From the NCBI GenBank assembly GCA_030065985.1, contig JASJCM010000006.1, positions 1 through 64,000 on the forward strand: 64,000 nt of DNA, read 5' to 3'. The notes below the pieces were generated by a model. It saw nothing but the letters and a program-made list of their open reading frames with translations, searched no databases and was not told the origin of the DNA. This DNA is from Woeseiaceae bacterium. Lineage in GTDB: Bacteria; Pseudomonadota; Gammaproteobacteria; Steroidobacterales; Woeseiaceae. Each line of letters starts with the position of its first letter. Within the stretch, counting starts at the first letter, position 1. Shown one piece after another: positions 1 to 64,000 of this stretch. The translations under genes were made by a program, and so were the position numbers.

Positions 1-125
1 CATTCGAAGAACCAAGCTCCTTCTCTATCCGGCGATGCGACTCATTTTCTGGTCCCCGGGGTCGGCGTCAGGCGATCATCCTACCGCAAAACGCCTGGAC
101 AGCGACCCCGGCCAGACTCGGACCG

Positions 126-2309
126 TTAACGTGTCGTCGTTAGCGTCATCTCGTCCACAATGTGACCGGCGTCGTCGACGTTCTCCATAACCCAGAGCAT
201 GTAGCGCGTGTCGACGTGGATTGTCCGCGTCGTCCTTGGGTCGAAGTGCCAGTCGGAATTGACCGACTCGATCGTGCCGTCGAAAAGCAGCCCGACAAGA
301 TTGCCCTCGGCGTCGAGGGTTGCCGAGCCGGAGTTACCGCCTGTCGAGTCCAGGTCGGTTAGAAAATTAACCGGCACGGAGCCGATAGATTCGAGCGCGA
401 AGCGATCATGCTCACCTGTGGCGATAAGTTTCAACTGACGTTGCGGCGCATTGAAAGGCTTGCGGCCAGTGTCCTTCTCAAGAATTCCCTCGAGACGCGT
501 GAACGGCTCGTAGATCAGGCCGTCCTTTGGGGATCCGCCAAAGACGCTGCCGTAGGTCAGACGAAGCGTGCCGTTCGCGTCCGGGTAGACCGCCCTGCCG
601 GATGATTTACTGTATGCAGTAATCGCATCCATGTAAGCGGGTCGGACTTTGGTCATACGTCCGTCAAAGGTCTTCTTTTGTTCTTCTTCGGCGATCTCAT
701 GGTCATAGAGTGCGACCGCCAGCTTGATAAACGGATCGTTGCTGGCCTCGAAATCGGCTGTCGGTCGCTCCATCCAGACGAGGCGTGCTTCGACATTATC
801 GAGCTCGGTGTCGCGGTAAAACGCTCCAAGCCGGGTATCGAGCGCCTCACCATCGTCGGCACCCTCAAGGCCCATAGCCTTGTCGAAGGCAGGGACGCGG
901 TTCTCCTCCGGTTCGCGCAAGTAGCTGTTCAGAAACAGCAACCACTCGGCCTTGTCGACGCTCGGGTCGAAGCGTCGATCGATGACCTGCATGCGCTGTT
1001 TCAGGAAATTCGCATCACGTTCCTGGTACCCGGGCTCACGCTCGGCATCGGGTTTCTCGTTCTCCTTCGCGAGTCGGAACAGAAGCTGCGCCGCACCGAG
1101 CAGTTGAGGACGCGTGACATTGTCGTACCAGAAGTCCTGGCGCGAGTCGGCGGCCATTTCCTCGACGAGTTCATCGATATCGTCGAAAGAAGATTTGTAG
1201 ACACTTCGCGAAGCATCGGACTCAAGCCACCGGGTCATTTCTGCTTCCCGCTCAGCGCGGAGTTCGGCAAGGCCAACGCGCTCGGCGCCCTCAAGCTGAC
1301 CGCCAATGTTCTTGAGAAAATTGTTGAGGCCCTGCAGGCGCGACTCGTACTTGATGCGAGCGTCGCTGCCGGGGGCCGCCGTTTCTTCGATGGTTTCGAC
1401 CCAACCCGTAATGAGCGATTGCCAGCTCGGATACAGCCAGCCGAACGCCATCTCTACTTCGGACAGACGGTTGTAGCGGCGCGTCCGGCCCGGATAGCCA
1501 AGGGCCATGACGAAGTCGCCATCATCCAGACCCGCACGGCTGACTTTCAGAAAATGCGCCGGTTCGAACGGCACGTTGTCTTCCGCGTAGTCGGCCGGCT
1601 TTCCATCAGGACCGACGTAGGCGCGATAGAAGGCGAAGTCGCCGGTATGCCGTGGCCACAGCCAGTTATCGATGTCGCCGCCGTACCTGCCGATATTGTC
1701 GCCCGGCGCGTACACGAGCCGCACGTCTCGGACTTCCAGGCGCTCGATCAGCTTGTAGCTCGCCCCGCCATAGAAGCTCGCAACCTGGCAACGGAAACCA
1801 CCGCCTGACTCGCACTCAGCGATCAACGCCTTGCGAGTATCCTCGATTGCCTGATATCGGGCGCGCGGTGTCATGTCGTCATCGAGCGCAGATTCGACCC
1901 TGTCCGTAACATCCTCAAAGCGCGTCGTCACGTAAACGCGCGTCCCCGGGGAGGCCGGCAACTCGCCAACCTTATTGCGGGCAACAAAGCCATCGACAAG
2001 ATAGTTGTTTTCCTCGGTGGAATTAAACTGTATCGAACCGCGCGCACAGTGATGATTGGTCACCACCAGGCCTTGTGGCGAAATGAACGATGCCGTGCAG
2101 CCACCAAGTGAGATCACGGCGCCCATCGGGAAGGCCGTCAGGTCAGTCAGTTCGTCTGTATCGATCCTGAGCCCGGCTTTCTTCAGCTCATCTTTGATCT
2201 CGGGCAATTGTTGCGGCGTCCACATGCCCTCGACCGCGTGAGCGAGTGAACCTGAGGATACGAGTATGGCAGCTGCTACGAGCCCACCTGCGATGTTGGT
2301 CGTCTTCAT
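126..2309 (-). CDS. S46 family serine peptidase (dipeptidyl-peptidase 7/11-like)
   Basis: 727 aa ORF with signal peptide; GCTASFISPQGLVVTNHHC (His motif) and STGGNSGSATLDAEGNLVGLLFDG (Ser motif) typical of S46 peptidases. Confidence 0.93.
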   Translation of the reverse strand: MKTTNIAGGLVAAAILVSSGSLAHAVEGMWTPQQLPEIKDELKKAGLRIDTDELTDLTAFPMGAVISLGGCTASFISPQGLVVTNHHCARGSIQFNSTEENNYLVDGFVARNKVGELPASPGTRVYVTTRFEDVTDRVESALDDDMTPRARYQAIEDTRKALIAECESGGGFRCQVASFYGGASYKLIERLEVRDVRLVYAPGDNIGRYGGDIDNWLWPRHTGDFAFYRAYVGPDGKPADYAEDNVPFEPAHFLKVSRAGLDDGDFVMALGYPGRTRRYNRLSEVEMAFGWLYPSWQSLITGWVETIEETAAPGSDARIKYESRLQGLNNFLKNIGGQLEGAERVGLAELRAEREAEMTRWLESDASRSVYKSSFDDIDELVEEMAADSRQDFWYDNVTRPQLLGAAQLLFRLAKENEKPDAEREPGYQERDANFLKQRMQVIDRRFDPSVDKAEWLLFLNSYLREPEENRVPAFDKAMGLEGADDGEALDTRLGAFYRDTELDNVEARLVWMERPTADFEASNDPFIKLAVALYDHEIAEEEQKKTFDGRMTKVRPAYMDAITAYSKSSGRAVYPDANGTLRLTYGSVFGGSPKDGLIYEPFTRLEGILEKDTGRKPFNAPQRQLKLIATGEHDRFALESIGSVPVNFLTDLDSTGGNSGSATLDAEGNLVGLLFDGTIESVNSDWHFDPRTTRTIHVDTRYMLWVMENVDDAGHIVDEMTLTTTR

Positions 2310-2505
2310 TTGTTGCCTTCTTCCTGAATGGGTGCTGTGCTGATCTATTCGTCGTCGTCGAACATCTTCGACATTCTTTCCTCGTGAAGTTCCGGGTAGC
2401 GCGAGATATCGTCATCGTGCAGGAGGAGGACCGCCTGGCGGCGGGCGGGACGTATCGTTCGCGAGCATGCTAGTGTGGTTATGGGACATGAGAAGAGAAA
2501 CCTGA

Positions 2506-2997
2506 ATGAAAAACTGGACATCGATGACAAGGGTCTTCCTCTGTCTTGCGACGGTAGCTCTGATTGCCAATCCCGCCTGGGCCGAGGAGGAACGTGCATC
2601 CACAATGTCCCGAGAAGAGTGCACCATGTCCGCTCGCGACGTGGTCGATCAGTTTATCGACCTGTTGTACGTGAAGAAGCAGGTCCGACTAGCGTTCGAG
2701 ACCTGGGTGCATCCGGACTACATTCAGCACAAGCCAACACTTCCCGATGGGCGAGAGGCGGTAATTGTCTTCCTGGAGAGGCTGATCGAACGATTCCCGG
2801 AGCGGAAGTTCACCATCCACCGTGTCATCTCATCGAACGATCTGGTGGCGGTTCATTATCATAGCCAGGCCACCCCGGATGACCCGGGCTTTGCTGTAGT
2901 TGATATCTTCAGGGTCGAGAACTGTCGCATGGTAGAACACTGGGATGTCGTACAACGGGTGCCCGAGGAGTCAGCAAATGACAACACGATGTTCTAA
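2506..2997 (+). CDS. Secreted SnoaL/NTF2-like protein
   Basis: 163 aa, N-terminal signal; WVHPDYIQHKPTLPDGREAV...FTIHRVISSNDLVAVHYH...VDIFRVENCRMVEHWDVVQ is typical of SnoaL-like proteins. Confidence 0.75.
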   Translation: MKNWTSMTRVFLCLATVALIANPAWAEEERASTMSREECTMSARDVVDQFIDLLYVKKQVRLAFETWVHPDYIQHKPTLPDGREAVIVFLERLIERFPERKFTIHRVISSNDLVAVHYHSQATPDDPGFAVVDIFRVENCRMVEHWDVVQRVPEESANDNTMF

Positions 2998-3143
2998 GGC
3001 AACTACGGTCCTTTCGCTGAAGGCCTGATAGTCAGCGGAGGTCCACCTTACTCCGCCTGGCGATAGGCCGTCACACGACGGATTACTGTGATTTCCTGAT
3101 TTCGCCATCGCCTCGCGACCAGGGGCGACTACCGGCAAAAGTA

Positions 3144-3520
3144 TCAGAGGCCTGTGTGGCCCGGTCCGAACTTCCTGCACTGCTCGACCCACTGCTTGAA
3201 AGGCGTGCCGATCAGGGCATGCAGAATCTCGGCTCGAGTCATATTGGGGTGCCCAGGCGCAAGGAGCTTCTTGCCGAAAGACCCAGGAATGAATTGGGGA
3301 TCGTGCGTGTATCGAAAACGAATGGGTGTTTAACAACCAGCTCAGGACTGCCATGCACATTCCCTATCCCACTGATATCGAGACGTGGATGTTTCTCGCG
3401 AAACTCATCAACAATTCCGCTCAGGAGCTGATCGATGCTACTGGTGTCGTACGGCGACCATTCGCGAGCGATCCGCACACGCTCCTCATCAGATAACGCG
3501 ACCCACTCGTCGATCTTCAT
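3144..3520 (-). pseudogene. Hypothetical protein interrupted by an apparent frameshift near 3311-3320
   Basis: MKIDEWVALSDEERVRIAREWSPYDTSSIDQ...VVKHPFVF continues naturally in another frame as RYTHDPQFIPGSFGKKLLAPGHPNMTRAEILHALIGTPFKQWVEQCRKFGPGHTGL*; the switch lies at an A4/T4 run. Confidence 0.6.
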
Positions 3521-3918
3521 TAAGATACGACAGCGCCCATTTCGAAGATCGGCAAATAGAGTCCGTATACGGTGAGACTCCCAATTACCAGAGAGACCAC
3601 GAAAGCGATGACCACGCGGACAAGGTCCCGAGCTTTGTTACCCGTTGCTTCAGCCCTCTTTCGCCACATCGAAACCAGCGGAATAATCGAAATGGGCGCC
3701 AGCAGAGCAAACAGTCGTCCATACTCTAAAACGAAAGTAGTCAACGACGGCAACTCCCCGCCAAATCCGGCAAATAACTCTTGAAACGGAGGAATTGAAA
3801 ACACGATATACGCGTAGATCGCCAGGCTCCAGACGATCAGGAAGGACGATAGCAGCAGGACCCAGAGCCTGGTTCGGCCGAAATCGTCAGTCAGAGAACT
3901 TTGTTGGGGAGCGCTCAC
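3520..3918 (-). CDS. Hypothetical membrane protein
   Basis: 132 aa with several hydrophobic segments; abuts its neighbours in the same orientation. Confidence 0.6.
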   Translation of the reverse strand: MSAPQQSSLTDDFGRTRLWVLLLSSFLIVWSLAIYAYIVFSIPPFQELFAGFGGELPSLTTFVLEYGRLFALLAPISIIPLVSMWRKRAEATGNKARDLVRVVIAFVVSLVIGSLTVYGLYLPIFEMGAVVS

Positions 3919-4148
3919 GACGACTTCGTACCGGAGACGAAATAGACGACGCCCGCGACCAGTATCAGGAGCGGCATACCTATTGCCACGAAACCCTGTT
4001 CATCAAAGTGCTTGTAATTGTTCGCCAGCCAGATGCCACCAACAATAATTCCCACCAATCCACTTGCCTTCTTCTTGTTCATGGTCGTCTCCTTGAGAGT
4101 CTGCTTTGCTTCTGAAGCAGCAATCACCAACTGGTTTGGGGCCGCCAC
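3915..4148 (-). CDS. Small hypothetical membrane protein
   Basis: ORF with 4-nt overlap to the next gene; likely start at MNKKKASGLVGIIVGG (internal Met). Confidence 0.55.
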   Translation of the reverse strand: MAAPNQLVIAASEAKQTLKETTMNKKKASGLVGIIVGGIWLANNYKHFDEQGFVAIGMPLLILVAGVVYFVSGTKSS

Positions 4149-4174
4149 TTCGAGTCTGTAGTCTTCATCCTGGC

Positions 4175-5227
4175 TCAGTCAACTCTAGTGCCGCGTCTAA
4201 ATGTGTACTTGTTACGCAAAGATAATTGGTTTGGTTCAGTCTCGTCATACAGCTCTAGCCAGAAGTCTTCTGTGCTGAACAGAAAGCGGAGCCGACTACG
4301 CGCTCCGCTTTGCTCGTCATTGCCGCCAGCAGCGATCGCGAGTCTGCCATTCGCGAGTTCGGACCGCTCCACGATCGCCAATTGATTTAGTCTGTTTCCG
4401 GCGTCATTTAGCGTGAAGCTAAGCTTAACTGGCCCGCGGGAGGCATCGGCGATACTTATAGCGAGGTTCAACTTCTTGCCCTCGGACAGCGTCGCCGTCA
4501 TTTCGGCCGGAACGCGAAGAAACTGACCCGATTCGCGATCGCGATACTGATATTCACCGGTCCACCCTGGATTTGTGAGTGGGAGAAAATCGGCGAGCGA
4601 GACTCGCGCCGCGGGGGTGGGTACTTCCCATTCGCTGGCTCCGACCAGCTCAACTTCCTGGTTCGACGCCGGACGCTTGGGCTGAGCTTCGATCAAATAG
4701 CCTGCGGCTAGCATCACTGTCGCCACGGAGATTGACCAGACAAACGGCTTTAGCGGACTCGAGCCGGGATCGCCTGGTATAGCGCCGTCAAGCACCTCCT
4801 CAGCCCATAAGCGGTAGCTCGATTCGACCAGGCCAACACCACTGGAATAGAACATCAGGCCAAATCCAATGGGAATGCCCAAGGGGATGCCAGCGATTGG
4901 ATTCTTGCTTAGCTCCCATCCGAGGTAGAGAGTCGGGAGAATAATGATGTGCCCGATGTAGATCATCGGAATACCCAGCCAGTAGCCGAGAGTGGCGTTT
5001 CTTCTGAAGCCGTATGGCGCTAGCGGCACACCGTCGCGGAAGAGTCGAACGAGCCGTCCGCCCAGGCCGGTCGGAGACCTGAGATTTCCGAACCAGTAGA
5101 CGAGCAGCAACGCGATTAGCAGACCGGCGATCGCCTCGAAATTTCCCTTCAACAGCGCAACAACGATCACGGTCAGTGGAACCGTAATCAGAACGAAGAG
5201 AATGCTCAGGACGCCGAACTGGTACAA
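4175..5227 (-). CDS. Hypothetical multi-pass membrane protein
   Basis: 350 aa; N-terminal half has TM segments, C-terminal half is a soluble beta-rich domain. Confidence 0.6.
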   Translation of the reverse strand: MYQFGVLSILFVLITVPLTVIVVALLKGNFEAIAGLLIALLLVYWFGNLRSPTGLGGRLVRLFRDGVPLAPYGFRRNATLGYWLGIPMIYIGHIIILPTLYLGWELSKNPIAGIPLGIPIGFGLMFYSSGVGLVESSYRLWAEEVLDGAIPGDPGSSPLKPFVWSISVATVMLAAGYLIEAQPKRPASNQEVELVGASEWEVPTPAARVSLADFLPLTNPGWTGEYQYRDRESGQFLRVPAEMTATLSEGKKLNLAISIADASRGPVKLSFTLNDAGNRLNQLAIVERSELANGRLAIAAGGNDEQSGARSRLRFLFSTEDFWLELYDETEPNQLSLRNKYTFRRGTRVD

Positions 5228-5253
5228 AGTAGACTCTCAGAATCTTTGAAGGT

Positions 5254-5667
5254 CTAGAGGCCGAGCAACTTCGTAACGATGCTGTCGAAATTGAGCGCTA
5301 GGTAGAGTAGCACCACCAGGTTCGCGTAAATCAGGATTGGTACGAGCCAGATAAGGGCAACCAGCGCCCCCTCATTCAGGAAAATAATGATGAGTGAGAT
5401 GAACAGACCAAGATACAAGTCTGCACCAATCTGTCGACCCCAGTGCAGTGTCGCGATCGACTTGACGCTTCGGAAGAAGTTCTCACTAAAACTGCAATAG
5501 ACGCTGTAAGCAAGGAACGCGAAAAGCGCCATCCAGACGATTGCCTTCAGTCCACCCAGCGGCCCGCTAAACTGAAACGTGGACTCTTGCATGTTCGCAA
5601 TAACGGCGAACAACGCGAACGCGCCGTAAAGCCCCCAAAGTATCAGCCCACTTTTGCCTAGTTTCAT
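5254..5667 (-). CDS. Hypothetical membrane protein
   Basis: 137 aa, 3-4 predicted TM segments. Confidence 0.6.
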   Translation of the reverse strand: MKLGKSGLILWGLYGAFALFAVIANMQESTFQFSGPLGGLKAIVWMALFAFLAYSVYCSFSENFFRSVKSIATLHWGRQIGADLYLGLFISLIIIFLNEGALVALIWLVPILIYANLVVLLYLALNFDSIVTKLLGL

Positions 5668-5745
5668 TAGTCACTCCTTCTTGACGTGAATCCGGAGCCG
5701 GAGACCTTTAGGACCCAAACCTGATGCAGCGTTTCCGGACTTTCG

Positions 5746-6207
5746 CTACAGAAAACTCCTGCTTGGAATGTAGGGACCACTGCTATTCGAACTTATCGCA
5801 GTGTGCTCTCCCATAAGCACTCGATCAACGAGCCATCTGCTCAGCGGTTCAACAGGTCCAAGCGAATCGTCTAGTTGATCCAGGCAGAAATACCCAGCGG
5901 CGTCAGTCTCTCTTGAATCTGGAGAAGGCTGACCGTCAACGTGATCGCAGAGAAACAGAATACCGATCATGCCAAGCCATGGATCCGGCAGTTCCTGGAG
6001 ACCAAGCAGACCATTGATTCTTGCGATGATTCCGGCTTCCTCGGAGACTTCGCGAAGCACCGCCTCGCTGGGCGACTCACCTGGATCAATTTGTCCCCAC
6101 GGAATAGTCCACCGACCCTCGAGACTATGACCGGGACTCTGTCGAACAAGGAGAACATGGTCCTCTTTCAACACTAATCCACCAACACACACAACAGTCT
6201 TAGGCAT
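5746..6207 (-). CDS. NUDIX hydrolase
   Basis: Nudix box GQIDPGESPSEAVLREVSEEAGI. Confidence 0.92.
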   Translation of the reverse strand: MPKTVVCVGGLVLKEDHVLLVRQSPGHSLEGRWTIPWGQIDPGESPSEAVLREVSEEAGIIARINGLLGLQELPDPWLGMIGILFLCDHVDGQPSPDSRETDAAGYFCLDQLDDSLGPVEPLSRWLVDRVLMGEHTAISSNSSGPYIPSRSFL

Positions 6208-6313
6208 GAATGAGCAGGCTCTTGAGGATGGTCGGATGTCCGCTTCGGACTACGAGCCATCATTCTACCTCGCAACTTCCGGACGGACAGTTTCGGCCGA
6301 GATTCTCGTTACA

Positions 6314-6781
6314 TCACCCTAAGATCAGGGATGCCGACCATGTCGTCCAGGCCACTATTGCTACACCGTACCCGACCGTAACAACCGGCAACAGAATTGC
6401 CGACTTCTTGCTCAGAGGAGCCAGCTCCAGAAAGGCTATGTTTGGGTTTGTCGGATGAACCCGGGCTTCCGCGTGCTCTCCCTCTTTGTACTTCTGAAGC
6501 AAAGACGACTCGTAATTCCACAAAGGAAAGAGCTGCGGACCCCTCAGAATCGCTGTTTTGGACTCGTACTCCTGACCATCCCAGAGGTACTTGAACCTCA
6601 AGTCGGCGCGGTAATCGCGTTCGCCCTCTACGTTCAGCTGGTCTATCAATCTACTTCGGGTGATGGTGGCGCGAACCGGTATGTAGTGCTCCCAATTACG
6701 CTTAACCGATCTGTACATGATGAATTGAAGGGTGTTGGTTAGCGCAAGGCCAACCAGTACGGCCCATTTCAGAATGTTCAT
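6314..6781 (-). CDS. DUF3592-like membrane protein
   Basis: Two flanking TMs around VRATITRSRLIDQ...YRADLRFKYLWDGQEYESK...EARVHPTNPNIAFLE, the DUF3592 pattern. Confidence 0.7.
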   Translation of the reverse strand: MNILKWAVLVGLALTNTLQFIMYRSVKRNWEHYIPVRATITRSRLIDQLNVEGERDYRADLRFKYLWDGQEYESKTAILRGPQLFPLWNYESSLLQKYKEGEHAEARVHPTNPNIAFLELAPLSKKSAILLPVVTVGYGVAIVAWTTWSASLILG

Positions 6782-6860
6782 TAGTCAGATGCCGCTATTG
6801 GGTCAACAGCCGTCATCGTATCTCAAATCACCTGACTGGCAGCTCGCGGCGGAAGGCGGC

Positions 6861-7472
6861 CTAGGGTTGAGCAATCGAACCGCTGCGAAACCGTGCGGCA
6901 GCGATAGCGAAGCCGATTGCGCAACACCCGCCGATCAGGCCAAGGAAGACGGCCAATAGCGAGTTTGCAACCAGATCGTGCTGACCCGCCGGGCGCCAGA
7001 ACATTACACAGCCTGCTGGAATGAATGTGCCGGTGAGCAGATAGATAAATGCAACAGAACGGCCGAGCTTCTTTCGTAGCAGGTGAAATGGGACGAACAC
7101 AATACTGGCGAACGCGAGTGCCAAAAGTCCTACCGTGACAAGCACCTGTGGGATCTCCCCCTGATCGACCGGAAGATCAACAACAAGCATTAGAATCCAG
7201 GCACCAAGCATGGCGACAACAGCGCTCGTCAGCAGCGCAAAAAGCACGCGAGAAACAGGCGCCAGATTTTTTCTGGGTAGCAACCAGTGAGCGGCGATTC
7301 CGCTAAAGACAATGAGAGCCCAAGACCACAGCGCTGCACCGTTCTCCCCGACATACGGCGTTAGATCGGGGGAGATCCAATAGAACAGCAGCCCAAAAAT
7401 CACCGCCGCGGCCACGATGAGCACGATGCGATAAAGTCTGTCCGGCAGGTTTCGCGATTTGTTTTGCGACAT
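6861..7472 (-). CDS. Hypothetical membrane protein
   Basis: 203 aa, multiple TM segments. Confidence 0.6.
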   Translation of the reverse strand: MSQNKSRNLPDRLYRIVLIVAAAVIFGLLFYWISPDLTPYVGENGAALWSWALIVFSGIAAHWLLPRKNLAPVSRVLFALLTSAVVAMLGAWILMLVVDLPVDQGEIPQVLVTVGLLALAFASIVFVPFHLLRKKLGRSVAFIYLLTGTFIPAGCVMFWRPAGQHDLVANSLLAVFLGLIGGCCAIGFAIAAARFRSGSIAQP

Positions 7473-7474
7473 AT

Positions 7475-8260
7475 CTATCGCTGGTTAACCTCCGGCCAGG
7501 GGACCATCGGTTTCATCAGGTTCGTGATGAACTCCTGATACCACTCAAGCCCGCCTACGTACGATGTCGCGATCATCACGACAGTTATGCATGATGAAGC
7601 AATGATCATTGGGTGCATGAGTTTCCCAATCCTGTAGCCGACGTACAGGATTACCGCGACGAAGATGGGAATCGATATCAGGAGTGCGCCTGTTACCGAA
7701 ATCTCGACACCGAAGGCAAAGGCCGGGAACATACTCAGTCGTAGCCATGCGGGCATGAACCCGAAGAACACCGTGCCAAGCATCCAGATCGCATGCTCAT
7801 CGGGAACTTTGGATCTGACTATCGCCATGAAGACCGAAACTGCGAAGCCAAGCATTGGGAGCGTCTCGGTGAACGTTAGGCCGTAGAAGAACTCCGGAGG
7901 AAAAACAGGAGGATTCCCTCCAGCTATTCCGATAAAGACATTCGTCGGCTGTATCGACAGTCCGGTAGCAATGAATGCCCCCGCAAAGAGAATGCCGACC
8001 ATGCCCCACTTTCTATGGCTTCTGATTCGGCCATGGGTCGCGAGGTACGGCTGTGTGATTATAAACGCATACCAGGCAATCGCGGATAAAGCGTGCGTAT
8101 GGTACGCCCACGGTTCGCTGGTGAATGTCGCGAAATACAGAGGCGTGAACGCCACAAGTATCACGATCATTGGGATCAGAAGCCATTTGTGCGCATTGGC
8201 GTAGAGAGTGAGCGTGTCCTGGATGGGGTTACGTCTTGGCGATGAACGATCGTCATTCAT
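7475..8260 (-). CDS. Hypothetical multi-pass membrane protein (DUF2306-like)
   Basis: 261 aa; H-rich TM motifs YHTHALSAIAWYAFIITQPYLATHGRIRSHRKWGMVG. Confidence 0.6.
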   Translation of the reverse strand: MNDDRSSPRRNPIQDTLTLYANAHKWLLIPMIVILVAFTPLYFATFTSEPWAYHTHALSAIAWYAFIITQPYLATHGRIRSHRKWGMVGILFAGAFIATGLSIQPTNVFIGIAGGNPPVFPPEFFYGLTFTETLPMLGFAVSVFMAIVRSKVPDEHAIWMLGTVFFGFMPAWLRLSMFPAFAFGVEISVTGALLISIPIFVAVILYVGYRIGKLMHPMIIASSCITVVMIATSYVGGLEWYQEFITNLMKPMVPWPEVNQR

Positions 8261-8449
8261 TCGATTGTCTCGTGTCTACAAACGATAGCCAGGGTACCGA
8301 TGATCTCAACGATATTCGCAATGTCAGCAAGAGTTTTGGAATCAGCCTCAATGCTTCGAGCTATTTTGAAATCCCATTGACCAATGCATGGCCGACCAAT
8401 CGCGGCTCGGCGTCAGAAGCGGTCAAATTTGGACTTGACTGAAGCACCG

Positions 8450-9035
8450 TTACTTGGCCAACGGCTCGCAGAAAGAATTGTCTTTGTCCGCTGAATTGCG
8501 AATGATCCTTTCTCTTGTTTCGACAGACGCGAATACACCATCCGCTCGAACCTCCGAAACCACCACTGAACACAAACCTGAGGATTCGCGCTCTGAGATC
8601 ACAACCTCATAGTCTTTTTCCATCTGAACTGGAAACGAAAGCCCTGCTTTGCATCCAATAGACGAAAACTGGCGTGAGATGATCGGCGCCGGCCCACTGC
8701 CAGTGACCCCGAGTTCGACTGATAACTCCTCTACCTCGACCGTGTTGAGCACTGCGTATAACGCAAACTCCTGGCCAGCTGGAACGTTCAATGAGTGCGA
8801 ACTGCGGGAGGGCAACACATATTCGTTATTGAATCGAATGTGTCGTCGACCCGTGCAGGTACGGCCATCCACGAAAGTCATCAAAGTCGCTGTCTGCTCT
8901 TTCGATGCATTGACAAAGGTCAGTTTCGAAACCGGACCCGTTGTCGGTGCCTCATAGATCGTGAAATCCGAGGCACAGGCACCGAGAGTCAGGAGGGCGA
9001 GGCATGGAACAGCTATTTTCGTAAGAAGTCTCATA
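8450..9035 (-). CDS. Hypothetical lipoprotein
   Basis: Start chosen at MRLLTKIAVPCLALLTLGACASD with a clear lipobox (LGAC); the ORF track has a longer start at 9097. Confidence 0.65.
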
Positions 9036-9160
9036 TATCTATAGGTCTTCTGTAAGGTCGAAACGTAACCCAAGACTACAGACTTAGGTTGGTGCAAATC
9101 TACGATGGATCTGTAGCTGACAGTGCCGGCTATTTCCGCGACAACCTGCCAACAGCAACG

Positions 9161-9775
9161 TTACCATGCGAAGAAAGCGAGGCCCGGGTGCTTCATGACC
9201 GCGAGACTCTCGTTAAAAATGCGCCCCCTGGTATCGGTATATTCAACATCCTCAAGAGGTAGCTCTCTCCTTGTAAGCCTTTCGTACGCCTCTCCCGCAC
9301 AGTATTCCAGGCCTTCATAAGGCTGCCCAGAATCACGAACTGCGAAGAAAAACAGCAGGCTTGGGAATCGGATCGACCAATAGAACTTGTTCTTTCCCTG
9401 ACCAATCCACCAAGTGCAGAAGTAGTGAAAAAGATCGTCTGAGCAGCCCCAGTTGAGCGCGTATGCAGACTCCCAATATCTGAAGTGATTGGCCCGATTG
9501 AGAAGGGCGATGAATGCTCGTTGAAACGCAACAATATCAGCGAGCCGCTCACCTTCGAGCAATTCAGTCAGTTCTTCTATCTGTTCTTCGTAGTTTCCGC
9601 GGCTTCTGCGACGTGACTCATGGATAAGGCCCCAAAAGCGACCTTCATCCATCAAACCTTCTACATCTGTTCCTTGCAGAGGCGAAGTCCCGGGGTAAGG
9701 CGGAAAATTCAGCGCGGTTCGATACAGCACTCGCAACGTCAAAACGATGGCGATCAGAATAACAACAAGGTGCAA
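9161..9775 (-). CDS. DUF4240-like protein with N-terminal TM
   Basis: FWGLIHESRRRSRGNYEEQIEELTELLEGERLADIVAFQRAF...WESAYALNWGCSDDLFHYFCTWWIGQGKNKFYW resembles DUF4240. Confidence 0.72.
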   Translation of the reverse strand: MHLVVILIAIVLTLRVLYRTALNFPPYPGTSPLQGTDVEGLMDEGRFWGLIHESRRRSRGNYEEQIEELTELLEGERLADIVAFQRAFIALLNRANHFRYWESAYALNWGCSDDLFHYFCTWWIGQGKNKFYWSIRFPSLLFFFAVRDSGQPYEGLEYCAGEAYERLTRRELPLEDVEYTDTRGRIFNESLAVMKHPGLAFFAW

Positions 9776-10064
9776 TATGGCTTACCCTTTCGTGCTTTGC
9801 CGAGACCCGCAAGTCCGCTTTGGTTCAGTAGGAGCCATCCTACCTCAAAACGCTCAAACGGCTGAAAAGAGACCAACCAGGACGAAAACGAACAAAGCGG
9901 CAACGCGCACGCAAGAGCGTATGGTTCGAGAGACTTTTCACCGTCGCTACGCAACATAAGTTGGTGTGCTTAAGCAACCCACCAGCGAGCAACTGTGAAG
10001 CCGTACCATCTCGTGCGCGCAACCCGCTGCTACGATGTCCGCTCACTTGGGGCAAGGAACACCG

Positions 10065-10751
10065 ATGACACGCAATCAAACTGAAAAGCACCGGCGCGCT
10101 CTCGACGCCCGGCAGCCGGACCTTACGGTGTTGATGGACTCGGTGACCAAACCACACAACGTGTCCGCGATTATCCGCACGGCCGACGCTGTCGGAATTC
10201 AGCAAGTCCACACAACCTCGACAGGTGAGTTGGTGCGTCGTAGTCACATGGGGCTGGGCGGCGCGAAGCATTGGGTCGCCGTGACGACGCACAGCTCAAC
10301 GCGCGCCGCGCTCACGGCGCTACGTGCCGACGGCTGGCGACTCGTGGCCGCTTGCAGTGGTGAGAGATCGCGCGATTATCGCGATGTCGATTACACGCAG
10401 AAGGTGGCGATCATGGTCGGAGGCGAGCACATTGGCCTGAGCGATGTAGCTCGCGCCGAGGCCGACGAGCACATAGCCATTCCAATGCTCGGTCACGGAT
10501 CGTCGCTGACCGTGTCGGTCGTCGTCGGCATCATTCTGGCTGAGGCTGAGCGACAGCGACGCGAGGCAGGGCTATACGACCAGTCGCGACTAACGTCCGA
10601 CGAGCGTGCTCGTACGCTGTTCGAGTGGTCGTATCCTGACATCGCCGCACGTTGCCGTGCCCAGGGAAAACCCTACCCTGAACTCACGGCTGACGGCATG
10701 ATCGCGGCAAACCCGCTGATCGATATCTCGACCGTCAGCGAGCAGGAGTGA
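10065..10751 (+). CDS. trmH: tRNA (guanosine(18)-2'-O)-methyltransferase TrmH
   Basis: RRALDARQPDLTVLMDSVTKPHNVSAIIRTADAVGIQQVH...VAIMVGGEHIGLS...IPMLGHGSSLTVSVVVGIIL; SPOUT methyltransferase motifs; start at MTRNQ preceded by AAGGA. Confidence 0.94.
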   Translation: MTRNQTEKHRRALDARQPDLTVLMDSVTKPHNVSAIIRTADAVGIQQVHTTSTGELVRRSHMGLGGAKHWVAVTTHSSTRAALTALRADGWRLVAACSGERSRDYRDVDYTQKVAIMVGGEHIGLSDVARAEADEHIAIPMLGHGSSLTVSVVVGIILAEAERQRREAGLYDQSRLTSDERARTLFEWSYPDIAARCRAQGKPYPELTADGMIAANPLIDISTVSEQE

Positions 10752-10793
10752 CGCTACGCCGACTTCGGCCTTGGGTCATTAGCTGTCCGCTAT

Positions 10794-11375
10794 TCAATCA
10801 CCGCCGCTACAGTAATCATATGCTGTTGCGTAAGTCTCTTCGAAGCACTCAAGAAATCCATCCACCACGTGTAAGTTGGGCGGCCAAGACATCTCTACTG
10901 GATTTCCGTCTCGGTCAACGGCTCTGAAATTGCTGGGCTTAGGAAGGGACGCGAGCGACTCTCGAGCATCTTGCAGTGCGTTCTTATCGCGCTCCAGAAA
11001 GGCAATGGTTGCATCAACATATTGATTCCAGCCGAAGAAAGATCTCTGACCTTCTGCCACTCTCGTTTGCCTAAAGAGCTCGATAGCGCGGGCTGTTTGC
11101 CCGCCTTTTGCTCTCATCTGCGCCTCGTGAAAAACGATGATTCTCTCGTTGGGTGAATGAAGGTCGATATAGTCTCGAATCAGGTCCGCTGCAACCAGCG
11201 TGCAGCCCGATATATCAGCAACCATGCGCCAGCCGCTGCCAAATGTCTGGTCAAAGGTATGGAAGTCCATTGCCATCATCGCTTCCCGATCGAATTGGCA
11301 GTCAGCGCTTGATTGCTGGTCAGAATCGGTCGGAGACAGCAGCAATAACGACATTGCCAGAAAATTCGTTAGCAC
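10794..11375 (-). CDS. Hypothetical secreted protein (TPR-like)
   Basis: 193 aa with hydrophobic N-terminus; no confident family. Confidence 0.5.
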   Translation of the reverse strand: MLTNFLAMSLLLLSPTDSDQQSSADCQFDREAMMAMDFHTFDQTFGSGWRMVADISGCTLVAADLIRDYIDLHSPNERIIVFHEAQMRAKGGQTARAIELFRQTRVAEGQRSFFGWNQYVDATIAFLERDKNALQDARESLASLPKPSNFRAVDRDGNPVEMSWPPNLHVVDGFLECFEETYATAYDYCSGGD

Positions 11376-11498
11376 AGTATTCCTGAAGATGGCGCAGATA
11401 CGAAAGTCCGCAATGGGTCATTTGCAGCCGTGCGAACGTCCGGCGCCATTCTGTCATCGTCAAAATCGTCACGACGTCGACGCCGATACCGCACCACG

Positions 11499-12554
11499 TC
11501 AGCGATAGCGGCCCTGGAGCTTCTGCAATTCCTCACTGCCAGGATGCAAGTCCTCGTACGGCAGCTGCCCAAGCGGGGTATCCGTATTCTGCATTAGCTC
11601 ATGCATCTCTTCACGCGCCTCGTTGACGTACAGGAGGCCCGTCGTAATCTCGCCCGCATTGAAGCGATCGCGAAGGTACTTGAACGCGTCTGCGCGACTT
11701 GTCGGGTCGTAGTCACGGTCGAGCTTTCGCAGAATGATCGTGTCACCGCCGTGTAAATGCACCGGCATCGCCTCGCCTTGCTTGTATGAAGCTTTGATCT
11801 CTTCGGAAGGCTGGATGTAATCGACATCAATGACGTGGTTGTAGTGCTCGCGCGTATGTGAGTAGCTCTTCGTTGAGCCTTCGTGATCATTAAACGTAAC
11901 GCACGGGCTAATGACATCGACGAGCGCGAATCCGGAGTGCATGATCGCGCCCTTGATCAGCGGTACGAGTTGCTCCTTGTCGCCCGAGAAGCTACGCGCG
12001 ATGTAGGTCGCGCCGAGACTCAGAGCCGTGCTCACCGGATCGATCGGCTCCTGCTGGTTCGGCAACCCCTTCTTCGGCAGGCTGCCTATGTCAGCTGAGG
12101 CTGAGAACTGGCCTTTCGTCAGGCCGTAGACGCCGTTGTTCTCGATGATGTAGCACATGTTCAGGTTTCGACGAATCGCATGCACAAACTGTCCGGCGCC
12201 GATCGACAACGAATCGCCATCGCCCGAAACACCGATGTAAGTCATGTGGCGGTTTGCGGCATTCGCTCCAGTCGTCACTGACGGCATGCGGCCGTGAACT
12301 GAGTTGAAGCCGTGCGCCTGGCTGACGAAATAGGCTGGCGTCTTTGATGAGCAACCGATACCACTCATCTTCGCCAGCATGTGCGGCTCAATATCGAGTT
12401 CGAATACTGCCTGGATCAAAGCTGCAGTAACCGAGTCGTGGCCGCAACCGGCACACAGCGTCGAGACGGCGCCTTCGTAATCGCGCGTCGTGAGGCCGAG
12501 CTCATTTCTCGGCAGGCTCGGATGCGCGACCTTGGGTTTCGCGATGTATGTCAT
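11499..12554 (-). CDS. korB: 2-oxoacid:acceptor oxidoreductase beta subunit (TPP-binding)
   Basis: CAGCGHDSVTAALIQA, GIGCSSKTPAYF, GDGDSLSIGAGQFVHAIRRNLNMCYIIENNGVYGLTKGQFS. Confidence 0.92.
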   Translation of the reverse strand: MTYIAKPKVAHPSLPRNELGLTTRDYEGAVSTLCAGCGHDSVTAALIQAVFELDIEPHMLAKMSGIGCSSKTPAYFVSQAHGFNSVHGRMPSVTTGANAANRHMTYIGVSGDGDSLSIGAGQFVHAIRRNLNMCYIIENNGVYGLTKGQFSASADIGSLPKKGLPNQQEPIDPVSTALSLGATYIARSFSGDKEQLVPLIKGAIMHSGFALVDVISPCVTFNDHEGSTKSYSHTREHYNHVIDVDYIQPSEEIKASYKQGEAMPVHLHGGDTIILRKLDRDYDPTSRADAFKYLRDRFNAGEITTGLLYVNEAREEMHELMQNTDTPLGQLPYEDLHPGSEELQKLQGRYR

Positions 12555-14353
12555 GCTGCCCGCCCCTTCTTGATCTCGGCGAGTATCTGGTCGACGACAA
12601 AACCGGCATTGAGCGGCATGCCGTCGTAGTGAAGTACTGAGACGAGCTTGTCCTGATCGGCATCGATATCGTTGATCAGCAACGTCCGCAACTGCGCGTC
12701 ACGGTTTTGTTCGACAACGTAGACGACATCATGCTTCTCGATAAAGTCCTTAACAGCGTCCGTGAACGGGAAGGCTTTGACGCGGCAGTAGTTCAGGCCG
12801 ATATTCTGTGCTTCGAGTCGATCGAGCGCTTCGATGCATGGACCATCGCCGCTGCCCAGGGTCAGGATGGCTGCCTTGTTGAACTGCGAATACCGGATGT
12901 CGGCTTCGGGCACCATCGTGCGCGCCGTTTCCCACTTGACCAACAGCCGGTCGAGCACTTCCTGGTACGCCGCCGAATCTTCTGTATAGCCGCCATACTT
13001 TGTGTGCCCCGAACCGCGCGTAAAATACGCGCCCTTAGGGTGTACGCCAGGGAGCGATCGATACGGAATGCCATCACCGTCGACGTCGAGGTAACGATAG
13101 AAACTCTCCATTTCCTCGAGATCCTCGGCGCTGCAGACTTTGCCGCGATCGGGTACGTAGTCGTCATCCCACTCGAGCTCCGGCACCATCCAGTCGTTCA
13201 TGCCGATGTCGAGATCCGACAACACCATGACCGGGGTTTGCAGGCGCTCGGCAAAGTCAAACGCTATTGGCGCCATGCTGAAGCACTCGGATGGGTCCGC
13301 CGGGAATAACAGCACGTGCTTGGTATCGCCGTGTGAAGCATAAGCGCAGCTAATCAGATCGCATTGCTGCGTGCGCGTCGGCATGCCGGTCGACGGCCCG
13401 ACGCGCTGCACGTTGAAGATTACCGCAGGTATTTCGGCGTAGTACCCGAAGCCAATGAATTCGCTCATCAACGAAATCCCGGGACCGCTGGTAGGCGTAA
13501 ACGATCGCGCACCGTTCCAACTTGCTCCCAGCACCATGCCGATCGCCGCGAGCTCATCCTCGGCCTGGATGATGCAGTACGTGCGCTTGCCCGTCTCCGG
13601 ATCGACGCGGTAGCGCGCGCAGAAATCGCGGAACGCATCCATCAACGATGTCGATGGCGTAATCGGGTACCACGCACCAACGGTTGCACCGGCGTACACG
13701 CAGCCGAGTCCGGCAGCCGTGTTGCCGTCGATAACGATGTGCCCTTTTGTCTTGTCGAGTTTTTCGATCTTGGCCGGGATCGGACAGGGAAACTTCGCAA
13801 CCGCATAGTCGTAACCGAGGTGGATCGCTTCCATGTTCGACTGGATCAGGTGTGCCTTGTCGGCGAACGTCTCCTCGAGAAGGCCCTTGATGATCTCGAG
13901 GTCGACGTCGAGTAGAGCCGCGATTACGCCGACGTACGCAATGTTCTTCATCAGGATGCGGGCGCGGGCGCCATCGAAGTGCTCGATGCACATCTTCGAA
14001 AGCGGCACGCCGATAATCGTGATGTCGTCGCGATTGAGAAGTGCGCTTCGTGGCCAGGTCGAATCGTAGATCAGAAAGCCGCCTGGCTCGACTTCGGCAA
14101 GGTCTTGCGCGTACGTCTGCGCGTTCATCGCGACCATGATGTCGACGCGATCTGAACGGGCGCTGTAACCGTCGCCTGTCACGCGAATCTCGTACCAGGT
14201 CGGCAGGCCCTGGATATTCGACGGGAAGTAGTTCTTGCCGACCACTGGCACGCCCATGCGGAAGATTGCCTTGCGCAACAACCCGTTTGCGCTGGCAGAG
14301 CCTGTGCCGTTCACCGTGGCGATTTTTATTACGACGTCGTTTACGGCGGCCAC
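12551..14353 (-). CDS. korA: 2-oxoacid:acceptor oxidoreductase alpha subunit with fused gamma domain
   Basis: N-terminal gamma domain (TVNGTGSASANGLLRKAIFRMGVPV...) then GNTAAGLGCVYAGATVGAWYPITPSTSLMDAF; 4-nt overlap with the beta gene. Confidence 0.92.
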   Translation of the reverse strand: MAAVNDVVIKIATVNGTGSASANGLLRKAIFRMGVPVVGKNYFPSNIQGLPTWYEIRVTGDGYSARSDRVDIMVAMNAQTYAQDLAEVEPGGFLIYDSTWPRSALLNRDDITIIGVPLSKMCIEHFDGARARILMKNIAYVGVIAALLDVDLEIIKGLLEETFADKAHLIQSNMEAIHLGYDYAVAKFPCPIPAKIEKLDKTKGHIVIDGNTAAGLGCVYAGATVGAWYPITPSTSLMDAFRDFCARYRVDPETGKRTYCIIQAEDELAAIGMVLGASWNGARSFTPTSGPGISLMSEFIGFGYYAEIPAVIFNVQRVGPSTGMPTRTQQCDLISCAYASHGDTKHVLLFPADPSECFSMAPIAFDFAERLQTPVMVLSDLDIGMNDWMVPELEWDDDYVPDRGKVCSAEDLEEMESFYRYLDVDGDGIPYRSLPGVHPKGAYFTRGSGHTKYGGYTEDSAAYQEVLDRLLVKWETARTMVPEADIRYSQFNKAAILTLGSGDGPCIEALDRLEAQNIGLNYCRVKAFPFTDAVKDFIEKHDVVYVVEQNRDAQLRTLLINDIDADQDKLVSVLHYDGMPLNAGFVVDQILAEIKKGRAA

Positions 14354-14365
14354 GGTATTCCTTTA

Positions 14366-16183
14366 CTACTTCGCTGAACCGCCTGCTGCGGCTGGCTGCT
14401 GGTCGGATGCTGCCTCATCGACAGCGTAAGGAATCAAAATCCTCGACTTCTGCATATCCCATGCACCAGTCGGACAGCGCTCGGCGCAGAGCCCGCAATG
14501 CACGCACAGGTCTTCGTCCTTGACCATGACGCGCTGCGTTTGCGGCAGGTCTTCAGAGACGTACAACGCCTGGTCGGGATTCAGCGCAGGTGCCTTGAGT
14601 CGCGTGCGCAGATCGTCTTCCTCACCGTTGTGCGTAATAGTGAGGCAATTGACAGGACAGATGTCGATGCACGCATCGCACTCTATGCAGAGCTTCGCAG
14701 TGAATACGGTCTGAATGTCGCAGTTGAGACAGCGTTCGACTTCCTTAGCAGCCTGTTCGGCCGTGAACCCGAGCTCAACTTCGATATCGAGCTTCTGAAA
14801 ACGCTCCTTGAGCCCAACATGAGGCACTAGCCGACGCGACGCGACATCGTAGTCGTTCGAGTAACTCCACTCGTGCATGCCCATCTTCTGGCTGATGAGG
14901 TTCAAGCCATCGGGCAGGCGATCGCGCAGATCTTCTCCCTGGCAATACTTATGCATCGAGATCGCGGCCTGGTGGCCGTGTTCGACGGCCCAGATAATGT
15001 TCTTCGGTCCAAATGCCGAGTCGCCGCCGAAGAAGACGCCCTCGCGCGTGCACATCATTGTCTCTTCATCGACAACCGGGCACTCCCATTTGTCGAACTC
15101 GATACCCAGGTCTCGCTCGATCCAGGGGAACGCATTGTCCTGACCAATAGCCAGCACAACGTCATCGCACGGAATCAGGACTTCGCCCGTTGACGTGCCG
15201 CGATCAATGCCGCCTTGCTCGTCGATGTTGTATTCCATCAGATCAAACTTCATACCAACGAGCTTGCCGTCTTCGTAGACAAACTCCTTCGGCGAATGGT
15301 TGACGATGATCTCGACATTCTCTTCTTCGGCGTCTTCGAGCTCCCACTCCGAGGCCTTGAAGAAACCGCGCGGCTTACGGGCCATAACTTTGACGTTTTC
15401 CGCACCAAGGCGCAGCGATGTGCGACAACAGTCCATTGCCGTGTTGCCGACGCCGATGATCAGGACGTTCCTGCCAATCTCAGTCACGTGTTCGAATGCG
15501 ACCGACTCGAGCCACTCGATGCCGATGTGGATGCGATCGGAGTCGTAGCGACCTGGAATCTCCAGGTTCTTGCCCTTTGGCGCGCCGGTACCAACGAAGA
15601 CGGCGTCGTATCCCTCGTCGAGCAGCTCTTTCATGCTGTCGATGCGGTGGTTCAGTTTGAGGTCGACGCCCATATCGAGGATATAGTCGATCTCCTCATC
15701 GAGCACGTCGGGCGGCAGACGGAACTGCGGAATGTTGGTGCGCATCAGGCCGCCCGTCGTATCGAGGGCCTCGAAGATCGTGACGTCGTAGCCAAGCGGC
15801 CGCAGGTCGTTAGCCACAGTCAATGATGCGCAACCCGCGCCGATCAACGCGACCTTCTTGCCGTTATTCTTTTCCGGGACTTTTGGGAGCCGGTCACGGA
15901 TGTCATCGCGGTTGTCCGCAGCGACGCGCTTCAGGCGACAAATGGCAACAGGCTTATCTTCTACGCGACCTCGCCGGCAGGCGGGTTCGCAAGGACGATC
16001 GCAAACGCGACCGAGAATGCCGGGAAAGACATTCGACTTGCGATTCTCCATGTAGGCGTCACTGAAGCGCCCCTGGGCGATCATGCGAATGTATTCGGGA
16101 ACGTCAGTGTGTGCCGGACAGCCCCACTGGCAGTCGACGACCTTGTGGAAGTAATCGGGATTCGAAGTGTCAGTAGGCTTCAT
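14366..16183 (-). CDS. GltD-like FAD/NAD(P)-dependent oxidoreductase with C-terminal 2x[4Fe-4S] ferredoxin domain
   Basis: CQWGCPAHTDVPEYI, GAGCASLTVANDL, GVGNTAMDCCR, and CIECDACIDICPVNC / CVHCGLCAERCPTGAW; 12 nt upstream of the korA-like gene. Confidence 0.9.
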   Translation of the reverse strand: MKPTDTSNPDYFHKVVDCQWGCPAHTDVPEYIRMIAQGRFSDAYMENRKSNVFPGILGRVCDRPCEPACRRGRVEDKPVAICRLKRVAADNRDDIRDRLPKVPEKNNGKKVALIGAGCASLTVANDLRPLGYDVTIFEALDTTGGLMRTNIPQFRLPPDVLDEEIDYILDMGVDLKLNHRIDSMKELLDEGYDAVFVGTGAPKGKNLEIPGRYDSDRIHIGIEWLESVAFEHVTEIGRNVLIIGVGNTAMDCCRTSLRLGAENVKVMARKPRGFFKASEWELEDAEEENVEIIVNHSPKEFVYEDGKLVGMKFDLMEYNIDEQGGIDRGTSTGEVLIPCDDVVLAIGQDNAFPWIERDLGIEFDKWECPVVDEETMMCTREGVFFGGDSAFGPKNIIWAVEHGHQAAISMHKYCQGEDLRDRLPDGLNLISQKMGMHEWSYSNDYDVASRRLVPHVGLKERFQKLDIEVELGFTAEQAAKEVERCLNCDIQTVFTAKLCIECDACIDICPVNCLTITHNGEEDDLRTRLKAPALNPDQALYVSEDLPQTQRVMVKDEDLCVHCGLCAERCPTGAWDMQKSRILIPYAVDEAASDQQPAAAGGSAK

Positions 16184-16237
16184 ATCTCCCGCGCTAGCAT
16201 AAACAGATCGCGCGGAAAGTAAACAAAAAACCCGCGC

Positions 16238-17578
16238 CTACCGTGCACGACCAAATTCGAGCTTGCGTCCCGCAATGCGACGAGTAAGCGCACCGTCCTG
16301 GTAAACAACCTCACCGTTAACGATCGTCGTATCGATCGTTACCGGGAACTCATGTCCTTCGAACGGCGACCAACCACACTTGAAAAGCACGTTATCGGCG
16401 GTTACGCGATAGGGTCGATTCGGATCGACAAGCACGAGATCGGCGAACCAGCCTTCACGAACGTAGCCACGTTCGGCAACGCCAAAAATATCGGCAGCTG
16501 CATGGCATGCCTTGTCGACAAGAAGCTCAAGACTGATCTCGCCACGGTCGACAAGATCAAACAATGTAAGCAATGCGTGTTGAACCAGTGGCAGACCCGC
16601 CGGCGCCTTGAAGTAGGTGCCGTCTTTTTCTTCCAGCGTATGCGGTGCATGGTCGGTTGCGATGACGTCAATGCGACCTTCATTGAGTGCGGCAACCAGT
16701 GCCGCGCGATCTTCGGCACGCTTGATGGCGGGGTTGCACTTGATGCGTGTTCCCAGCTCGTCGTATCGCGACTCATCAAAGAACAGGTGATGTACGCATA
16801 CTTCGGCGGTAATGCGCTTCTCAGTGCGATGAGCCGTTTCGAACAGTTCCATTTCACGCGCCGTAGTCAGGTGCAATACCTGGTGCAGCGCGTCGTACCT
16901 CTTCGCCAAACCGATCGCCAACTCGGACGACATGTAACACGCTTCTGCCGAACGAATGTTCGGATGTTCGGTCAGCGGCACCTCCTCGCCATATCTCTCT
17001 CGAGCGCGCTCCTCGTTCGCCCAGATCGTCGGCGAATCCTCGCAATGTGTGACGACAATCACTGGGGCGTGTTCGAAGATCTGATCAAGCGCGTCAGGAT
17101 CGTCTACAAGCATGTCGCCCGTCGACGCGCCCATAAACACTTTGATACCGCAGGACTCCCCGACCTCGAGTGCCTTTATCTCCTCGATGTTGCTGTTCGT
17201 CGCACCGAAATAGAAACCGTAGTTTGCAGTACAACGATCAGCCGCCCTCGCGTATTTCGCGGCGAGCTCTTCACGCGTCGTCGTGAGTGGATCGACGTTC
17301 GGCATATCCATGAAGCTGGTGATGCCGCCCGCTGCCGCAGCCGCCGACTCGGTTGCGAGATCGCCCTTGTGTGTCAGGCCGGGCTCGCGGAAATGCACCT
17401 GGTCGTCGATCATCCCCGGGATCAGGTACTTGCCGCCCGCGTCGATCACCGCTGCGCCGTCCGGCGCGGCAATTCCGCTGCCGATTTTCTCGATACGATC
17501 GCCGACCACGAGGACGTCGGCATCCTGGGTGCTGCCTTCGTTGATGAGGCGCGCGTTGCTGATGAGGAGCTTGTTCAC
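16238..17578 (-). CDS. pyrC: Dihydroorotase (class I type)
   Basis: IPGMIDDQVHFREPGLTHKGDLATESAAAAAGGITSFMDMPNVDP...IATDHAPHTLEEK; GTG start at NKLLISNARLI preferred over the longer ORF that overlaps ilvA. Confidence 0.88.
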   Translation of the reverse strand: MNKLLISNARLINEGSTQDADVLVVGDRIEKIGSGIAAPDGAAVIDAGGKYLIPGMIDDQVHFREPGLTHKGDLATESAAAAAGGITSFMDMPNVDPLTTTREELAAKYARAADRCTANYGFYFGATNSNIEEIKALEVGESCGIKVFMGASTGDMLVDDPDALDQIFEHAPVIVVTHCEDSPTIWANEERARERYGEEVPLTEHPNIRSAEACYMSSELAIGLAKRYDALHQVLHLTTAREMELFETAHRTEKRITAEVCVHHLFFDESRYDELGTRIKCNPAIKRAEDRAALVAALNEGRIDVIATDHAPHTLEEKDGTYFKAPAGLPLVQHALLTLFDLVDRGEISLELLVDKACHAAADIFGVAERGYVREGWFADLVLVDPNRPYRVTADNVLFKCGWSPFEGHEFPVTIDTTIVNGEVVYQDGALTRRIAGRKLEFGRAR

Positions 17579-17678
17579 GCAGCTATTATGAAAGGGCTCC
17601 GCGATTATTACCATCGCAACGAATTCGCCGTCGGCATGAGGCTTTGCGGCCGCCCGCCCGGTGTGCGATAAGGGCACC

Positions 17679-19196
17679 ATGAACACGCCGGACTACCTCG
17701 ATCTGATCCGCAACGCACGCGTTTACGACGTTGCAGAGAAGACCCCGCTCGAGCTCGCGAAGAACCTGTCGCGGCGGCTCGGCAATCGCATCCTCATGAA
17801 GCGTGAGGACCTGCAGCCCGTGTTCTCTTTCAAGCTGCGCGGCGCCTACAACAAGATCTCCGGACTCAGCGACGAGGAATTGTCCCGCGGGGTCATCTGC
17901 AGCTCCGCCGGCAATCACGCACAGGGTGTCGCCCTTGCCGCCCAGCGCAAGGGTATCCGGGCCGTCATCGTCATGCCCGTGACCACGCCGTCGATCAAAG
18001 TCGATGCCGTTGTCGCGCTGGACGGCGACGTCGTGCTATATGGCGACACCTATGACGACGCCTACGCCCATGCCCGCGAGCTGTCCGCCCGCGAGGGCCT
18101 CGTATTCATTCACCCGTTCGACGATCCTGAGGTGATTGCAGGCCAGGGCACGATCGGCGCGGAGATTCTCGAGCAGGTCGACGAGGCAATCGACGCCGTG
18201 TTCGTGCCGATCGGTGGTGGCGGACTTGCTGCGGGCATCGCTGCCTGGATAAAGCAGGTCAATCCGGACATCCGCATCATCGGCGTGGAGCCTGACGACT
18301 CCGATGCGATGCGTGCATCGGTCGAGTCAGGCGCGCCCGTTACGCTCGATCATGTCGGAATATTTGCCGATGGTGTCGCCGTGCGCCGAGTTGGCGATGA
18401 GACGTTCCGGCTGTGCCAGGAGCTCGTCGACGAGATCATCACGGTCGATACCGATCAGGCGTGCGCAGCCATCCGCGACATCTTTGAAGATACGCGATCG
18501 ATTGTCGAACCAGCGGGCGGCCTCGCCGTTGCGGGCGCCAAGAAGTACATCGCCGAACATGAGATCACCGGCAAATCTTTCGTGACCATTAGCTGCGGTG
18601 CAAACGTTAATTTCGACCGGCTGCGGCACATCGCCGAGCGCGCTGCCGTCGGTGAGCTGTCAGAGATGCTGCTCGCGGCAGAGATTCCCGAGGAGCCGGG
18701 CAGCTTCCGCAAGTTCTGTGAGACGGTTGGCCGTCGCGGCATTACCGAGTTCAACTACCGCTACGCTGACGACGATAAAGCGCACATCTTTGTCGGCGTG
18801 CAGCTGAGTCGGGGCATGGACGAGCGCGAGGAGCTGCTCGAGAAACTGCGCAATGCCGGCTTCCCGGTTGAAGACCTGACCGACAACGAGATGGCGAAGC
18901 TACACGTACGTCACATGGTTGGCGGCCGTTCACCACATATTCAAAACGAGCGACTGTTTCGTTTCGAGTTTCCCGAGCGTCCAGGTGCCCTGCTGGACTT
19001 CCTCGATGCAATCGGTACCGACTGGACGATCAGCCTGTTCCATTATCGCAATCACGGTTCTGACTACGGCCGCATTCTCGCGGGGATTGACGTTCCAGAG
19101 GGAAACACCGACGAACTCGAGGCTCATCTCTCGGAGCTCGGCTATACCCACTGGGAAGAGAGCGACAATCCTGCCTACAAGCTGTTCCTGGGCTAG
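17679..19196 (+). CDS. ilvA: Threonine ammonia-lyase, biosynthetic (with C-terminal ACT-like domains)
   Basis: KREDLQPVFSFKLRGAYNKI, SSAGNHAQGVALAA, PIGGGGLAAGIA; C-terminal regulatory domains. Confidence 0.95.
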   Translation: MNTPDYLDLIRNARVYDVAEKTPLELAKNLSRRLGNRILMKREDLQPVFSFKLRGAYNKISGLSDEELSRGVICSSAGNHAQGVALAAQRKGIRAVIVMPVTTPSIKVDAVVALDGDVVLYGDTYDDAYAHARELSAREGLVFIHPFDDPEVIAGQGTIGAEILEQVDEAIDAVFVPIGGGGLAAGIAAWIKQVNPDIRIIGVEPDDSDAMRASVESGAPVTLDHVGIFADGVAVRRVGDETFRLCQELVDEIITVDTDQACAAIRDIFEDTRSIVEPAGGLAVAGAKKYIAEHEITGKSFVTISCGANVNFDRLRHIAERAAVGELSEMLLAAEIPEEPGSFRKFCETVGRRGITEFNYRYADDDKAHIFVGVQLSRGMDEREELLEKLRNAGFPVEDLTDNEMAKLHVRHMVGGRSPHIQNERLFRFEFPERPGALLDFLDAIGTDWTISLFHYRNHGSDYGRILAGIDVPEGNTDELEAHLSELGYTHWEESDNPAYKLFLG

Positions 19197-19948
19197 TTTC
19201 TGAACGACCCGTCGCGTCGATCGAGCTTGCGTAACAGTCCCGGCCAGATCAGTGAGCCGCCAAGACCTTTCGTTACCTGCTCCGCCTGTGCCTGCACGCC
19301 ATCGAGAATCGGCTGCGGGATGCGCACGAGCTCGCCTCCGCCAGACTGCGCCATGATCTGAATCTGGCAGGCGGTCTCCAGCACATACATCAGGAGAAAG
19401 GCGTCGGCGATCGTCGGCGCTGTAGTCAACAATCCGTGGTTGCGGAGTATCAGGGCGTTATTGCTGCCCAAGTCCGCGACGAGTCGCGGCTTCTCGTCGT
19501 CGTTCAGCGCCACGCCTTCGTAGTCGTGATAACCGAGCGTGACATAGGGAAACATTGCCGTCTGCGAAATCGGCAGCAGTCCGTCTTTTTGAGCTGACAC
19601 CGCAATACCGGCCTTCGTGTGCGTATGCAGGACACAGCCCGCATCTTCGCGAGCTTCGTGCACGGCACTGTGAATAACAAAGCCCGCCGGATTTACCGGA
19701 TGTTCGGTCTCGAGCACCTTGTTGCCATCCAGGTCGACCTTGACCAGCGAACTGGCGGTAATTTCCTCGAACAACATTCCGTACGGATTGATCAGAAAAT
19801 GGTCTTCACCGCCGGGCACGCGAGCCGATATATGTGTAAAGACAAGATCATCCCAGCCATACATCGCAATAATGCGATAGCAAGCGGCGAGATCGATGCG
19901 AACCTGCCACTCTTCGGGGGAAACCTGGTCCTGAACAGAGTTACTCAT
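19193..19948 (-). CDS. Class II aldolase/adducin family protein
   Basis: DDLVFTHISARVPGGEDHFLINPYGMLFEEITASSLVKVDLDG...HSAVHEAREDAGCVLHTHTKAGIAVSA...LRNHGLLT. Confidence 0.92.
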   Translation of the reverse strand: MSNSVQDQVSPEEWQVRIDLAACYRIIAMYGWDDLVFTHISARVPGGEDHFLINPYGMLFEEITASSLVKVDLDGNKVLETEHPVNPAGFVIHSAVHEAREDAGCVLHTHTKAGIAVSAQKDGLLPISQTAMFPYVTLGYHDYEGVALNDDEKPRLVADLGSNNALILRNHGLLTTAPTIADAFLLMYVLETACQIQIMAQSGGGELVRIPQPILDGVQAQAEQVTKGLGGSLIWPGLLRKLDRRDGSFRN

Positions 19949-20022
19949 GAAACCTCCACCAATCGGCTTGCGGTGCGCTGTTTAGTCTGCAACCTTTTCA
20001 GGCTGCCGCGCATCAAAGAACT

Positions 20023-20631
20023 ATGAATATACAAAACTATCAGGGTAACAACGTGAGTTTACGAACCTTTGCAGTGTTCTTCTGGGGCTTCCTGATTGCA
20101 GGTGCCGCGATTGCAGGTGAGCAACACCGCGCCGAGATCAAGATTGAAATCGACGGCGACGACAGTGGTCACAGCGTCTTCAGGTTCGACAGCCAGGACA
20201 GCGGTATCGATCTCTACGAGCTCGAAGTCGGCGAGTCCAAAACCTACACCGACGATGACGGTAACGAAGTCACGGTCACGCGCGACAAGAACAGCTTCGC
20301 ATTCGATGTGGCCGGCGAGAAGATCGTCATCGCCGACGTCATGCACGATGAGCATGACCTAAAGATGCTGCACCTGGCGCATGAAGGTGAGAATGTCGTG
20401 GTCGAAAAGCACCACAAGGTACACATGGTGCAGACTGACGATGACGTGGGAGTAACGATCATCTCGGGCGACGAAATTGATGCCGAAACGCGCGCAAGGA
20501 TCGAGCAGGTCCTCAAGGACGCAGGCAAAGACGGCGAAGTCCTCTATATCGATGGCAGTGAATTGTCAGGTGATGAGCAGGCGGAGCGCAAAGTGCGCAT
20601 CATCAAGAAGGAGATTGACGTCACAAACTAA
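20023..20631 (+). CDS. Hypothetical secreted acidic protein
   Basis: 202 aa with signal-like N-terminus and D/E/H-rich body. Confidence 0.6.
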   Translation: MNIQNYQGNNVSLRTFAVFFWGFLIAGAAIAGEQHRAEIKIEIDGDDSGHSVFRFDSQDSGIDLYELEVGESKTYTDDDGNEVTVTRDKNSFAFDVAGEKIVIADVMHDEHDLKMLHLAHEGENVVVEKHHKVHMVQTDDDVGVTIISGDEIDAETRARIEQVLKDAGKDGEVLYIDGSELSGDEQAERKVRIIKKEIDVTN

Positions 20632-20662
20632 CTATCCCTTATGCTGTTTGTAACGTTTCGTT

Positions 20663-20693
20663 TGGCGGTAGCAATTGCTACCGCCATTTTTTT
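20663..20693 (+). terminator. Rho-independent terminator
   Basis: TGGCGGTAGCAATTGCTACCGCCA perfect hairpin followed by T7, 30 nt downstream of 20023..20631. Confidence 0.85.
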
Positions 20694-20722
20694 GTACAGG
20701 GACGTACTTATGCCGCGGCGCT

Positions 20723-22816
20723 TTACCACATCTCCCGCATTCTGGCGCCCACATCGATCTTCCTGTCAGAACGCACGCGGAACGCAGCGCCCGGCGCATC
20801 GGATCGGCCGGCGAACCGGCTGTCCATTGTCTCGAGCAGTCGATCCGTCATGAAGCGGCTCCGCGCCCCGTACACGTGCTTGTCACCGTCGCGCCGCTGT
20901 TGCGTGACGTGATAGCGCAATGGCGCAACCAGTGACAGCGACTGCTTGGCGCGGGTCATTGCGACGTACAACAATCTGCGCTCCTCCTCGATCATCGCGG
21001 GCTTGCCGGTTGCGAATTCACTCGGGAAGCTGCCGTCCGACACGTTGAGCACAAATACCGCTTCCCATTCCTGCCCTTTTGCGGAGTGCACGGTCGACAA
21101 CACGAGGTAGTCTTCATCCAGCAACGGGTCGCCGGAGAGATCGCCCGCCGCGCTCGGCGGGTCCAGGGTCAGCTCGGTCAGGAATCGTTCGCGGGTCGCG
21201 TAGCGCCCGGATATCTGATCAAGCTGCTCGAGATCCGCCTCTCTCGTTTCAAGCCCGTCGTAGAGTCGTTCGAGCTGCGGCTGGTACCAGCGCCGCACCT
21301 GTCCGAGCTGTGACTGCCACCCGTTGTCTGCGATATCCGTCGCTGCAAGCGAGCACATCAGCGCACAGAAGTCGGCCCACTCGTCGGCGCACCCGGCCGG
21401 AGCACGAAACTCCTGCAGGGCTGTGAACTGGTGATCGTTGAGCGCAAGGTGTTCAAAACACTTGGTCGCCGTCGCCGGCCCCATGCCGGGCAACAACTTC
21501 AGAACGCGAAATGCAGCTACCTCGTTCTTTGGGTTTTCCGCCCACTTCAACACGGCAAGGAAATCCTTGACGTGAGCAGCTTCGAGAAACTTGAGCCCGC
21601 CGTACTTCACGTAGGGAATGTTCCGCCGCACAAGCTCGAGTTCGAGGCGATCACTGTGATGCGAGCCGCGAAACAGCACAGCCTGTTCCTTGAGCTGCAT
21701 GCCGAGCTCACGATTGGCAAGAATCGAGGTGACCACATATTCGGATTCGGCATCGCCGTCTTCGACGGTCACATAGCGCGGCTTCGCTCCGTCGTTTCTA
21801 TCCGAGAAAAGGTTTTTGCGGTATTGCCGTTCGCTTTCTGCGATCAGGTGATTTGCCGTATCGAGAATCGGCTGCGTCGATCGGTAGTTCTGCTCGAGCG
21901 TGATGACCTGGGCGGTCGGCATGTACTGGTCGGGGAAACCGAGGATGTTCTCGACCTCGGCGGCACGGAAGGAATAGATCGACTGGGCGTCATCGCCCAC
22001 GACCGTGACACCGGCACCGTCGGGCTTGAGCGCATTGAGTATTTGCGCCTGGACCAGGTTGGTGTCCTGGTACTCGTCGACAAGCACGTGATCGAACCAC
22101 GAACCGATTTCTTCCGCGAACTCGGCTTCACCGACGAGATGACTCCAGTAAAGCAACAAGTCGTCGTAGTCGAGTGACTGGCTCTGCTGCTTGCGAAGCA
22201 CGTAGTGACGAAACAGCTCTGTCAGCTCGTCGGTCCAGTCGGAGCACCACGGAAAGGTTGCATCGAGTGTCTCGCCAAGTGGCTGCTGCGTGTTGACGCA
22301 GCGCGAGTAGATCGCAAGACAGGTGTCTTTTTTCGGGAAGCGCCGTGAGGTTCGTGACAGCTTGAGTTCATGACGAACGACGTCCATCACGTCTGCGGAA
22401 TCGCCACGATCCAGCACCGAGAAGCCGGGGTCGAGTCCGAGATTGTGCGCGAAGCGCCGCAACAGGCGGTTGGCGACCGAGTGAAACGTGCCGGACCAGG
22501 GCAGCCCACCCGATGGCAGCGGGTTTGCGTCCCGGGTCGCGCTGCGCACGATGTTCTCGACGCGCCGCGTCATCTCCTGCGCCGCGCGCCGAGTGAATGT
22601 GAGCAACAGGATGCGTTCGGGGCTGACGCCCTCAATGACGAGGTGTGCGACACGGTGCGCCAGGGTCATGGTCTTGCCGGTACCGGCACCGGCGATTACG
22701 AGCAGAGGGCCGGCCTTGAACGCCGCTCCGTCCTGTCGCTCACCGTATTCGGCGGCCATGCGCTGGGCCGGGTTCAACAGACCCAGATAATCGACGTCCT
22801 GCTCTGCGACCTGCAC
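20723..22816 (-). CDS. UvrD/Rep-family ATP-dependent DNA helicase
   Basis: LLVIAGAGTGKTMTLAHRVAHL, LLLTFTRRAAQEM, VLVDEYQDTN, VVGDDAQSIYSFRAAE, LSTVHSAKGQEWEAVFV, RRLLYVAMTRAK. Confidence 0.95.
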   Translation of the reverse strand: MQVAEQDVDYLGLLNPAQRMAAEYGERQDGAAFKAGPLLVIAGAGTGKTMTLAHRVAHLVIEGVSPERILLLTFTRRAAQEMTRRVENIVRSATRDANPLPSGGLPWSGTFHSVANRLLRRFAHNLGLDPGFSVLDRGDSADVMDVVRHELKLSRTSRRFPKKDTCLAIYSRCVNTQQPLGETLDATFPWCSDWTDELTELFRHYVLRKQQSQSLDYDDLLLYWSHLVGEAEFAEEIGSWFDHVLVDEYQDTNLVQAQILNALKPDGAGVTVVGDDAQSIYSFRAAEVENILGFPDQYMPTAQVITLEQNYRSTQPILDTANHLIAESERQYRKNLFSDRNDGAKPRYVTVEDGDAESEYVVTSILANRELGMQLKEQAVLFRGSHHSDRLELELVRRNIPYVKYGGLKFLEAAHVKDFLAVLKWAENPKNEVAAFRVLKLLPGMGPATATKCFEHLALNDHQFTALQEFRAPAGCADEWADFCALMCSLAATDIADNGWQSQLGQVRRWYQPQLERLYDGLETREADLEQLDQISGRYATRERFLTELTLDPPSAAGDLSGDPLLDEDYLVLSTVHSAKGQEWEAVFVLNVSDGSFPSEFATGKPAMIEEERRLLYVAMTRAKQSLSLVAPLRYHVTQQRRDGDKHVYGARSRFMTDRLLETMDSRFAGRSDAPGAAFRVRSDRKIDVGARMREMW

Positions 22817-22868
22817 GAGAAACCCCTCACCCGCAAAGATCTGTATTTTTATACAGTACTGGATGGAT

Positions 22869-23750
22869 TTACAAGTGATCCCTTAGAAAGGTCTCGATCG
22901 CGGTCGCCAGGGCGGCCGGCGCTTCGAAATGCAGCATATGACCGGCATTGTCGATCCGGACTTCGCGATCAGCCGGGCACGACGCTTCAACAATGTCGGC
23001 ATAGCGGGTGGCCAGCTTGCTGTCACTGCCGATCACCATTAGCACCTCGGCCTCGATTGCGCTCCAGCACGCTTCGGCCTCGGCCCGCCGGTAAAGAGTC
23101 GGGTTCGGTAGTTTGTGCTTCGGGTCGGCGCGCAGGATCATTCTGCCATCGGGCTGCTCCTCGGCCCATTCAGCGGCAACGAACGCGGCCTGCGACGCTT
23201 CCATGTGCGGATTGCGACTGGCGACCCGACTCGCGAGCGCCTCAAGATCGTCATAAACCAGGAACCGCTGCCCGGCGCGAGCCTCCTCGAGCCACTTACG
23301 GTAACGACCGGGTGCGTCACTTGGGTCGGACGGTGTCAGCCCGAAGCCCTCGAGATTGACGAATGCCCGGACGCGTTCGGGCATTGTGCCGGCGTAGAGC
23401 GCGGCGACATTGGCACCCATGCTGTGACCAACGATGCGCGCCGGTTCCTCGGGCGTATATATATGGAGTAACTCGTCGAGATCGGCGAGGTAGTCGGGAA
23501 ACCAGTACGACGCACAGTCGATGGTCGAGCGGCCAAAGCCACGCCAGTCCGGGGCAACAACGTGCCAGTTATCCTGGAACGCGTCGACGACAAACTGGAA
23601 TGTGCTGCCTGTGTCGGCCCATCCATGCAAAAACATCAGCAGCGGTGCGCCAGGATCACCCCATTCGGTGACGCTGTAGCGCGCACCTCGAATATCGAAC
23701 TCGCGACGCGAGCTGCGCTGAAGCGGCTGGTAGATTTTTCTCTCGGACAT
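22869..23750 (-). CDS. Alpha/beta hydrolase
   Basis: MSERKIYQPL...PLLMFLHGWADTGSTFQ...VAPDWRGFGRS...RIVGHSMGANVAALYAG...IDNAGHMLHFEAP; start placed at the internal Met. Confidence 0.9.
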   Translation of the reverse strand: MSERKIYQPLQRSSRREFDIRGARYSVTEWGDPGAPLLMFLHGWADTGSTFQFVVDAFQDNWHVVAPDWRGFGRSTIDCASYWFPDYLADLDELLHIYTPEEPARIVGHSMGANVAALYAGTMPERVRAFVNLEGFGLTPSDPSDAPGRYRKWLEEARAGQRFLVYDDLEALASRVASRNPHMEASQAAFVAAEWAEEQPDGRMILRADPKHKLPNPTLYRRAEAEACWSAIEAEVLMVIGSDSKLATRYADIVEASCPADREVRIDNAGHMLHFEAPAALATAIETFLRDHL

Positions 23751-23805
23751 GCGCTCAGTTTTGCACAACGTGCCGATAACTTGCATGTCGTGTATAAATG
23801 CGCGC

Positions 23806-26169
23806 ATGACCTTTGAAATCGCACTAGTGCTCGCCATCCTGGCAATTTCGCTGGTGCTTTTTATCAGCGAGGTCATACGCATGGACGTCGTCGCGCTACT
23901 CGTCCTGGGCGCGCTCGCCGTTACCGGCCTCGTCGACTCCAACCAGGCATTCGCCGGCTTCAGCAACAGTGCCGTAATCACGGTCTGGGCCATGTTCATC
24001 CTGTCGGAGGGCCTGACCCGTACCGGCATCGCCGACATCATCGGTCGCCAGGTGATGCGGATTGGCGGAAACCAGGAATTCACGCTGATTGTCGTCATCA
24101 TGATCACGGGCGCTGTGCTCTCCGCCTTCATGAACAACATCGGTGTTGCTGCGTTGATGCTACCCGTCGTCGTCGAGGTGGCGCGGCGCACACGCATCGC
24201 GGCGTCGCGACTGCTAATGCCGCTTGCGTATTCGACACTACTCGGCGGCCTGATGACCCTGATCGGTACCCCGCCCAACCTGCTGATCTCGGAGTCACTT
24301 GCGCTGCGCGGCTACGAGCCTTTCGAACTATTCGACTTTACGCCGATCGGCGGTATCGTCATGGTCGTTGGTGTCCTGTTCGTCGCGCTCGGCGGCCGCT
24401 TCATGTTGCCGAAGCAGAAAATTGAACGCGGTGACAAACATGTCAGTCAGCGCAGCCTGCGCGCACGCTACAAGCTGCAGGAACGGACTTTCATGCTGCG
24501 CGTGCCGACCGATTCGATATTGGTCGGCAAGACGCTCGCAGAATCCCGCATCGGTTCATCCACCGGCCTGATCATCCTGTCGTTGATCCGCGATGGCCGC
24601 AGTGAAACCCTGCCCGGCCGTCAGACGGTACTGCGCGGCGGCGACGGTCTGCTGGTCCAGGGTCGCGTCGACCAGTTTCGCGAACTGCGGCGCTGGTCCG
24701 ACCTCGTCATCGAGCGTGAAGCGCCGGTTCTCAAGTCGATGGTTGCGTCAAAGGTCGTTTATGCCTCGGTCACCGTTTCCGAAAGCTCCCCCGTGGTGTC
24801 GGAGCTGGTGCGCCACGCGGCATTCCGCACGCGATTCGATGTCGCCGTGGTCGGCATCATGCGTCGCGGTTCCTATCGCCTGACCAATCTCGCGTATGTG
24901 CCAATTCGCCCGGGCGACCAGGTACTCGTCCAGGGCGAGATCGAGGCGATCGCCCAGCTGGAAAAGTTCTCCGACTTCAGCGCTGTTGAGATATTTTCCG
25001 AGGAGCAGCTGGCCGAGCAATACCATACCGACGAACGCATGTTCGTCGTGCGTCTGCCGAAGCACAGTGGCCTTGTCGAAGAAACGCTGGCAAAGAGCCG
25101 CCTTGCTGACGTGTTTGACTTCCGCGTACTCGCTGTCTTCCGCGACGGCGAACTCAAGGTCATGCCGCGCGGTGACGAAGTCCTGGTCGGCGGCGACCTG
25201 CTGCTTATCGAAGGCCAGCACAGCGACCTGGACGTTCTTCGCGGTCTGCAGGAACTCGAAATCGACACCAAGGTGCCGGCGAATATTTCCTCATTCGAAT
25301 CCGAGCGCCTGACGCTCATGGACGCCACGCTCGACCCTCGCAGTTCGCTTGCCGGGCGCACCGTCGGCGAGCTGAATTTCCGCGAACGCTACGGCATAGA
25401 ACTCGCGGGCATCTGGCGTGAAGGCGAAACGGTCGGCACCGAACTGGCCGACGAGCGCCTGCAGATTGGTGACGCACTTTTGCTGCTCGGTCCGCGTGAC
25501 AGGCTGCAGCTTCTTGCAACCGATACCGACTTCCTGATCCTCACGCCGCTCGGCCAGGAGCCGCCCGACACGCGCCGCGCACCGCTGGCCGCGTTCATCA
25601 TGATGGGTGTCGTGGTGGCCGTCATGCTCGGCTACGCGCCGATTTCGATCGCCGCGGTGATCGGCGGCACGATAATGGTCCTGACCGGCTGCCTGACGAT
25701 GGAGCAGGCCTATCGTTCGATCGACTGGCGCGCGATCTTTCTCATCGCCGGCATGCTGCCGCTTGGTACAGCCATGCAGGAAACCGGGGCTGCAGAATAC
25801 CTCGCCAACCAGGTCATGACGCTGCTCGGCGATGCTGGACCATGGCCGGTCATCATGGGTCTCTACATTCTGACCGCCATGGCGACGATGATCATCCCGA
25901 CTGCGGCGCTGGTCGTCCTGATGTCCCCGATCGTCCTGTCCGCAATGTCGGATCTCGGTGTCGCACCGGAGACAGCGATGATGGCCGTCGCGATGGCAGC
26001 ATCAGCGAGCTTCACGAGCCCGATCTCGCATCCGGCCAACATCCTCGTTATGGGTCCTGGTGGCTATCGGTTTATCGACTACCTGAAGGTCGGCGTGCCG
26101 CTAACCATCGTCGTGTTCATCACCGTGATGGTGCTGCTGCCGATCCTGTGGCCGCTGGTGCCCGTCTAG
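23806..26169 (+). CDS. SLC13-family permease with four RCK_C/TrkA_C-like domains
   Basis: Citrate/Na-type TM halves (FMNNIGVAALMLPVVVEVA; LIGTPPNLLISE; ASFTSPISHPANILVMGPGGY) flanking about 340 aa of repeated TrkA_C-like units. Confidence 0.88.
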   Translation: MTFEIALVLAILAISLVLFISEVIRMDVVALLVLGALAVTGLVDSNQAFAGFSNSAVITVWAMFILSEGLTRTGIADIIGRQVMRIGGNQEFTLIVVIMITGAVLSAFMNNIGVAALMLPVVVEVARRTRIAASRLLMPLAYSTLLGGLMTLIGTPPNLLISESLALRGYEPFELFDFTPIGGIVMVVGVLFVALGGRFMLPKQKIERGDKHVSQRSLRARYKLQERTFMLRVPTDSILVGKTLAESRIGSSTGLIILSLIRDGRSETLPGRQTVLRGGDGLLVQGRVDQFRELRRWSDLVIEREAPVLKSMVASKVVYASVTVSESSPVVSELVRHAAFRTRFDVAVVGIMRRGSYRLTNLAYVPIRPGDQVLVQGEIEAIAQLEKFSDFSAVEIFSEEQLAEQYHTDERMFVVRLPKHSGLVEETLAKSRLADVFDFRVLAVFRDGELKVMPRGDEVLVGGDLLLIEGQHSDLDVLRGLQELEIDTKVPANISSFESERLTLMDATLDPRSSLAGRTVGELNFRERYGIELAGIWREGETVGTELADERLQIGDALLLLGPRDRLQLLATDTDFLILTPLGQEPPDTRRAPLAAFIMMGVVVAVMLGYAPISIAAVIGGTIMVLTGCLTMEQAYRSIDWRAIFLIAGMLPLGTAMQETGAAEYLANQVMTLLGDAGPWPVIMGLYILTAMATMIIPTAALVVLMSPIVLSAMSDLGVAPETAMMAVAMAASASFTSPISHPANILVMGPGGYRFIDYLKVGVPLTIVVFITVMVLLPILWPLVPV

Positions 26170-26179
26170 GAAGGTTGAG

Positions 26180-27406
26180 ATGACCCGGAGAATCGCGATT
26201 GCAGGCGCCGGTCATGCAGCCGGACAGCTCATCACCAGTCTCCGCCAGAACAAGTTCGAGGGCGATATCATTCTGGTGGGCGACGAACCGTTTTTGCCCT
26301 ACCAGAGACCCCCTCTTTCCAAAAAGTACCTTTCCGGCGAGCTGGATGCGGAGCGCCTTTACGTCAAGCCTGAGAGCTTCTACGAAGAAGCCAGGGTCGA
26401 GTTGCACCTCGACACCCGCATTGAGGCGATCGACCGCGACGGCCACTGCCTGTGCATAGAGGGCGGCGAGCGCATCGCCTATGACAAGCTCGTGCTCGCG
26501 GTCGGCTCGCGCGTGCGTCGCCTTCCTGTCGACGGTGTCACGCTGCCCGGCGTTCATTATCTGCGCAGCATCGCCGACGTTGACGGCATTCGGGAAGGCC
26601 TGGAATCCGGGCGGCGTATTGTCGTAGTCGGGGCCGGCTACATCGGTCTCGAAGTCGCGGCGGTCGCGCGCCAGGCCGGACTTGATGTGACTGTTATCGA
26701 GATGGCCGATCGGGTCATGAGTCGCGTGGTCTCGCCGGAGATATCGGACTTCTACCAGATTGAGCACACCAACCAGGGCGTGAAGCTGCGACTGTCGACA
26801 GGCGTCGAGTCGATTAACGGCAAGCGACGTGCGAAATCGGTCACAACGTCAGAGGGCGACGAGATCCCGGCCGACCTCGTCGTCATCGGTGTCGGCATCG
26901 TGCCAAATACCGAGCTCGCAAGCGCGGCGGGGCTCGAAATCGACAATGGGATCGTCGTCGATGATCACTGCCAAACAAGCGACCCCGACATTTACGCCGT
27001 TGGCGATTGCACCGTACACCCCAACGCAATCTATGGCCGTAACCTGCGGCTCGAATCCGTGCACAACGCACTCGAGCAGGCAAAGACTGCTGCCGCCAAC
27101 CTGTGCGGTGATGATGTCGCTTACACGCAGGTCCCGTGGTTCTGGTCGGACCAGTACGATCTCAAGCTGCAGATTGCGGGCTTGTCAGAGAATTATGACG
27201 ACATCGTAATTCGTGGCAACCCGGCGGAGCGCTCGTTCTCGTGTCTCTATCTGAAAGACTCGCGATTGATCGCCATCGACGCAATCAACGCGCCGCGCGA
27301 TTTCGTGCAGTCAAAAGCGCTTATTGCGGCCGCAGAGCCTATTGAGAAAGAGCGCCTTGGGGATCCGGAGACCCAGCTGAAGGATCTCGCTGCGGCATCT
27401 CGATAA
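26180..27406 (+). CDS. Ferredoxin/rubredoxin reductase-type FAD-dependent oxidoreductase
   Basis: IAIAGAGHAAGQLITSLRQ, PYQRPPLSKKYL, VVVGAGYIGLEVAAVARQAGLDVTVIE, VDDHCQTSDPDIYAVGDC. Confidence 0.93.
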   Translation: MTRRIAIAGAGHAAGQLITSLRQNKFEGDIILVGDEPFLPYQRPPLSKKYLSGELDAERLYVKPESFYEEARVELHLDTRIEAIDRDGHCLCIEGGERIAYDKLVLAVGSRVRRLPVDGVTLPGVHYLRSIADVDGIREGLESGRRIVVVGAGYIGLEVAAVARQAGLDVTVIEMADRVMSRVVSPEISDFYQIEHTNQGVKLRLSTGVESINGKRRAKSVTTSEGDEIPADLVVIGVGIVPNTELASAAGLEIDNGIVVDDHCQTSDPDIYAVGDCTVHPNAIYGRNLRLESVHNALEQAKTAAANLCGDDVAYTQVPWFWSDQYDLKLQIAGLSENYDDIVIRGNPAERSFSCLYLKDSRLIAIDAINAPRDFVQSKALIAAAEPIEKERLGDPETQLKDLAAASR

Positions 27407-28061
27407 GCAGGCGGCCTTCAGCCGACACAAACCCGGTATCCGCCGAGAACGCGCGGACGCTCAGAGACTCGACGGCTTCTGTTTCGAGGGTCGCGAGGGG
27501 TCCGGCACCGCCTGAAACGGAGGCCGTGCCCAATGCGCCGGGGCCGCTCGTCAGGTCGCCGAGCCAGGTGCCACGCCAGTTGTTCCCGGCACTGCGCCAG
27601 GCGGTGAAACCGACGTCACTGAGGAATGTCCAGTAGTTCTCCGTCTGCTGCACGAACAGGCTGCCCTGCTGCGGCAGATAGATGTACCAGACGCTGTTCA
27701 CGATCGCCTCGCCGTTCAACAGTTTGGTGTCTTCGGACTGCGAGGTGAACTTGACCCCAATCCCCGCCACCTGGTCGCGCGCGTCGCGCAGAACCGTAGT
27801 CATTGTGCTCGTCAGGCGAATCGGCGCTTCCCAAAGCTGCAGCACTTTTTCCGGATGCGGCGCATGCACGGATTCGCCGTCGTTTGTGAAGACGATGCTC
27901 TCTGACGGAACGCTTGAGAAATTCAGCGCCATTACTCGCGAATCGGTTACGGATAGCGGCGACAAACCACGATCGCCGATGAACGGGTTGTTGATGAGCC
28001 CCAGGACAAACAACGCGACGCCTGCAAAGACACCAAGCAGCAGCGTGATGATGTATTTCAT
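27339..28061 (-). CDS. Hypothetical membrane-anchored protein, paralogue of the upstream gene
   Basis: 240 aa, N-terminal TM; shares ARDxVxGxxV...WxxxLPxxGSxF with 28058..28666; ATGA overlap. Confidence 0.65.
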   Translation of the reverse strand: MKYIITLLLGVFAGVALFVLGLINNPFIGDRGLSPLSVTDSRVMALNFSSVPSESIVFTNDGESVHAPHPEKVLQLWEAPIRLTSTMTTVLRDARDQVAGIGVKFTSQSEDTKLLNGEAIVNSVWYIYLPQQGSLFVQQTENYWTFLSDVGFTAWRSAGNNWRGTWLGDLTSGPGALGTASVSGGAGPLATLETEAVESLSVRAFSADTGFVSAEGRLLIEMPQRDPSAGSPDPQGALSQ

Positions 28062-28666
28062 TCGACTGCCTCCAACTCTTCGTCAAGCGGCTCAAATTCA
28101 CCGACGTAAGTTGCGAGCAACTCGATGCGCCCAAGCGGCGCGTCATCGTCACGTTCTTCGCTGTTCGCGACCCAGCGCTCTGTCATGTAGCCGTTGAGCG
28201 GTCCAAATTCGCGTGAGCCAGTACGGAAGCGACCAATACGATAGCCACCCTCGCGAACGGCAGGTTCCATATTGATAAACACAGATCCTCGCGCCGGCAG
28301 GTGGAGCACCCAATCGATGATATTGCTGTCGTCGTTGCTGGCGGCATTGCGCACCGCAACACCGACGACGGTGTCGCGCGCGTTGCGGATCTTGAACAGC
28401 TCGGTGCGCAGGCCGGCAAGCGCGGCATCGGTCGGCCAGTTCAGGCCCGGCGGCAGCGGGTTCGGCTGGTCCGGGGCGCCGACCATGATTCGGTCCATCG
28501 GGATATTGATATGGAATTCCTCGATGTTACCGCCGTTCGGTGCGACCCGGACGATCGACGCTTCGCGTGCCTGGTCGACGGCCGGAAACGCGTAAAGCGC
28601 CCCCGCGGCAGCGGCCAGGCCCAGCAGAACTCCGATGAAAAACGTCTTAATCAATGCTTGCCCCAC
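28058..28666 (-). CDS. Hypothetical membrane-anchored protein, paralogue of the downstream gene
   Basis: 202 aa, N-terminal TM; IRNARDTVVGVAVRNAASND...DWVLHLPARGSVFI. Confidence 0.65.
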   Translation of the reverse strand: MGQALIKTFFIGVLLGLAAAAGALYAFPAVDQAREASIVRVAPNGGNIEEFHINIPMDRIMVGAPDQPNPLPPGLNWPTDAALAGLRTELFKIRNARDTVVGVAVRNAASNDDSNIIDWVLHLPARGSVFINMEPAVREGGYRIGRFRTGSREFGPLNGYMTERWVANSEERDDDAPLGRIELLATYVGEFEPLDEELEAVE

Positions 28667-28776
28667 AAACCATCAAAACCTGACAAATCAGGCACATGCA
28701 GTGGAGTTTAGTTAAATTGGGCGGGGCGGCCTACTGGCCGTGGGCGAATTTGTGACGGACCGCACACGAATCCGCC

Positions 28777-30342
28777 TCAACAGGCGGTGAAGTATTGCTG
28801 CAGGTACTCGTCGAGCGAGATACGATCCGCCGACTCGATGTCCCGCTGTCGCTGTACCGAGTCCTCGGCCTCCTCGGCAAGCACCTGTTCCCGGCGCCCC
28901 TCGAGCGGAGCGATCGACGCGAAGTAGTCCCGGTGACAGCGCGCCATGCTCAGCCCGAATTCGAAGAAGCTGGTGCCGGTATCGCGCAGTTCGCCAATGA
29001 TTTTCGCCGACAGCGTCGCCTCGGGATTGTCGACTACGGCCTGCAGCGCGTGCACGGCATCGCGATAGCTGCGGTCACCGTCATGCTGATCGAGCAACGC
29101 GGCAACTTCATGCACGCCGGCCAGGATTTCGGTCGCCCATTTGCGCAACTCGGTGGACCTGCCATCACGAAGCAGCCGGAACTCCGGATCCCGGCCTCGT
29201 TTCGCGGTGCCCGTCTGGTTGAAGGCAATCTCATCCATGGCGCTCGCATCGAGCTTCGGGCTGTCCTCGAGCAGGCAATAAATCATGAAGGCCTCGATGA
29301 AGCGCATCGTGTTCTGGTTGATGCCCGCCGGGTCAAACATGTTGATGTCGAGCGAGCGGATCTCGACATACTCGATTCCCTCGCGCCGCAGCGCCGCGGT
29401 TGGCTGTTCGCCGGAACGAGCAACGCGTTTCGGACGCACCGGCGAGTAGTACTCGTTCTCGATCTGCAGAAGATTGGCGTTGAGCTGGCGATACGCGCCG
29501 TCGACCTTCACGCCGATCGCCTCGTAAGACGGCTCCGGAGTGCAGATCGCGTTACTGAGATCCTCGACGTACTGGTCGAGGCTATTCAGAGAGATATTGA
29601 TGCGCGACTGGTTTTGATTGCTGTAACCAAGATCGCTCATGCGAAGTGACGTCGCCCATGGTTCGTACCACGTTGTGTCGTTCAGCGACTGCAACGACGC
29701 TTCGCCGAGCGCGAACGATTTGCAAACTGCGGGCGATGCACCGAACAGGTACAGCACTATCCAGCCCATGCGCTGAAAGTTGCGGATCATCGCGAGGTAC
29801 TGCTCCGAGCGGAAGTCGCAGAGCTCCGACGTCGACCCGGTCAGGGACTGGTAGGCCGGCCAGAACGCTTGCGGCAGTGAATAATTGAAGTGCACACCCG
29901 CGATGACCTGCATCTGCCGGCCGTAGCGATGACCGAGACCGCGACGATAGATGGTCTTCATCTGGCCAACGTTGGAGTCGCCGTAGCGCGCCAATGGAAT
30001 CTCGGTATCTGGTGGCGTCTGGCACGGCATACTCGCCGTCCACAACATCTCGTCGCCGAGATGTTCATAGGTGAACTGGTGAATGTCGCAAATACAGCGC
30101 AGTGCTTCCCAGGTCGTCGACAACGCGGGCGTCACGAACTCGAGCAGCGCCTCAGAAAAATCGGTCGTGACGTAGCGATTCGTCAACGCCGAGCCGAGCC
30201 CGGCAGGATGCGGCGTCTGCGACAGAAACCCGTCAGGACTGATGCGCAGAGATTCCTTCTCTACACCTTTCAGTCCGCCATACAGGATGTTGCCACCGGC
30301 GGCAGCAATGGCCTCGAGGCGTTTCTCAAACCCCTGCGTCAA
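28777..30342 (-). CDS. gshA: Glutamate-cysteine ligase (GshA, class I)
   Basis: GGLKGVEKESLRISPDGFLSQTPHPAGLGSALTNRYVTTDFSEALLEFVTP; IEYVEIRSLDINMFDPAGI. Confidence 0.95.
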   Translation of the reverse strand: MTQGFEKRLEAIAAAGGNILYGGLKGVEKESLRISPDGFLSQTPHPAGLGSALTNRYVTTDFSEALLEFVTPALSTTWEALRCICDIHQFTYEHLGDEMLWTASMPCQTPPDTEIPLARYGDSNVGQMKTIYRRGLGHRYGRQMQVIAGVHFNYSLPQAFWPAYQSLTGSTSELCDFRSEQYLAMIRNFQRMGWIVLYLFGASPAVCKSFALGEASLQSLNDTTWYEPWATSLRMSDLGYSNQNQSRINISLNSLDQYVEDLSNAICTPEPSYEAIGVKVDGAYRQLNANLLQIENEYYSPVRPKRVARSGEQPTAALRREGIEYVEIRSLDINMFDPAGINQNTMRFIEAFMIYCLLEDSPKLDASAMDEIAFNQTGTAKRGRDPEFRLLRDGRSTELRKWATEILAGVHEVAALLDQHDGDRSYRDAVHALQAVVDNPEATLSAKIIGELRDTGTSFFEFGLSMARCHRDYFASIAPLEGRREQVLAEEAEDSVQRQRDIESADRISLDEYLQQYFTAC

Positions 30343-30453
30343 TGCAGTTCCTTCGACCTGGGTGCGTTACGGCGAACATGCAGTTTTACCATAACCGAAC
30401 GCGCGCGTCCGATTCGCCCTCAAGGTGCGGAAACGGTCTGCTATGCTGACCGC

Positions 30454-30837
30454 ATGGCTCGTCGAATACACATTGTCACGATGACTGTGACGGCTTTGCT
30501 ACTGGTGCTCGCCAGTTCACCTGCAGAGGCCTTTCGGTGTGGCAGCAAGCTCGTCAAGGAGAACATGCACGAGGCACAGGTCCGTCGCGCCTGTGGTGCG
30601 CCGACCACGATGCGTCACATCGGGCGGACGCTACGCAACATCAACGTCCCCATTCGCAGCAATCATGGCAATGGCTGGCGTACCGAGCGCTTCCCGGGTT
30701 ACGGCTTTTCCCAGGAAGTCATCGTCACCGAATACGTCTATAACTTCGGCCCGCGCAAGTTGATGCGCCGCCTGGTCTTCGAAGGTGGCATCCTTGTTTC
30801 GATCGAGTCACTTGGCTACGGCTATCACGAAAAGTAG
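30454..30837 (+). CDS. DUF2845 family secreted protein
   Basis: AEAFRCGSKLVKENMHEAQVRRACGAPTTMR...VTEYVYNFGPRKLMRRLVFEGGILVSIESLGYGY. Confidence 0.85.
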   Translation: MARRIHIVTMTVTALLLVLASSPAEAFRCGSKLVKENMHEAQVRRACGAPTTMRHIGRTLRNINVPIRSNHGNGWRTERFPGYGFSQEVIVTEYVYNFGPRKLMRRLVFEGGILVSIESLGYGYHEK

Positions 30838-30847
30838 ACTACGCCGC

Positions 30848-31249
30848 ATGAACGAATCCAAACTCAGACGCATTCGCGATCGCGCCGCCGGCGCGCCGAC
30901 GCTCATTAACGAAGGTTGCCGAATCAACGGCATGATCACGGGCAATGGCGACGTGCAGGTCAGCGGCGAGGTCGACGGTGACTGCGATGTCGAAGGCTCG
31001 GTGATACTCGCTCGCGATGGCCTATGGCAGGGCACTATCAAGGCAACCCACGTCGTCATCTCCGGTCACGTCGAAGGCGACATCATCGCGTCAGGAAAAG
31101 TCGAAATTTCCGACTCGGCCCGTATCACGGGTACCGTCACGGGCGAAGCCATCGCCGTGGCCGAAGGCGCGGTCGTCGAAGGCATTATGAAAACTACGGT
31201 TCAGGCTGAACCGAGCGAGTTTGTCGAGAAACGCGGCCAGAAAGACTGA
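30848..31249 (+). CDS. Bactofilin (polymer-forming cytoskeletal protein)
   Basis: TLINEGCRINGMITGNGDVQVSGEVDGDCDVEGSVILARDGLWQGTIKATHVVISGHVEGDIIASGKVEISDSARITGTV beta-helix repeats. Confidence 0.92.
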   Translation: MNESKLRRIRDRAAGAPTLINEGCRINGMITGNGDVQVSGEVDGDCDVEGSVILARDGLWQGTIKATHVVISGHVEGDIIASGKVEISDSARITGTVTGEAIAVAEGAVVEGIMKTTVQAEPSEFVEKRGQKD

Positions 31250-31356
31250 TATCGCCGCAAGCCCCTTTAACTTATAGTCCACGCCGGACAATTCGCAATT
31301 CGCGAGCGGTCGAAATGCTACACTGGTAGCGTTTTGAGCCGTATAACAATGACTAC

Positions 31357-33801
31357 ATGACCGGCAGCAAGATTCCGCGATACTTTTTTTACGCGACGGC
31401 ACTCGCTATCGTCGTCGCGGCGATCATGCTGTCGTTGTTCTATGGCCAGTACCACTGGCTCGCCAACCAGATCGTGAGCACGAGCTACGAGGAGCACCGC
31501 ACACTGCTCGAAGCCAGCTACGAACGCCGCATGCGCGCGCAATTGCACGCTATGGCGGACGCCCTGCCCGACAACCCGGACAGCACGCAGGTCGGCAATT
31601 CGCTAAGCCGCGCGATGGCTGCCAACCCGAACCTCAATGGCATTCGCTACCGGGACAGCAGTGGCCGCACCTGGTCCAGCGGCAACTACCCTGCAGGGCA
31701 AAGCGACGCCGATACTGTCTGGCTCCAGCAACAACTGCTGATGTCCTATCCGGTCATTCGCGAGGGCCGCGAGGTCGGGAGAATGTCTGCCGCTTTCGGC
31801 CTCACACCGTTGCAGGATGAGCTGCTCGATTTCACCGAGGTCCTGTACACCAAGGAAGGAGAGAGTCGTCGCGTGAGCTACCTTTGGATCGGCGGCGGCA
31901 CGTTGGCGATGTTGCTGCTGTGCGGAGGCGTAGTCGCACTGATCATTCGCGGCAATACGCGTCGCATCCGTGAGCTCAAGGCGCAGGCGGAACGTCTGCG
32001 CGATGCCGACTTTGGCGAGCCGCTGGTGGCGACGCAGAGCGATGAGCTCGGGTCGCTCGCCGCTGTCTTTAACGACATGCGTGACAGGCTGCGCAAGACC
32101 ACGCTCTCGCGGGACTACGTGGATCGGCTGCTGTCGGGAATGAACGAAGCCATTATCGTGACCAGCGACACCGGCGAGATCCAGCGCATCAATGCGGCAA
32201 CGACGCATCTCCTGGGTTATGACGAGGAGGAACTCAGCGGTACATCTATCGACTTCGTGATCAACACGAAGAAGAGCCCTTCGCTCGCGAAAGACACGCC
32301 CTCGGGCCTGCCACGCGAAGCCATCTTCGAAAGCAAGTACGGCGAGTCGATCCCGGTGTCCTACACGTGCTCAATCATCGACAATAAATCGGACAGCTCG
32401 AGCAGCCGCATCTACGCCGCCCAGAACATCACCGAGCGACGCCGTGCCGAGAAGCGCATCCGCTATCTCGCGCGTATCGACGCTCTGACGAAAATTCCGA
32501 ACCGCATGCAGTTCCAGCACCTGCTCCAACGTGGGATCGCGCGGGCGCGGCGTGCGGGTCGACCCTTGTGCCTGTTCTATGTCGACGTCGACCACTTCAA
32601 GGATATTAACGACACCTTTGGCCATCTCGCTGGCGATACAACGCTCGAAACAGTCGCCGAGCGACTCACCGCGGCGCTGCCCAGGCGCTCGGTTGTCGGC
32701 CGCCTGGCGGGAGACGAATTCGCCGTCATCATCGATGACCTCGGCCCCGACCCCGAGGGCTTGCGAAAGACCAACCAGCTTGCTCAGAAGCTGCTGAACC
32801 GTCTTGCCGACCCGTTCTTCGTACAGGGCCACGAAGTGTTCATGACTGCGAGCCTCGGCATCGCTTACTACCCGAAAGATGCGCCAAACGTAATTGACCT
32901 GATCCGCAATGCCGATGCCGCGCTGTATAGCGCCAAGAAATCGGGCGGCAACGTGTTTGCCTACTACAAGCCGCAGATGAACGAGGCGTCGGTTGAACGG
33001 TTGATGACAAAGAGCAAGCTCAAACGTGCTTTCGAGCGTGATGAATTGCTCGTGCACTATCAGCCGAAGTACAACCTCGAGACCGGCGAGGTCTCCGGTG
33101 CCGAGGCACTGGTTCGCTGGGAGTTGCCAGAACGCGGGATGATTCTGCCGTCGGACTTCATTCCGATAGCCGAGGAAACCAGCCTGATCATCGAGATCGG
33201 CGAGTGGGTGCTCGACAAGGTATGCGAAGATTTCCGATTCTGGCAACGCAGCACGGGGTCTCCGGGCCGGGTGTCGGTCAACCTGTCACTGAAGCAGCTC
33301 AGGCAGCTGAACTTCATCAAGCGCATTGGTTCGATCCTGCGAGGCCACGAAATCTCGCCGACGTCGCTGGAACTGGAGATTACTGAGACGACGCTGATGG
33401 AGAATCCCGAGCGCACGATCAAGCTTCTCGATCAGCTTTACGGTCTTGGCCTGCACCTTGCCATCGACGATTTCGGCACAGGTTACTCATCGCTGAGCGC
33501 ATTGCAGCAGTTCCCGATCAGCACGCTCAAAATCGACAGGTCATTTGTCCGCGACATCGTAACGAATCCCGATAGCGCCACGATTGTCGATACGGTCATC
33601 CAGATGGGCCGGAACATGGACATGGACGTCGTCGCTGAGGGCGTCGAAGACGAAGCGCAGCTCAACTTCCTGCAGAACCTCGGCTGCACCTACGTCCAGG
33701 GACTGCTGTTTGGTGATCCGATGAGTGCCGACAACTACCTCGAGTTGCTGCTCGCCCAGGCCGATGGCACCGATACCCATCGCGCATTGTTTGCCTCTTA
33801 A
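31357..33801 (+). CDS. Membrane GGDEF/EAL protein with HAMP and PAS domains
   Basis: Periplasmic region between two TMs, HAMP, PAS (IIVTSDTGEIQRINAATTHLLGYDEEEL), GRLAGDEFAVIIDD (AGDEF variant), GAEALVRWELPERG and AIDDFGTGYSSLS. Confidence 0.95.
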   Translation: MTGSKIPRYFFYATALAIVVAAIMLSLFYGQYHWLANQIVSTSYEEHRTLLEASYERRMRAQLHAMADALPDNPDSTQVGNSLSRAMAANPNLNGIRYRDSSGRTWSSGNYPAGQSDADTVWLQQQLLMSYPVIREGREVGRMSAAFGLTPLQDELLDFTEVLYTKEGESRRVSYLWIGGGTLAMLLLCGGVVALIIRGNTRRIRELKAQAERLRDADFGEPLVATQSDELGSLAAVFNDMRDRLRKTTLSRDYVDRLLSGMNEAIIVTSDTGEIQRINAATTHLLGYDEEELSGTSIDFVINTKKSPSLAKDTPSGLPREAIFESKYGESIPVSYTCSIIDNKSDSSSSRIYAAQNITERRRAEKRIRYLARIDALTKIPNRMQFQHLLQRGIARARRAGRPLCLFYVDVDHFKDINDTFGHLAGDTTLETVAERLTAALPRRSVVGRLAGDEFAVIIDDLGPDPEGLRKTNQLAQKLLNRLADPFFVQGHEVFMTASLGIAYYPKDAPNVIDLIRNADAALYSAKKSGGNVFAYYKPQMNEASVERLMTKSKLKRAFERDELLVHYQPKYNLETGEVSGAEALVRWELPERGMILPSDFIPIAEETSLIIEIGEWVLDKVCEDFRFWQRSTGSPGRVSVNLSLKQLRQLNFIKRIGSILRGHEISPTSLELEITETTLMENPERTIKLLDQLYGLGLHLAIDDFGTGYSSLSALQQFPISTLKIDRSFVRDIVTNPDSATIVDTVIQMGRNMDMDVVAEGVEDEAQLNFLQNLGCTYVQGLLFGDPMSADNYLELLLAQADGTDTHRALFAS

Positions 33802-33946
33802 GGTGCCTTATCCGAGCTCTTCGAAGGCCCTTATGTTGCACTCGGATTTCGATTCAACTTGCTGATTTATATGTTTTTTTCGCCGCGCTTTCTTCACAAC
33901 CGGCAACATGATTAAATTATCGATCCCGGAATACAAAGCAGACTCC

Positions 33947-34306
33947 ATGAACAAACTGATCAAGTTGGCCGTCTCGGCGGCCCTCGTCTCAATGGCGTCA
34001 GGCGCCCTCGCCTGCGACTACCCGAAGCGTGCGGCTGTGCCTGACGGAGCAACCGCCAGTAAAGAACAAATGATTGCCGGACAAAAGGGCGTCAAAGACT
34101 ACATGGCGTTGATGGAATCTTATCTCTCGTGCATCGAAGCAGAAGAGGCAGCGGCGGTTCTTGAACTCGGCAACCTGGACGAGAAAGCCAAGCGCCAGCG
34201 TGCCGACATGTTCAACAAGAAGTACAACGCGGCGGTTGAAGAGATGAATCTCGTTGCGGAAGAGTTCAACCTGCAGGTACGCGCTTACAGACAACGCGAC
34301 AACTAG
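33947..34306 (+). CDS. Hypothetical secreted protein
   Basis: Signal peptide MNKLIKLAVSAALVSMASGALA; start chosen at the internal ATG. Confidence 0.7.
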   Translation: MNKLIKLAVSAALVSMASGALACDYPKRAAVPDGATASKEQMIAGQKGVKDYMALMESYLSCIEAEEAAAVLELGNLDEKAKRQRADMFNKKYNAAVEEMNLVAEEFNLQVRAYRQRDN

Positions 34307-34328
34307 TCTGCCACTGCGGCGAAAACGC

Positions 34329-34358
34329 AAAAAGCCCGTCAGATGACGGGCTTTTTTT
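34329..34358. terminator. Bidirectional rho-independent terminator between convergent units
   Basis: AAAAGCCCGTCAGATGACGGGCTTTTTTT hairpin with A and T tracts. Confidence 0.9.
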
Positions 34359-34375
34359 GTTGGTTCGCTGAACGC

Positions 34376-34597
34376 TTATTCGAGTTTGTCGATCTCGCGA
34401 CCGAGGTCATACTTGTTTTCAGTGACGATTCGCTCAAGCACGCGGATACGCTCCTCGAGCCGCTCAATATGCGCCAGCGTTTCCTCGAGTTCCGGGTCGT
34501 TTTCTTTTTCCTGGTTCTTCATCTTCAAATACTTCTGGATGGTATCCGCCGTGAAGACGATTGCGACGATACAAACTACGTAAAACAATGTATTCAT
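34376..34597 (-). CDS. PspB-like small membrane protein
   Basis: N-terminal TM plus coiled coil (LEETLAHIERLEERIRVLERIVTEN), last gene of the psp operon. Confidence 0.65.
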   Translation of the reverse strand: MNTLFYVVCIVAIVFTADTIQKYLKMKNQEKENDPELEETLAHIERLEERIRVLERIVTENKYDLGREIDKLE

Positions 34598-34618
34598 TGA
34601 CGGTCCCTATGCTGCTCC

Positions 34619-35032
34619 TCAAAGGCGGCGGAGTTTCTCATCTAACTCATACCGCGACGACGTAACGTATTTTTCTATTTTTGCGAGACGTGCATCCATT
34701 TCCTTGTAGCGTTCGCGTACCTCGCCAACCGTCGGCTTGGCCCGCAGAATTTCCTCGCGCAGTCGTTCCTTGCGAATCTCATCACGGTGAAGCTCATTCC
34801 GGATCTCCTCGTCATAAACTTTCGACGACGACGCGGGAATTACAAACATGGCTGCCAGGTACGCAATCAGCGCGAACGGAAATGCGCACAGGAACGCGAT
34901 GACGCACAGGAAGCGCGTAACCTTGAGATTCATCCCGAAGTAACGCGACAGTCCTGCACAAACTCCGCCCAGCACAGCCCGGTCAGAGTCGCGATAGAGT
35001 CGGCGACGTTCTACACCTGCGCAGTAGCTCAT
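34619..35032 (-). CDS. pspC: PspC domain protein
   Basis: RRLYRDSDRAVLGGVCAGLSRYFGMNLKVTRFLCVIAFLCAFPFALIAYLAAMFVIP. Confidence 0.92.
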   Translation of the reverse strand: MSYCAGVERRRLYRDSDRAVLGGVCAGLSRYFGMNLKVTRFLCVIAFLCAFPFALIAYLAAMFVIPASSSKVYDEEIRNELHRDEIRKERLREEILRAKPTVGEVRERYKEMDARLAKIEKYVTSSRYELDEKLRRL

Positions 35033-35337
35033 AAATGTCTCCAGTGGTCTTTATGACAGCGCCGCCAGAATTCGTGCTCGCTTCGACGGCCCGAGTAGAC
35101 CAGCGGTTTCTCCTTTATCAATAGTGTAGCGCCAATGTAGAGCGCTGCAGTCAGCCAGAAGAACAATACGAGACTGATGACTGCGATGACCCTGACTGTG
35201 CCTACATGGAAGTTGAAGCGGTCGGCGATGCCTGCACAGACGCCAAACACCCAGCCGTTCTCGCGATCCCTGTAAAAGCCACGCATTGGGCCGAAGTCCA
35301 GATTCCAGGTATCTCGATTCATCCTCTCCTCCGTCAC
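35029..35337 (-). CDS. Second PspC-domain protein
   Basis: FYRDRENGWVFGVCAGIADRFNFHVGTVRVIAVISLVLFFWLTAALYIGATLLIKEKP; GTG start overlapping the pspA stop, or ATG at 35322. Confidence 0.85.
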   Translation of the reverse strand: MTEERMNRDTWNLDFGPMRGFYRDRENGWVFGVCAGIADRFNFHVGTVRVIAVISLVLFFWLTAALYIGATLLIKEKPLVYSGRRSEHEFWRRCHKDHWRHL

Positions 35338-36014
35338 TCGGGCGAAGCAGTGCGCTCAGCGGCGACGCGTTTCTTCAGTTCGTCGAGTTCCTTGTTGACT
35401 GACTCCTCCGCCTCGAGTCCTGCGAACTCGTGGTTCAGGTCTTTTGGCAGTCCAAGGTCGTACGCCTCGACGCGACCCTCAACATCGTCGATTCGCCGCG
35501 TATAGGCCTCGAAGCGCAACATGGCATCGTCGATCTTGTAGTCGTGGATCTTCTTACGCGCCGCGAGTCGGCTGTTGGCCGTCTTGTGACGGGCAAGCAG
35601 CGCTTTCTGGCGCGCCTTGGCGTCCTCGAGCTTGGCTTCGAGCCTGGCGATATCTTCGTTGAGCTTGGTCAGTCCCTCGTCGACCGCGACGTAATCCTCT
35701 TTCAGCACGTCGATAGCCTGGGCCACTCGCGATTTCTCTACCAGTGCTGCCTTGGCAAGATCCTCGCGGCCCTTGCGCATGGCCAGCTCGGCCTTGTCGT
35801 CCCAGTCGGTCTTCTCGCGATCAAGCGCCTCGAGTTTGCGATTGAGGTCTTTCTTGTCGGCAATTGATCGTGCGGCGGCCGAGCGTACCTCGACCAGCGT
35901 GTCTTCCATTTCCTGGATCATCAGCCGAACGATCTTTTCGGGATCCTCGGCTTTGTCGAGGATGGCATTGATGTTGGAGTTCACGATGTCACTGAATCTC
36001 GTGAAAATACCCAT
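35334..36014 (-). CDS. pspA: Phage shock protein PspA
   Basis: MGIFTRFSDIVNSNINAILDKAEDPEKIVRLMIQEMEDTLVEVRS; GAGG ribosome-binding site. Confidence 0.96.
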   Translation of the reverse strand: MGIFTRFSDIVNSNINAILDKAEDPEKIVRLMIQEMEDTLVEVRSAAARSIADKKDLNRKLEALDREKTDWDDKAELAMRKGREDLAKAALVEKSRVAQAIDVLKEDYVAVDEGLTKLNEDIARLEAKLEDAKARQKALLARHKTANSRLAARKKIHDYKIDDAMLRFEAYTRRIDDVEGRVEAYDLGLPKDLNHEFAGLEAEESVNKELDELKKRVAAERTASPE

Positions 36015-36052
36015 GGTGTTTCCTCTTTTCGTATAGAACCTGCCTGTGTAAT

Positions 36053-36068
36053 TGCAGCAATCGTGCCA
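36053..36068 (-). promoter_or_regulatory. Sigma54 promoter for the psp operon
   Basis: Minus strand TGGCAC-N5-CTGCA (consensus TGGCAC-N5-TTGCA), with GG-N10-GC spacing, about 40 nt upstream of pspA ATG. Confidence 0.85.
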
Positions 36069-36094
36069 ACCCGCCTCATATCTCATAAACTACT

Positions 36095-36107
36095 GAATAA
36101 ATTGATA
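36095..36107 (-). promoter_or_regulatory. IHF-like site
   Basis: Minus strand TATCAATTTATTC against WATCAANNNNTTR (one mismatch), located between sigma54 site and upstream repeats. Confidence 0.5.
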
Positions 36108-36142
36108 AAACTCGCGCGATTCGCCCCGTTCCAGAGACCCAA

Positions 36143-36199
36143 GAAATGGCGAAATTTGCTGTTATATGGTTTTTTTTGCTACGAAATGGTGTAATTCGC
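36143..36199 (+). promoter_or_regulatory. Candidate PspF-binding upstream activating repeats
   Basis: GAAATGGCGAAATTTGC (36143-36159) and GAAATGGTGTAATTCGC (36183-36199): 14/17 identical direct repeats exactly 40 bp apart. Confidence 0.6.
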
Positions 36200-36201
36200 C
36201 A

Positions 36202-37224
36202 GTGGCCACCGCACCTGAAAACCAGCCCATCATTGGCGAAGCGCCGGCATTTCTGGAGATGCTCGAGCACGTGTCGCGTGCCGCGCCTCTCTCCAAGCCC
36301 GTTCTGGTCGTTGGCGAACGCGGTACCGGCAAGGAACTCGTGGCGTCGCGGCTGCATTTCCTGTCGGACCGCTGGGAACAGCGCGTCGTCAAGGTCAACT
36401 GCGCCGCGCTGACCGAGTCGATCCTTGAATCCGAGCTCTTCGGTCATGAGGCCGGGGCATTCACGGGCGCGGCCAGGACTCACATCGGGCATTTCGAACG
36501 CGCCGATGGCGGCACGCTTATCCTCGACGAGCTCGCCACGATTTCGCTACGCATGCAGGAGAAGATCCTGCGGACGATTGAGTACGGAGAAATTCAGCGC
36601 GTCGGCGGCAATGAAACGCTGCGTGTCGACGTGCGCATCGTCGGCAGCACGAATGCCGATCTACCGTCGCTCGCCGCCGCCGGGAAGTTTCGCAAGGACC
36701 TGCTCGATCGGCTTGCCTTTGATGTGATCACCGTGCCGCCGCTGCGTGAGCGCGTTGAGGATATCCTGCCGCTTGCGCACGCATTCGCGATCAATATGGC
36801 GAGCGAGCTCAAGTGGAGCCTCTTTCCAGGATTCACGCCGCGAGCGTCGTCGGCACTGCTGCGCAACAAGTGGCCGGGAAACGTTCGCGAATTGAAGTTT
36901 GCGATTGAGCGTTCCGTCTATCGCTCTGAGAATCCCGAGGAGCCGATCAAGGACATCGTACTCGATGCGTTCGATTCACCCTTCAAACTCGCCGCGCCAT
37001 CGCCGCCCGGCGAGGCGCCGGCGCCGCGCCGGAAGCGTGCACCACTGTTGCCGACGGATTTAAAGGAACGCCTGAAGGAAACCGAAACCGATCTGCTGGC
37101 GGCGGCGCTGGAGAAGTCGCGCTTCAACCAGCGCCTGGCGGCTGAACTGTTGGGACTGAGCTATCACCAGTTCCGGGGCAAGCTGCGGAAGTTCAATATC
37201 CGCAGCAAGCCCGGCGAGATATAG
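36202..37224 (+). CDS. pspF: PspF, sigma54-dependent activator of the psp operon
   Basis: GERGTGKELVASRLHF, GHEAGAFTGAARTHIGHFERADGGTLILDE, Fis-type HTH at C-terminus; GTG start at VATAPENQPIIGEAPAFLEMLE preferred over ATG 36166. Confidence 0.92.
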   Translation: MATAPENQPIIGEAPAFLEMLEHVSRAAPLSKPVLVVGERGTGKELVASRLHFLSDRWEQRVVKVNCAALTESILESELFGHEAGAFTGAARTHIGHFERADGGTLILDELATISLRMQEKILRTIEYGEIQRVGGNETLRVDVRIVGSTNADLPSLAAAGKFRKDLLDRLAFDVITVPPLRERVEDILPLAHAFAINMASELKWSLFPGFTPRASSALLRNKWPGNVRELKFAIERSVYRSENPEEPIKDIVLDAFDSPFKLAAPSPPGEAPAPRRKRAPLLPTDLKERLKETETDLLAAALEKSRFNQRLAAELLGLSYHQFRGKLRKFNIRSKPGEI

Positions 37225-37225
37225 G

Positions 37226-38143
37226 TCAGCTCTCGTCGCGATAGCGACGCACGTAGATCGCGGCGGTGGTCAGCAATCCGCAGACAACAATTCCGATCCA
37301 GGTGTCGATGCTCGTCAGGAATCTGCCGATATCAAGATGCGCGAGCAGGCTCACCATCTCCTCACTCATCCTGGCATGGCCTTCGTCAAAGAACCGCTCC
37401 ATGTCGATGCCCGCAAAGATCGGAATCTGCGCGCTGCGACCCCAGACAGCTTCCGCAAAGTGGGCTGAGCGGAAGAAGATGCCTTCGATCATCGGAATCA
37501 GGACCAGCGGCAGGAACGCCATGAGTAGCGGCGCTCGCTTGGTCCAGGCTGAGACGAACAGGAACCAGCCGAGGAACGGCGACATCCAGACAGCCATTGC
37601 ATAGATCACGACGATTGCTGCGACCCAGTTGTCGAGCAGCGGCACCGATCCCCAGATCAGCGTGCCGGGGCTGCCGCCCTTCGCGGATACCCAGATACTC
37701 GTGACGATCAGATTGACGATATGGGTTGCGATGATTCCGGCAATCGTAACCGCTGGAATCAGGATGACGGCCGTGGCCAGCTTCGAGATGACTGTTTCGG
37801 CATCCGTGACGGGCAGTGAACGCCAGAACAGGATGCTCTTATCCTTGCGCTCGGCATACAGTGAATCGAGCGCGTAGAAGATTGTCAGGATCGACAATGC
37901 GATCAGGAACAGCCAGGACGAGCCCACGAAGAAACCGGTCAGCACGGCCGCGCGCTCTGTATCTCCGGCGATGTTCTGTGCGCCGAAGATCGCAACGTCG
38001 AGTTCCTGTGCAAACTCGCCTGCGAACATCAGCGCGGTCAGCGTGCCGAGCGTAACGATGCTCGCGATTGCGATGGGCGTCACCCAGATTGAACGGTGCT
38101 CCCAGAATTCGCGCTTCATCAATGCGATGTAATGATTGATCAT
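37226..38143 (-). CDS. ABC-2 type transporter permease
   Basis: MINHYIALMKREFWEHRSIWVTPIAIA; multiple TMs; 4-nt overlap with ATPase gene. Confidence 0.88.
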   Translation of the reverse strand: MINHYIALMKREFWEHRSIWVTPIAIASIVTLGTLTALMFAGEFAQELDVAIFGAQNIAGDTERAAVLTGFFVGSSWLFLIALSILTIFYALDSLYAERKDKSILFWRSLPVTDAETVISKLATAVILIPAVTIAGIIATHIVNLIVTSIWVSAKGGSPGTLIWGSVPLLDNWVAAIVVIYAMAVWMSPFLGWFLFVSAWTKRAPLLMAFLPLVLIPMIEGIFFRSAHFAEAVWGRSAQIPIFAGIDMERFFDEGHARMSEEMVSLLAHLDIGRFLTSIDTWIGIVVCGLLTTAAIYVRRYRDES

Positions 38144-39012
38144 TTGCGCGCCTCCTTGACCTTGGCAACGAACAGGTCGGCAACGGACGGCGTTCGCATC
38201 TCGCCGAGGCCCTCGAGGTGCTCGCGGCTGATGCCTTCGAACAACATGACCGATTTGCCGAACATTTCGCTCTCGGCGATTGGCCGCAGGCCGCGCGCCT
38301 TTAGCGCCTCCTCGCCGGATGTTGCAAGTTCTATATAAGTGTCGGATAGCGAGTCCATGGGCGAGTCGAGCAGGATTTTGCCGTCGTTGATGAACATCAC
38401 GTCGGTGAGCAGATTCTCGATCTCCTCGACCTGGTGGGTCGTGATCAGAATCGTGCGCTCCTCATCGAAGTAGTCGTTGAGGAGGTTGGCGTAGAACTCC
38501 TTGCGGAACAGGATATCGAGGCCGAGCGTCGGCTCATCGAGGACGAGCAGCTTGGCGTCGATTGCCATGATGATCGACAGGTGCAGCTGGGTGACCATGC
38601 CTTTCGATAGTTCCTTGACCTTGGCGCCCGGCTGGACCTTGGTCTGCCGCAGCAGTTCCTCGGCCCGCGAACGTGTGAAGTTCGGGTGCACGCTTTCTAC
38701 GTAGTCGAGCAATTGCGACACCTTGATCCAGCGCGGCAGCACAGCCACGTCGGCGATAAAGCAGATCTGCCGCATAAGCTGCTTGCGTTGCCGGAACGGA
38801 TCCAGGCCGATGACCGAAAGATCGCCGTCGCAATCCGTGAGGCCCAGTACGGCCTTCAATAAGGTGGTTTTGCCGGCGCCATTCGGACCGATAAGGCCGA
38901 GTATCTTGCCTTTATCGATGTCAAAACTGACGTTGTCGACGGCTCGTACGTCGCCGAAGTGCTTCGATACGCCGCGCGCGGTGACCAGGCTAGTCATTCT
39001 CGTCTCCTGCAT
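38140..39012 (-). CDS. ABC transporter ATP-binding protein
   Basis: GLIGPNGAGKTTLLKAVLGL, LSKGMVTQLHLSIIMAIDAKLLVLDEPTLGLD. Confidence 0.93.
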   Translation of the reverse strand: MQETRMTSLVTARGVSKHFGDVRAVDNVSFDIDKGKILGLIGPNGAGKTTLLKAVLGLTDCDGDLSVIGLDPFRQRKQLMRQICFIADVAVLPRWIKVSQLLDYVESVHPNFTRSRAEELLRQTKVQPGAKVKELSKGMVTQLHLSIIMAIDAKLLVLDEPTLGLDILFRKEFYANLLNDYFDEERTILITTHQVEEIENLLTDVMFINDGKILLDSPMDSLSDTYIELATSGEEALKARGLRPIAESEMFGKSVMLFEGISREHLEGLGEMRTPSVADLFVAKVKEARK

Positions 39013-39367
39013 CCGTTGCGTTGGTTTTTAGTAGTTCTTCCGGATCGAGTCCGAGTCGTTCGATCGTCGCGATGACCTGCGGCCACTCCTTTTCAAGGAA
39101 TCGTTCGCGTTCCGCTTTCAACAGCTGAGTGCGGGCGCCGTCATTGACGAACATGCCGCGCCCCCGTTTCTTCTCGACAAGGCCTTCGTCGACGAGCTCC
39201 TGGTAGCCCTTCAGGACAGTCAGCGGGTTGAGCCGGTATTCGGCCGCGACGTTGCGGACCGACGGCAGCGCATCGCCATCCCCGAGGACACCCTCGAGGA
39301 TCATCGCCACGACGCGGTCGCGAAGCTGGCGATAGATCGGCTGGTCTTCATTCCATTTGGGGTCCAT
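38990..39367 (-). CDS. GntR family transcriptional regulator (YtrA-like)
   Basis: QPIYRQLRDRVVAMILEGVLGDGDALPSVRNVAAEYRLNPLTVLKGYQELVDEGLVEKKRGRGMFV. Confidence 0.93.
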   Translation of the reverse strand: MDPKWNEDQPIYRQLRDRVVAMILEGVLGDGDALPSVRNVAAEYRLNPLTVLKGYQELVDEGLVEKKRGRGMFVNDGARTQLLKAERERFLEKEWPQVIATIERLGLDPEELLKTNATDAGDEND

Positions 39368-39433
39368 CTCTGCTTCTGGCTTCCTTAAAAAGGCGCCGGC
39401 CACTTGGACCGGCGCAATTGCTCCGTCGCTACT

Positions 39434-39608
39434 TTACTCGTCTTCGAGACGGAATTGACTGATATGTGCGGTGTCGTCGCCCGCGGCCTCCGCGGCCGCA
39501 AGTTGGTATGTCGCCGCGTTAAGCTGACCCGAAATCAGCGCCACGAGCATCAGCAACATCACAATTAAGCTAATGATTTCATTAACATATGCTGATAGCT
39601 TGTTCATT
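39434..39608 (-). CDS. Small single-TM hypothetical protein
   Basis: MNKLSAYVNEIISLIVMLLMLVALISGQLNAATYQ; first gene of the gntR-ABC unit. Confidence 0.55.
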
Positions 39609-39660
39609 GTTTGGTCCCCAGGTCCTTGCTGGTACCCCATCCAGGGGTGTGGGTGAATTG

Positions 39661-39682
39661 GTGTTATAGTTGACTATAACAC
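39661..39682. promoter_or_regulatory. Perfect inverted repeat, candidate GntR operator
   Basis: GTGTTATAGT-TG-ACTATAACAC; minus-strand TTGCAA-N16-TATAGT promoter overlaps it. Confidence 0.75.
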
Positions 39683-39776
39683 TATCCATCGCGATTGCAA
39701 CCCCCCTGGCGCAACAAAACCCCGGCCGCCGGCCACCTGCGTTTACACAGGGACAGGAATACGTCGGGAATCGCCT

Positions 39777-40412
39777 ATGGCCGCCACCGCAGATTCGCTC
39801 ACAGCCAGCACCGCCGCCCTAGGCAGCGAGGCGGCTCTGGCCTATGCTCCGGCCATGGCCCACGCTCCGGATGACAGTGCGCTGATGCTTCGCTACCAGG
39901 ATGGCGACGTTGCCGCGTTTGAGACCCTGTACCGGCGGCACAAGGACCCCGTCTACCGCTACCTGCTGAGACTCAGCGGGCACCACGAAGCGGCAGAAGA
40001 CGTCTTCCAGGAAGTCTGGGGCAAGATCATCAAGGCACGCGAGAGCTATCGACCGACGGCCAAGTTCACGACGTTCCTGTACCGGGTTGCCCACAACTGC
40101 TTCATCGATCACGTGCGCCGCAACCGGCGCCATGCCGGGGCAACCGAGCTGAAACCCGAGCTCTGTAGCGACGAGGGCGAATCCCTCGAACTGACGACAG
40201 AACGTCAGCTCGCGAGGCAACGGCTGGCGGAGGCGCTCGGTACTTTGCCCGAAGAGCAACGCGACGCCTTCCTGCTGCATGAGGAAGGCGGCCTCAGCGT
40301 GGACGAGATAGCCGCCGTGACGGGCAGCAACCGGGAAACAGCGAAAAGCAGACTCCGTTATGCGGTTGCCAAGCTGCGCGCGGCGATTGACGAACCGGCA
40401 GAAACATCATGA
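39777..40412 (+). CDS. Sigma-70 family (ECF) RNA polymerase sigma factor
   Basis: FETLYRRHKDPVYRYLLRLSGHHEAAEDVFQEVWGKIIKARESY; LPEEQRDAFLLHEEGGLSVDEIAAVTGSNRETAKSRLRYAVAKLR. Confidence 0.94.
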   Translation: MAATADSLTASTAALGSEAALAYAPAMAHAPDDSALMLRYQDGDVAAFETLYRRHKDPVYRYLLRLSGHHEAAEDVFQEVWGKIIKARESYRPTAKFTTFLYRVAHNCFIDHVRRNRRHAGATELKPELCSDEGESLELTTERQLARQRLAEALGTLPEEQRDAFLLHEEGGLSVDEIAAVTGSNRETAKSRLRYAVAKLRAAIDEPAETS

Positions 40413-41161
40413 CTGAAGACGCCAACAACCAGGACGTAACACAGGCTTACCGCGACCTCGCAACGGAAACGACTCCGCCGGGGCTCGATGACAAGATGCT
40501 CGCCATGGCGACACGCGAGACTCGTTCGCGTTATGGCATCGCGCGGGCCTGGGTTCGCCCGGTCGCATGGGCTGCGACTATTGGCCTGAGCCTCGCAATC
40601 GTGCTCGAGGTCTGGCAGGTCATTCCGCCCGGCCCTGATGCGGAGCCCACCGCTACCCGCGAAATCGCACCGAGCACGCTCTCGGCTGACGAGGCGCCGG
40701 CGCGCCTGCGGCAGGAAATGGAAAAGCGTGAAGACACCTCACAGATTCCTGGCCCTGCAAACACCCTGATGGATAATGTCCCGGTCAACCCGGGCGGGGG
40801 CGGTGCAGAGGAGCTGGGCGCAAGGCGTGCAGCGCCGCAGAATGTTCAGGAAGCGAAAGAAAGCCCGTCGGTCGTAATGGAAGACGCTGATGCGTTTGCC
40901 GCAAAAGACATGCGTATCCTGGAAGAGGCCGAAGTAAAGGCGCAGCAACGGGCAGGCGAACCGGAAATCGCGTCATTTGCCGTCATCTCGACCGAGGCCC
41001 ACAAGGCGCATTGCGATGAGACCGCCCGCGCGACTGCCGAGAGCTGGTATGAGTGCATCGAAGGACTACGCGAGGCCGGTGACACAGAGTTTGCAGAGAA
41101 CGAACTCGCGGCGCTGGCCCTGGCGTTCCCGGATTTCGAGGTGCCGGTACCGAGTAGGTAA
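40409..41161 (+). CDS. Putative anti-sigma factor/regulatory membrane protein
   Basis: ATGA overlap with the sigma gene, single central TM (VAWAATIGLSLAIVLEVWQ). Confidence 0.65.
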   Translation: MTEDANNQDVTQAYRDLATETTPPGLDDKMLAMATRETRSRYGIARAWVRPVAWAATIGLSLAIVLEVWQVIPPGPDAEPTATREIAPSTLSADEAPARLRQEMEKREDTSQIPGPANTLMDNVPVNPGGGGAEELGARRAAPQNVQEAKESPSVVMEDADAFAAKDMRILEEAEVKAQQRAGEPEIASFAVISTEAHKAHCDETARATAESWYECIEGLREAGDTEFAENELAALALAFPDFEVPVPSR

Positions 41162-41190
41162 TTGACGGCAGTGCCTGGCGGGCCCGCCGA

Positions 41191-41199
41191 TGCTAGAAT
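41191..41199 (+). promoter_or_regulatory. Extended -10 promoter element for mdh
   Basis: TGC-TAGAAT 44 nt upstream of the mdh ATG. Confidence 0.5.
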
Positions 41200-41242
41200 C
41201 GCCGCCCCGATTTCTACTTCAAATCCTGCCAGGAACTGACTC

Positions 41243-42220
41243 ATGAAAGCACCCGTTCGCGTCACGATCACCGGCGCCGCCGGCCAGATCGGCTACCAGC
41301 TCGCCTTCCGTATTGCCTCCGGCCAGATGTTGGGCAACGACCAGCCCGTCATCCTCCAGCTGCTGGAAATCACGCCGGCGCTGGACGCGCTGAACGGCGT
41401 CGTTATGGAGCTCGACGACTGTGCCTTCCCGACGCTCGCGGGCATCGTCGCGACGGACGACGCAAACGTTGCGTTCAAGGATGCAGATTACGCTCTGCTG
41501 GTCGGCGCACGGCCACGCGGTCCGGGCATGGAGCGCAAGGATCTGCTCGAAGCAAACGCGGCGATCTTCTCAGTGCAGGGCAAGGCGATGAACGACCATG
41601 CCAGTCGTGGCATCAAGGTGCTCGTCGTCGGTAACCCTGCCAACACGAATGCCCTGATCGCGCAGTCAAACGCCCCCGATCTTGATCCGCGCAACTTCAC
41701 CGCCATGACGCGGCTCGACCACAACCGGGCGATGGCCCAGCTCGCTGCGAAGACCGGCACGCATGTCAACGACATCAGGCAGATGACGATCTGGGGTAAC
41801 CATTCAGCCACGCAGTATCCCGACGTCAACCATGCATCCGTGGATGGCAAGGCGGCCGCCGACCTCGTCGACCTGGGGTGGCTCGCGGACGAGTTCATCC
41901 CGGTCGTGCAGCAACGCGGCGCCGCCATCATCAAGGCGCGCGGCGCGTCGTCTGCTGCGTCAGCCGCGTCGGCCGCCATTGACCACATGCGCGATTGGGC
42001 CCTGGGCACGCCGGACGGTGACTGGGTAAGCATGGCGATCCCGGCCGACGGCAGCTACGGCATCGAGCCGGGCATCATTTACTCCTACCCGGTACGGTGC
42101 AGAGGCGGCGATTACGAGATCGTGCAGAATCTTTCGATCGACGACTTTAGTCGCGAGCGTATGGATGCGACGGAAACCGAACTGCGTGAGGAACGTGCCG
42201 CGATTGAGGAACTCCTATAA
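41243..42220 (+). CDS. mdh: Malate dehydrogenase
   Basis: [70 protein letters not shown]. Confidence 0.96.
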
Positions 42221-42273
42221 AGTAGGACGCAGTACTTCTGCACGTGGTTTACCTTACATAAGAGGTCTTCGTT

Positions 42274-44832
42274 TTGGCCGGTTTGACTGTTAGCTTGCTC
42301 TGGGCGCTGCTGTTCATCGGCGGCGGAATCTATCTCGCCTACCAGCGCATTGATTTGCGCACGTCGACGATTGCTGCGGGTATCGCACTCGCGGCCTACA
42401 CCGTGTTCGGCAGCTGGTCCTGGTTGTGGCTGCTGTTGCTCTGGATCCTGTTCGGCGTAATGGTCGTTCCGAACCTGATCGACGTGCGTCGCGAGAAGCT
42501 CACGAAACCGTTGCTCGCGGTGTACCGCAAGATGCTGCCTTCAATGTCCGACACCGAGCGCGAAGCGCTCGAGGCCGGCAGCGTCTGGTGGGATGGCGAG
42601 CTGTTCTCCGGCATGCCGGAGTGGGACAAGCTGATGTCGTTCCCGGCGCCGAAACTGTCCGACGAAGAACAGGCATTTGTCGACGGTCCCTGCGAAGAGC
42701 TCTGCCGCATGATCGACGACTGGGCGATCAACCACGAACACGGCGACATGCCGAAAGAAGTCTGGGATTACATCATCGGGAACAAGTTTTTCGCGATGAT
42801 CATCCCGAAGCAGTACGGCGGACTCGAGTTCTCTGCGTACGCCAATTCGGTCGTCATTGAGAAGCTCGCAAGCCGCAGCGCAGTGGCTTCGAGCACGGTC
42901 GGCGTGCCGAACTCTCTCGGCCCGGCCGAGCTTCTTCTGCACTACGGTACGGAGGAGCAGAAAGACCGCTACCTCCCCGGCCTCGCTGCCGGTACTGAAA
43001 TCCCGTGCTTCGCGCTGACTTCACCGCAGGCCGGTTCCGATGCCGCCGCTATTATCGACAACGGCGTTGTCTGCAAGGGCACCTGGCAGGGCAAGGAAAT
43101 CACGGGCATCCGCCTGAACTGGGACAAGCGCTATATCACGCTGGCGCCGATCGCGACCGTGCTTGGACTCGCGTTCAAGCTCTACGATCCCGATCACCTC
43201 ATCGGCGACCAGGACGAGTACGGCATCACGGCCGCGTTGATACCGACGGATACAGAAGGTGTCGAGGTCGGCAACCGACATAACCCGCTGTCCATCGCGT
43301 TCATGAACGGACCGACGCGGGGCAAAGACGTCTTCGTGCCGCTCGACTACATCATTGGCGGTCCGGAAATGGCCGGCAAGGGCTGGAAAATGCTTGTCGA
43401 ATTGCTATCAGTCGGCCGCGCAATCACGTTGCCATCAACGGCGGCGGGTGGTGGCCAGGCCGCATCGTATGCGACTGGCGCATATGCCACGATTCGCAAA
43501 CAGTTCAACACCTCAATCGCGAACTTCGAGGGTGTCAGCGACGCGATCGCGCGCATCGCTGGCCACACGTACATCATGAACGCCGCGTGCGCGGTGACGT
43601 CGGGTGCAATCGACCAGGGTGAGAAGCCGGCAGTGCCTTCGGCAATCCTGAAATATCACTGCACCGAACTCGGACGTAAGTGTGCCAACGACGCCATGGA
43701 CGTGCACGGCGGTAAGGGCGTCATGATGGGGCCAAACAATTACCTCGGCCGCGGCTACATGGCGACACCGATCGCGATTACGGTTGAGGGCGCGAACATC
43801 CTGACGCGCAGCCTGATCATCTACGGCCAGGGCGCAATCCGGTGCCACCCGTTCGTGCTCCGCGAACTCCAGGCTGCCGGCGACGAGGATCACGATCGCG
43901 GCCTGATCGAGTTCGACGACGCCCTGTTCGGCCACATCGGCTACGCAATCAGCAACCTTGCGCGCTCGTTCTTCCTCGCGCTGACGCATGCGAAGTTCAG
44001 CCGGGTACCGTTGAACACGCCAACGCGTCGCTACTACCAGAACATCAATCGTTACAGCGCCGCGTTCGCGCTGGCGTCCGACTTCGCGATGCTGACGCTC
44101 GGCGGTGACCTCAAGAAACGCGAACTGCTGTCCGCGCGACTTGGCGATATCCTGAGCTCGATGTACCTCGCATCCTGCGTGCTCAAGCACTTCGAGAACC
44201 AGGGCCGTCGTGCGACAGACCTGCCGCTCGTCGAGTGGTCGGTGCGGACGCTCATGTACCAGGCACAGGAATCGCTGCACGAATTCCTGCTGAACTTCCC
44301 GAACCGCTGGGTTTCCTGGTTCCTGCGTTTCTTCATCTTCCCGCGCGGACGGACATACAAGGATCCGTCGGACGAACTCGGCCGTCGCGTGGTCGACCTG
44401 GTCACGGCACCCGGAGAATCGCGCGAGCGGCTGAGCCAGTACGCGTACACGACCCTCGACCAGGGCAATCCGCTCGGCAAGCTCCAGCAGGCGCTCGAAC
44501 TGTCGATCGAGTTTGCGCCGCTCGAGAAGCGCCTGCGCCAGGCCCGCAAGGAAGGACTAATCAGCGCCGACTACCTCGGGCTGCAAATCACCGAGGCCGA
44601 GAAAGCGCAGGTCATCAGCAAGGCCGAAGCCAACGGGCTGCGCGACTATCACGAGAAGGTCTCCGCACTGCTCGACGTCGACGAGTTCCCGCACGACGAG
44701 TTCCTGCACCGCAGCAGCGGCCCTGCACCGGCTGATCCGCCGAAAAAGCCCGCGAAGAAGGCGAGCAAGAAGAAAGCTGCGAAGAAAACGGCGCGCAAGA
44801 AGTCCAGCAAGAAGAAGACCGCCAAAGCCTGA
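42274..44832 (+). CDS. fadE: Acyl-CoA dehydrogenase FadE-type with lysine-rich C-terminal tail (TTG start)
   Basis: 852 aa; N-terminal TMs; CFALTSPQAGSDAAAI; MDVHGGKGVMMGPNNYLGRGYMATPIAITVEGANILTRSLIIYGQGAIRCHP. Confidence 0.93.
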   Translation: MAGLTVSLLWALLFIGGGIYLAYQRIDLRTSTIAAGIALAAYTVFGSWSWLWLLLLWILFGVMVVPNLIDVRREKLTKPLLAVYRKMLPSMSDTEREALEAGSVWWDGELFSGMPEWDKLMSFPAPKLSDEEQAFVDGPCEELCRMIDDWAINHEHGDMPKEVWDYIIGNKFFAMIIPKQYGGLEFSAYANSVVIEKLASRSAVASSTVGVPNSLGPAELLLHYGTEEQKDRYLPGLAAGTEIPCFALTSPQAGSDAAAIIDNGVVCKGTWQGKEITGIRLNWDKRYITLAPIATVLGLAFKLYDPDHLIGDQDEYGITAALIPTDTEGVEVGNRHNPLSIAFMNGPTRGKDVFVPLDYIIGGPEMAGKGWKMLVELLSVGRAITLPSTAAGGGQAASYATGAYATIRKQFNTSIANFEGVSDAIARIAGHTYIMNAACAVTSGAIDQGEKPAVPSAILKYHCTELGRKCANDAMDVHGGKGVMMGPNNYLGRGYMATPIAITVEGANILTRSLIIYGQGAIRCHPFVLRELQAAGDEDHDRGLIEFDDALFGHIGYAISNLARSFFLALTHAKFSRVPLNTPTRRYYQNINRYSAAFALASDFAMLTLGGDLKKRELLSARLGDILSSMYLASCVLKHFENQGRRATDLPLVEWSVRTLMYQAQESLHEFLLNFPNRWVSWFLRFFIFPRGRTYKDPSDELGRRVVDLVTAPGESRERLSQYAYTTLDQGNPLGKLQQALELSIEFAPLEKRLRQARKEGLISADYLGLQITEAEKAQVISKAEANGLRDYHEKVSALLDVDEFPHDEFLHRSSGPAPADPPKKPAKKASKKKAAKKTARKKSSKKKTAKA

Positions 44833-44848
44833 TTGCAGGGCCTGACTT

Positions 44849-45943
44849 ATGAGCAAGCGCGACGCCGAGCTACCAGAGCACCAGGACTGCCTGAACTGCG
44901 GCACGCGGCTCCAGGGCCAGTATTGCGGTCATTGCGGTCAGCGCGCGACCAGTCGCCTGATCAGCCTCTACGAGCTGACGCGCGATGCGTTCGGCGACAT
45001 GTTCGAACTCGATTCTCGCCTCTGGCGAACACTGATCCCGCTCCTGCTTCGGCCGGGACAGCTGACCCGCGACTATCTCGAGGGCCGTCGGGCCCGCTAC
45101 ATGCCGCCGTTCCGCATGTACCTGGTACTCAGTGTCATCTTCTTTATCGTCGCGTTCTTCGATCCGCGCGACGACTTCAGCCTGCTGTTCGAGCCCGCGC
45201 CACCGCCGACGGCGGAGGAGGTCGAAGCGGAGGAAGTCGACAAAGAGGAGGCACTGGACCAGGCCGAAGCAACGATCAGCGAGCTCGCGGCAACGGGTGT
45301 GCTGGACGATGAGGATGCGAAGGACGCGCTCAGCGCAATCGAAGAAGAGCGTGACGGCGAAAGTAGCATCACCCTTTACAGCACAGAAGAAGACGATGGG
45401 CTCGACTTCGATTACGACGAGGACACGCGGGAGTGCACCGTTACCGGCGTCGACACTCTGCCCGACTGGCTGCAGCGGCGTCTGACAGAAGACCGACTCG
45501 AGCAGATCTGTGAGCGGATAGCCGTCGACAAAGGCAAGGCAATTGTCGGGATGATGCTCGACAACATCCCTGTCGCGCTGATCGTGTTGCTGCCGGTCAT
45601 GGCTCTGGTACTCAAAGCCCTGTACCCGCTATCGCGGCGCTTCTTTGTCGAGCACCTGCTTTTCTTCGTGCACTTCCACTCGTTCTTCTTCCTGATCCTG
45701 ACCTTGCAGATCCTGTTTTCGCGTCTCGCAGGTCTGGTGTGGCTGCCCGGCTGGGCCGTTGCGCTCGTGCTCGTCGCGGCGTCGTTCTACATACCCGTGT
45801 ACCTTTACAAGGCGATGCGCCGGGTATACGGGCAGGGACACTTGATGACAATGATGAAGTACGTGGTGCTCGTCGTCGCCTATGCAGCGGGCGCAACGTT
45901 TACTATGCTCGGGGCGACGCTGTTCGCACTGCTTTCCCTCTAA
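44849..45943 (+). CDS. DUF3667 domain membrane protein
   Basis: CLNCGTRLQGQYCGHCGQRATSRLISLYELTRDAFGDMFELDSRLWRTLIPLLLRPGQLTRDYLEGRRARYMPPFRMYL. Confidence 0.88.
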   Translation: MSKRDAELPEHQDCLNCGTRLQGQYCGHCGQRATSRLISLYELTRDAFGDMFELDSRLWRTLIPLLLRPGQLTRDYLEGRRARYMPPFRMYLVLSVIFFIVAFFDPRDDFSLLFEPAPPPTAEEVEAEEVDKEEALDQAEATISELAATGVLDDEDAKDALSAIEEERDGESSITLYSTEEDDGLDFDYDEDTRECTVTGVDTLPDWLQRRLTEDRLEQICERIAVDKGKAIVGMMLDNIPVALIVLLPVMALVLKALYPLSRRFFVEHLLFFVHFHSFFFLILTLQILFSRLAGLVWLPGWAVALVLVAASFYIPVYLYKAMRRVYGQGHLMTMMKYVVLVVAYAAGATFTMLGATLFALLSL

Positions 45944-45962
45944 TACGACAGGAACCAAAACA

Positions 45963-46466
45963 ATGAAGAAACGTATCCTGCCCATCCTGGCTTTTGCCCT
46001 GGCGGTAGCCGCGTGCGGCGAGAAGCCTGCCGAGAAACCGGTCGCGGAGGCGCCGACTGAAGCCACGGCTGAGACCCAAGCCGCGCCGGCCACTCTGCCG
46101 CGCACTGCATCGCTTGACGGAGCGCGGGTATTTTTCATAAGTCCGGCCGATGGCGACACCGTGACGAGCCCGGTGCGCATCGAATTTGGCATTGAAGGCA
46201 TGACCGTGGCACCCGCCGGGGACAACACCCCGCACTCGGGGCACCACCACCTGCTGATCGATACCGGGCTCCCCGATTTGGCCCTGCCCATCCCGGCCGA
46301 CGCGAATCACGTGCATTTCGGCGATGGCAGCACATCCACTGAGATCGAGCTGGAACCTGGGCAACACACGCTGCAAATGTTGCTTGGCGACCACCTGCAC
46401 ATCCCGCATGATCCGCCCCTCACGTCCGATCGAATCACGATCACGGTCCAATCAACAGTTGAGTGA
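45963..46466 (+). CDS. DUF4399 lipoprotein
   Basis: Lipobox VAAC; ARVFFISPADGDTVTSPVRIEFGIEGMTVAPAGDNTPHSGHHHLLID...LGDHLHIPHDPPLTSDRITI. Confidence 0.9.
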   Translation: MKKRILPILAFALAVAACGEKPAEKPVAEAPTEATAETQAAPATLPRTASLDGARVFFISPADGDTVTSPVRIEFGIEGMTVAPAGDNTPHSGHHHLLIDTGLPDLALPIPADANHVHFGDGSTSTEIELEPGQHTLQMLLGDHLHIPHDPPLTSDRITITVQSTVE

Positions 46467-46488
46467 CGGAGCCCGCGCATCTAAAATC
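46460..46488 (+). promoter_or_regulatory. Sigma70 promoter for HMG-CoA synthase gene
   Basis: TTGAGT-N17-TAAAAT, overlapping the end of the DUF4399 gene. Confidence 0.6.
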
Positions 46489-46511
46489 GCCGGGCTGACT
46501 GTAGTTCCATC

Positions 46512-47996
46512 ATGACTGACCTGAAATCCACACGATCCATTGGTATCAGCGGCCTCGCCGCCTACATCCCGCCATACCGCGTATGGCTGGAGGATTGGTG
46601 TGACTGGACCGACAGCCAGTGGCCCAAGATCCGCGAGGTCGTCGGCCGCAGTTTCCGCTGCCGCGGGCCCGACCACAGCGTCTACACGATGGCCGCCAAT
46701 GCCGTCATTCGGCTGATCGACCAGTACGACATCGATCCGAACCGCGTCAAATTCCTGGGTCTCGGCACCGAATCCAGCACTGACAACTCGGCTGGGGCCA
46801 TTATCGTCAAGGGCATGGTGGACGAGGCGCTTATTTCGCGTGGTTTGCCGCCCATTGCGCGCAGCTGCGAGGTTCCCGAGTTCAAACACGCGTGCCTTGG
46901 GGGCGTCTACGGCATGAAAGGCGCCATCCGCCACCTGGCGCTGGACGGCGCCGGTAGCCAGGCTATCGTGGTTTGCGCGGACATCGCCGAATACGCGCGC
47001 GGCAGCTCGGGCGAGCCGACCCAGGGCGCTGGCGCGGTCGCGATGCTGCTCGAGGAGGATCCGCAGCTTGCCGTTGTCGATCTGGTCGGTTCGGGTTCCG
47101 CGTCCGACTACCGGATCATGGACTTCCGCAAGCCGATGCTGCGCTTCTGCGGGCAGGACCGCTCCGAATCTCATCAGGTACAGGACTTCCCGGTTTTCAA
47201 CGGCAAGTACTCGACGACCTGTTACGTCGACGAGACACTGCATGCCCTGCACGACATGTACGAGAAGCGCGAGCTGGAGCCGAGCGCTTACCTGCGCTCG
47301 CTCCGCAGTGTATTTCTGCACCGTCCCTACCGGCGCATGCCTGAGACAGGCTGGGCCGTGTCGTACCTGTTCGCGTTAAGCCAGGGCAGTAACGAGGATC
47401 GCGCCGAACTCGCCTCCTATTGCTATGAAGCAGGCGTCGATGTCGACGCGATGCTGCAGGAAATGATGTCGAAACCGGCGGTCGCGGAACTGGCGACTCC
47501 GGAGCAGCTGAACTATGAGGCGTATCCGCTGACGATGGCTGCGCTACGTGCGTTCCGCGCGTCGCGCCATTATCGCCTGGAGATTCTCGACAAACTGCGG
47601 CTTGGCAGCGACACGATGCTCGATCTGGGCAACCTCTACACGGCCGCTTTACCGGCATGGATGGCCGCTGGCTTCGAACAAGCGCTCGAAGAAGACTCTT
47701 ACGAGGTCGGCGAAGAAGTCCTGACGCTGGGCTACGGTAGCGGCGACGCGGCCGAGGTAATCCCGTTCTTCGTCGCCGATGGCTGGAAGGAAGCAACGCG
47801 CAAGATCGGATTCGGGCAGGCAATGCAGTTTGCAATTGACCTGACGCAGGAACAATACATCGCGTTGCACGATGGCCGCCGCGTCACAGGACTCGACTAT
47901 GTGCCGAACAACGAGTTCGTGATCGAACGGGTCGGCGCCTCCGACGAACGCCATTTCGCCGATATCGGCATCGAGTACTACAAGTACATCGCCTGA
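46512..47996 (+). CDS. Hydroxymethylglutaryl-CoA synthase family protein
   Basis: TMAANAVIRLI, EFKHACLGGVYGM (catalytic Cys), FLHRPYRRMP (catalytic His); next to other mevalonate genes. Confidence 0.88.
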   Translation: MTDLKSTRSIGISGLAAYIPPYRVWLEDWCDWTDSQWPKIREVVGRSFRCRGPDHSVYTMAANAVIRLIDQYDIDPNRVKFLGLGTESSTDNSAGAIIVKGMVDEALISRGLPPIARSCEVPEFKHACLGGVYGMKGAIRHLALDGAGSQAIVVCADIAEYARGSSGEPTQGAGAVAMLLEEDPQLAVVDLVGSGSASDYRIMDFRKPMLRFCGQDRSESHQVQDFPVFNGKYSTTCYVDETLHALHDMYEKRELEPSAYLRSLRSVFLHRPYRRMPETGWAVSYLFALSQGSNEDRAELASYCYEAGVDVDAMLQEMMSKPAVAELATPEQLNYEAYPLTMAALRAFRASRHYRLEILDKLRLGSDTMLDLGNLYTAALPAWMAAGFEQALEEDSYEVGEEVLTLGYGSGDAAEVIPFFVADGWKEATRKIGFGQAMQFAIDLTQEQYIALHDGRRVTGLDYVPNNEFVIERVGASDERHFADIGIEYYKYIA

Positions 47997-47997
47997 G

Positions 47998-48573
47998 TCA
48001 GGCGAGATCGCAGTAGCGTTCCAGCTGCTGGCGATGAGTTTCTGTCAACTCCTGCCATTCCTGCCTGAACCAGGGTGTGAAGCGTTCAGGCTTTGCACGA
48101 AACTCAGCGTCGAGATCCGTGGCAGTTATGAACCGTATTGCCGCTATCTCGCTCTCGTTCGGCGCAATCTCCTCTGCCGCGCGACCCAGGTACACATGAC
48201 ACAGCTCGTTTTCTGAACCGGCATCGCCAAAGGACGCCTCGTAACAGAACGAATAGACATGCTCGAGTTCGGTCGCGAAATTGAGTTCGTCATCAAGACG
48301 TCGAGCCGTCGCCGTTGCGAGCGACTCGCCGCGGCGCGGATGACTACAGCAACTGTTTGACCAGTAGCCGCCCCAAAGCCGTTTGCCCGGGGCGCGCTGT
48401 TGCAGCAGAAGCTCGCCAGCGTCGTTGAACAGGAACAATGAGAAAGCACGGTGCAGTATGCCAACGCCGTCGTGAGTATCGGCCTTCGACGCGTAACCGA
48501 TTTCGTTGTCATCACGATCAACAAGGATGAGCTCTTCGCTCTCGGACGACACGATGCGGTGTGTATCAGTCAT
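47998..48573 (-). CDS. idi: Isopentenyl-diphosphate delta-isomerase, type I
   Basis: ELILVDRDDNEIGYASKADTHDGVGILHRAFSLFLFNDAGELLLQQRAPGKRLWGGYWSNSCCSHPRRGE. Confidence 0.95.
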   Translation of the reverse strand: MTDTHRIVSSESEELILVDRDDNEIGYASKADTHDGVGILHRAFSLFLFNDAGELLLQQRAPGKRLWGGYWSNSCCSHPRRGESLATATARRLDDELNFATELEHVYSFCYEASFGDAGSENELCHVYLGRAAEEIAPNESEIAAIRFITATDLDAEFRAKPERFTPWFRQEWQELTETHRQQLERYCDLA

Positions 48574-50696
48574 GACGATTCTCCGGGCACGAGCACCTGG
48601 TAACCCGCGCGCGTCAGGGCTGTCCGAACTTCAGATACCTTACCCGGGCACAGCGCGACAATCGAGCCGCCACCACCTGCACCCGTCAGTTTCGCGCCGG
48701 CAGCGCCGCTGGCACGAGCCAGGTCGATCATGCGTTCGAGCGACGGCGTCGACACACCGATTGCGTTGAGAAGCCCCTGGCAGAGATTCATGAGCAATCC
48801 GAGTTCCTCATAATGGCCGTTGCGAAGTCGTTCGGCGCCCGCGCGGGCCAGTGTGTCCATCTGGTCAAACAAGGCGCCGAACTGCTCAGGCGCCTGTTCG
48901 TAGCGCTCACGCACGCCGGCCACCTGTTCGCTCGTCTTGCCTGTCTCCTCACCCCACGCAATGACGAGCGGGGGCGTCTCGTCGGTCTCGATCATCTCGA
49001 ACCGCAGTTCTCCATCGTTACTGAACAGCATCGGCGCCGCATAGGTCGACAACGTATTGTCGACACCCGATGGCGTGCCGTGTGCCAGCTGTTCGCTCGC
49101 AAAAGCGATCGCATTGATGCGCTCATCGTCCAGCCCGAGGTTAAGCTCACTGTTGAAAGCGCGAGCCATGGCAACGGCGATCGCCGCGGACGAACCGAGA
49201 CCTTTGCCCAGAGGCAGTCTCGAGACGACGTCGATCTTCCAGCCACGCTCCTTGATACCGAGCTCATCGAGAATACGTTCGACATATTCGTCCGGCAGGT
49301 TGTGAGACAGCTCGTTAGCGGGCGCGACAGAAACGCTGACCGCATCGGGAATCGGCACGGCGAGCGCGTGCCGGCCATAGACCACGCCGTGTTCCCCAAG
49401 CAGGATAATCTTGCCCGCGGACTTCGCGCCGGCGCCCGGCTCCGAAGTCAGATCCTCGAGCAGCTCGCGCGCCTTCCAGTCCTTTATCTCACCGCTCTCA
49501 ATCAGGCGACCGACAAGCGTATCGAACAGCTCGGCCGGTGCACCTGCCGACGCGGCGACGCTGCGCGCGTGGAGATTCATATGGCCTGCCTGAATGCCGC
49601 TCGTCACGAGCGCCCGCAATGCAGCAAAATTCTGTGCCAGACCGACGGCAACCATGAGCACCGCGAGCTCATGGGCCGTTCGCGCTCCAGTCAACGCGAG
49701 GCCAAGTTCAGCCGCAATATTGTTGCTGAGCGTGCCGCCCACAGTGCCGACCTTGAGCGGCAAGGTGAGTTCGCCTGCCAACGCACCATCGTCATCCACG
49801 AACCAGCGTGTCAATGCCCGATAGCGGCCATCCGCCGCCGCATAGGCATGTGCGCCTGCTTCGATTGCGCGCCAGTCGTTGCCCGTCGCGATGGCCAACG
49901 CATCCACCCCGTTCATGATGCCCTTGTTGTGCGTCGCCGCACGGTACGGATCGACCAGCGCAATATCGTTGGCCGTAACGATCGCGTCGCGCACCTTCTC
50001 CGACACGGTGAACGCCGCACGCGCGGTGTACAAAGACCGGTCGGCGAGATTCGAGAGGATCCGCAGCGCGACCTGACCGCCACAGATTGCCTCAACCTCG
50101 GGGGCGATTGCCTCGCAGATCGAGTTGACGAGATTGGCGCCCATCGCGTCGCAGGTATCGACGAGCACGTGGACCGCGACGAGCGGCCTGCCGTCCGGCA
50201 GAGTGTGCTGATGTGTCTCGATCGCGCGCACTCCACCACCGCGACGCAACAGACGCGGATGCACGTTGTTTGCGAGTTCGAGTAATGCGTCGGTCGCCGT
50301 ACCGAGGGACTCGATCGCTCGTGCGGCATCGTCAATGTTCGTAACGTGAACCTGGCCAAGCAGCAATGACGTATCACTGCGCACCTCAAATCCGCCACGC
50401 TTGCGCACGTTCGCTGCCGCAGCCGACAAGCCGGCAACAATGGAGGGCTCCTCGACCACGAGCGGCACGATGCAGTCGCGTCCGTTGACGATGAAGTTCG
50501 GTGCTGCCGCGAATGGCAGGCCAAACACGCCGATGACGTTCTCGATCATGCGGTCCGCCGCGAGCGGACTGAGAACATGGTGACCGCCACAGAGACTGGC
50601 GGCGTCGGCTGATGATAGCCAGCCGTATTCCTCGAGCCGCTCGACGCGGGCCGCAACGGGCAGTCGGTACAGTCCGGCTATGCGTGAATCGCTCAA
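48570..50696 (-). CDS. Fused class II HMG-CoA reductase - mevalonate kinase
   Basis: N-terminal HMGR: ENVIGVFGLPFAAAPNFIVNG, VVEEPSIVAG, THNKGIMNGVDALAIATGNDWRAIEAGAHAYAA, GHMNLHARSVA; C-terminal GHMP kinase: SAGKIILLGEHGVVYGRHALAVPI, LPLGKGLGSSAAIAVAMA, KLTGAGGGGSIVAL; TTG start in TTGA overlap with the upstream stop (ORF track start is 50735). Confidence 0.93.
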   Translation of the reverse strand: MSDSRIAGLYRLPVAARVERLEEYGWLSSADAASLCGGHHVLSPLAADRMIENVIGVFGLPFAAAPNFIVNGRDCIVPLVVEEPSIVAGLSAAAANVRKRGGFEVRSDTSLLLGQVHVTNIDDAARAIESLGTATDALLELANNVHPRLLRRGGGVRAIETHQHTLPDGRPLVAVHVLVDTCDAMGANLVNSICEAIAPEVEAICGGQVALRILSNLADRSLYTARAAFTVSEKVRDAIVTANDIALVDPYRAATHNKGIMNGVDALAIATGNDWRAIEAGAHAYAAADGRYRALTRWFVDDDGALAGELTLPLKVGTVGGTLSNNIAAELGLALTGARTAHELAVLMVAVGLAQNFAALRALVTSGIQAGHMNLHARSVAASAGAPAELFDTLVGRLIESGEIKDWKARELLEDLTSEPGAGAKSAGKIILLGEHGVVYGRHALAVPIPDAVSVSVAPANELSHNLPDEYVERILDELGIKERGWKIDVVSRLPLGKGLGSSAAIAVAMARAFNSELNLGLDDERINAIAFASEQLAHGTPSGVDNTLSTYAAPMLFSNDGELRFEMIETDETPPLVIAWGEETGKTSEQVAGVRERYEQAPEQFGALFDQMDTLARAGAERLRNGHYEELGLLMNLCQGLLNAIGVSTPSLERMIDLARASGAAGAKLTGAGGGGSIVALCPGKVSEVRTALTRAGYQVLVPGESS

Positions 50697-51595
50697 GGCT
50701 GCTCCAGGATGACGCCGACGTTGTCGAGCTCGCAATCGAGCACTTTGTGGATCAGGTCCGGGTTGGCGGCGATGAATGTGTCGAGTTCACCGTCGTCAGG
50801 CCCCAGCAACGTGCCAATGTCACCGCCGCCTGCTCCCGCAGGCTTGTAGACGAGGCCCGCGCGGCTCGCGGCGTCGGTCAGTTCTTCGTGGCCAGCATCG
50901 AATATGCCGAGATCGTGGTCAACACTGAACTGGCGCAGCGCCCCGATGTACGGCACGTAAGCGGCAAGAATCCGAGCCGCGTCACCGGACTTCCATGCAT
51001 CGGCCATGTTCGCGGCTTCAGCAACGAGGGACGAGTGGGACGATCCGCCCTTACTGGTCGTCAGGTGCTTCAGTCTTGCCTTCGTGCTCGCCGACACACC
51101 GGTCCAGATGAACCGGATCGCCAGATTCTCCGGCCACTCGAGTGTCTCAACCGATGCGCCTTGCATCCGGTATTCGATCAGGCCGCCATGAACCGACGTT
51201 GCCACGTCCACACCGCTACCCGATCCATCCTGTAGCCGTCGGTGAGCAGAAAGCGCATCCGCATACACGTCACCACGTAGCGCCGCCACGAGTGCGGTAG
51301 TCAATGCCGCACTCGAACCGATGCCAAGTTTTGTGCCGTCCTCGGCAAAAGCGACCGTATCCAGTTCGATCGTCAGCTCCGGCCGGGATCCACACACGGC
51401 CTCGACGATGTGGAACTTTTCGCCGTTGTTAAACTCCCTTCCGGGCGTCGCGACGCGACATCGGCCATCGGGACTGTCGCCAACCGTTGCAATTGCGCGT
51501 CGATTGACAGCCATGCAGATCGACGGCGCGCCGTCGAGCACCGCGTACTCCCCCGACAGAACGACTTTGCCGGGCGCACTTGCCACTACGCTCAT
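50693..51595 (-). CDS. Phosphomevalonate kinase (GHMP family)
   Basis: SAPGKVVLSGEYAVLDGAPSICMAVNRRA, LGIGSSAALTTALVAAL, KPAGAGGGDIGTLL; start at MSVV (ATGA overlap). Confidence 0.85.
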   Translation of the reverse strand: MSVVASAPGKVVLSGEYAVLDGAPSICMAVNRRAIATVGDSPDGRCRVATPGREFNNGEKFHIVEAVCGSRPELTIELDTVAFAEDGTKLGIGSSAALTTALVAALRGDVYADALSAHRRLQDGSGSGVDVATSVHGGLIEYRMQGASVETLEWPENLAIRFIWTGVSASTKARLKHLTTSKGGSSHSSLVAEAANMADAWKSGDAARILAAYVPYIGALRQFSVDHDLGIFDAGHEELTDAASRAGLVYKPAGAGGGDIGTLLGPDDGELDTFIAANPDLIHKVLDCELDNVGVILEQP

Positions 51596-52554
51596 GTCGC
51601 CGCCTCCAGTCGGGCACCCTGGCCGAGACCGGATACCATGATGTCCTCGACGCCCTGTGTCTTTCGTAACGCAGCTTCGACATCGGCCGCATGCTCGGGC
51701 AGGCACACGGCCTTAACCTGTGGCCCGGCATCGATCGTGAAGAACACGCCGATATCGCGTGCCTGCAGCGAGCGCACGGTCTCGAGGCAGCGCATTGTTG
51801 CCGCATTCCAGTAGACCATTGGCGGCCGCGAAGCCCACATGATCGAGTGCATTTTGAGGCAGTTGTGTTCGGCGACCCGCGCCAGCCTGGCGAAGTCGCG
51901 ATCGTGAATCGCCGCGCGCGCTGTATCAAGATCGGCCGCCTGCTGGTCGACCCAGTTCGAATAGAACGGCGAGGTCTTGCGGCTGATCTCCATTGCTGCA
52001 GTCGAACCTACGGCCTTTGGGCCCGTTTCGGTAATTGCCACGACAACCGCAAATGGCCACTCGTCAGCCTCGCAGAGAGAGTCAACGGCGATGCCTCCAT
52101 TCGTATTCGTGAGTTCGACGAAGCCACCGAGAATCGAGCGAGCCGCAGATCCCGAGGCCTGGCCTGCAAGGCTGGCAAGCTCCGCCGTTGTCAGTGACTT
52201 GCCGGCCGCATGCGCAGCAGCAACGGTCAGTGCGGCAAACGACGACGCAGACGAAGCCAGTCCGGCAGCTATGGGGAAGTTGCACTGGCTCGCGATGCGC
52301 GCGCGCGGGCGATCCTGATCCGCTACCCTGTCGAGGCAGGCCGACAGCCGCGGCAGCATATTTTCGTCAGGCGCGTCGTTGACGGTCAGCGTATCCGCAT
52401 CGAGTCCGTCTTCGAAAATCACGTGCATGCGCGTATGGAGCTCGCGCAGCGTAATCGAAATCGATCCGACGGCCGGCAGATTCAGTGCGACGTCGCGCTT
52501 CCCCCAGTACTTGATGAGCGCGATATTCGGCTGTGCGATCGCCGTTCCCTGCAT
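51592..52554 (-). CDS. mvaD: Diphosphomevalonate decarboxylase
   Basis: AQPNIALIKYWGKRDVALNLPAVGSISITL, FPIAAGLASSASSFAALTVAA, SGSAARSILGGFVEL, FTIDAGPQVKAVCLP. Confidence 0.95.
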   Translation of the reverse strand: MQGTAIAQPNIALIKYWGKRDVALNLPAVGSISITLRELHTRMHVIFEDGLDADTLTVNDAPDENMLPRLSACLDRVADQDRPRARIASQCNFPIAAGLASSASSFAALTVAAAHAAGKSLTTAELASLAGQASGSAARSILGGFVELTNTNGGIAVDSLCEADEWPFAVVVAITETGPKAVGSTAAMEISRKTSPFYSNWVDQQAADLDTARAAIHDRDFARLARVAEHNCLKMHSIMWASRPPMVYWNAATMRCLETVRSLQARDIGVFFTIDAGPQVKAVCLPEHAADVEAALRKTQGVEDIMVSGLGQGARLEAAT

Positions 52555-52592
52555 GCCGTCGTTGTCCTTGCAGACTATCCGTGAGGACGCGA

Positions 52593-52598
52593 ATTATA
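52593..52598 (-). promoter_or_regulatory. -10 element for the mvaD operon
   Basis: Consensus TATAAT on the minus strand 38 nt upstream of mvaD ATG; -35 weak. Confidence 0.5.
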
Positions 52599-52649
52599 GC
52601 TCAGCACAGCCCGCGCACAGCGCCCGAAATCGTGTACGCTACATGGCCC

Positions 52650-53561
52650 ATGCCTGCCAGGATCGATCATTTGTCGGCCAGTTTCGAAGACCGCATCGCT
52701 GACTATCAGCAACGCGTCGACGAGCGTCTCGGCCAGGCCTTGCCCGAAGCGGCAAAGGTTCCGGAGCGGCTCCACGACGCCATGCGCTACGCCGTTTTCA
52801 ATGGTGGCAAGCGCGTGCGCCCACTGCTCGTTTATGCAACGGGGGAGTGCCTTGGCGTCGCGCCCGGGCAACTCGACTCGCCCGCCGTTGCAATCGAACT
52901 GATTCATGCATTCTCGCTGGTGCACGACGATCTGCCGGCGATGGACGACGACGACCTGCGGCGCGGCAAACCGACGGTACATATCCAGTTCGACGAAGCC
53001 ACGGCAATCCTGGCCGCCGACGCGCTGCAGCCGCTCGCGTTCTCGGTACTCGCAGGCGTTGCCGGGGCTTCGGACAGCACCCGCACTGCACTCGTCCGGC
53101 TCGTTGCGGACGCGGCAGGGTCGGTCGGGATGACCGGCGGTCAATCTATCGATCTCGACGCTGAGGGCAAGATGCTGTCGGTCGCCGAGCTCGAACACAT
53201 GTACTCGCTCAAGACCGGCGCGCTGATTCACGCCGCCATCATGTCCGCCTGCCTCCTCTGCGACGATCTTGATCGCGAGCACATCAAGGCACTCGATGAC
53301 TTCGGCCGGCTCGTCGGCGTCGCCTTCCAGATCAAGGATGACATCCTGGACGTTGAAGGCGAGACGCACGTGATTGGCAAGCCATCCGGCTCTGACGAAA
53401 AACTCGACAAGGCGACGTACCCCTCGCTGTTCGGTTTAGATGCATCCCGTGAGCGTTGCGATGAGTTGCTCGAACAGGCACTCGCCAGACTCGACCGATT
53501 CGGCGACGCCGCCGCGTCCCTCGAGTGGCTCGCCCGCTACATCGTGGCCCGCGGCCAGTAA
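52650..53561 (+). CDS. ispA: Farnesyl diphosphate synthase (polyprenyl synthetase)
   Basis: FNGGKRVRPLLVYATGE, AFSLVHDDLPAMDDDDLRRGKPTVH, GGQSIDLDAEGK, FQIKDDILDVEG. Confidence 0.94.
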   Translation: MPARIDHLSASFEDRIADYQQRVDERLGQALPEAAKVPERLHDAMRYAVFNGGKRVRPLLVYATGECLGVAPGQLDSPAVAIELIHAFSLVHDDLPAMDDDDLRRGKPTVHIQFDEATAILAADALQPLAFSVLAGVAGASDSTRTALVRLVADAAGSVGMTGGQSIDLDAEGKMLSVAELEHMYSLKTGALIHAAIMSACLLCDDLDREHIKALDDFGRLVGVAFQIKDDILDVEGETHVIGKPSGSDEKLDKATYPSLFGLDASRERCDELLEQALARLDRFGDAAASLEWLARYIVARGQ

Positions 53562-53565
53562 CGAA

Positions 53566-54726
53566 ATGGCGCCGTCGCGCAGCATTCTGCATGTCGATAT
53601 GGATGCTTTCTATGCGTCCGTTGAACAGCGTGACAACCCCGAGCTGCGTGGCAAACCGCTGGCCGTTGGCGGCACGAGCAATCGCGGGGTCGTCGCGGCG
53701 GCCAGCTACGAGGCGCGTGAGTTTGGTGTGCGTTCAGCGATGCCGATGCGCGATGCATTGCGACGCTGCCCCCACTTGCTCCGAGTACGACCGCGCATGC
53801 CGCACTACAAGCGTGTATCCAGGCAGGTGTTCGAGATCTTTCGCAGCTTCACACCCCTTGTCGAAGGTCTTTCTCTCGATGAGGCATTTCTTGACGTTAC
53901 GGCGAGCGAGTCATTGTTTGGTCCGCCACAGGACATTGCCGTGGCCATCAAGAAACAAATACTCGAGACGACCTCGCTGACAGCATCAGTCGGTGTCGCG
54001 TCCAACAAGCTTGTCGCAAAGATCGCGTCCGATCTCGACAAGCCGGACGGGCTCACGGTTGTCTACCCGGAGCACTACGCGTCCCGTCTCGACCCGCTCC
54101 CGGCCGCGGTGATACCAGGTATAGGGCGGGAAACGTTGAAGCGACTCGAGCATGCCGGCCTCCGCACGGTCAAGGACCTGCGGGAAGCATCCGATCGAGT
54201 GCTCGAGCCCGTATTCGGGCGCTACACGCGCAAGACGCGCGAGCGCGCCTCGGGTATCGATGACCGCCCTGTCGTACCATCGCGCGAAGAGAAGTCGATC
54301 AGCGCCGAGGAGACGTACGACGAGGACCTCACGACCCGGTCGCAGATGGAACGCGAGTTGTTGCGGCTGACCGAAAGAACCGCGGCGCGCCTGCGCAAGG
54401 CGGGTCTGGCCGCCGGCACCGTGCAGATCAAGATTCGCCAATCCGACTTCAAGACCTACACCCGCCAGCGCAGAATCCAGCCCGCCGTGAACGGGACCGA
54501 TTCAGTGTTCGCCATCGCGCGCGACTTGCTCGGTTCCTGGCTGAGCAGCAACCCGGGCGCCCGTATTCGGCTGCTCGGTGTCGGTGGTAGCGATCTCGCG
54601 CCGGCGGAGCAGCCGGATCTGTTCGCGGACAGCGACTCAACCACGGCGGTCGACGAGGCTGTCGACCGGATTCGCGACCGTTTCGGAGCCGACGTCCTGG
54701 GCCGCGCACGGACCCTGGACCGGTAA
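53566..54726 (+). CDS. dinB: DNA polymerase IV
   Basis: ILHVDMDAFYASVEQRDNPELRGKPLAVGG, LSLDEAFLDVT, TASVGVASNKLVAKIASDLDKPDGLTVV. Confidence 0.96.
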   Translation: MAPSRSILHVDMDAFYASVEQRDNPELRGKPLAVGGTSNRGVVAAASYEAREFGVRSAMPMRDALRRCPHLLRVRPRMPHYKRVSRQVFEIFRSFTPLVEGLSLDEAFLDVTASESLFGPPQDIAVAIKKQILETTSLTASVGVASNKLVAKIASDLDKPDGLTVVYPEHYASRLDPLPAAVIPGIGRETLKRLEHAGLRTVKDLREASDRVLEPVFGRYTRKTRERASGIDDRPVVPSREEKSISAEETYDEDLTTRSQMERELLRLTERTAARLRKAGLAAGTVQIKIRQSDFKTYTRQRRIQPAVNGTDSVFAIARDLLGSWLSSNPGARIRLLGVGGSDLAPAEQPDLFADSDSTTAVDEAVDRIRDRFGADVLGRARTLDR

Positions 54727-54791
54727 TCCGCTGAAGTGAGGACAGGCCCTGGGGTAGAATCGGGAGTTCGCCCTGTGCCTGGCAAGGAACG

Positions 54792-56459
54792 ATGTACACC
54801 AGTTTTTTCGGCCTTCACGAGAAACCATTTTCGATAACGCCTGACCCGCGTTACCTGTTCCTTAGCGAGCGCCACGGCGAAGCGCTGGCTCACCTTGTCT
54901 ATGGCGTCACCGAAAGTGGCGGTTTCATCCAGCTCACTGGCGAAGTCGGCACGGGCAAGACAACGCTGGTTCGCTCGCTACTGCTGAACCGCATGCCGGA
55001 CAACGCCGACGTCGCGGTCGTACTCAATCCTCAGCTGTCGGTCATCGAATTTCTCGCCACGATCTGCGAGGAACTGCACATCGAGGTCACGCACAACAAG
55101 GGCAGCATCAAGGCGTTGACCGACGCCCTGAATCGTCATTTGCTCGAAGCGCATGCCGACGGTCGCCGAACGATTCTCGTGGTCGACGAGGCGCAGAACC
55201 TGGCGCCTGCCGTGCTCGAACAGGTGCGACTGCTCACGAATCTTGAAACGGCCAAGCAGAAGCTGCTGCAGATCATCCTGATCGGCCAGCCGGAACTGCG
55301 TGAACTGCTGGCGCGCACAGACCTGCGCCAGCTGGCGCAGCGTATCACCGCCCGCTACCACCTCGAACCGCTGTCGCGGGACGAGACGGCGAGCTACATC
55401 GAGCATCGACTCAAGGTTGCCGGTGCGCTAGGTGAAGTGTTCGATGCCGGCGCGAAGAAAGAGGTTTTCCGGCTGTCACAGGGCGTGCCGCGCCTGATCA
55501 ACGTCATTTGCGACCGCGCGCTGCTGGGTGGCTACGCCAAGGAAGCGCGGCGCATCAACGCCCGGCTGATTCGCCAGGCGGCGGCCGAGGTGCATGGCGA
55601 GCTGGAGAGATCGCCGTGGACGCGCCGGTTTGCAGTTGCCGCGGGCCTTGTCGGCATCGCCGTCATCGGCGCGACGGCCTGGTCGGTCCTGCAACCACAG
55701 GTGCCGGTTGAATCGGTACAGGCCGCAATAGAGCCAGCACCAGCCGATCCGGCGCCAGAACCCGTGGTCGAAGCGATTCCCGAACCAGTCGTCGAGGAGG
55801 TGATTGAAGAACCGGCGCAGCCGAGCCTTCACGAACAGCTGCAGCTCGCAGAGGAGCTGACAAGCACGGAATTCGCAATGGCCACGTTGTTCGAGACCTG
55901 GGGTCTCGAATACGCGACGGGCGGCCGAACCGCGTGCGACCAGGCACGAGATGCCGGACTAAACTGCCTTTTCCAGCGCGGTTCGTGGACAGGCCTTCGA
56001 CAGATGGACCGCCCTGCGGTACTGACGCTCATCGACGATGACGGCAATCGTCACGAAGTCGTTTTGACGGCCATTATCGACGATGTGGCCGAACTGTCGT
56101 TTGGTGGCGTACGGGTTACGCATCCCGCAGCCGATATCATCAACGCGTGGTTTGGCGAGTTCATGTTGCTGTGGCGTCCGCCGACCGAAGCGGCCGCGGC
56201 GCTCGGACCGGGCACACGTGGGCCTGCCGTCGTCTGGCTGCGTAACAGCCTCGCGGCCATCGACCAGCGCTATGCCAGTTCCGATACCGGCGCCGATACG
56301 TTCGACGCGGAACTCGAGCAAATCGTTCGCCTGTTCCAGCGTGACCATCGGCTCGACGTCGACGGTCTCGCGGGCAAGCAGACACAGATCATCATCAACT
56401 CCATGCTGGCGGTCGAAGGCACGCCGCGACTGTCGACACCTCGCCTTGCACAGGACTAG
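54792..56459 (+). CDS. exeA: ExeA/GspA-type AAA ATPase with C-terminal peptidoglycan-binding domain
   Basis: MYTSFFGLHEKPFSITPDPRYLFLSERHGEALAHLVYGVTESGGFIQLTGEVGTGKTTLVR; C-terminal IVRLFQRDHRLDVDGLAGKQTQIIIN. Confidence 0.93.
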   Translation: MYTSFFGLHEKPFSITPDPRYLFLSERHGEALAHLVYGVTESGGFIQLTGEVGTGKTTLVRSLLLNRMPDNADVAVVLNPQLSVIEFLATICEELHIEVTHNKGSIKALTDALNRHLLEAHADGRRTILVVDEAQNLAPAVLEQVRLLTNLETAKQKLLQIILIGQPELRELLARTDLRQLAQRITARYHLEPLSRDETASYIEHRLKVAGALGEVFDAGAKKEVFRLSQGVPRLINVICDRALLGGYAKEARRINARLIRQAAAEVHGELERSPWTRRFAVAAGLVGIAVIGATAWSVLQPQVPVESVQAAIEPAPADPAPEPVVEAIPEPVVEEVIEEPAQPSLHEQLQLAEELTSTEFAMATLFETWGLEYATGGRTACDQARDAGLNCLFQRGSWTGLRQMDRPAVLTLIDDDGNRHEVVLTAIIDDVAELSFGGVRVTHPAADIINAWFGEFMLLWRPPTEAAAALGPGTRGPAVVWLRNSLAAIDQRYASSDTGADTFDAELEQIVRLFQRDHRLDVDGLAGKQTQIIINSMLAVEGTPRLSTPRLAQD

Positions 56460-56462
56460 CGG

Positions 56463-57116
56463 ATGTCTTTCATACTCGACGCATTGAAGAAATCCGAAAC
56501 GGATCGCCAGCACCAGGGTTCGGCCGAATTCGCCAGTGTGCCGGTGAGCAGCAGCGATGAGGGGCCACCGCGCTGGCTGTGGGTCCTCGGCGCGCTTTTG
56601 CTCGTCAACATCGTGGTCGTCGCTGGGCTCCTGATGCGGCCGAACGTCCAGCCCGCCGCCCAACCGCCTGCACCGCAGTCCGCTGATGCAATCGTAAGCA
56701 CGCCCGCGTCCGAGCCGGCGCCGCAACAGCAATTCGCGGCCGAGATAGCAGCCGCGAAGCAGACCGTGCTGCCGCGTGAGGAGCCGGTAGCCGTGGCACA
56801 GGCTGCGCCAAGCGCGTCGGCTGCCCCGGCGCCTGTGACGGAGCCCGAGCCAGCGCTGGTGAGCAGCGAAGGAACCAACCCTCTCGCCCTGCCAACCGCC
56901 CAGGAAGTCATTGCGAGCGGCACTTTAACGTTGCCCACGCTGCACGTTGACGTGCACGTCTTCAGCGAATCACCAACGGATCGATTCGTCTTCATTAACA
57001 TGAACAAGCACAAGGAAGGTTCGGTCCTCGCCGAGGGGCCGCGCGTGCAGCGCATTACGCCGGAAGGCGTCGTGCTGAGCCACAACGGCGTCACCTTCCT
57101 GTTGCCACGCGACTAG
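56463..57116 (+). CDS. gspB: General secretion pathway protein B
   Basis: MSFILDALKKSETDRQ N-terminus, Pro/Ala-rich linker, C-terminal LHVDVHVFSESPTDRFVFINMNKHKEGSVLAEGPRVQRITPEGVVLSHNGVTFLLPRD. Confidence 0.92.
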   Translation: MSFILDALKKSETDRQHQGSAEFASVPVSSSDEGPPRWLWVLGALLLVNIVVVAGLLMRPNVQPAAQPPAPQSADAIVSTPASEPAPQQQFAAEIAAAKQTVLPREEPVAVAQAAPSASAAPAPVTEPEPALVSSEGTNPLALPTAQEVIASGTLTLPTLHVDVHVFSESPTDRFVFINMNKHKEGSVLAEGPRVQRITPEGVVLSHNGVTFLLPRD

Positions 57117-57128
57117 GATCCTACTCAC

Positions 57129-58964
57129 TTGCCTGCACCGATTGCGAAGTACGTCGATGGCGATGCGCTGGCGGCAGCGCTGACATCAGGTATTCACCGA
57201 GTGCTTGCCGAGCAGGAACTGCTCAACCGCATCAATGTCTTCCCGGTCGCTGACAGTGACACGGGCACCAATCTGAGCCTGTCGCTCGGATCCGCGCTAC
57301 CCGTGCTGGCGAGGCCCGGGGAAAAACACCTTGGCACGACGCTCGCTGCCGTCGCGGACGCGCTACTCGATGGCGCTCGTGGCAATTCGGGCGCGATCGT
57401 CGCGCAGTTCTTCCAGGGAATGAGTGACGCGGCCGGCGAAATCTCGCGCTTTACGACCTACACATTCGGCAAGGCCGTGGCGATGGGCAACGAGTACGCT
57501 CACGATGCGCTATCGAAACCGCGCGAGGGCACAATCCTGTCCGTGATCAGCGCATTTGCGCAGAGCATCGCACACCAGGCCAACGCGGCACGCGAAGGCG
57601 AGTTCCCGGCCGTCATCGATACGGCGCTCTCGCAGGTCGAAGAGGCGCTCGCCAATACGCCGAACCAGCTGGACGTATTGCGCAAGGCAGGCGTCGTCGA
57701 TGCCGGTGCCAAGGGGTTCGCCGAGCTCGTATCCGGTATGGCCATGTACTTTCGCGACGGCACGATCGAGCCGCTCCCCGATACGTCCTACGCGCATGAT
57801 ACTGAGGCGCCCATCGAGTTCGCCGAAGCCGACAACGAATCACAGTTCCGCTTCTGCACCGAGTGCATGGTCACGGGTACGGACATCAACCGGCGCAAAC
57901 TTCGCGAGGCTCTGGCCGAACTTGGCGATTCCCTCGTACTTGCCGGCACGAAGCGCAAGGCGAAAGTCCACATTCACGTCGATGATCCCGAAGCCGTGTT
58001 CGAGACGGCGCGACGCTTTGGCGATGTGACCGCCGAGAAAGCCGACGACATGCATCGGCAGCAGCATGCGACACACGAGGGCAAGCGACGTTTCGCGGTC
58101 ATCGCCGACTCGGGCGCCGATATCTCGGATGCGGACATGGAGCGCCTCGATATTCACATGGTGCCGTGCCGAATCCAGTTCGGGGACCACGGCTACCTCG
58201 ACAAAGTGAGCATCACGATCGACGAGTTCTATGAGGAGCTCAAGCACAATCCGCACCATCCGACGACCTCGCAGCCGGCGCCGGGCGATTTCCGTCGGCA
58301 GTTCCAGTTCCTGGCCAGCCACTTTGACGATGTGATCTCGATCAACCTGACTAGCGTTGCGAGTGGCACGTACGAAGCAGCCCGACTTGCAGCAGAGCGC
58401 GTCGACGCGCCCGGCAGAATTCACGTTATTGATACGCGCAATGCGTCGCTCGGCCAGGGGCAGCTTGCCGTCATGGCTGCGGAAATGGCCGAGGCGGGAC
58501 ACAGCGTCGAGGAAGCACTGGACGCGGTGCGCGCGGCAATTCCGGTGACGACATGTTATGCGATCCTCGAGGACCTGCGCTTTGCAGTGCGCGGCGGTCG
58601 CCTGCCGCGCTGGGTCAGAACAGTAGGCGACGTGCTGCGCCTGATGCCGATTATTTATACCCGCGAAGATGGCAAAGTGACGCTCAGCGGCGCCCTTTTC
58701 GGGCGGCGAAATCGCGTCAAACGCTTTGCAAAGTACATTGCGCGGCGCATGCCCGAGAATACGGTCGAGATTGGTATCGGCCACTCGTTATGCCAGGAAG
58801 ACGCCGAGTCGCTGGCCGACTGGCTGGCAGAACTCAAGCCTGATGTTACCAAGGTCACTATGACAGGACTGGGGCCTGCGCTGGGTGTACACGCAGGGCC
58901 GAATTGCCTGCTCGTCGCGGTTCGGAAGCTACCCGCCGATCTTTCCGCCGACGGCGTCGACTAG
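57129..58964 (+). CDS. DAK2 (FakA-like) - DegV (FakB-like) fusion protein
   Basis: N-terminal INVFPVADSDTGTNLSLSLGSAL...LLDGARGNSGAIVAQFFQGM; middle FCTECMVTG...KVHIHVDDPEAVFETARRFGDV; C-terminal AVIADSGADIS...TTSQPAPGDF...SINLTSVASGTYEAARLAAE...DTRNASLGQGQL; TTG start. Confidence 0.9.
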   Translation: MPAPIAKYVDGDALAAALTSGIHRVLAEQELLNRINVFPVADSDTGTNLSLSLGSALPVLARPGEKHLGTTLAAVADALLDGARGNSGAIVAQFFQGMSDAAGEISRFTTYTFGKAVAMGNEYAHDALSKPREGTILSVISAFAQSIAHQANAAREGEFPAVIDTALSQVEEALANTPNQLDVLRKAGVVDAGAKGFAELVSGMAMYFRDGTIEPLPDTSYAHDTEAPIEFAEADNESQFRFCTECMVTGTDINRRKLREALAELGDSLVLAGTKRKAKVHIHVDDPEAVFETARRFGDVTAEKADDMHRQQHATHEGKRRFAVIADSGADISDADMERLDIHMVPCRIQFGDHGYLDKVSITIDEFYEELKHNPHHPTTSQPAPGDFRRQFQFLASHFDDVISINLTSVASGTYEAARLAAERVDAPGRIHVIDTRNASLGQGQLAVMAAEMAEAGHSVEEALDAVRAAIPVTTCYAILEDLRFAVRGGRLPRWVRTVGDVLRLMPIIYTREDGKVTLSGALFGRRNRVKRFAKYIARRMPENTVEIGIGHSLCQEDAESLADWLAELKPDVTKVTMTGLGPALGVHAGPNCLLVAVRKLPADLSADGVD

Positions 58965-59600
58965 GTCTTCACCCTCGTTGCGCGCGTTGTTCACGCGCCG
59001 ATCAACTGGCCAGGCCTGCAGCGGCGGCGTGATTGCATCGACGTCATCGAGAAGCTCGTTACTGCCGGCCAGCCATTCACCGGCGCCGTTCGCCTCCAGC
59101 ACTACTGGCATGCGGTGATGCAGCGGCTTCATGAAGTCATTGGCCTCGGTTGTAATCAACGTCGTAGTTTGCAGGGACTCACCGGTTTCCTTGTCCGTCC
59201 AGTTCTCCCATAACGCCGCAAATGCGAAGGGCTCACCGCTCGCAAGCGAGATGAAATACGGCGTCTTGACGTTGCCGTCGCGCTGCCACTCGTAAAAACC
59301 GTCAGCTAGCACGAGGCAGCGCCGGTGGCGATAGGCAGCCCGAAACGAAGGTTTCTCGGCGACGGTCTCGGCGCGGGCGTTGATCATGCGATTGCCGATC
59401 GACGGGTCCTTCGCCCAGAACGGCACGAGACCCCAACGCAGCATTACGAGTTCGCGACCCTCGCCTTCTGCGTTGCGGATCGCAACGATGTCCTGCGTCG
59501 GCGCTATGTTGTAGCGAGGTTTAACGTCGACGGAGCCTTCGACGCCGAACAGTGCGGCAGCGGCTTCGCTGGGTGAGTAGAAAGCAAACCGTCCGCACAT
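58929..59600 (-). CDS. SRAP/HMCES family (YedK) protein
   Basis: MCGRFAFYSPSEA, KPRYNIAPTQDIVAI, WGLVPFWAKDPSIGNRMINARAETVAEKPSFRAAYRHRRCLVLADGFYEWQ. Confidence 0.95.
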   Translation of the reverse strand: MCGRFAFYSPSEAAAALFGVEGSVDVKPRYNIAPTQDIVAIRNAEGEGRELVMLRWGLVPFWAKDPSIGNRMINARAETVAEKPSFRAAYRHRRCLVLADGFYEWQRDGNVKTPYFISLASGEPFAFAALWENWTDKETGESLQTTTLITTEANDFMKPLHHRMPVVLEANGAGEWLAGSNELLDDVDAITPPLQAWPVDRRVNNARNEGEDLVDAVGGKIGG

Positions 59601-59612
59601 CGCTGCGCCTCC

Positions 59613-60386
59613 CTATTCCCGAATGCCGACGCCGCGCTTCATGAGGATCATGCAACCCGAAAACAGCACGACGACGAACACGATCAGAATCGTGTACGCA
59701 TGCCCGATGCTGATATCCGACGTGCCGAGAATGCCGTAACGGAACGCGTTCACCATGTACAGAATCGGGTTCGCCTTCGACACGTTCTGCCAGAACTCGG
59801 GAAGCAGCGAAATCGAATAGAACACGCCACCAAGGTAGGTCAGCGGCGTGAGGACGAACGTCGGCACAATCGAGATATCGTCGAATTTCCTGGCGAAGAC
59901 AGCGTTGATAAAGCCGGCAAGCGAGAAGACGATCGATGACAACAACACGATCGAGATCATGATGAATGGGTGCGCAACCTGGAGATTGGTGAAGAACAAT
60001 GCGATGAACGTAACGAGCAGGCCGACCAGCAAGCCGCGCAGCACACCGCCGGCGACATGTCCGAGGATGATCGTCGCGTAAGACATCGGTGCGACCAGCA
60101 TTTCCTCGACGTGGCGCCCGAACTTAGCGCCGAAGAACGAGGACACGACATTGCCGTACGAGTTTGTGATTACGGACATCATGATGAGGCCAGGCGCGAT
60201 GTAGGCCATGTAGTCAAAGCCATCCATCGTGCCGATGCGCCGGCCAATCAGGTTGCCGAAAATAATGAAGTACAAGGTCATCGTGATCGCTGGCGGGACA
60301 ATGGTCTGCACCCAGATGCGCAACACGCGCACCATCTCCTTGCGAATGATCGTCTTCGCCGCCACGAGGTTGAGTCGCAGATTCAC
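59613..60386 (-). CDS. ABC-2 type transporter permease
   Basis: PPAITMTLYFIIFGNLIGRRIGTMDGFDYMAYIAPGLIMMSVITNSYGNVVSSFFGAKFGRHVEEMLVAPMSY. Confidence 0.93.
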   Translation of the reverse strand: MNLRLNLVAAKTIIRKEMVRVLRIWVQTIVPPAITMTLYFIIFGNLIGRRIGTMDGFDYMAYIAPGLIMMSVITNSYGNVVSSFFGAKFGRHVEEMLVAPMSYATIILGHVAGGVLRGLLVGLLVTFIALFFTNLQVAHPFIMISIVLLSSIVFSLAGFINAVFARKFDDISIVPTFVLTPLTYLGGVFYSISLLPEFWQNVSKANPILYMVNAFRYGILGTSDISIGHAYTILIVFVVVLFSGCMILMKRGVGIRE

Positions 60387-61307
60387 GCGTCAACTCCCTT
60401 GTTCTCGACGAGGCGCATAAACATTTCCTCGAGCCGATTGGCCTTGTTGCGCAGGCTGACGACCTGGATTCCCTGCGCATTGAGCTGCGTGAACAGGCTG
60501 TTCATGTCGGTCTCCTGCCCTTTCTCGACCTCGAGCTCACAGTCCTCGCGAACTCGCGTCTCAAAACCATCGAGCTGCGGCGCTGTGTCCAGCTGTCGAT
60601 CAAGGCTCAGTACGAAGGTCTCGCGATGCAGGCGGCGCAGTACTTCGCTCATACGAGCATCTTCGATGATCGTGCCCTCGTCGATGATTGCGATATGGCG
60701 ACAAAGCGACTCGGCTTCCTCGAGATAGTGCGTCGTAAGAATGATCGTCGTCCCGGCGTCGTTGATCTCGCGCAGGAAGTCCCACATCGATCGCCGGATC
60801 TCTATGTCGACGCCAGCGGTCGGCTCGTCAAGGATCAGGAGCTTGGGTTCATGCACGAGTGCGCGAGCGATCATCAGACGACGTTTCATGCCGCCCGACA
60901 GCGAACGCGCCGCATCGTCACGCCGATCCCAGAGGCGCAGGGCTCGCAGGTACTTTTCAACGCGCTCATCAGCAAGCTTGCCGCTGAGACCGTAGTACCC
61001 GGCCTGATTGCGTACCGTGTTGCCGACAGTTTCCCAGAGGTTGAGATTGATCTCCTGCGGCACGATGCCGAGGCAGGCTTTTGCCGCCTCGAGCTGCGTA
61101 TCGATGTTATGACCGAAAATCTCGACCGTGCCGCCCGACTTGTTGACGAGGGACGAGATAATGCCAATCGCAGTCGTCTTGCCGGCCCCGTTTGGACCCA
61201 GCAGCGCATAGAAGTCGCCTGCTTCCACGGACAGATCGATACCTTTTAACGCCTGGTTACCGTTGGCGTAGGTCTTGGTCAGATTCTTTATAGATAGGGC
61301 TTTCATG
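60383..61307 (-). CDS. ABC transporter ATP-binding protein
   Basis: FYALLGPNGAGKTTAIGIIS, LSGGMKRRLMIARALVHEPKLLILDEPTAGVD; start at MKALSIKNLTKTY. Confidence 0.95.
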
Positions 61308-61340
61308 AGGCCGCGTATTGTAACCGCGTGCCCCCGGCTG

Positions 61341-61949
61341 TCATACCTCGTCGGCAACTTTGCGATGCGGCAGGCTGATACTGCACGCAGCCGCCGGCAG
61401 GCGCTCCTGGCGGGTATCAGGTCCCTGTGTCAGCAAGGAATGCAGGACGCCCATCTGGGTTGCCTCACGCAGTGTCGTATCCGCGCCGGCCCCGCGCTGC
61501 AACAGCCGCTCCAGCCGTACATCGTCCGCTGCGAATCGCTCACAGATGATCAGCTGGTGGGAAACCTTGCCGAGCAGCGCTGCGAGCGTTGTCCCGGCCA
61601 GCTTGCCGCACCAGCCAAGCGTTGCACCACTTACCACGCGCGCGACGTATGGATTGCGACGCGCGAGTTCCCAGAGAAATGCGAGTCCCGCAGCCTGCAA
61701 GCTGCGCAGGTCGGCGTCATGGGTTTGTGTGTCCTCGATCAGATCCGCCTGTGGGGAGTCCCTGAGCAGGTGTTGCCACAGCGCGTCATCGTCCTCACGA
61801 AAGGAAAACAGCAGAAATGGCGCTTCAGCCAGCCGATCGATACGTGACAGCGACAGCGCTCCGATCCGCCCGGGGCGGAGATCGAGCCAGGCCCGGTTCA
61901 GGGCCGTCACGTTGGCCAGGTCGTCCGTTGTCAGTCCTTCGTAATCCAT
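61341..61949 (-). CDS. Hypothetical protein with FlhD-like N-terminal segment
   Basis: 202 aa; RIGALSLSRIDRLAEAPFLLFSFRED resembles FlhD [25 protein letters not shown]; divergent from an FlhC-like gene. Confidence 0.5.
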   Translation of the reverse strand: MDYEGLTTDDLANVTALNRAWLDLRPGRIGALSLSRIDRLAEAPFLLFSFREDDDALWQHLLRDSPQADLIEDTQTHDADLRSLQAAGLAFLWELARRNPYVARVVSGATLGWCGKLAGTTLAALLGKVSHQLIICERFAADDVRLERLLQRGAGADTTLREATQMGVLHSLLTQGPDTRQERLPAAACSISLPHRKVADEV

Positions 61950-62087
61950 AGGCGGCTCCCGGGTGCGCGCAGGGCCGTTTTTTGCGCGTCTCTTGAGTAA
62001 CTATATATTTGCTTGTAGGCCCATATACAGATGTTATAAGTTATTGAGGTACCATATATGGTCATATTTCTACAATAAAGGCAAGAA

Positions 62088-62678
62088 ATGAGACTCACCG
62101 ACGATCGTTACGCGGGCGAACGCCGCCAGTTCGAACTCGCGCTCCGCATGATCGGCCACGAGGCCCGAACGCGCACCATTCGAGAATGCACCGGCCTGTC
62201 GGACGACCGGATCCGCAAGCTCTACAGCACCTATTTTCGCAACGCAGGGCGCGAGGGAATCAAGCGACGTCGCGGCAAATCGCCGCGCCAGGTGCAGCAC
62301 TACGTCAAGAGCCCGGCGAATCAGCTGCAGGCAACAACGCTCGTCGCACTCTACTGCGCGGGCCTGCTCCTGCGCGTTGACGACGATGACAGTGTGCACT
62401 GCTGCTGGCCGCGCCCGGACGTCGATTTCGGCCACCGCCTGTGTCGCGCTTATGAAACCTACCTTGTGCTTCACGAGGAGGCGCAGCTCAGCTTCGAGTG
62501 GGCCTGGAACCTCCTGCATTGCATCGCCTGGAACGACGAGCTGTATCTGGCTGTGTGTGACCATTGCGACGCGAGATACGTCCAAGATGCGTACGCGCTG
62601 GACAACAGCACTTGTCCCGTCTGCGATATTGGCAACAGTTCCGGTACACTTGCCGGGCACTCAGTGCCAGAAAAATAA
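62088..62678 (+). CDS. FlhC-like zinc-binding transcriptional regulator
   Basis: C-terminal [23 protein letters not shown] (CxxC-x15-CxxC) resembles the FlhC zinc site; N-terminal helical region fits FlhC-like. Confidence 0.6.
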
Positions 62679-62703
62679 TCAAGCAATTAGGGAGTTAGAC
62701 CAG

Positions 62704-63090
62704 ATGTTAAAAGAATTCAAAGACTTTGCGATGCGCGGCAACGTGGTCGATATGGCCGTCGGTATCATTATTGGTGCTGCGTTCGGCAAGATCGTTTCGT
62801 CGCTCGTATCTGATGTCCTGATGCCGCCAATCGGCGTCGTCATGGGCAGCGTTAGCTTCAGCGACCTGCACGTTGCGCTTGGGGAGGGCGAAGGCGCGGC
62901 CACGCTCAACTACGGCATGTTCATCGATCAGGTGATCAACTTCCTGATCGTCGCTCTGGCTGTATTCTTCCTGATCAAGGCGATCAACTCCCTGAAAAAG
63001 AAAGAAGAAGAGAAGCCTGCCGAGCCGCCGAAGCCGTCGGCCGAAGAAACGCTGTTGACCGAAATCCGCGACCTGCTCGCCAAGAACTGA
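62704..63090 (+). CDS. mscL: Large-conductance mechanosensitive channel MscL
   Basis: [55 protein letters not shown]...[27 protein letters not shown]. Confidence 0.98.
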
Positions 63091-63119
63091 TCGCGGCCCC
63101 TCGGGGCAATTAACGGTTA

Positions 63120-64000
63120 GTGGAAGACCACAACGTTTTTGCGGGCGCGTTCGTCGACCGCATTGGCGAACGCCGTAAGGATCCCGACTGGCTGGCCGAA
63201 GCGCTCTCGAGTGACGAGACGCGCTTCGTGCCGGTCTGGGGTGAGCGTTGCCTGGTGGGCGGCGATCCTCCCGGTGCCATCCTGCTCGACGCCGACGCGG
63301 CTCGGCGGTTCGTCACGCACGACAGCGCGATTTTTCTTGGACTGTTCCGCGACCGACCGGCATTTTCGGTGGCAATCCCGGGCGACCTGGACCCTCCATT
63401 CCGCGAGCTCGGCGAGTTCAAGGACCTTCGTTACCTGGGCACTGTGCTGCCACCCGACGAGGCGAATCTCGTCGCCCATGCGCGTGCGCTCGTGCTCTGG
63501 CACAGTGCGACGCTGTATTGCGGCAAGTGCGGCTCCGCTTCACAACCTTCGGCCGGGGGCAATTCGCGACGATGCTGCAATCCGGATTGCAGCCAGGAGA
63601 TATTCCCGCGCACCGACCCGGCGATCATCGTTCTCGTCAGCGACGGCGATCGTTGCCTGCTGGGCCGCCAGGCTTCCTGGCCCGAGGGCCGCTACTCGAC
63701 CATCGCGGGATTTGTCGAACCCGGCGAGAGTCTCGAGGACGCGGTGAGGCGCGAGGTGTACGAGGAAACCAACGTCCGTGTCGGCGCCGTTCGTTACCAC
63801 AGCTCGCAGCCGTGGCCTTTCCCATCCGCGCTGATGCTCGGGTTTGTCGCCGAGGCGACATCGTCCGAGATCAAGCTCAACGATGGCGAACTCGAAGATG
63901 CGCGCTGGTTCTCGCGCGATGAATTGCGTTCGGACGATGTCGGCCTGCCGTTTCGCATCTCGATTGCGCGGCGGCTGGTCGACCACTGGGTTGACGGGTT
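63120..64000 (+). CDS. nudC: NADH pyrophosphatase NudC (partial, runs off window; absent from the ORF track)
   Basis: GTG start; zinc ribbon CGKC...CCNPDC, FPRTDPAIIVLV, Nudix box GFVEPGESLEDAVRREVYEETNV, NudC motif SQPWPFPSALMLGF. Confidence 0.95.
   Translation, partial: MEDHNVFAGAFVDRIGERRKDPDWLAEALSSDETRFVPVWGERCLVGGDPPGAILLDADAARRFVTHDSAIFLGLFRDRPAFSVAIPGDLDPPFRELGEFKDLRYLGTVLPPDEANLVAHARALVLWHSATLYCGKCGSASQPSAGGNSRRCCNPDCSQEIFPRTDPAIIVLVSDGDRCLLGRQASWPEGRYSTIAGFVEPGESLEDAVRREVYEETNVRVGAVRYHSSQPWPFPSALMLGFVAEATSSEIKLNDGELEDARWFSRDELRSDDVGLPFRISIARRLVDHWVDG

Follow-up and report, generated by a model that had tools for sequence, protein, structure and literature searches.

The window, the whole stretch of 64,000 nucleotides analysed here, comes from a gammaproteobacterium of Woeseiaceae affinity and encodes one polypeptide in which a class II HMG-CoA reductase (HMGR) is joined to a mevalonate kinase (MK). 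The protein is a fusion of two known enzymes from a known pathway, the mevalonate pathway, of which HMGR is the committed step. Judged from its sequence, it is very probably a bifunctional enzyme of biosynthesis with flexibly tethered halves, encoded by the third gene of what is probably the sole isoprenoid operon, and fused once. Its N-terminal class II HMGR would produce mevalonate from HMG-CoA, with NADPH as the probable reductant, and its C-terminal MK would phosphorylate mevalonate to 5-phosphomevalonate.

Reading frame and active sites

The gene and its parts are arranged as follows:

48570..50696, reverse strand: HMGR-MK fusion gene, 708 aa, TTG start at 50696, TGA stop at 48570
49446..50696, reverse strand: class II HMGR part, residues 1-417, ending in a three-helix C-terminal flap domain (368-417) with the catalytic His372
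49428..49445, reverse strand: inter-domain linker, residues 418-423 in the AF2 model
48570..49427, reverse strand: GHMP mevalonate kinase part, residues 424-708 and stop

The 708 codons form a single open frame with no internal stop, which confirms the original prediction of an uninterrupted passage from HMGR into MK. Pfam matched all three anticipated domains, HMG-CoA_red at residues 15-377 (E 1e-93), GHMP_kinases_N at 470-549 and GHMP_kinases_C at 624-699. Both halves also pass NCBIfam equivalog cut-offs, the HMGR half for TIGR00532 (350.8 bits, cut-off 260) and the MK half for the mevalonate kinase model TIGR00549 (232.8 bits, cut-off 163); none of the 17 matching NCBIfam models describes the fusion. 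The HMGR profile begins at residue 2, and an N-terminal acetoacetyl-CoA thiolase domain of the MvaE type is absent by Pfam and NCBIfam. Over 100 further genomes, cultured isolates among them, carry the frame intact as a single ORF, which rules out an assembly or frameshift artefact.

As read from the alignment, HMGR residues E83, K258, D274 and H372 correspond to E83, K267, D283 and H381 of the Pseudomonas mevalonii enzyme, so that the predicted Glu, Lys, Asp and His motifs are present. All four are invariant across 61 fused proteins, as are K429, E435, S503, D546 and the glycines GGGG 674-677 of MK. Together with the equivalog matches, these residues bear out the claim of a complete class II HMGR and a complete GHMP kinase. 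The cofactor helix of the HMGR half reads HPRLLRR, with H146, P147 and R152 nearly invariant in the 61-sequence alignment. Its resemblance to (H/Y)xSxxxR, an NADPH motif given in PMC13370337, suggests that the HMGR half probably uses NADPH. Purifying selection acts on both halves, with dN/dS in close pairs of 0.06-0.14 for HMGR and 0.10-0.19 for MK, the ratios being rough for several pairs owing to high dS.

It is very unlikely that the chain gives rise to two separate enzymes by post-translational cleavage or internal initiation, the fusion being merely a genomic arrangement. Although the variable, unstructured linkers might be cleaved, that of the window protein comprises just about six residues. 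Moreover, no in-frame ATG, GTG or TTG occurs between codon 373, within the HMGR catalytic motif, and codon 430, past K429 of MK, and hence no common start codon could initiate a separate MK within the frame.

Operon context and isoprenoid supply

The fusion is the third gene of a closely packed operon of the order MDD-PMK-[HMGR-MK]-IDI, with HMG-CoA synthase and farnesyl diphosphate synthase genes on the flanks:

46512..47996, forward strand: divergent HMG-CoA synthase (HMGS), best NCBIfam match below cut-off; GTES, HAC and FLHRPYRRM recognized by eye
47998..48573, reverse strand: type I isopentenyl-diphosphate isomerase (IDI), TIGR02150; 4-nt overlap with the fusion stop
50693..51595, reverse strand: phosphomevalonate kinase-like gene (PMK), ATG start at 51595; 4-nt overlap with the fusion start
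51592..52554, reverse strand: diphosphomevalonate decarboxylase (MDD), TIGR01240, 246 bits; 4-nt overlap with PMK
52629..53561, forward strand: farnesyl diphosphate synthase-type prenyltransferase, divergent from the operon

The same order recurs in Gammaproteobacteria, Calditrichota, Acidobacteriota and Planctomycetota and partly in Cryobacterium; Bacillota instead show HMGR-MK-MDD-PMK. Two neighbours are divergent. The best NCBIfam match of HMGS scores 148.8 bits, far under the cut-off of 360, while its catalytic motifs are apparently retained. The PMK-like GHMP kinase has no Pfam match and solely sub-threshold NCBIfam matches, and represents a divergent phosphomevalonate kinase.

This setting bears on the direction of the HMGR reaction. 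The family name of TIGR00532, 'degradative', and the nearest solved structure, P. mevalonii HMGR, would both fit mevalonate catabolism. However, MK, PMK, MDD, IDI and HMGS are encoded alongside, DXR, an enzyme of the MEP pathway, is absent from the window genome, and the cofactor helix is of the NADPH type. A degradative role is thus extremely improbable, and the automatic label 'HMGR, degradative' can mask a bifunctional biosynthetic enzyme.

No further match to the HMGR-MK protein was found in the window genome (G000), where it gives the sole HMGR and MK hits. As G000 is a metagenome-assembled genome (MAG) of 84% completeness, another HMGR or MK may have escaped assembly; three near-complete, single-contig relatives (G078, G117 and G145) have one match each. 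Fusion and DXR occur together in none of the 148 order-level relatives (122 with the fusion, 23 with DXR and 4, namely G026, G073, G090 and G096, with neither), where the 122 comprise all strong fusion or HMGR matches without DXR, including a few truncated at contig ends. This distribution suggests that the operon is probably the organism's only isoprenoid route. Strict exclusivity everywhere is rejected by Calditrichota, in which 5 of 40 genomes contain a full DXR match and 4 of these 5 also carry the fusion, and the sole-route status is accordingly valid for the window's order and not everywhere. The four genomes concerned (G823, G837, G838 and G839) have either dual isoprenoid routes or mis-binned contigs.

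The completeness of both halves, purifying selection, the sole HMGR and MK hits in the genome and the lack of an internal MK start support, at the level of sequence, the predicted bifunctional enzyme with fixed 1:1 stoichiometry.

Distribution and origin

The HMGR-MK architecture exists in at least five bacterial phyla, and the survey of its spread shows that it is not a one-off. We found 114 fused ORFs in the fetched loci, a few of these loci being the same genome reached by different searches, and a fusion unique to the window genome is thereby rejected. It occurs in the window's genus and family, in most families of its order and in most Calditrichota. Elsewhere it is present in about 10 of 369 sampled Gammaproteobacteria, 3 of 199 Acidobacteriota, about 8 of 193 Myxococcota, 4 of 120 genomes of the family of Cryobacterium (Actinomycetota) and one Planctomycetota bin; of 299 sampled Pseudomonadota genomes, the window's is the only one with the fusion. 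Individual MAGs may be misassigned, for instance the Planctomycetota and Nakamurella bins. Cultured isolates, Dyella monticola and three Cryobacterium species, carry the fusion as well, and mis-binning of MAGs therefore does not explain its spread. A plasmid-borne fusion was also sought, and none of the 49 matching plasmid records reached 80% coverage.

The HMGR tree places all 71 fused representatives, together with two contig-cut rows (L071 and L073), in one clade with an SH-aLRT support of 100. Its nearest relatives are HMGRs from Myxococcales and Oceanobacillus-type Bacillota with neighbouring, unfused hmgR and mvk genes. Fused rows do not group together in the best MK tree, yet a topology with a single clade survives the AU test (p 0.296). 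One origin of the fusion, shown for HMGR and compatible with the MK data, is therefore most likely. Repeated independent fusion is rejected by the single HMGR clade, in which the two single rows, L071 and L073, are truncated at contig ends. These are also the apparent singles among the fetched loci, where no verified case of fission was found. The locus L214 of G132, also a MAG, was not counted as fission: at about 2990-3040 the first MK strand has a small deletion, MK is out of frame and the fusion is split, which reflects an assembly error or a pseudogene.

The simplest reading is one fusion event that travelled with its operon. The fusion would have formed once from adjacent hmgR and mvk genes and then have been inherited or transferred with the operon. 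There is a modest chance that the fusion brings no selective advantage and began as an accidental read-through of neighbouring, already co-translated genes, securing equal dosage only. In line with neutrality, hmgR and mvk are adjacent and often overlapping in the nearest relatives, other operon genes are already coupled by 4-nt overlaps, and the linker sequence is unconserved. The retention of the fusion in at least five phyla, without verified fission in the fetched loci, argues against it. We favour a beneficial fusion, whose advantage would lie in holding dosage at 1:1 and keeping the two enzymes close: since the reductase is reversible, a tethered kinase driven by ATP may remove mevalonate and pull the HMGR step forward.

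The tether and relation to known enzymes

The AF2 model of the window protein (mean pLDDT 88.8, pTM 0.66) shows both folds with high confidence. By Foldseek, the HMGR half resembles P. mevalonii HMGR (TM 0.89, by target) and the MK half Methanosarcina mazei MK (TM 0.85), and no chain covering both halves is among the matches listed. The flap helices span residues 368-383, 388-401 and 406-417, and the MK half opens with a strand at 424. The linker is thus short, as predicted, but shorter than stated, and while the model delineates six linker residues (418-423), it gives no confident relative placement of the domains. The tether would consist of the HMGR flap domain and this short, unconserved linker.

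Direct transfer of mevalonate from the HMGR site to the MK site through a defined interface is unlikely. Consecutive reactions on one chain and the very short linker of the window protein would suit channelling; against it, the linker in fused proteins spans about 4 to 84 aa between HMM edges (median 16) without sequence conservation, and pTM values are 0.66 for the window protein and 0.60 for a relative whose junction falls below a pLDDT of 50, although monomer models cannot show a dimer interface. The channelling suggested originally is therefore not supported. Owing to the linker variation and the low pTM, the benefit of the favoured tethered enzyme could also be weak or only regulatory.

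In Enterococcus HMGR, ligand binding closes the flap over the active site and positions the catalytic His (PMC10070635); MK would accordingly hang from a moving part. The relative mentioned above is one of six genomes, all from the window's genus, in which flap helices 2-3 are missing and the catalytic His and a full MK are retained:

Short-flap loci: L218 (G031), L219 (G049), L220 (G071), L221 (G001), L222 (G040), L223 (G032)

Short-flap pairs are under purifying selection (dN/dS). On a junction-free tree, in which the outgroup row L226 is misaligned and long, the loss of helices 2-3 takes three changes, at least two of which are required by well-supported branches. In the AF2 model of one member, helix 1 runs into the disordered junction, which gives no sign of MK packing where the helices were lost. 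An unfused lokiarchaeal HMGR (L091:5944-8109) likewise ends 10 residues past the catalytic His, without flap helices 2-3, indicating that their loss needs no fusion. An MK gene lies directly downstream of this HMGR, in the same frame. The short lokiarchaeal HMGR and the disordered junction weaken the replacement of the flap by MK as a general rule. We consider it improbable that MK is mechanically integrated, in the sense that it moves with flap closure, replaces helices 2-3 where lost and couples both catalytic cycles.

As the original prediction states, this architecture is not known to have been characterized, and this fits with our search: the open-access literature and NCBIfam yielded no description of an HMGR-MK fusion, nor did text searches of PMC13001223 and PMC13370337. 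Presumably, the architecture already sits, unremarked, in domain databases. It marks the mevalonate operon that replaces the MEP pathway in Woeseiaceae and relatives and is common to distant phyla. Natural fusions of HMGR with the next enzyme are ready-made parts for terpenoid engineering, and HMGR-MK offers a test of whether fusing consecutive steps alters flux.

With P. mevalonii HMGR (PDB 1qax/9dcp), the window protein shares full-length homology, the Glu/Lys/Asp/His set and the three-helix C-terminal flap. It lacks a 9-residue stretch near residue 230, and its cofactor helix is NADPH-like instead of Asp146-type. Whereas known class II HMGRs stop after the flap domain, MK comes directly next in the window protein. 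The MK half matches M. mazei MK (PDB 6mde) over the whole domain, including the catalytic Lys and Asp and the glycine-rich motifs; solved MKs are stand-alone, whereas in the fusion about six N-terminal MK residues are replaced by the linker. The hmgR-mvk pairs of Myxococcales and Oceanobacillus/Virgibacillus, the nearest HMGR relatives, comprise the same two genes in the same order, but in two frames. Among bifunctional enzymes of isoprenoid synthesis, IspDF of the MEP pathway, widespread in bacteria and cited in PMC13001223, joins non-consecutive steps, in contrast to HMGR-MK, which joins consecutive ones. The acetoacetyl-CoA thiolase-HMGR MvaE of Enterococcus (PMC10070635) is likewise a mevalonate-pathway fusion with a class II HMGR; its partner, however, is the upstream thiolase at the HMGR N terminus, whereas here the downstream kinase is attached to the C terminus, on the mobile flap.
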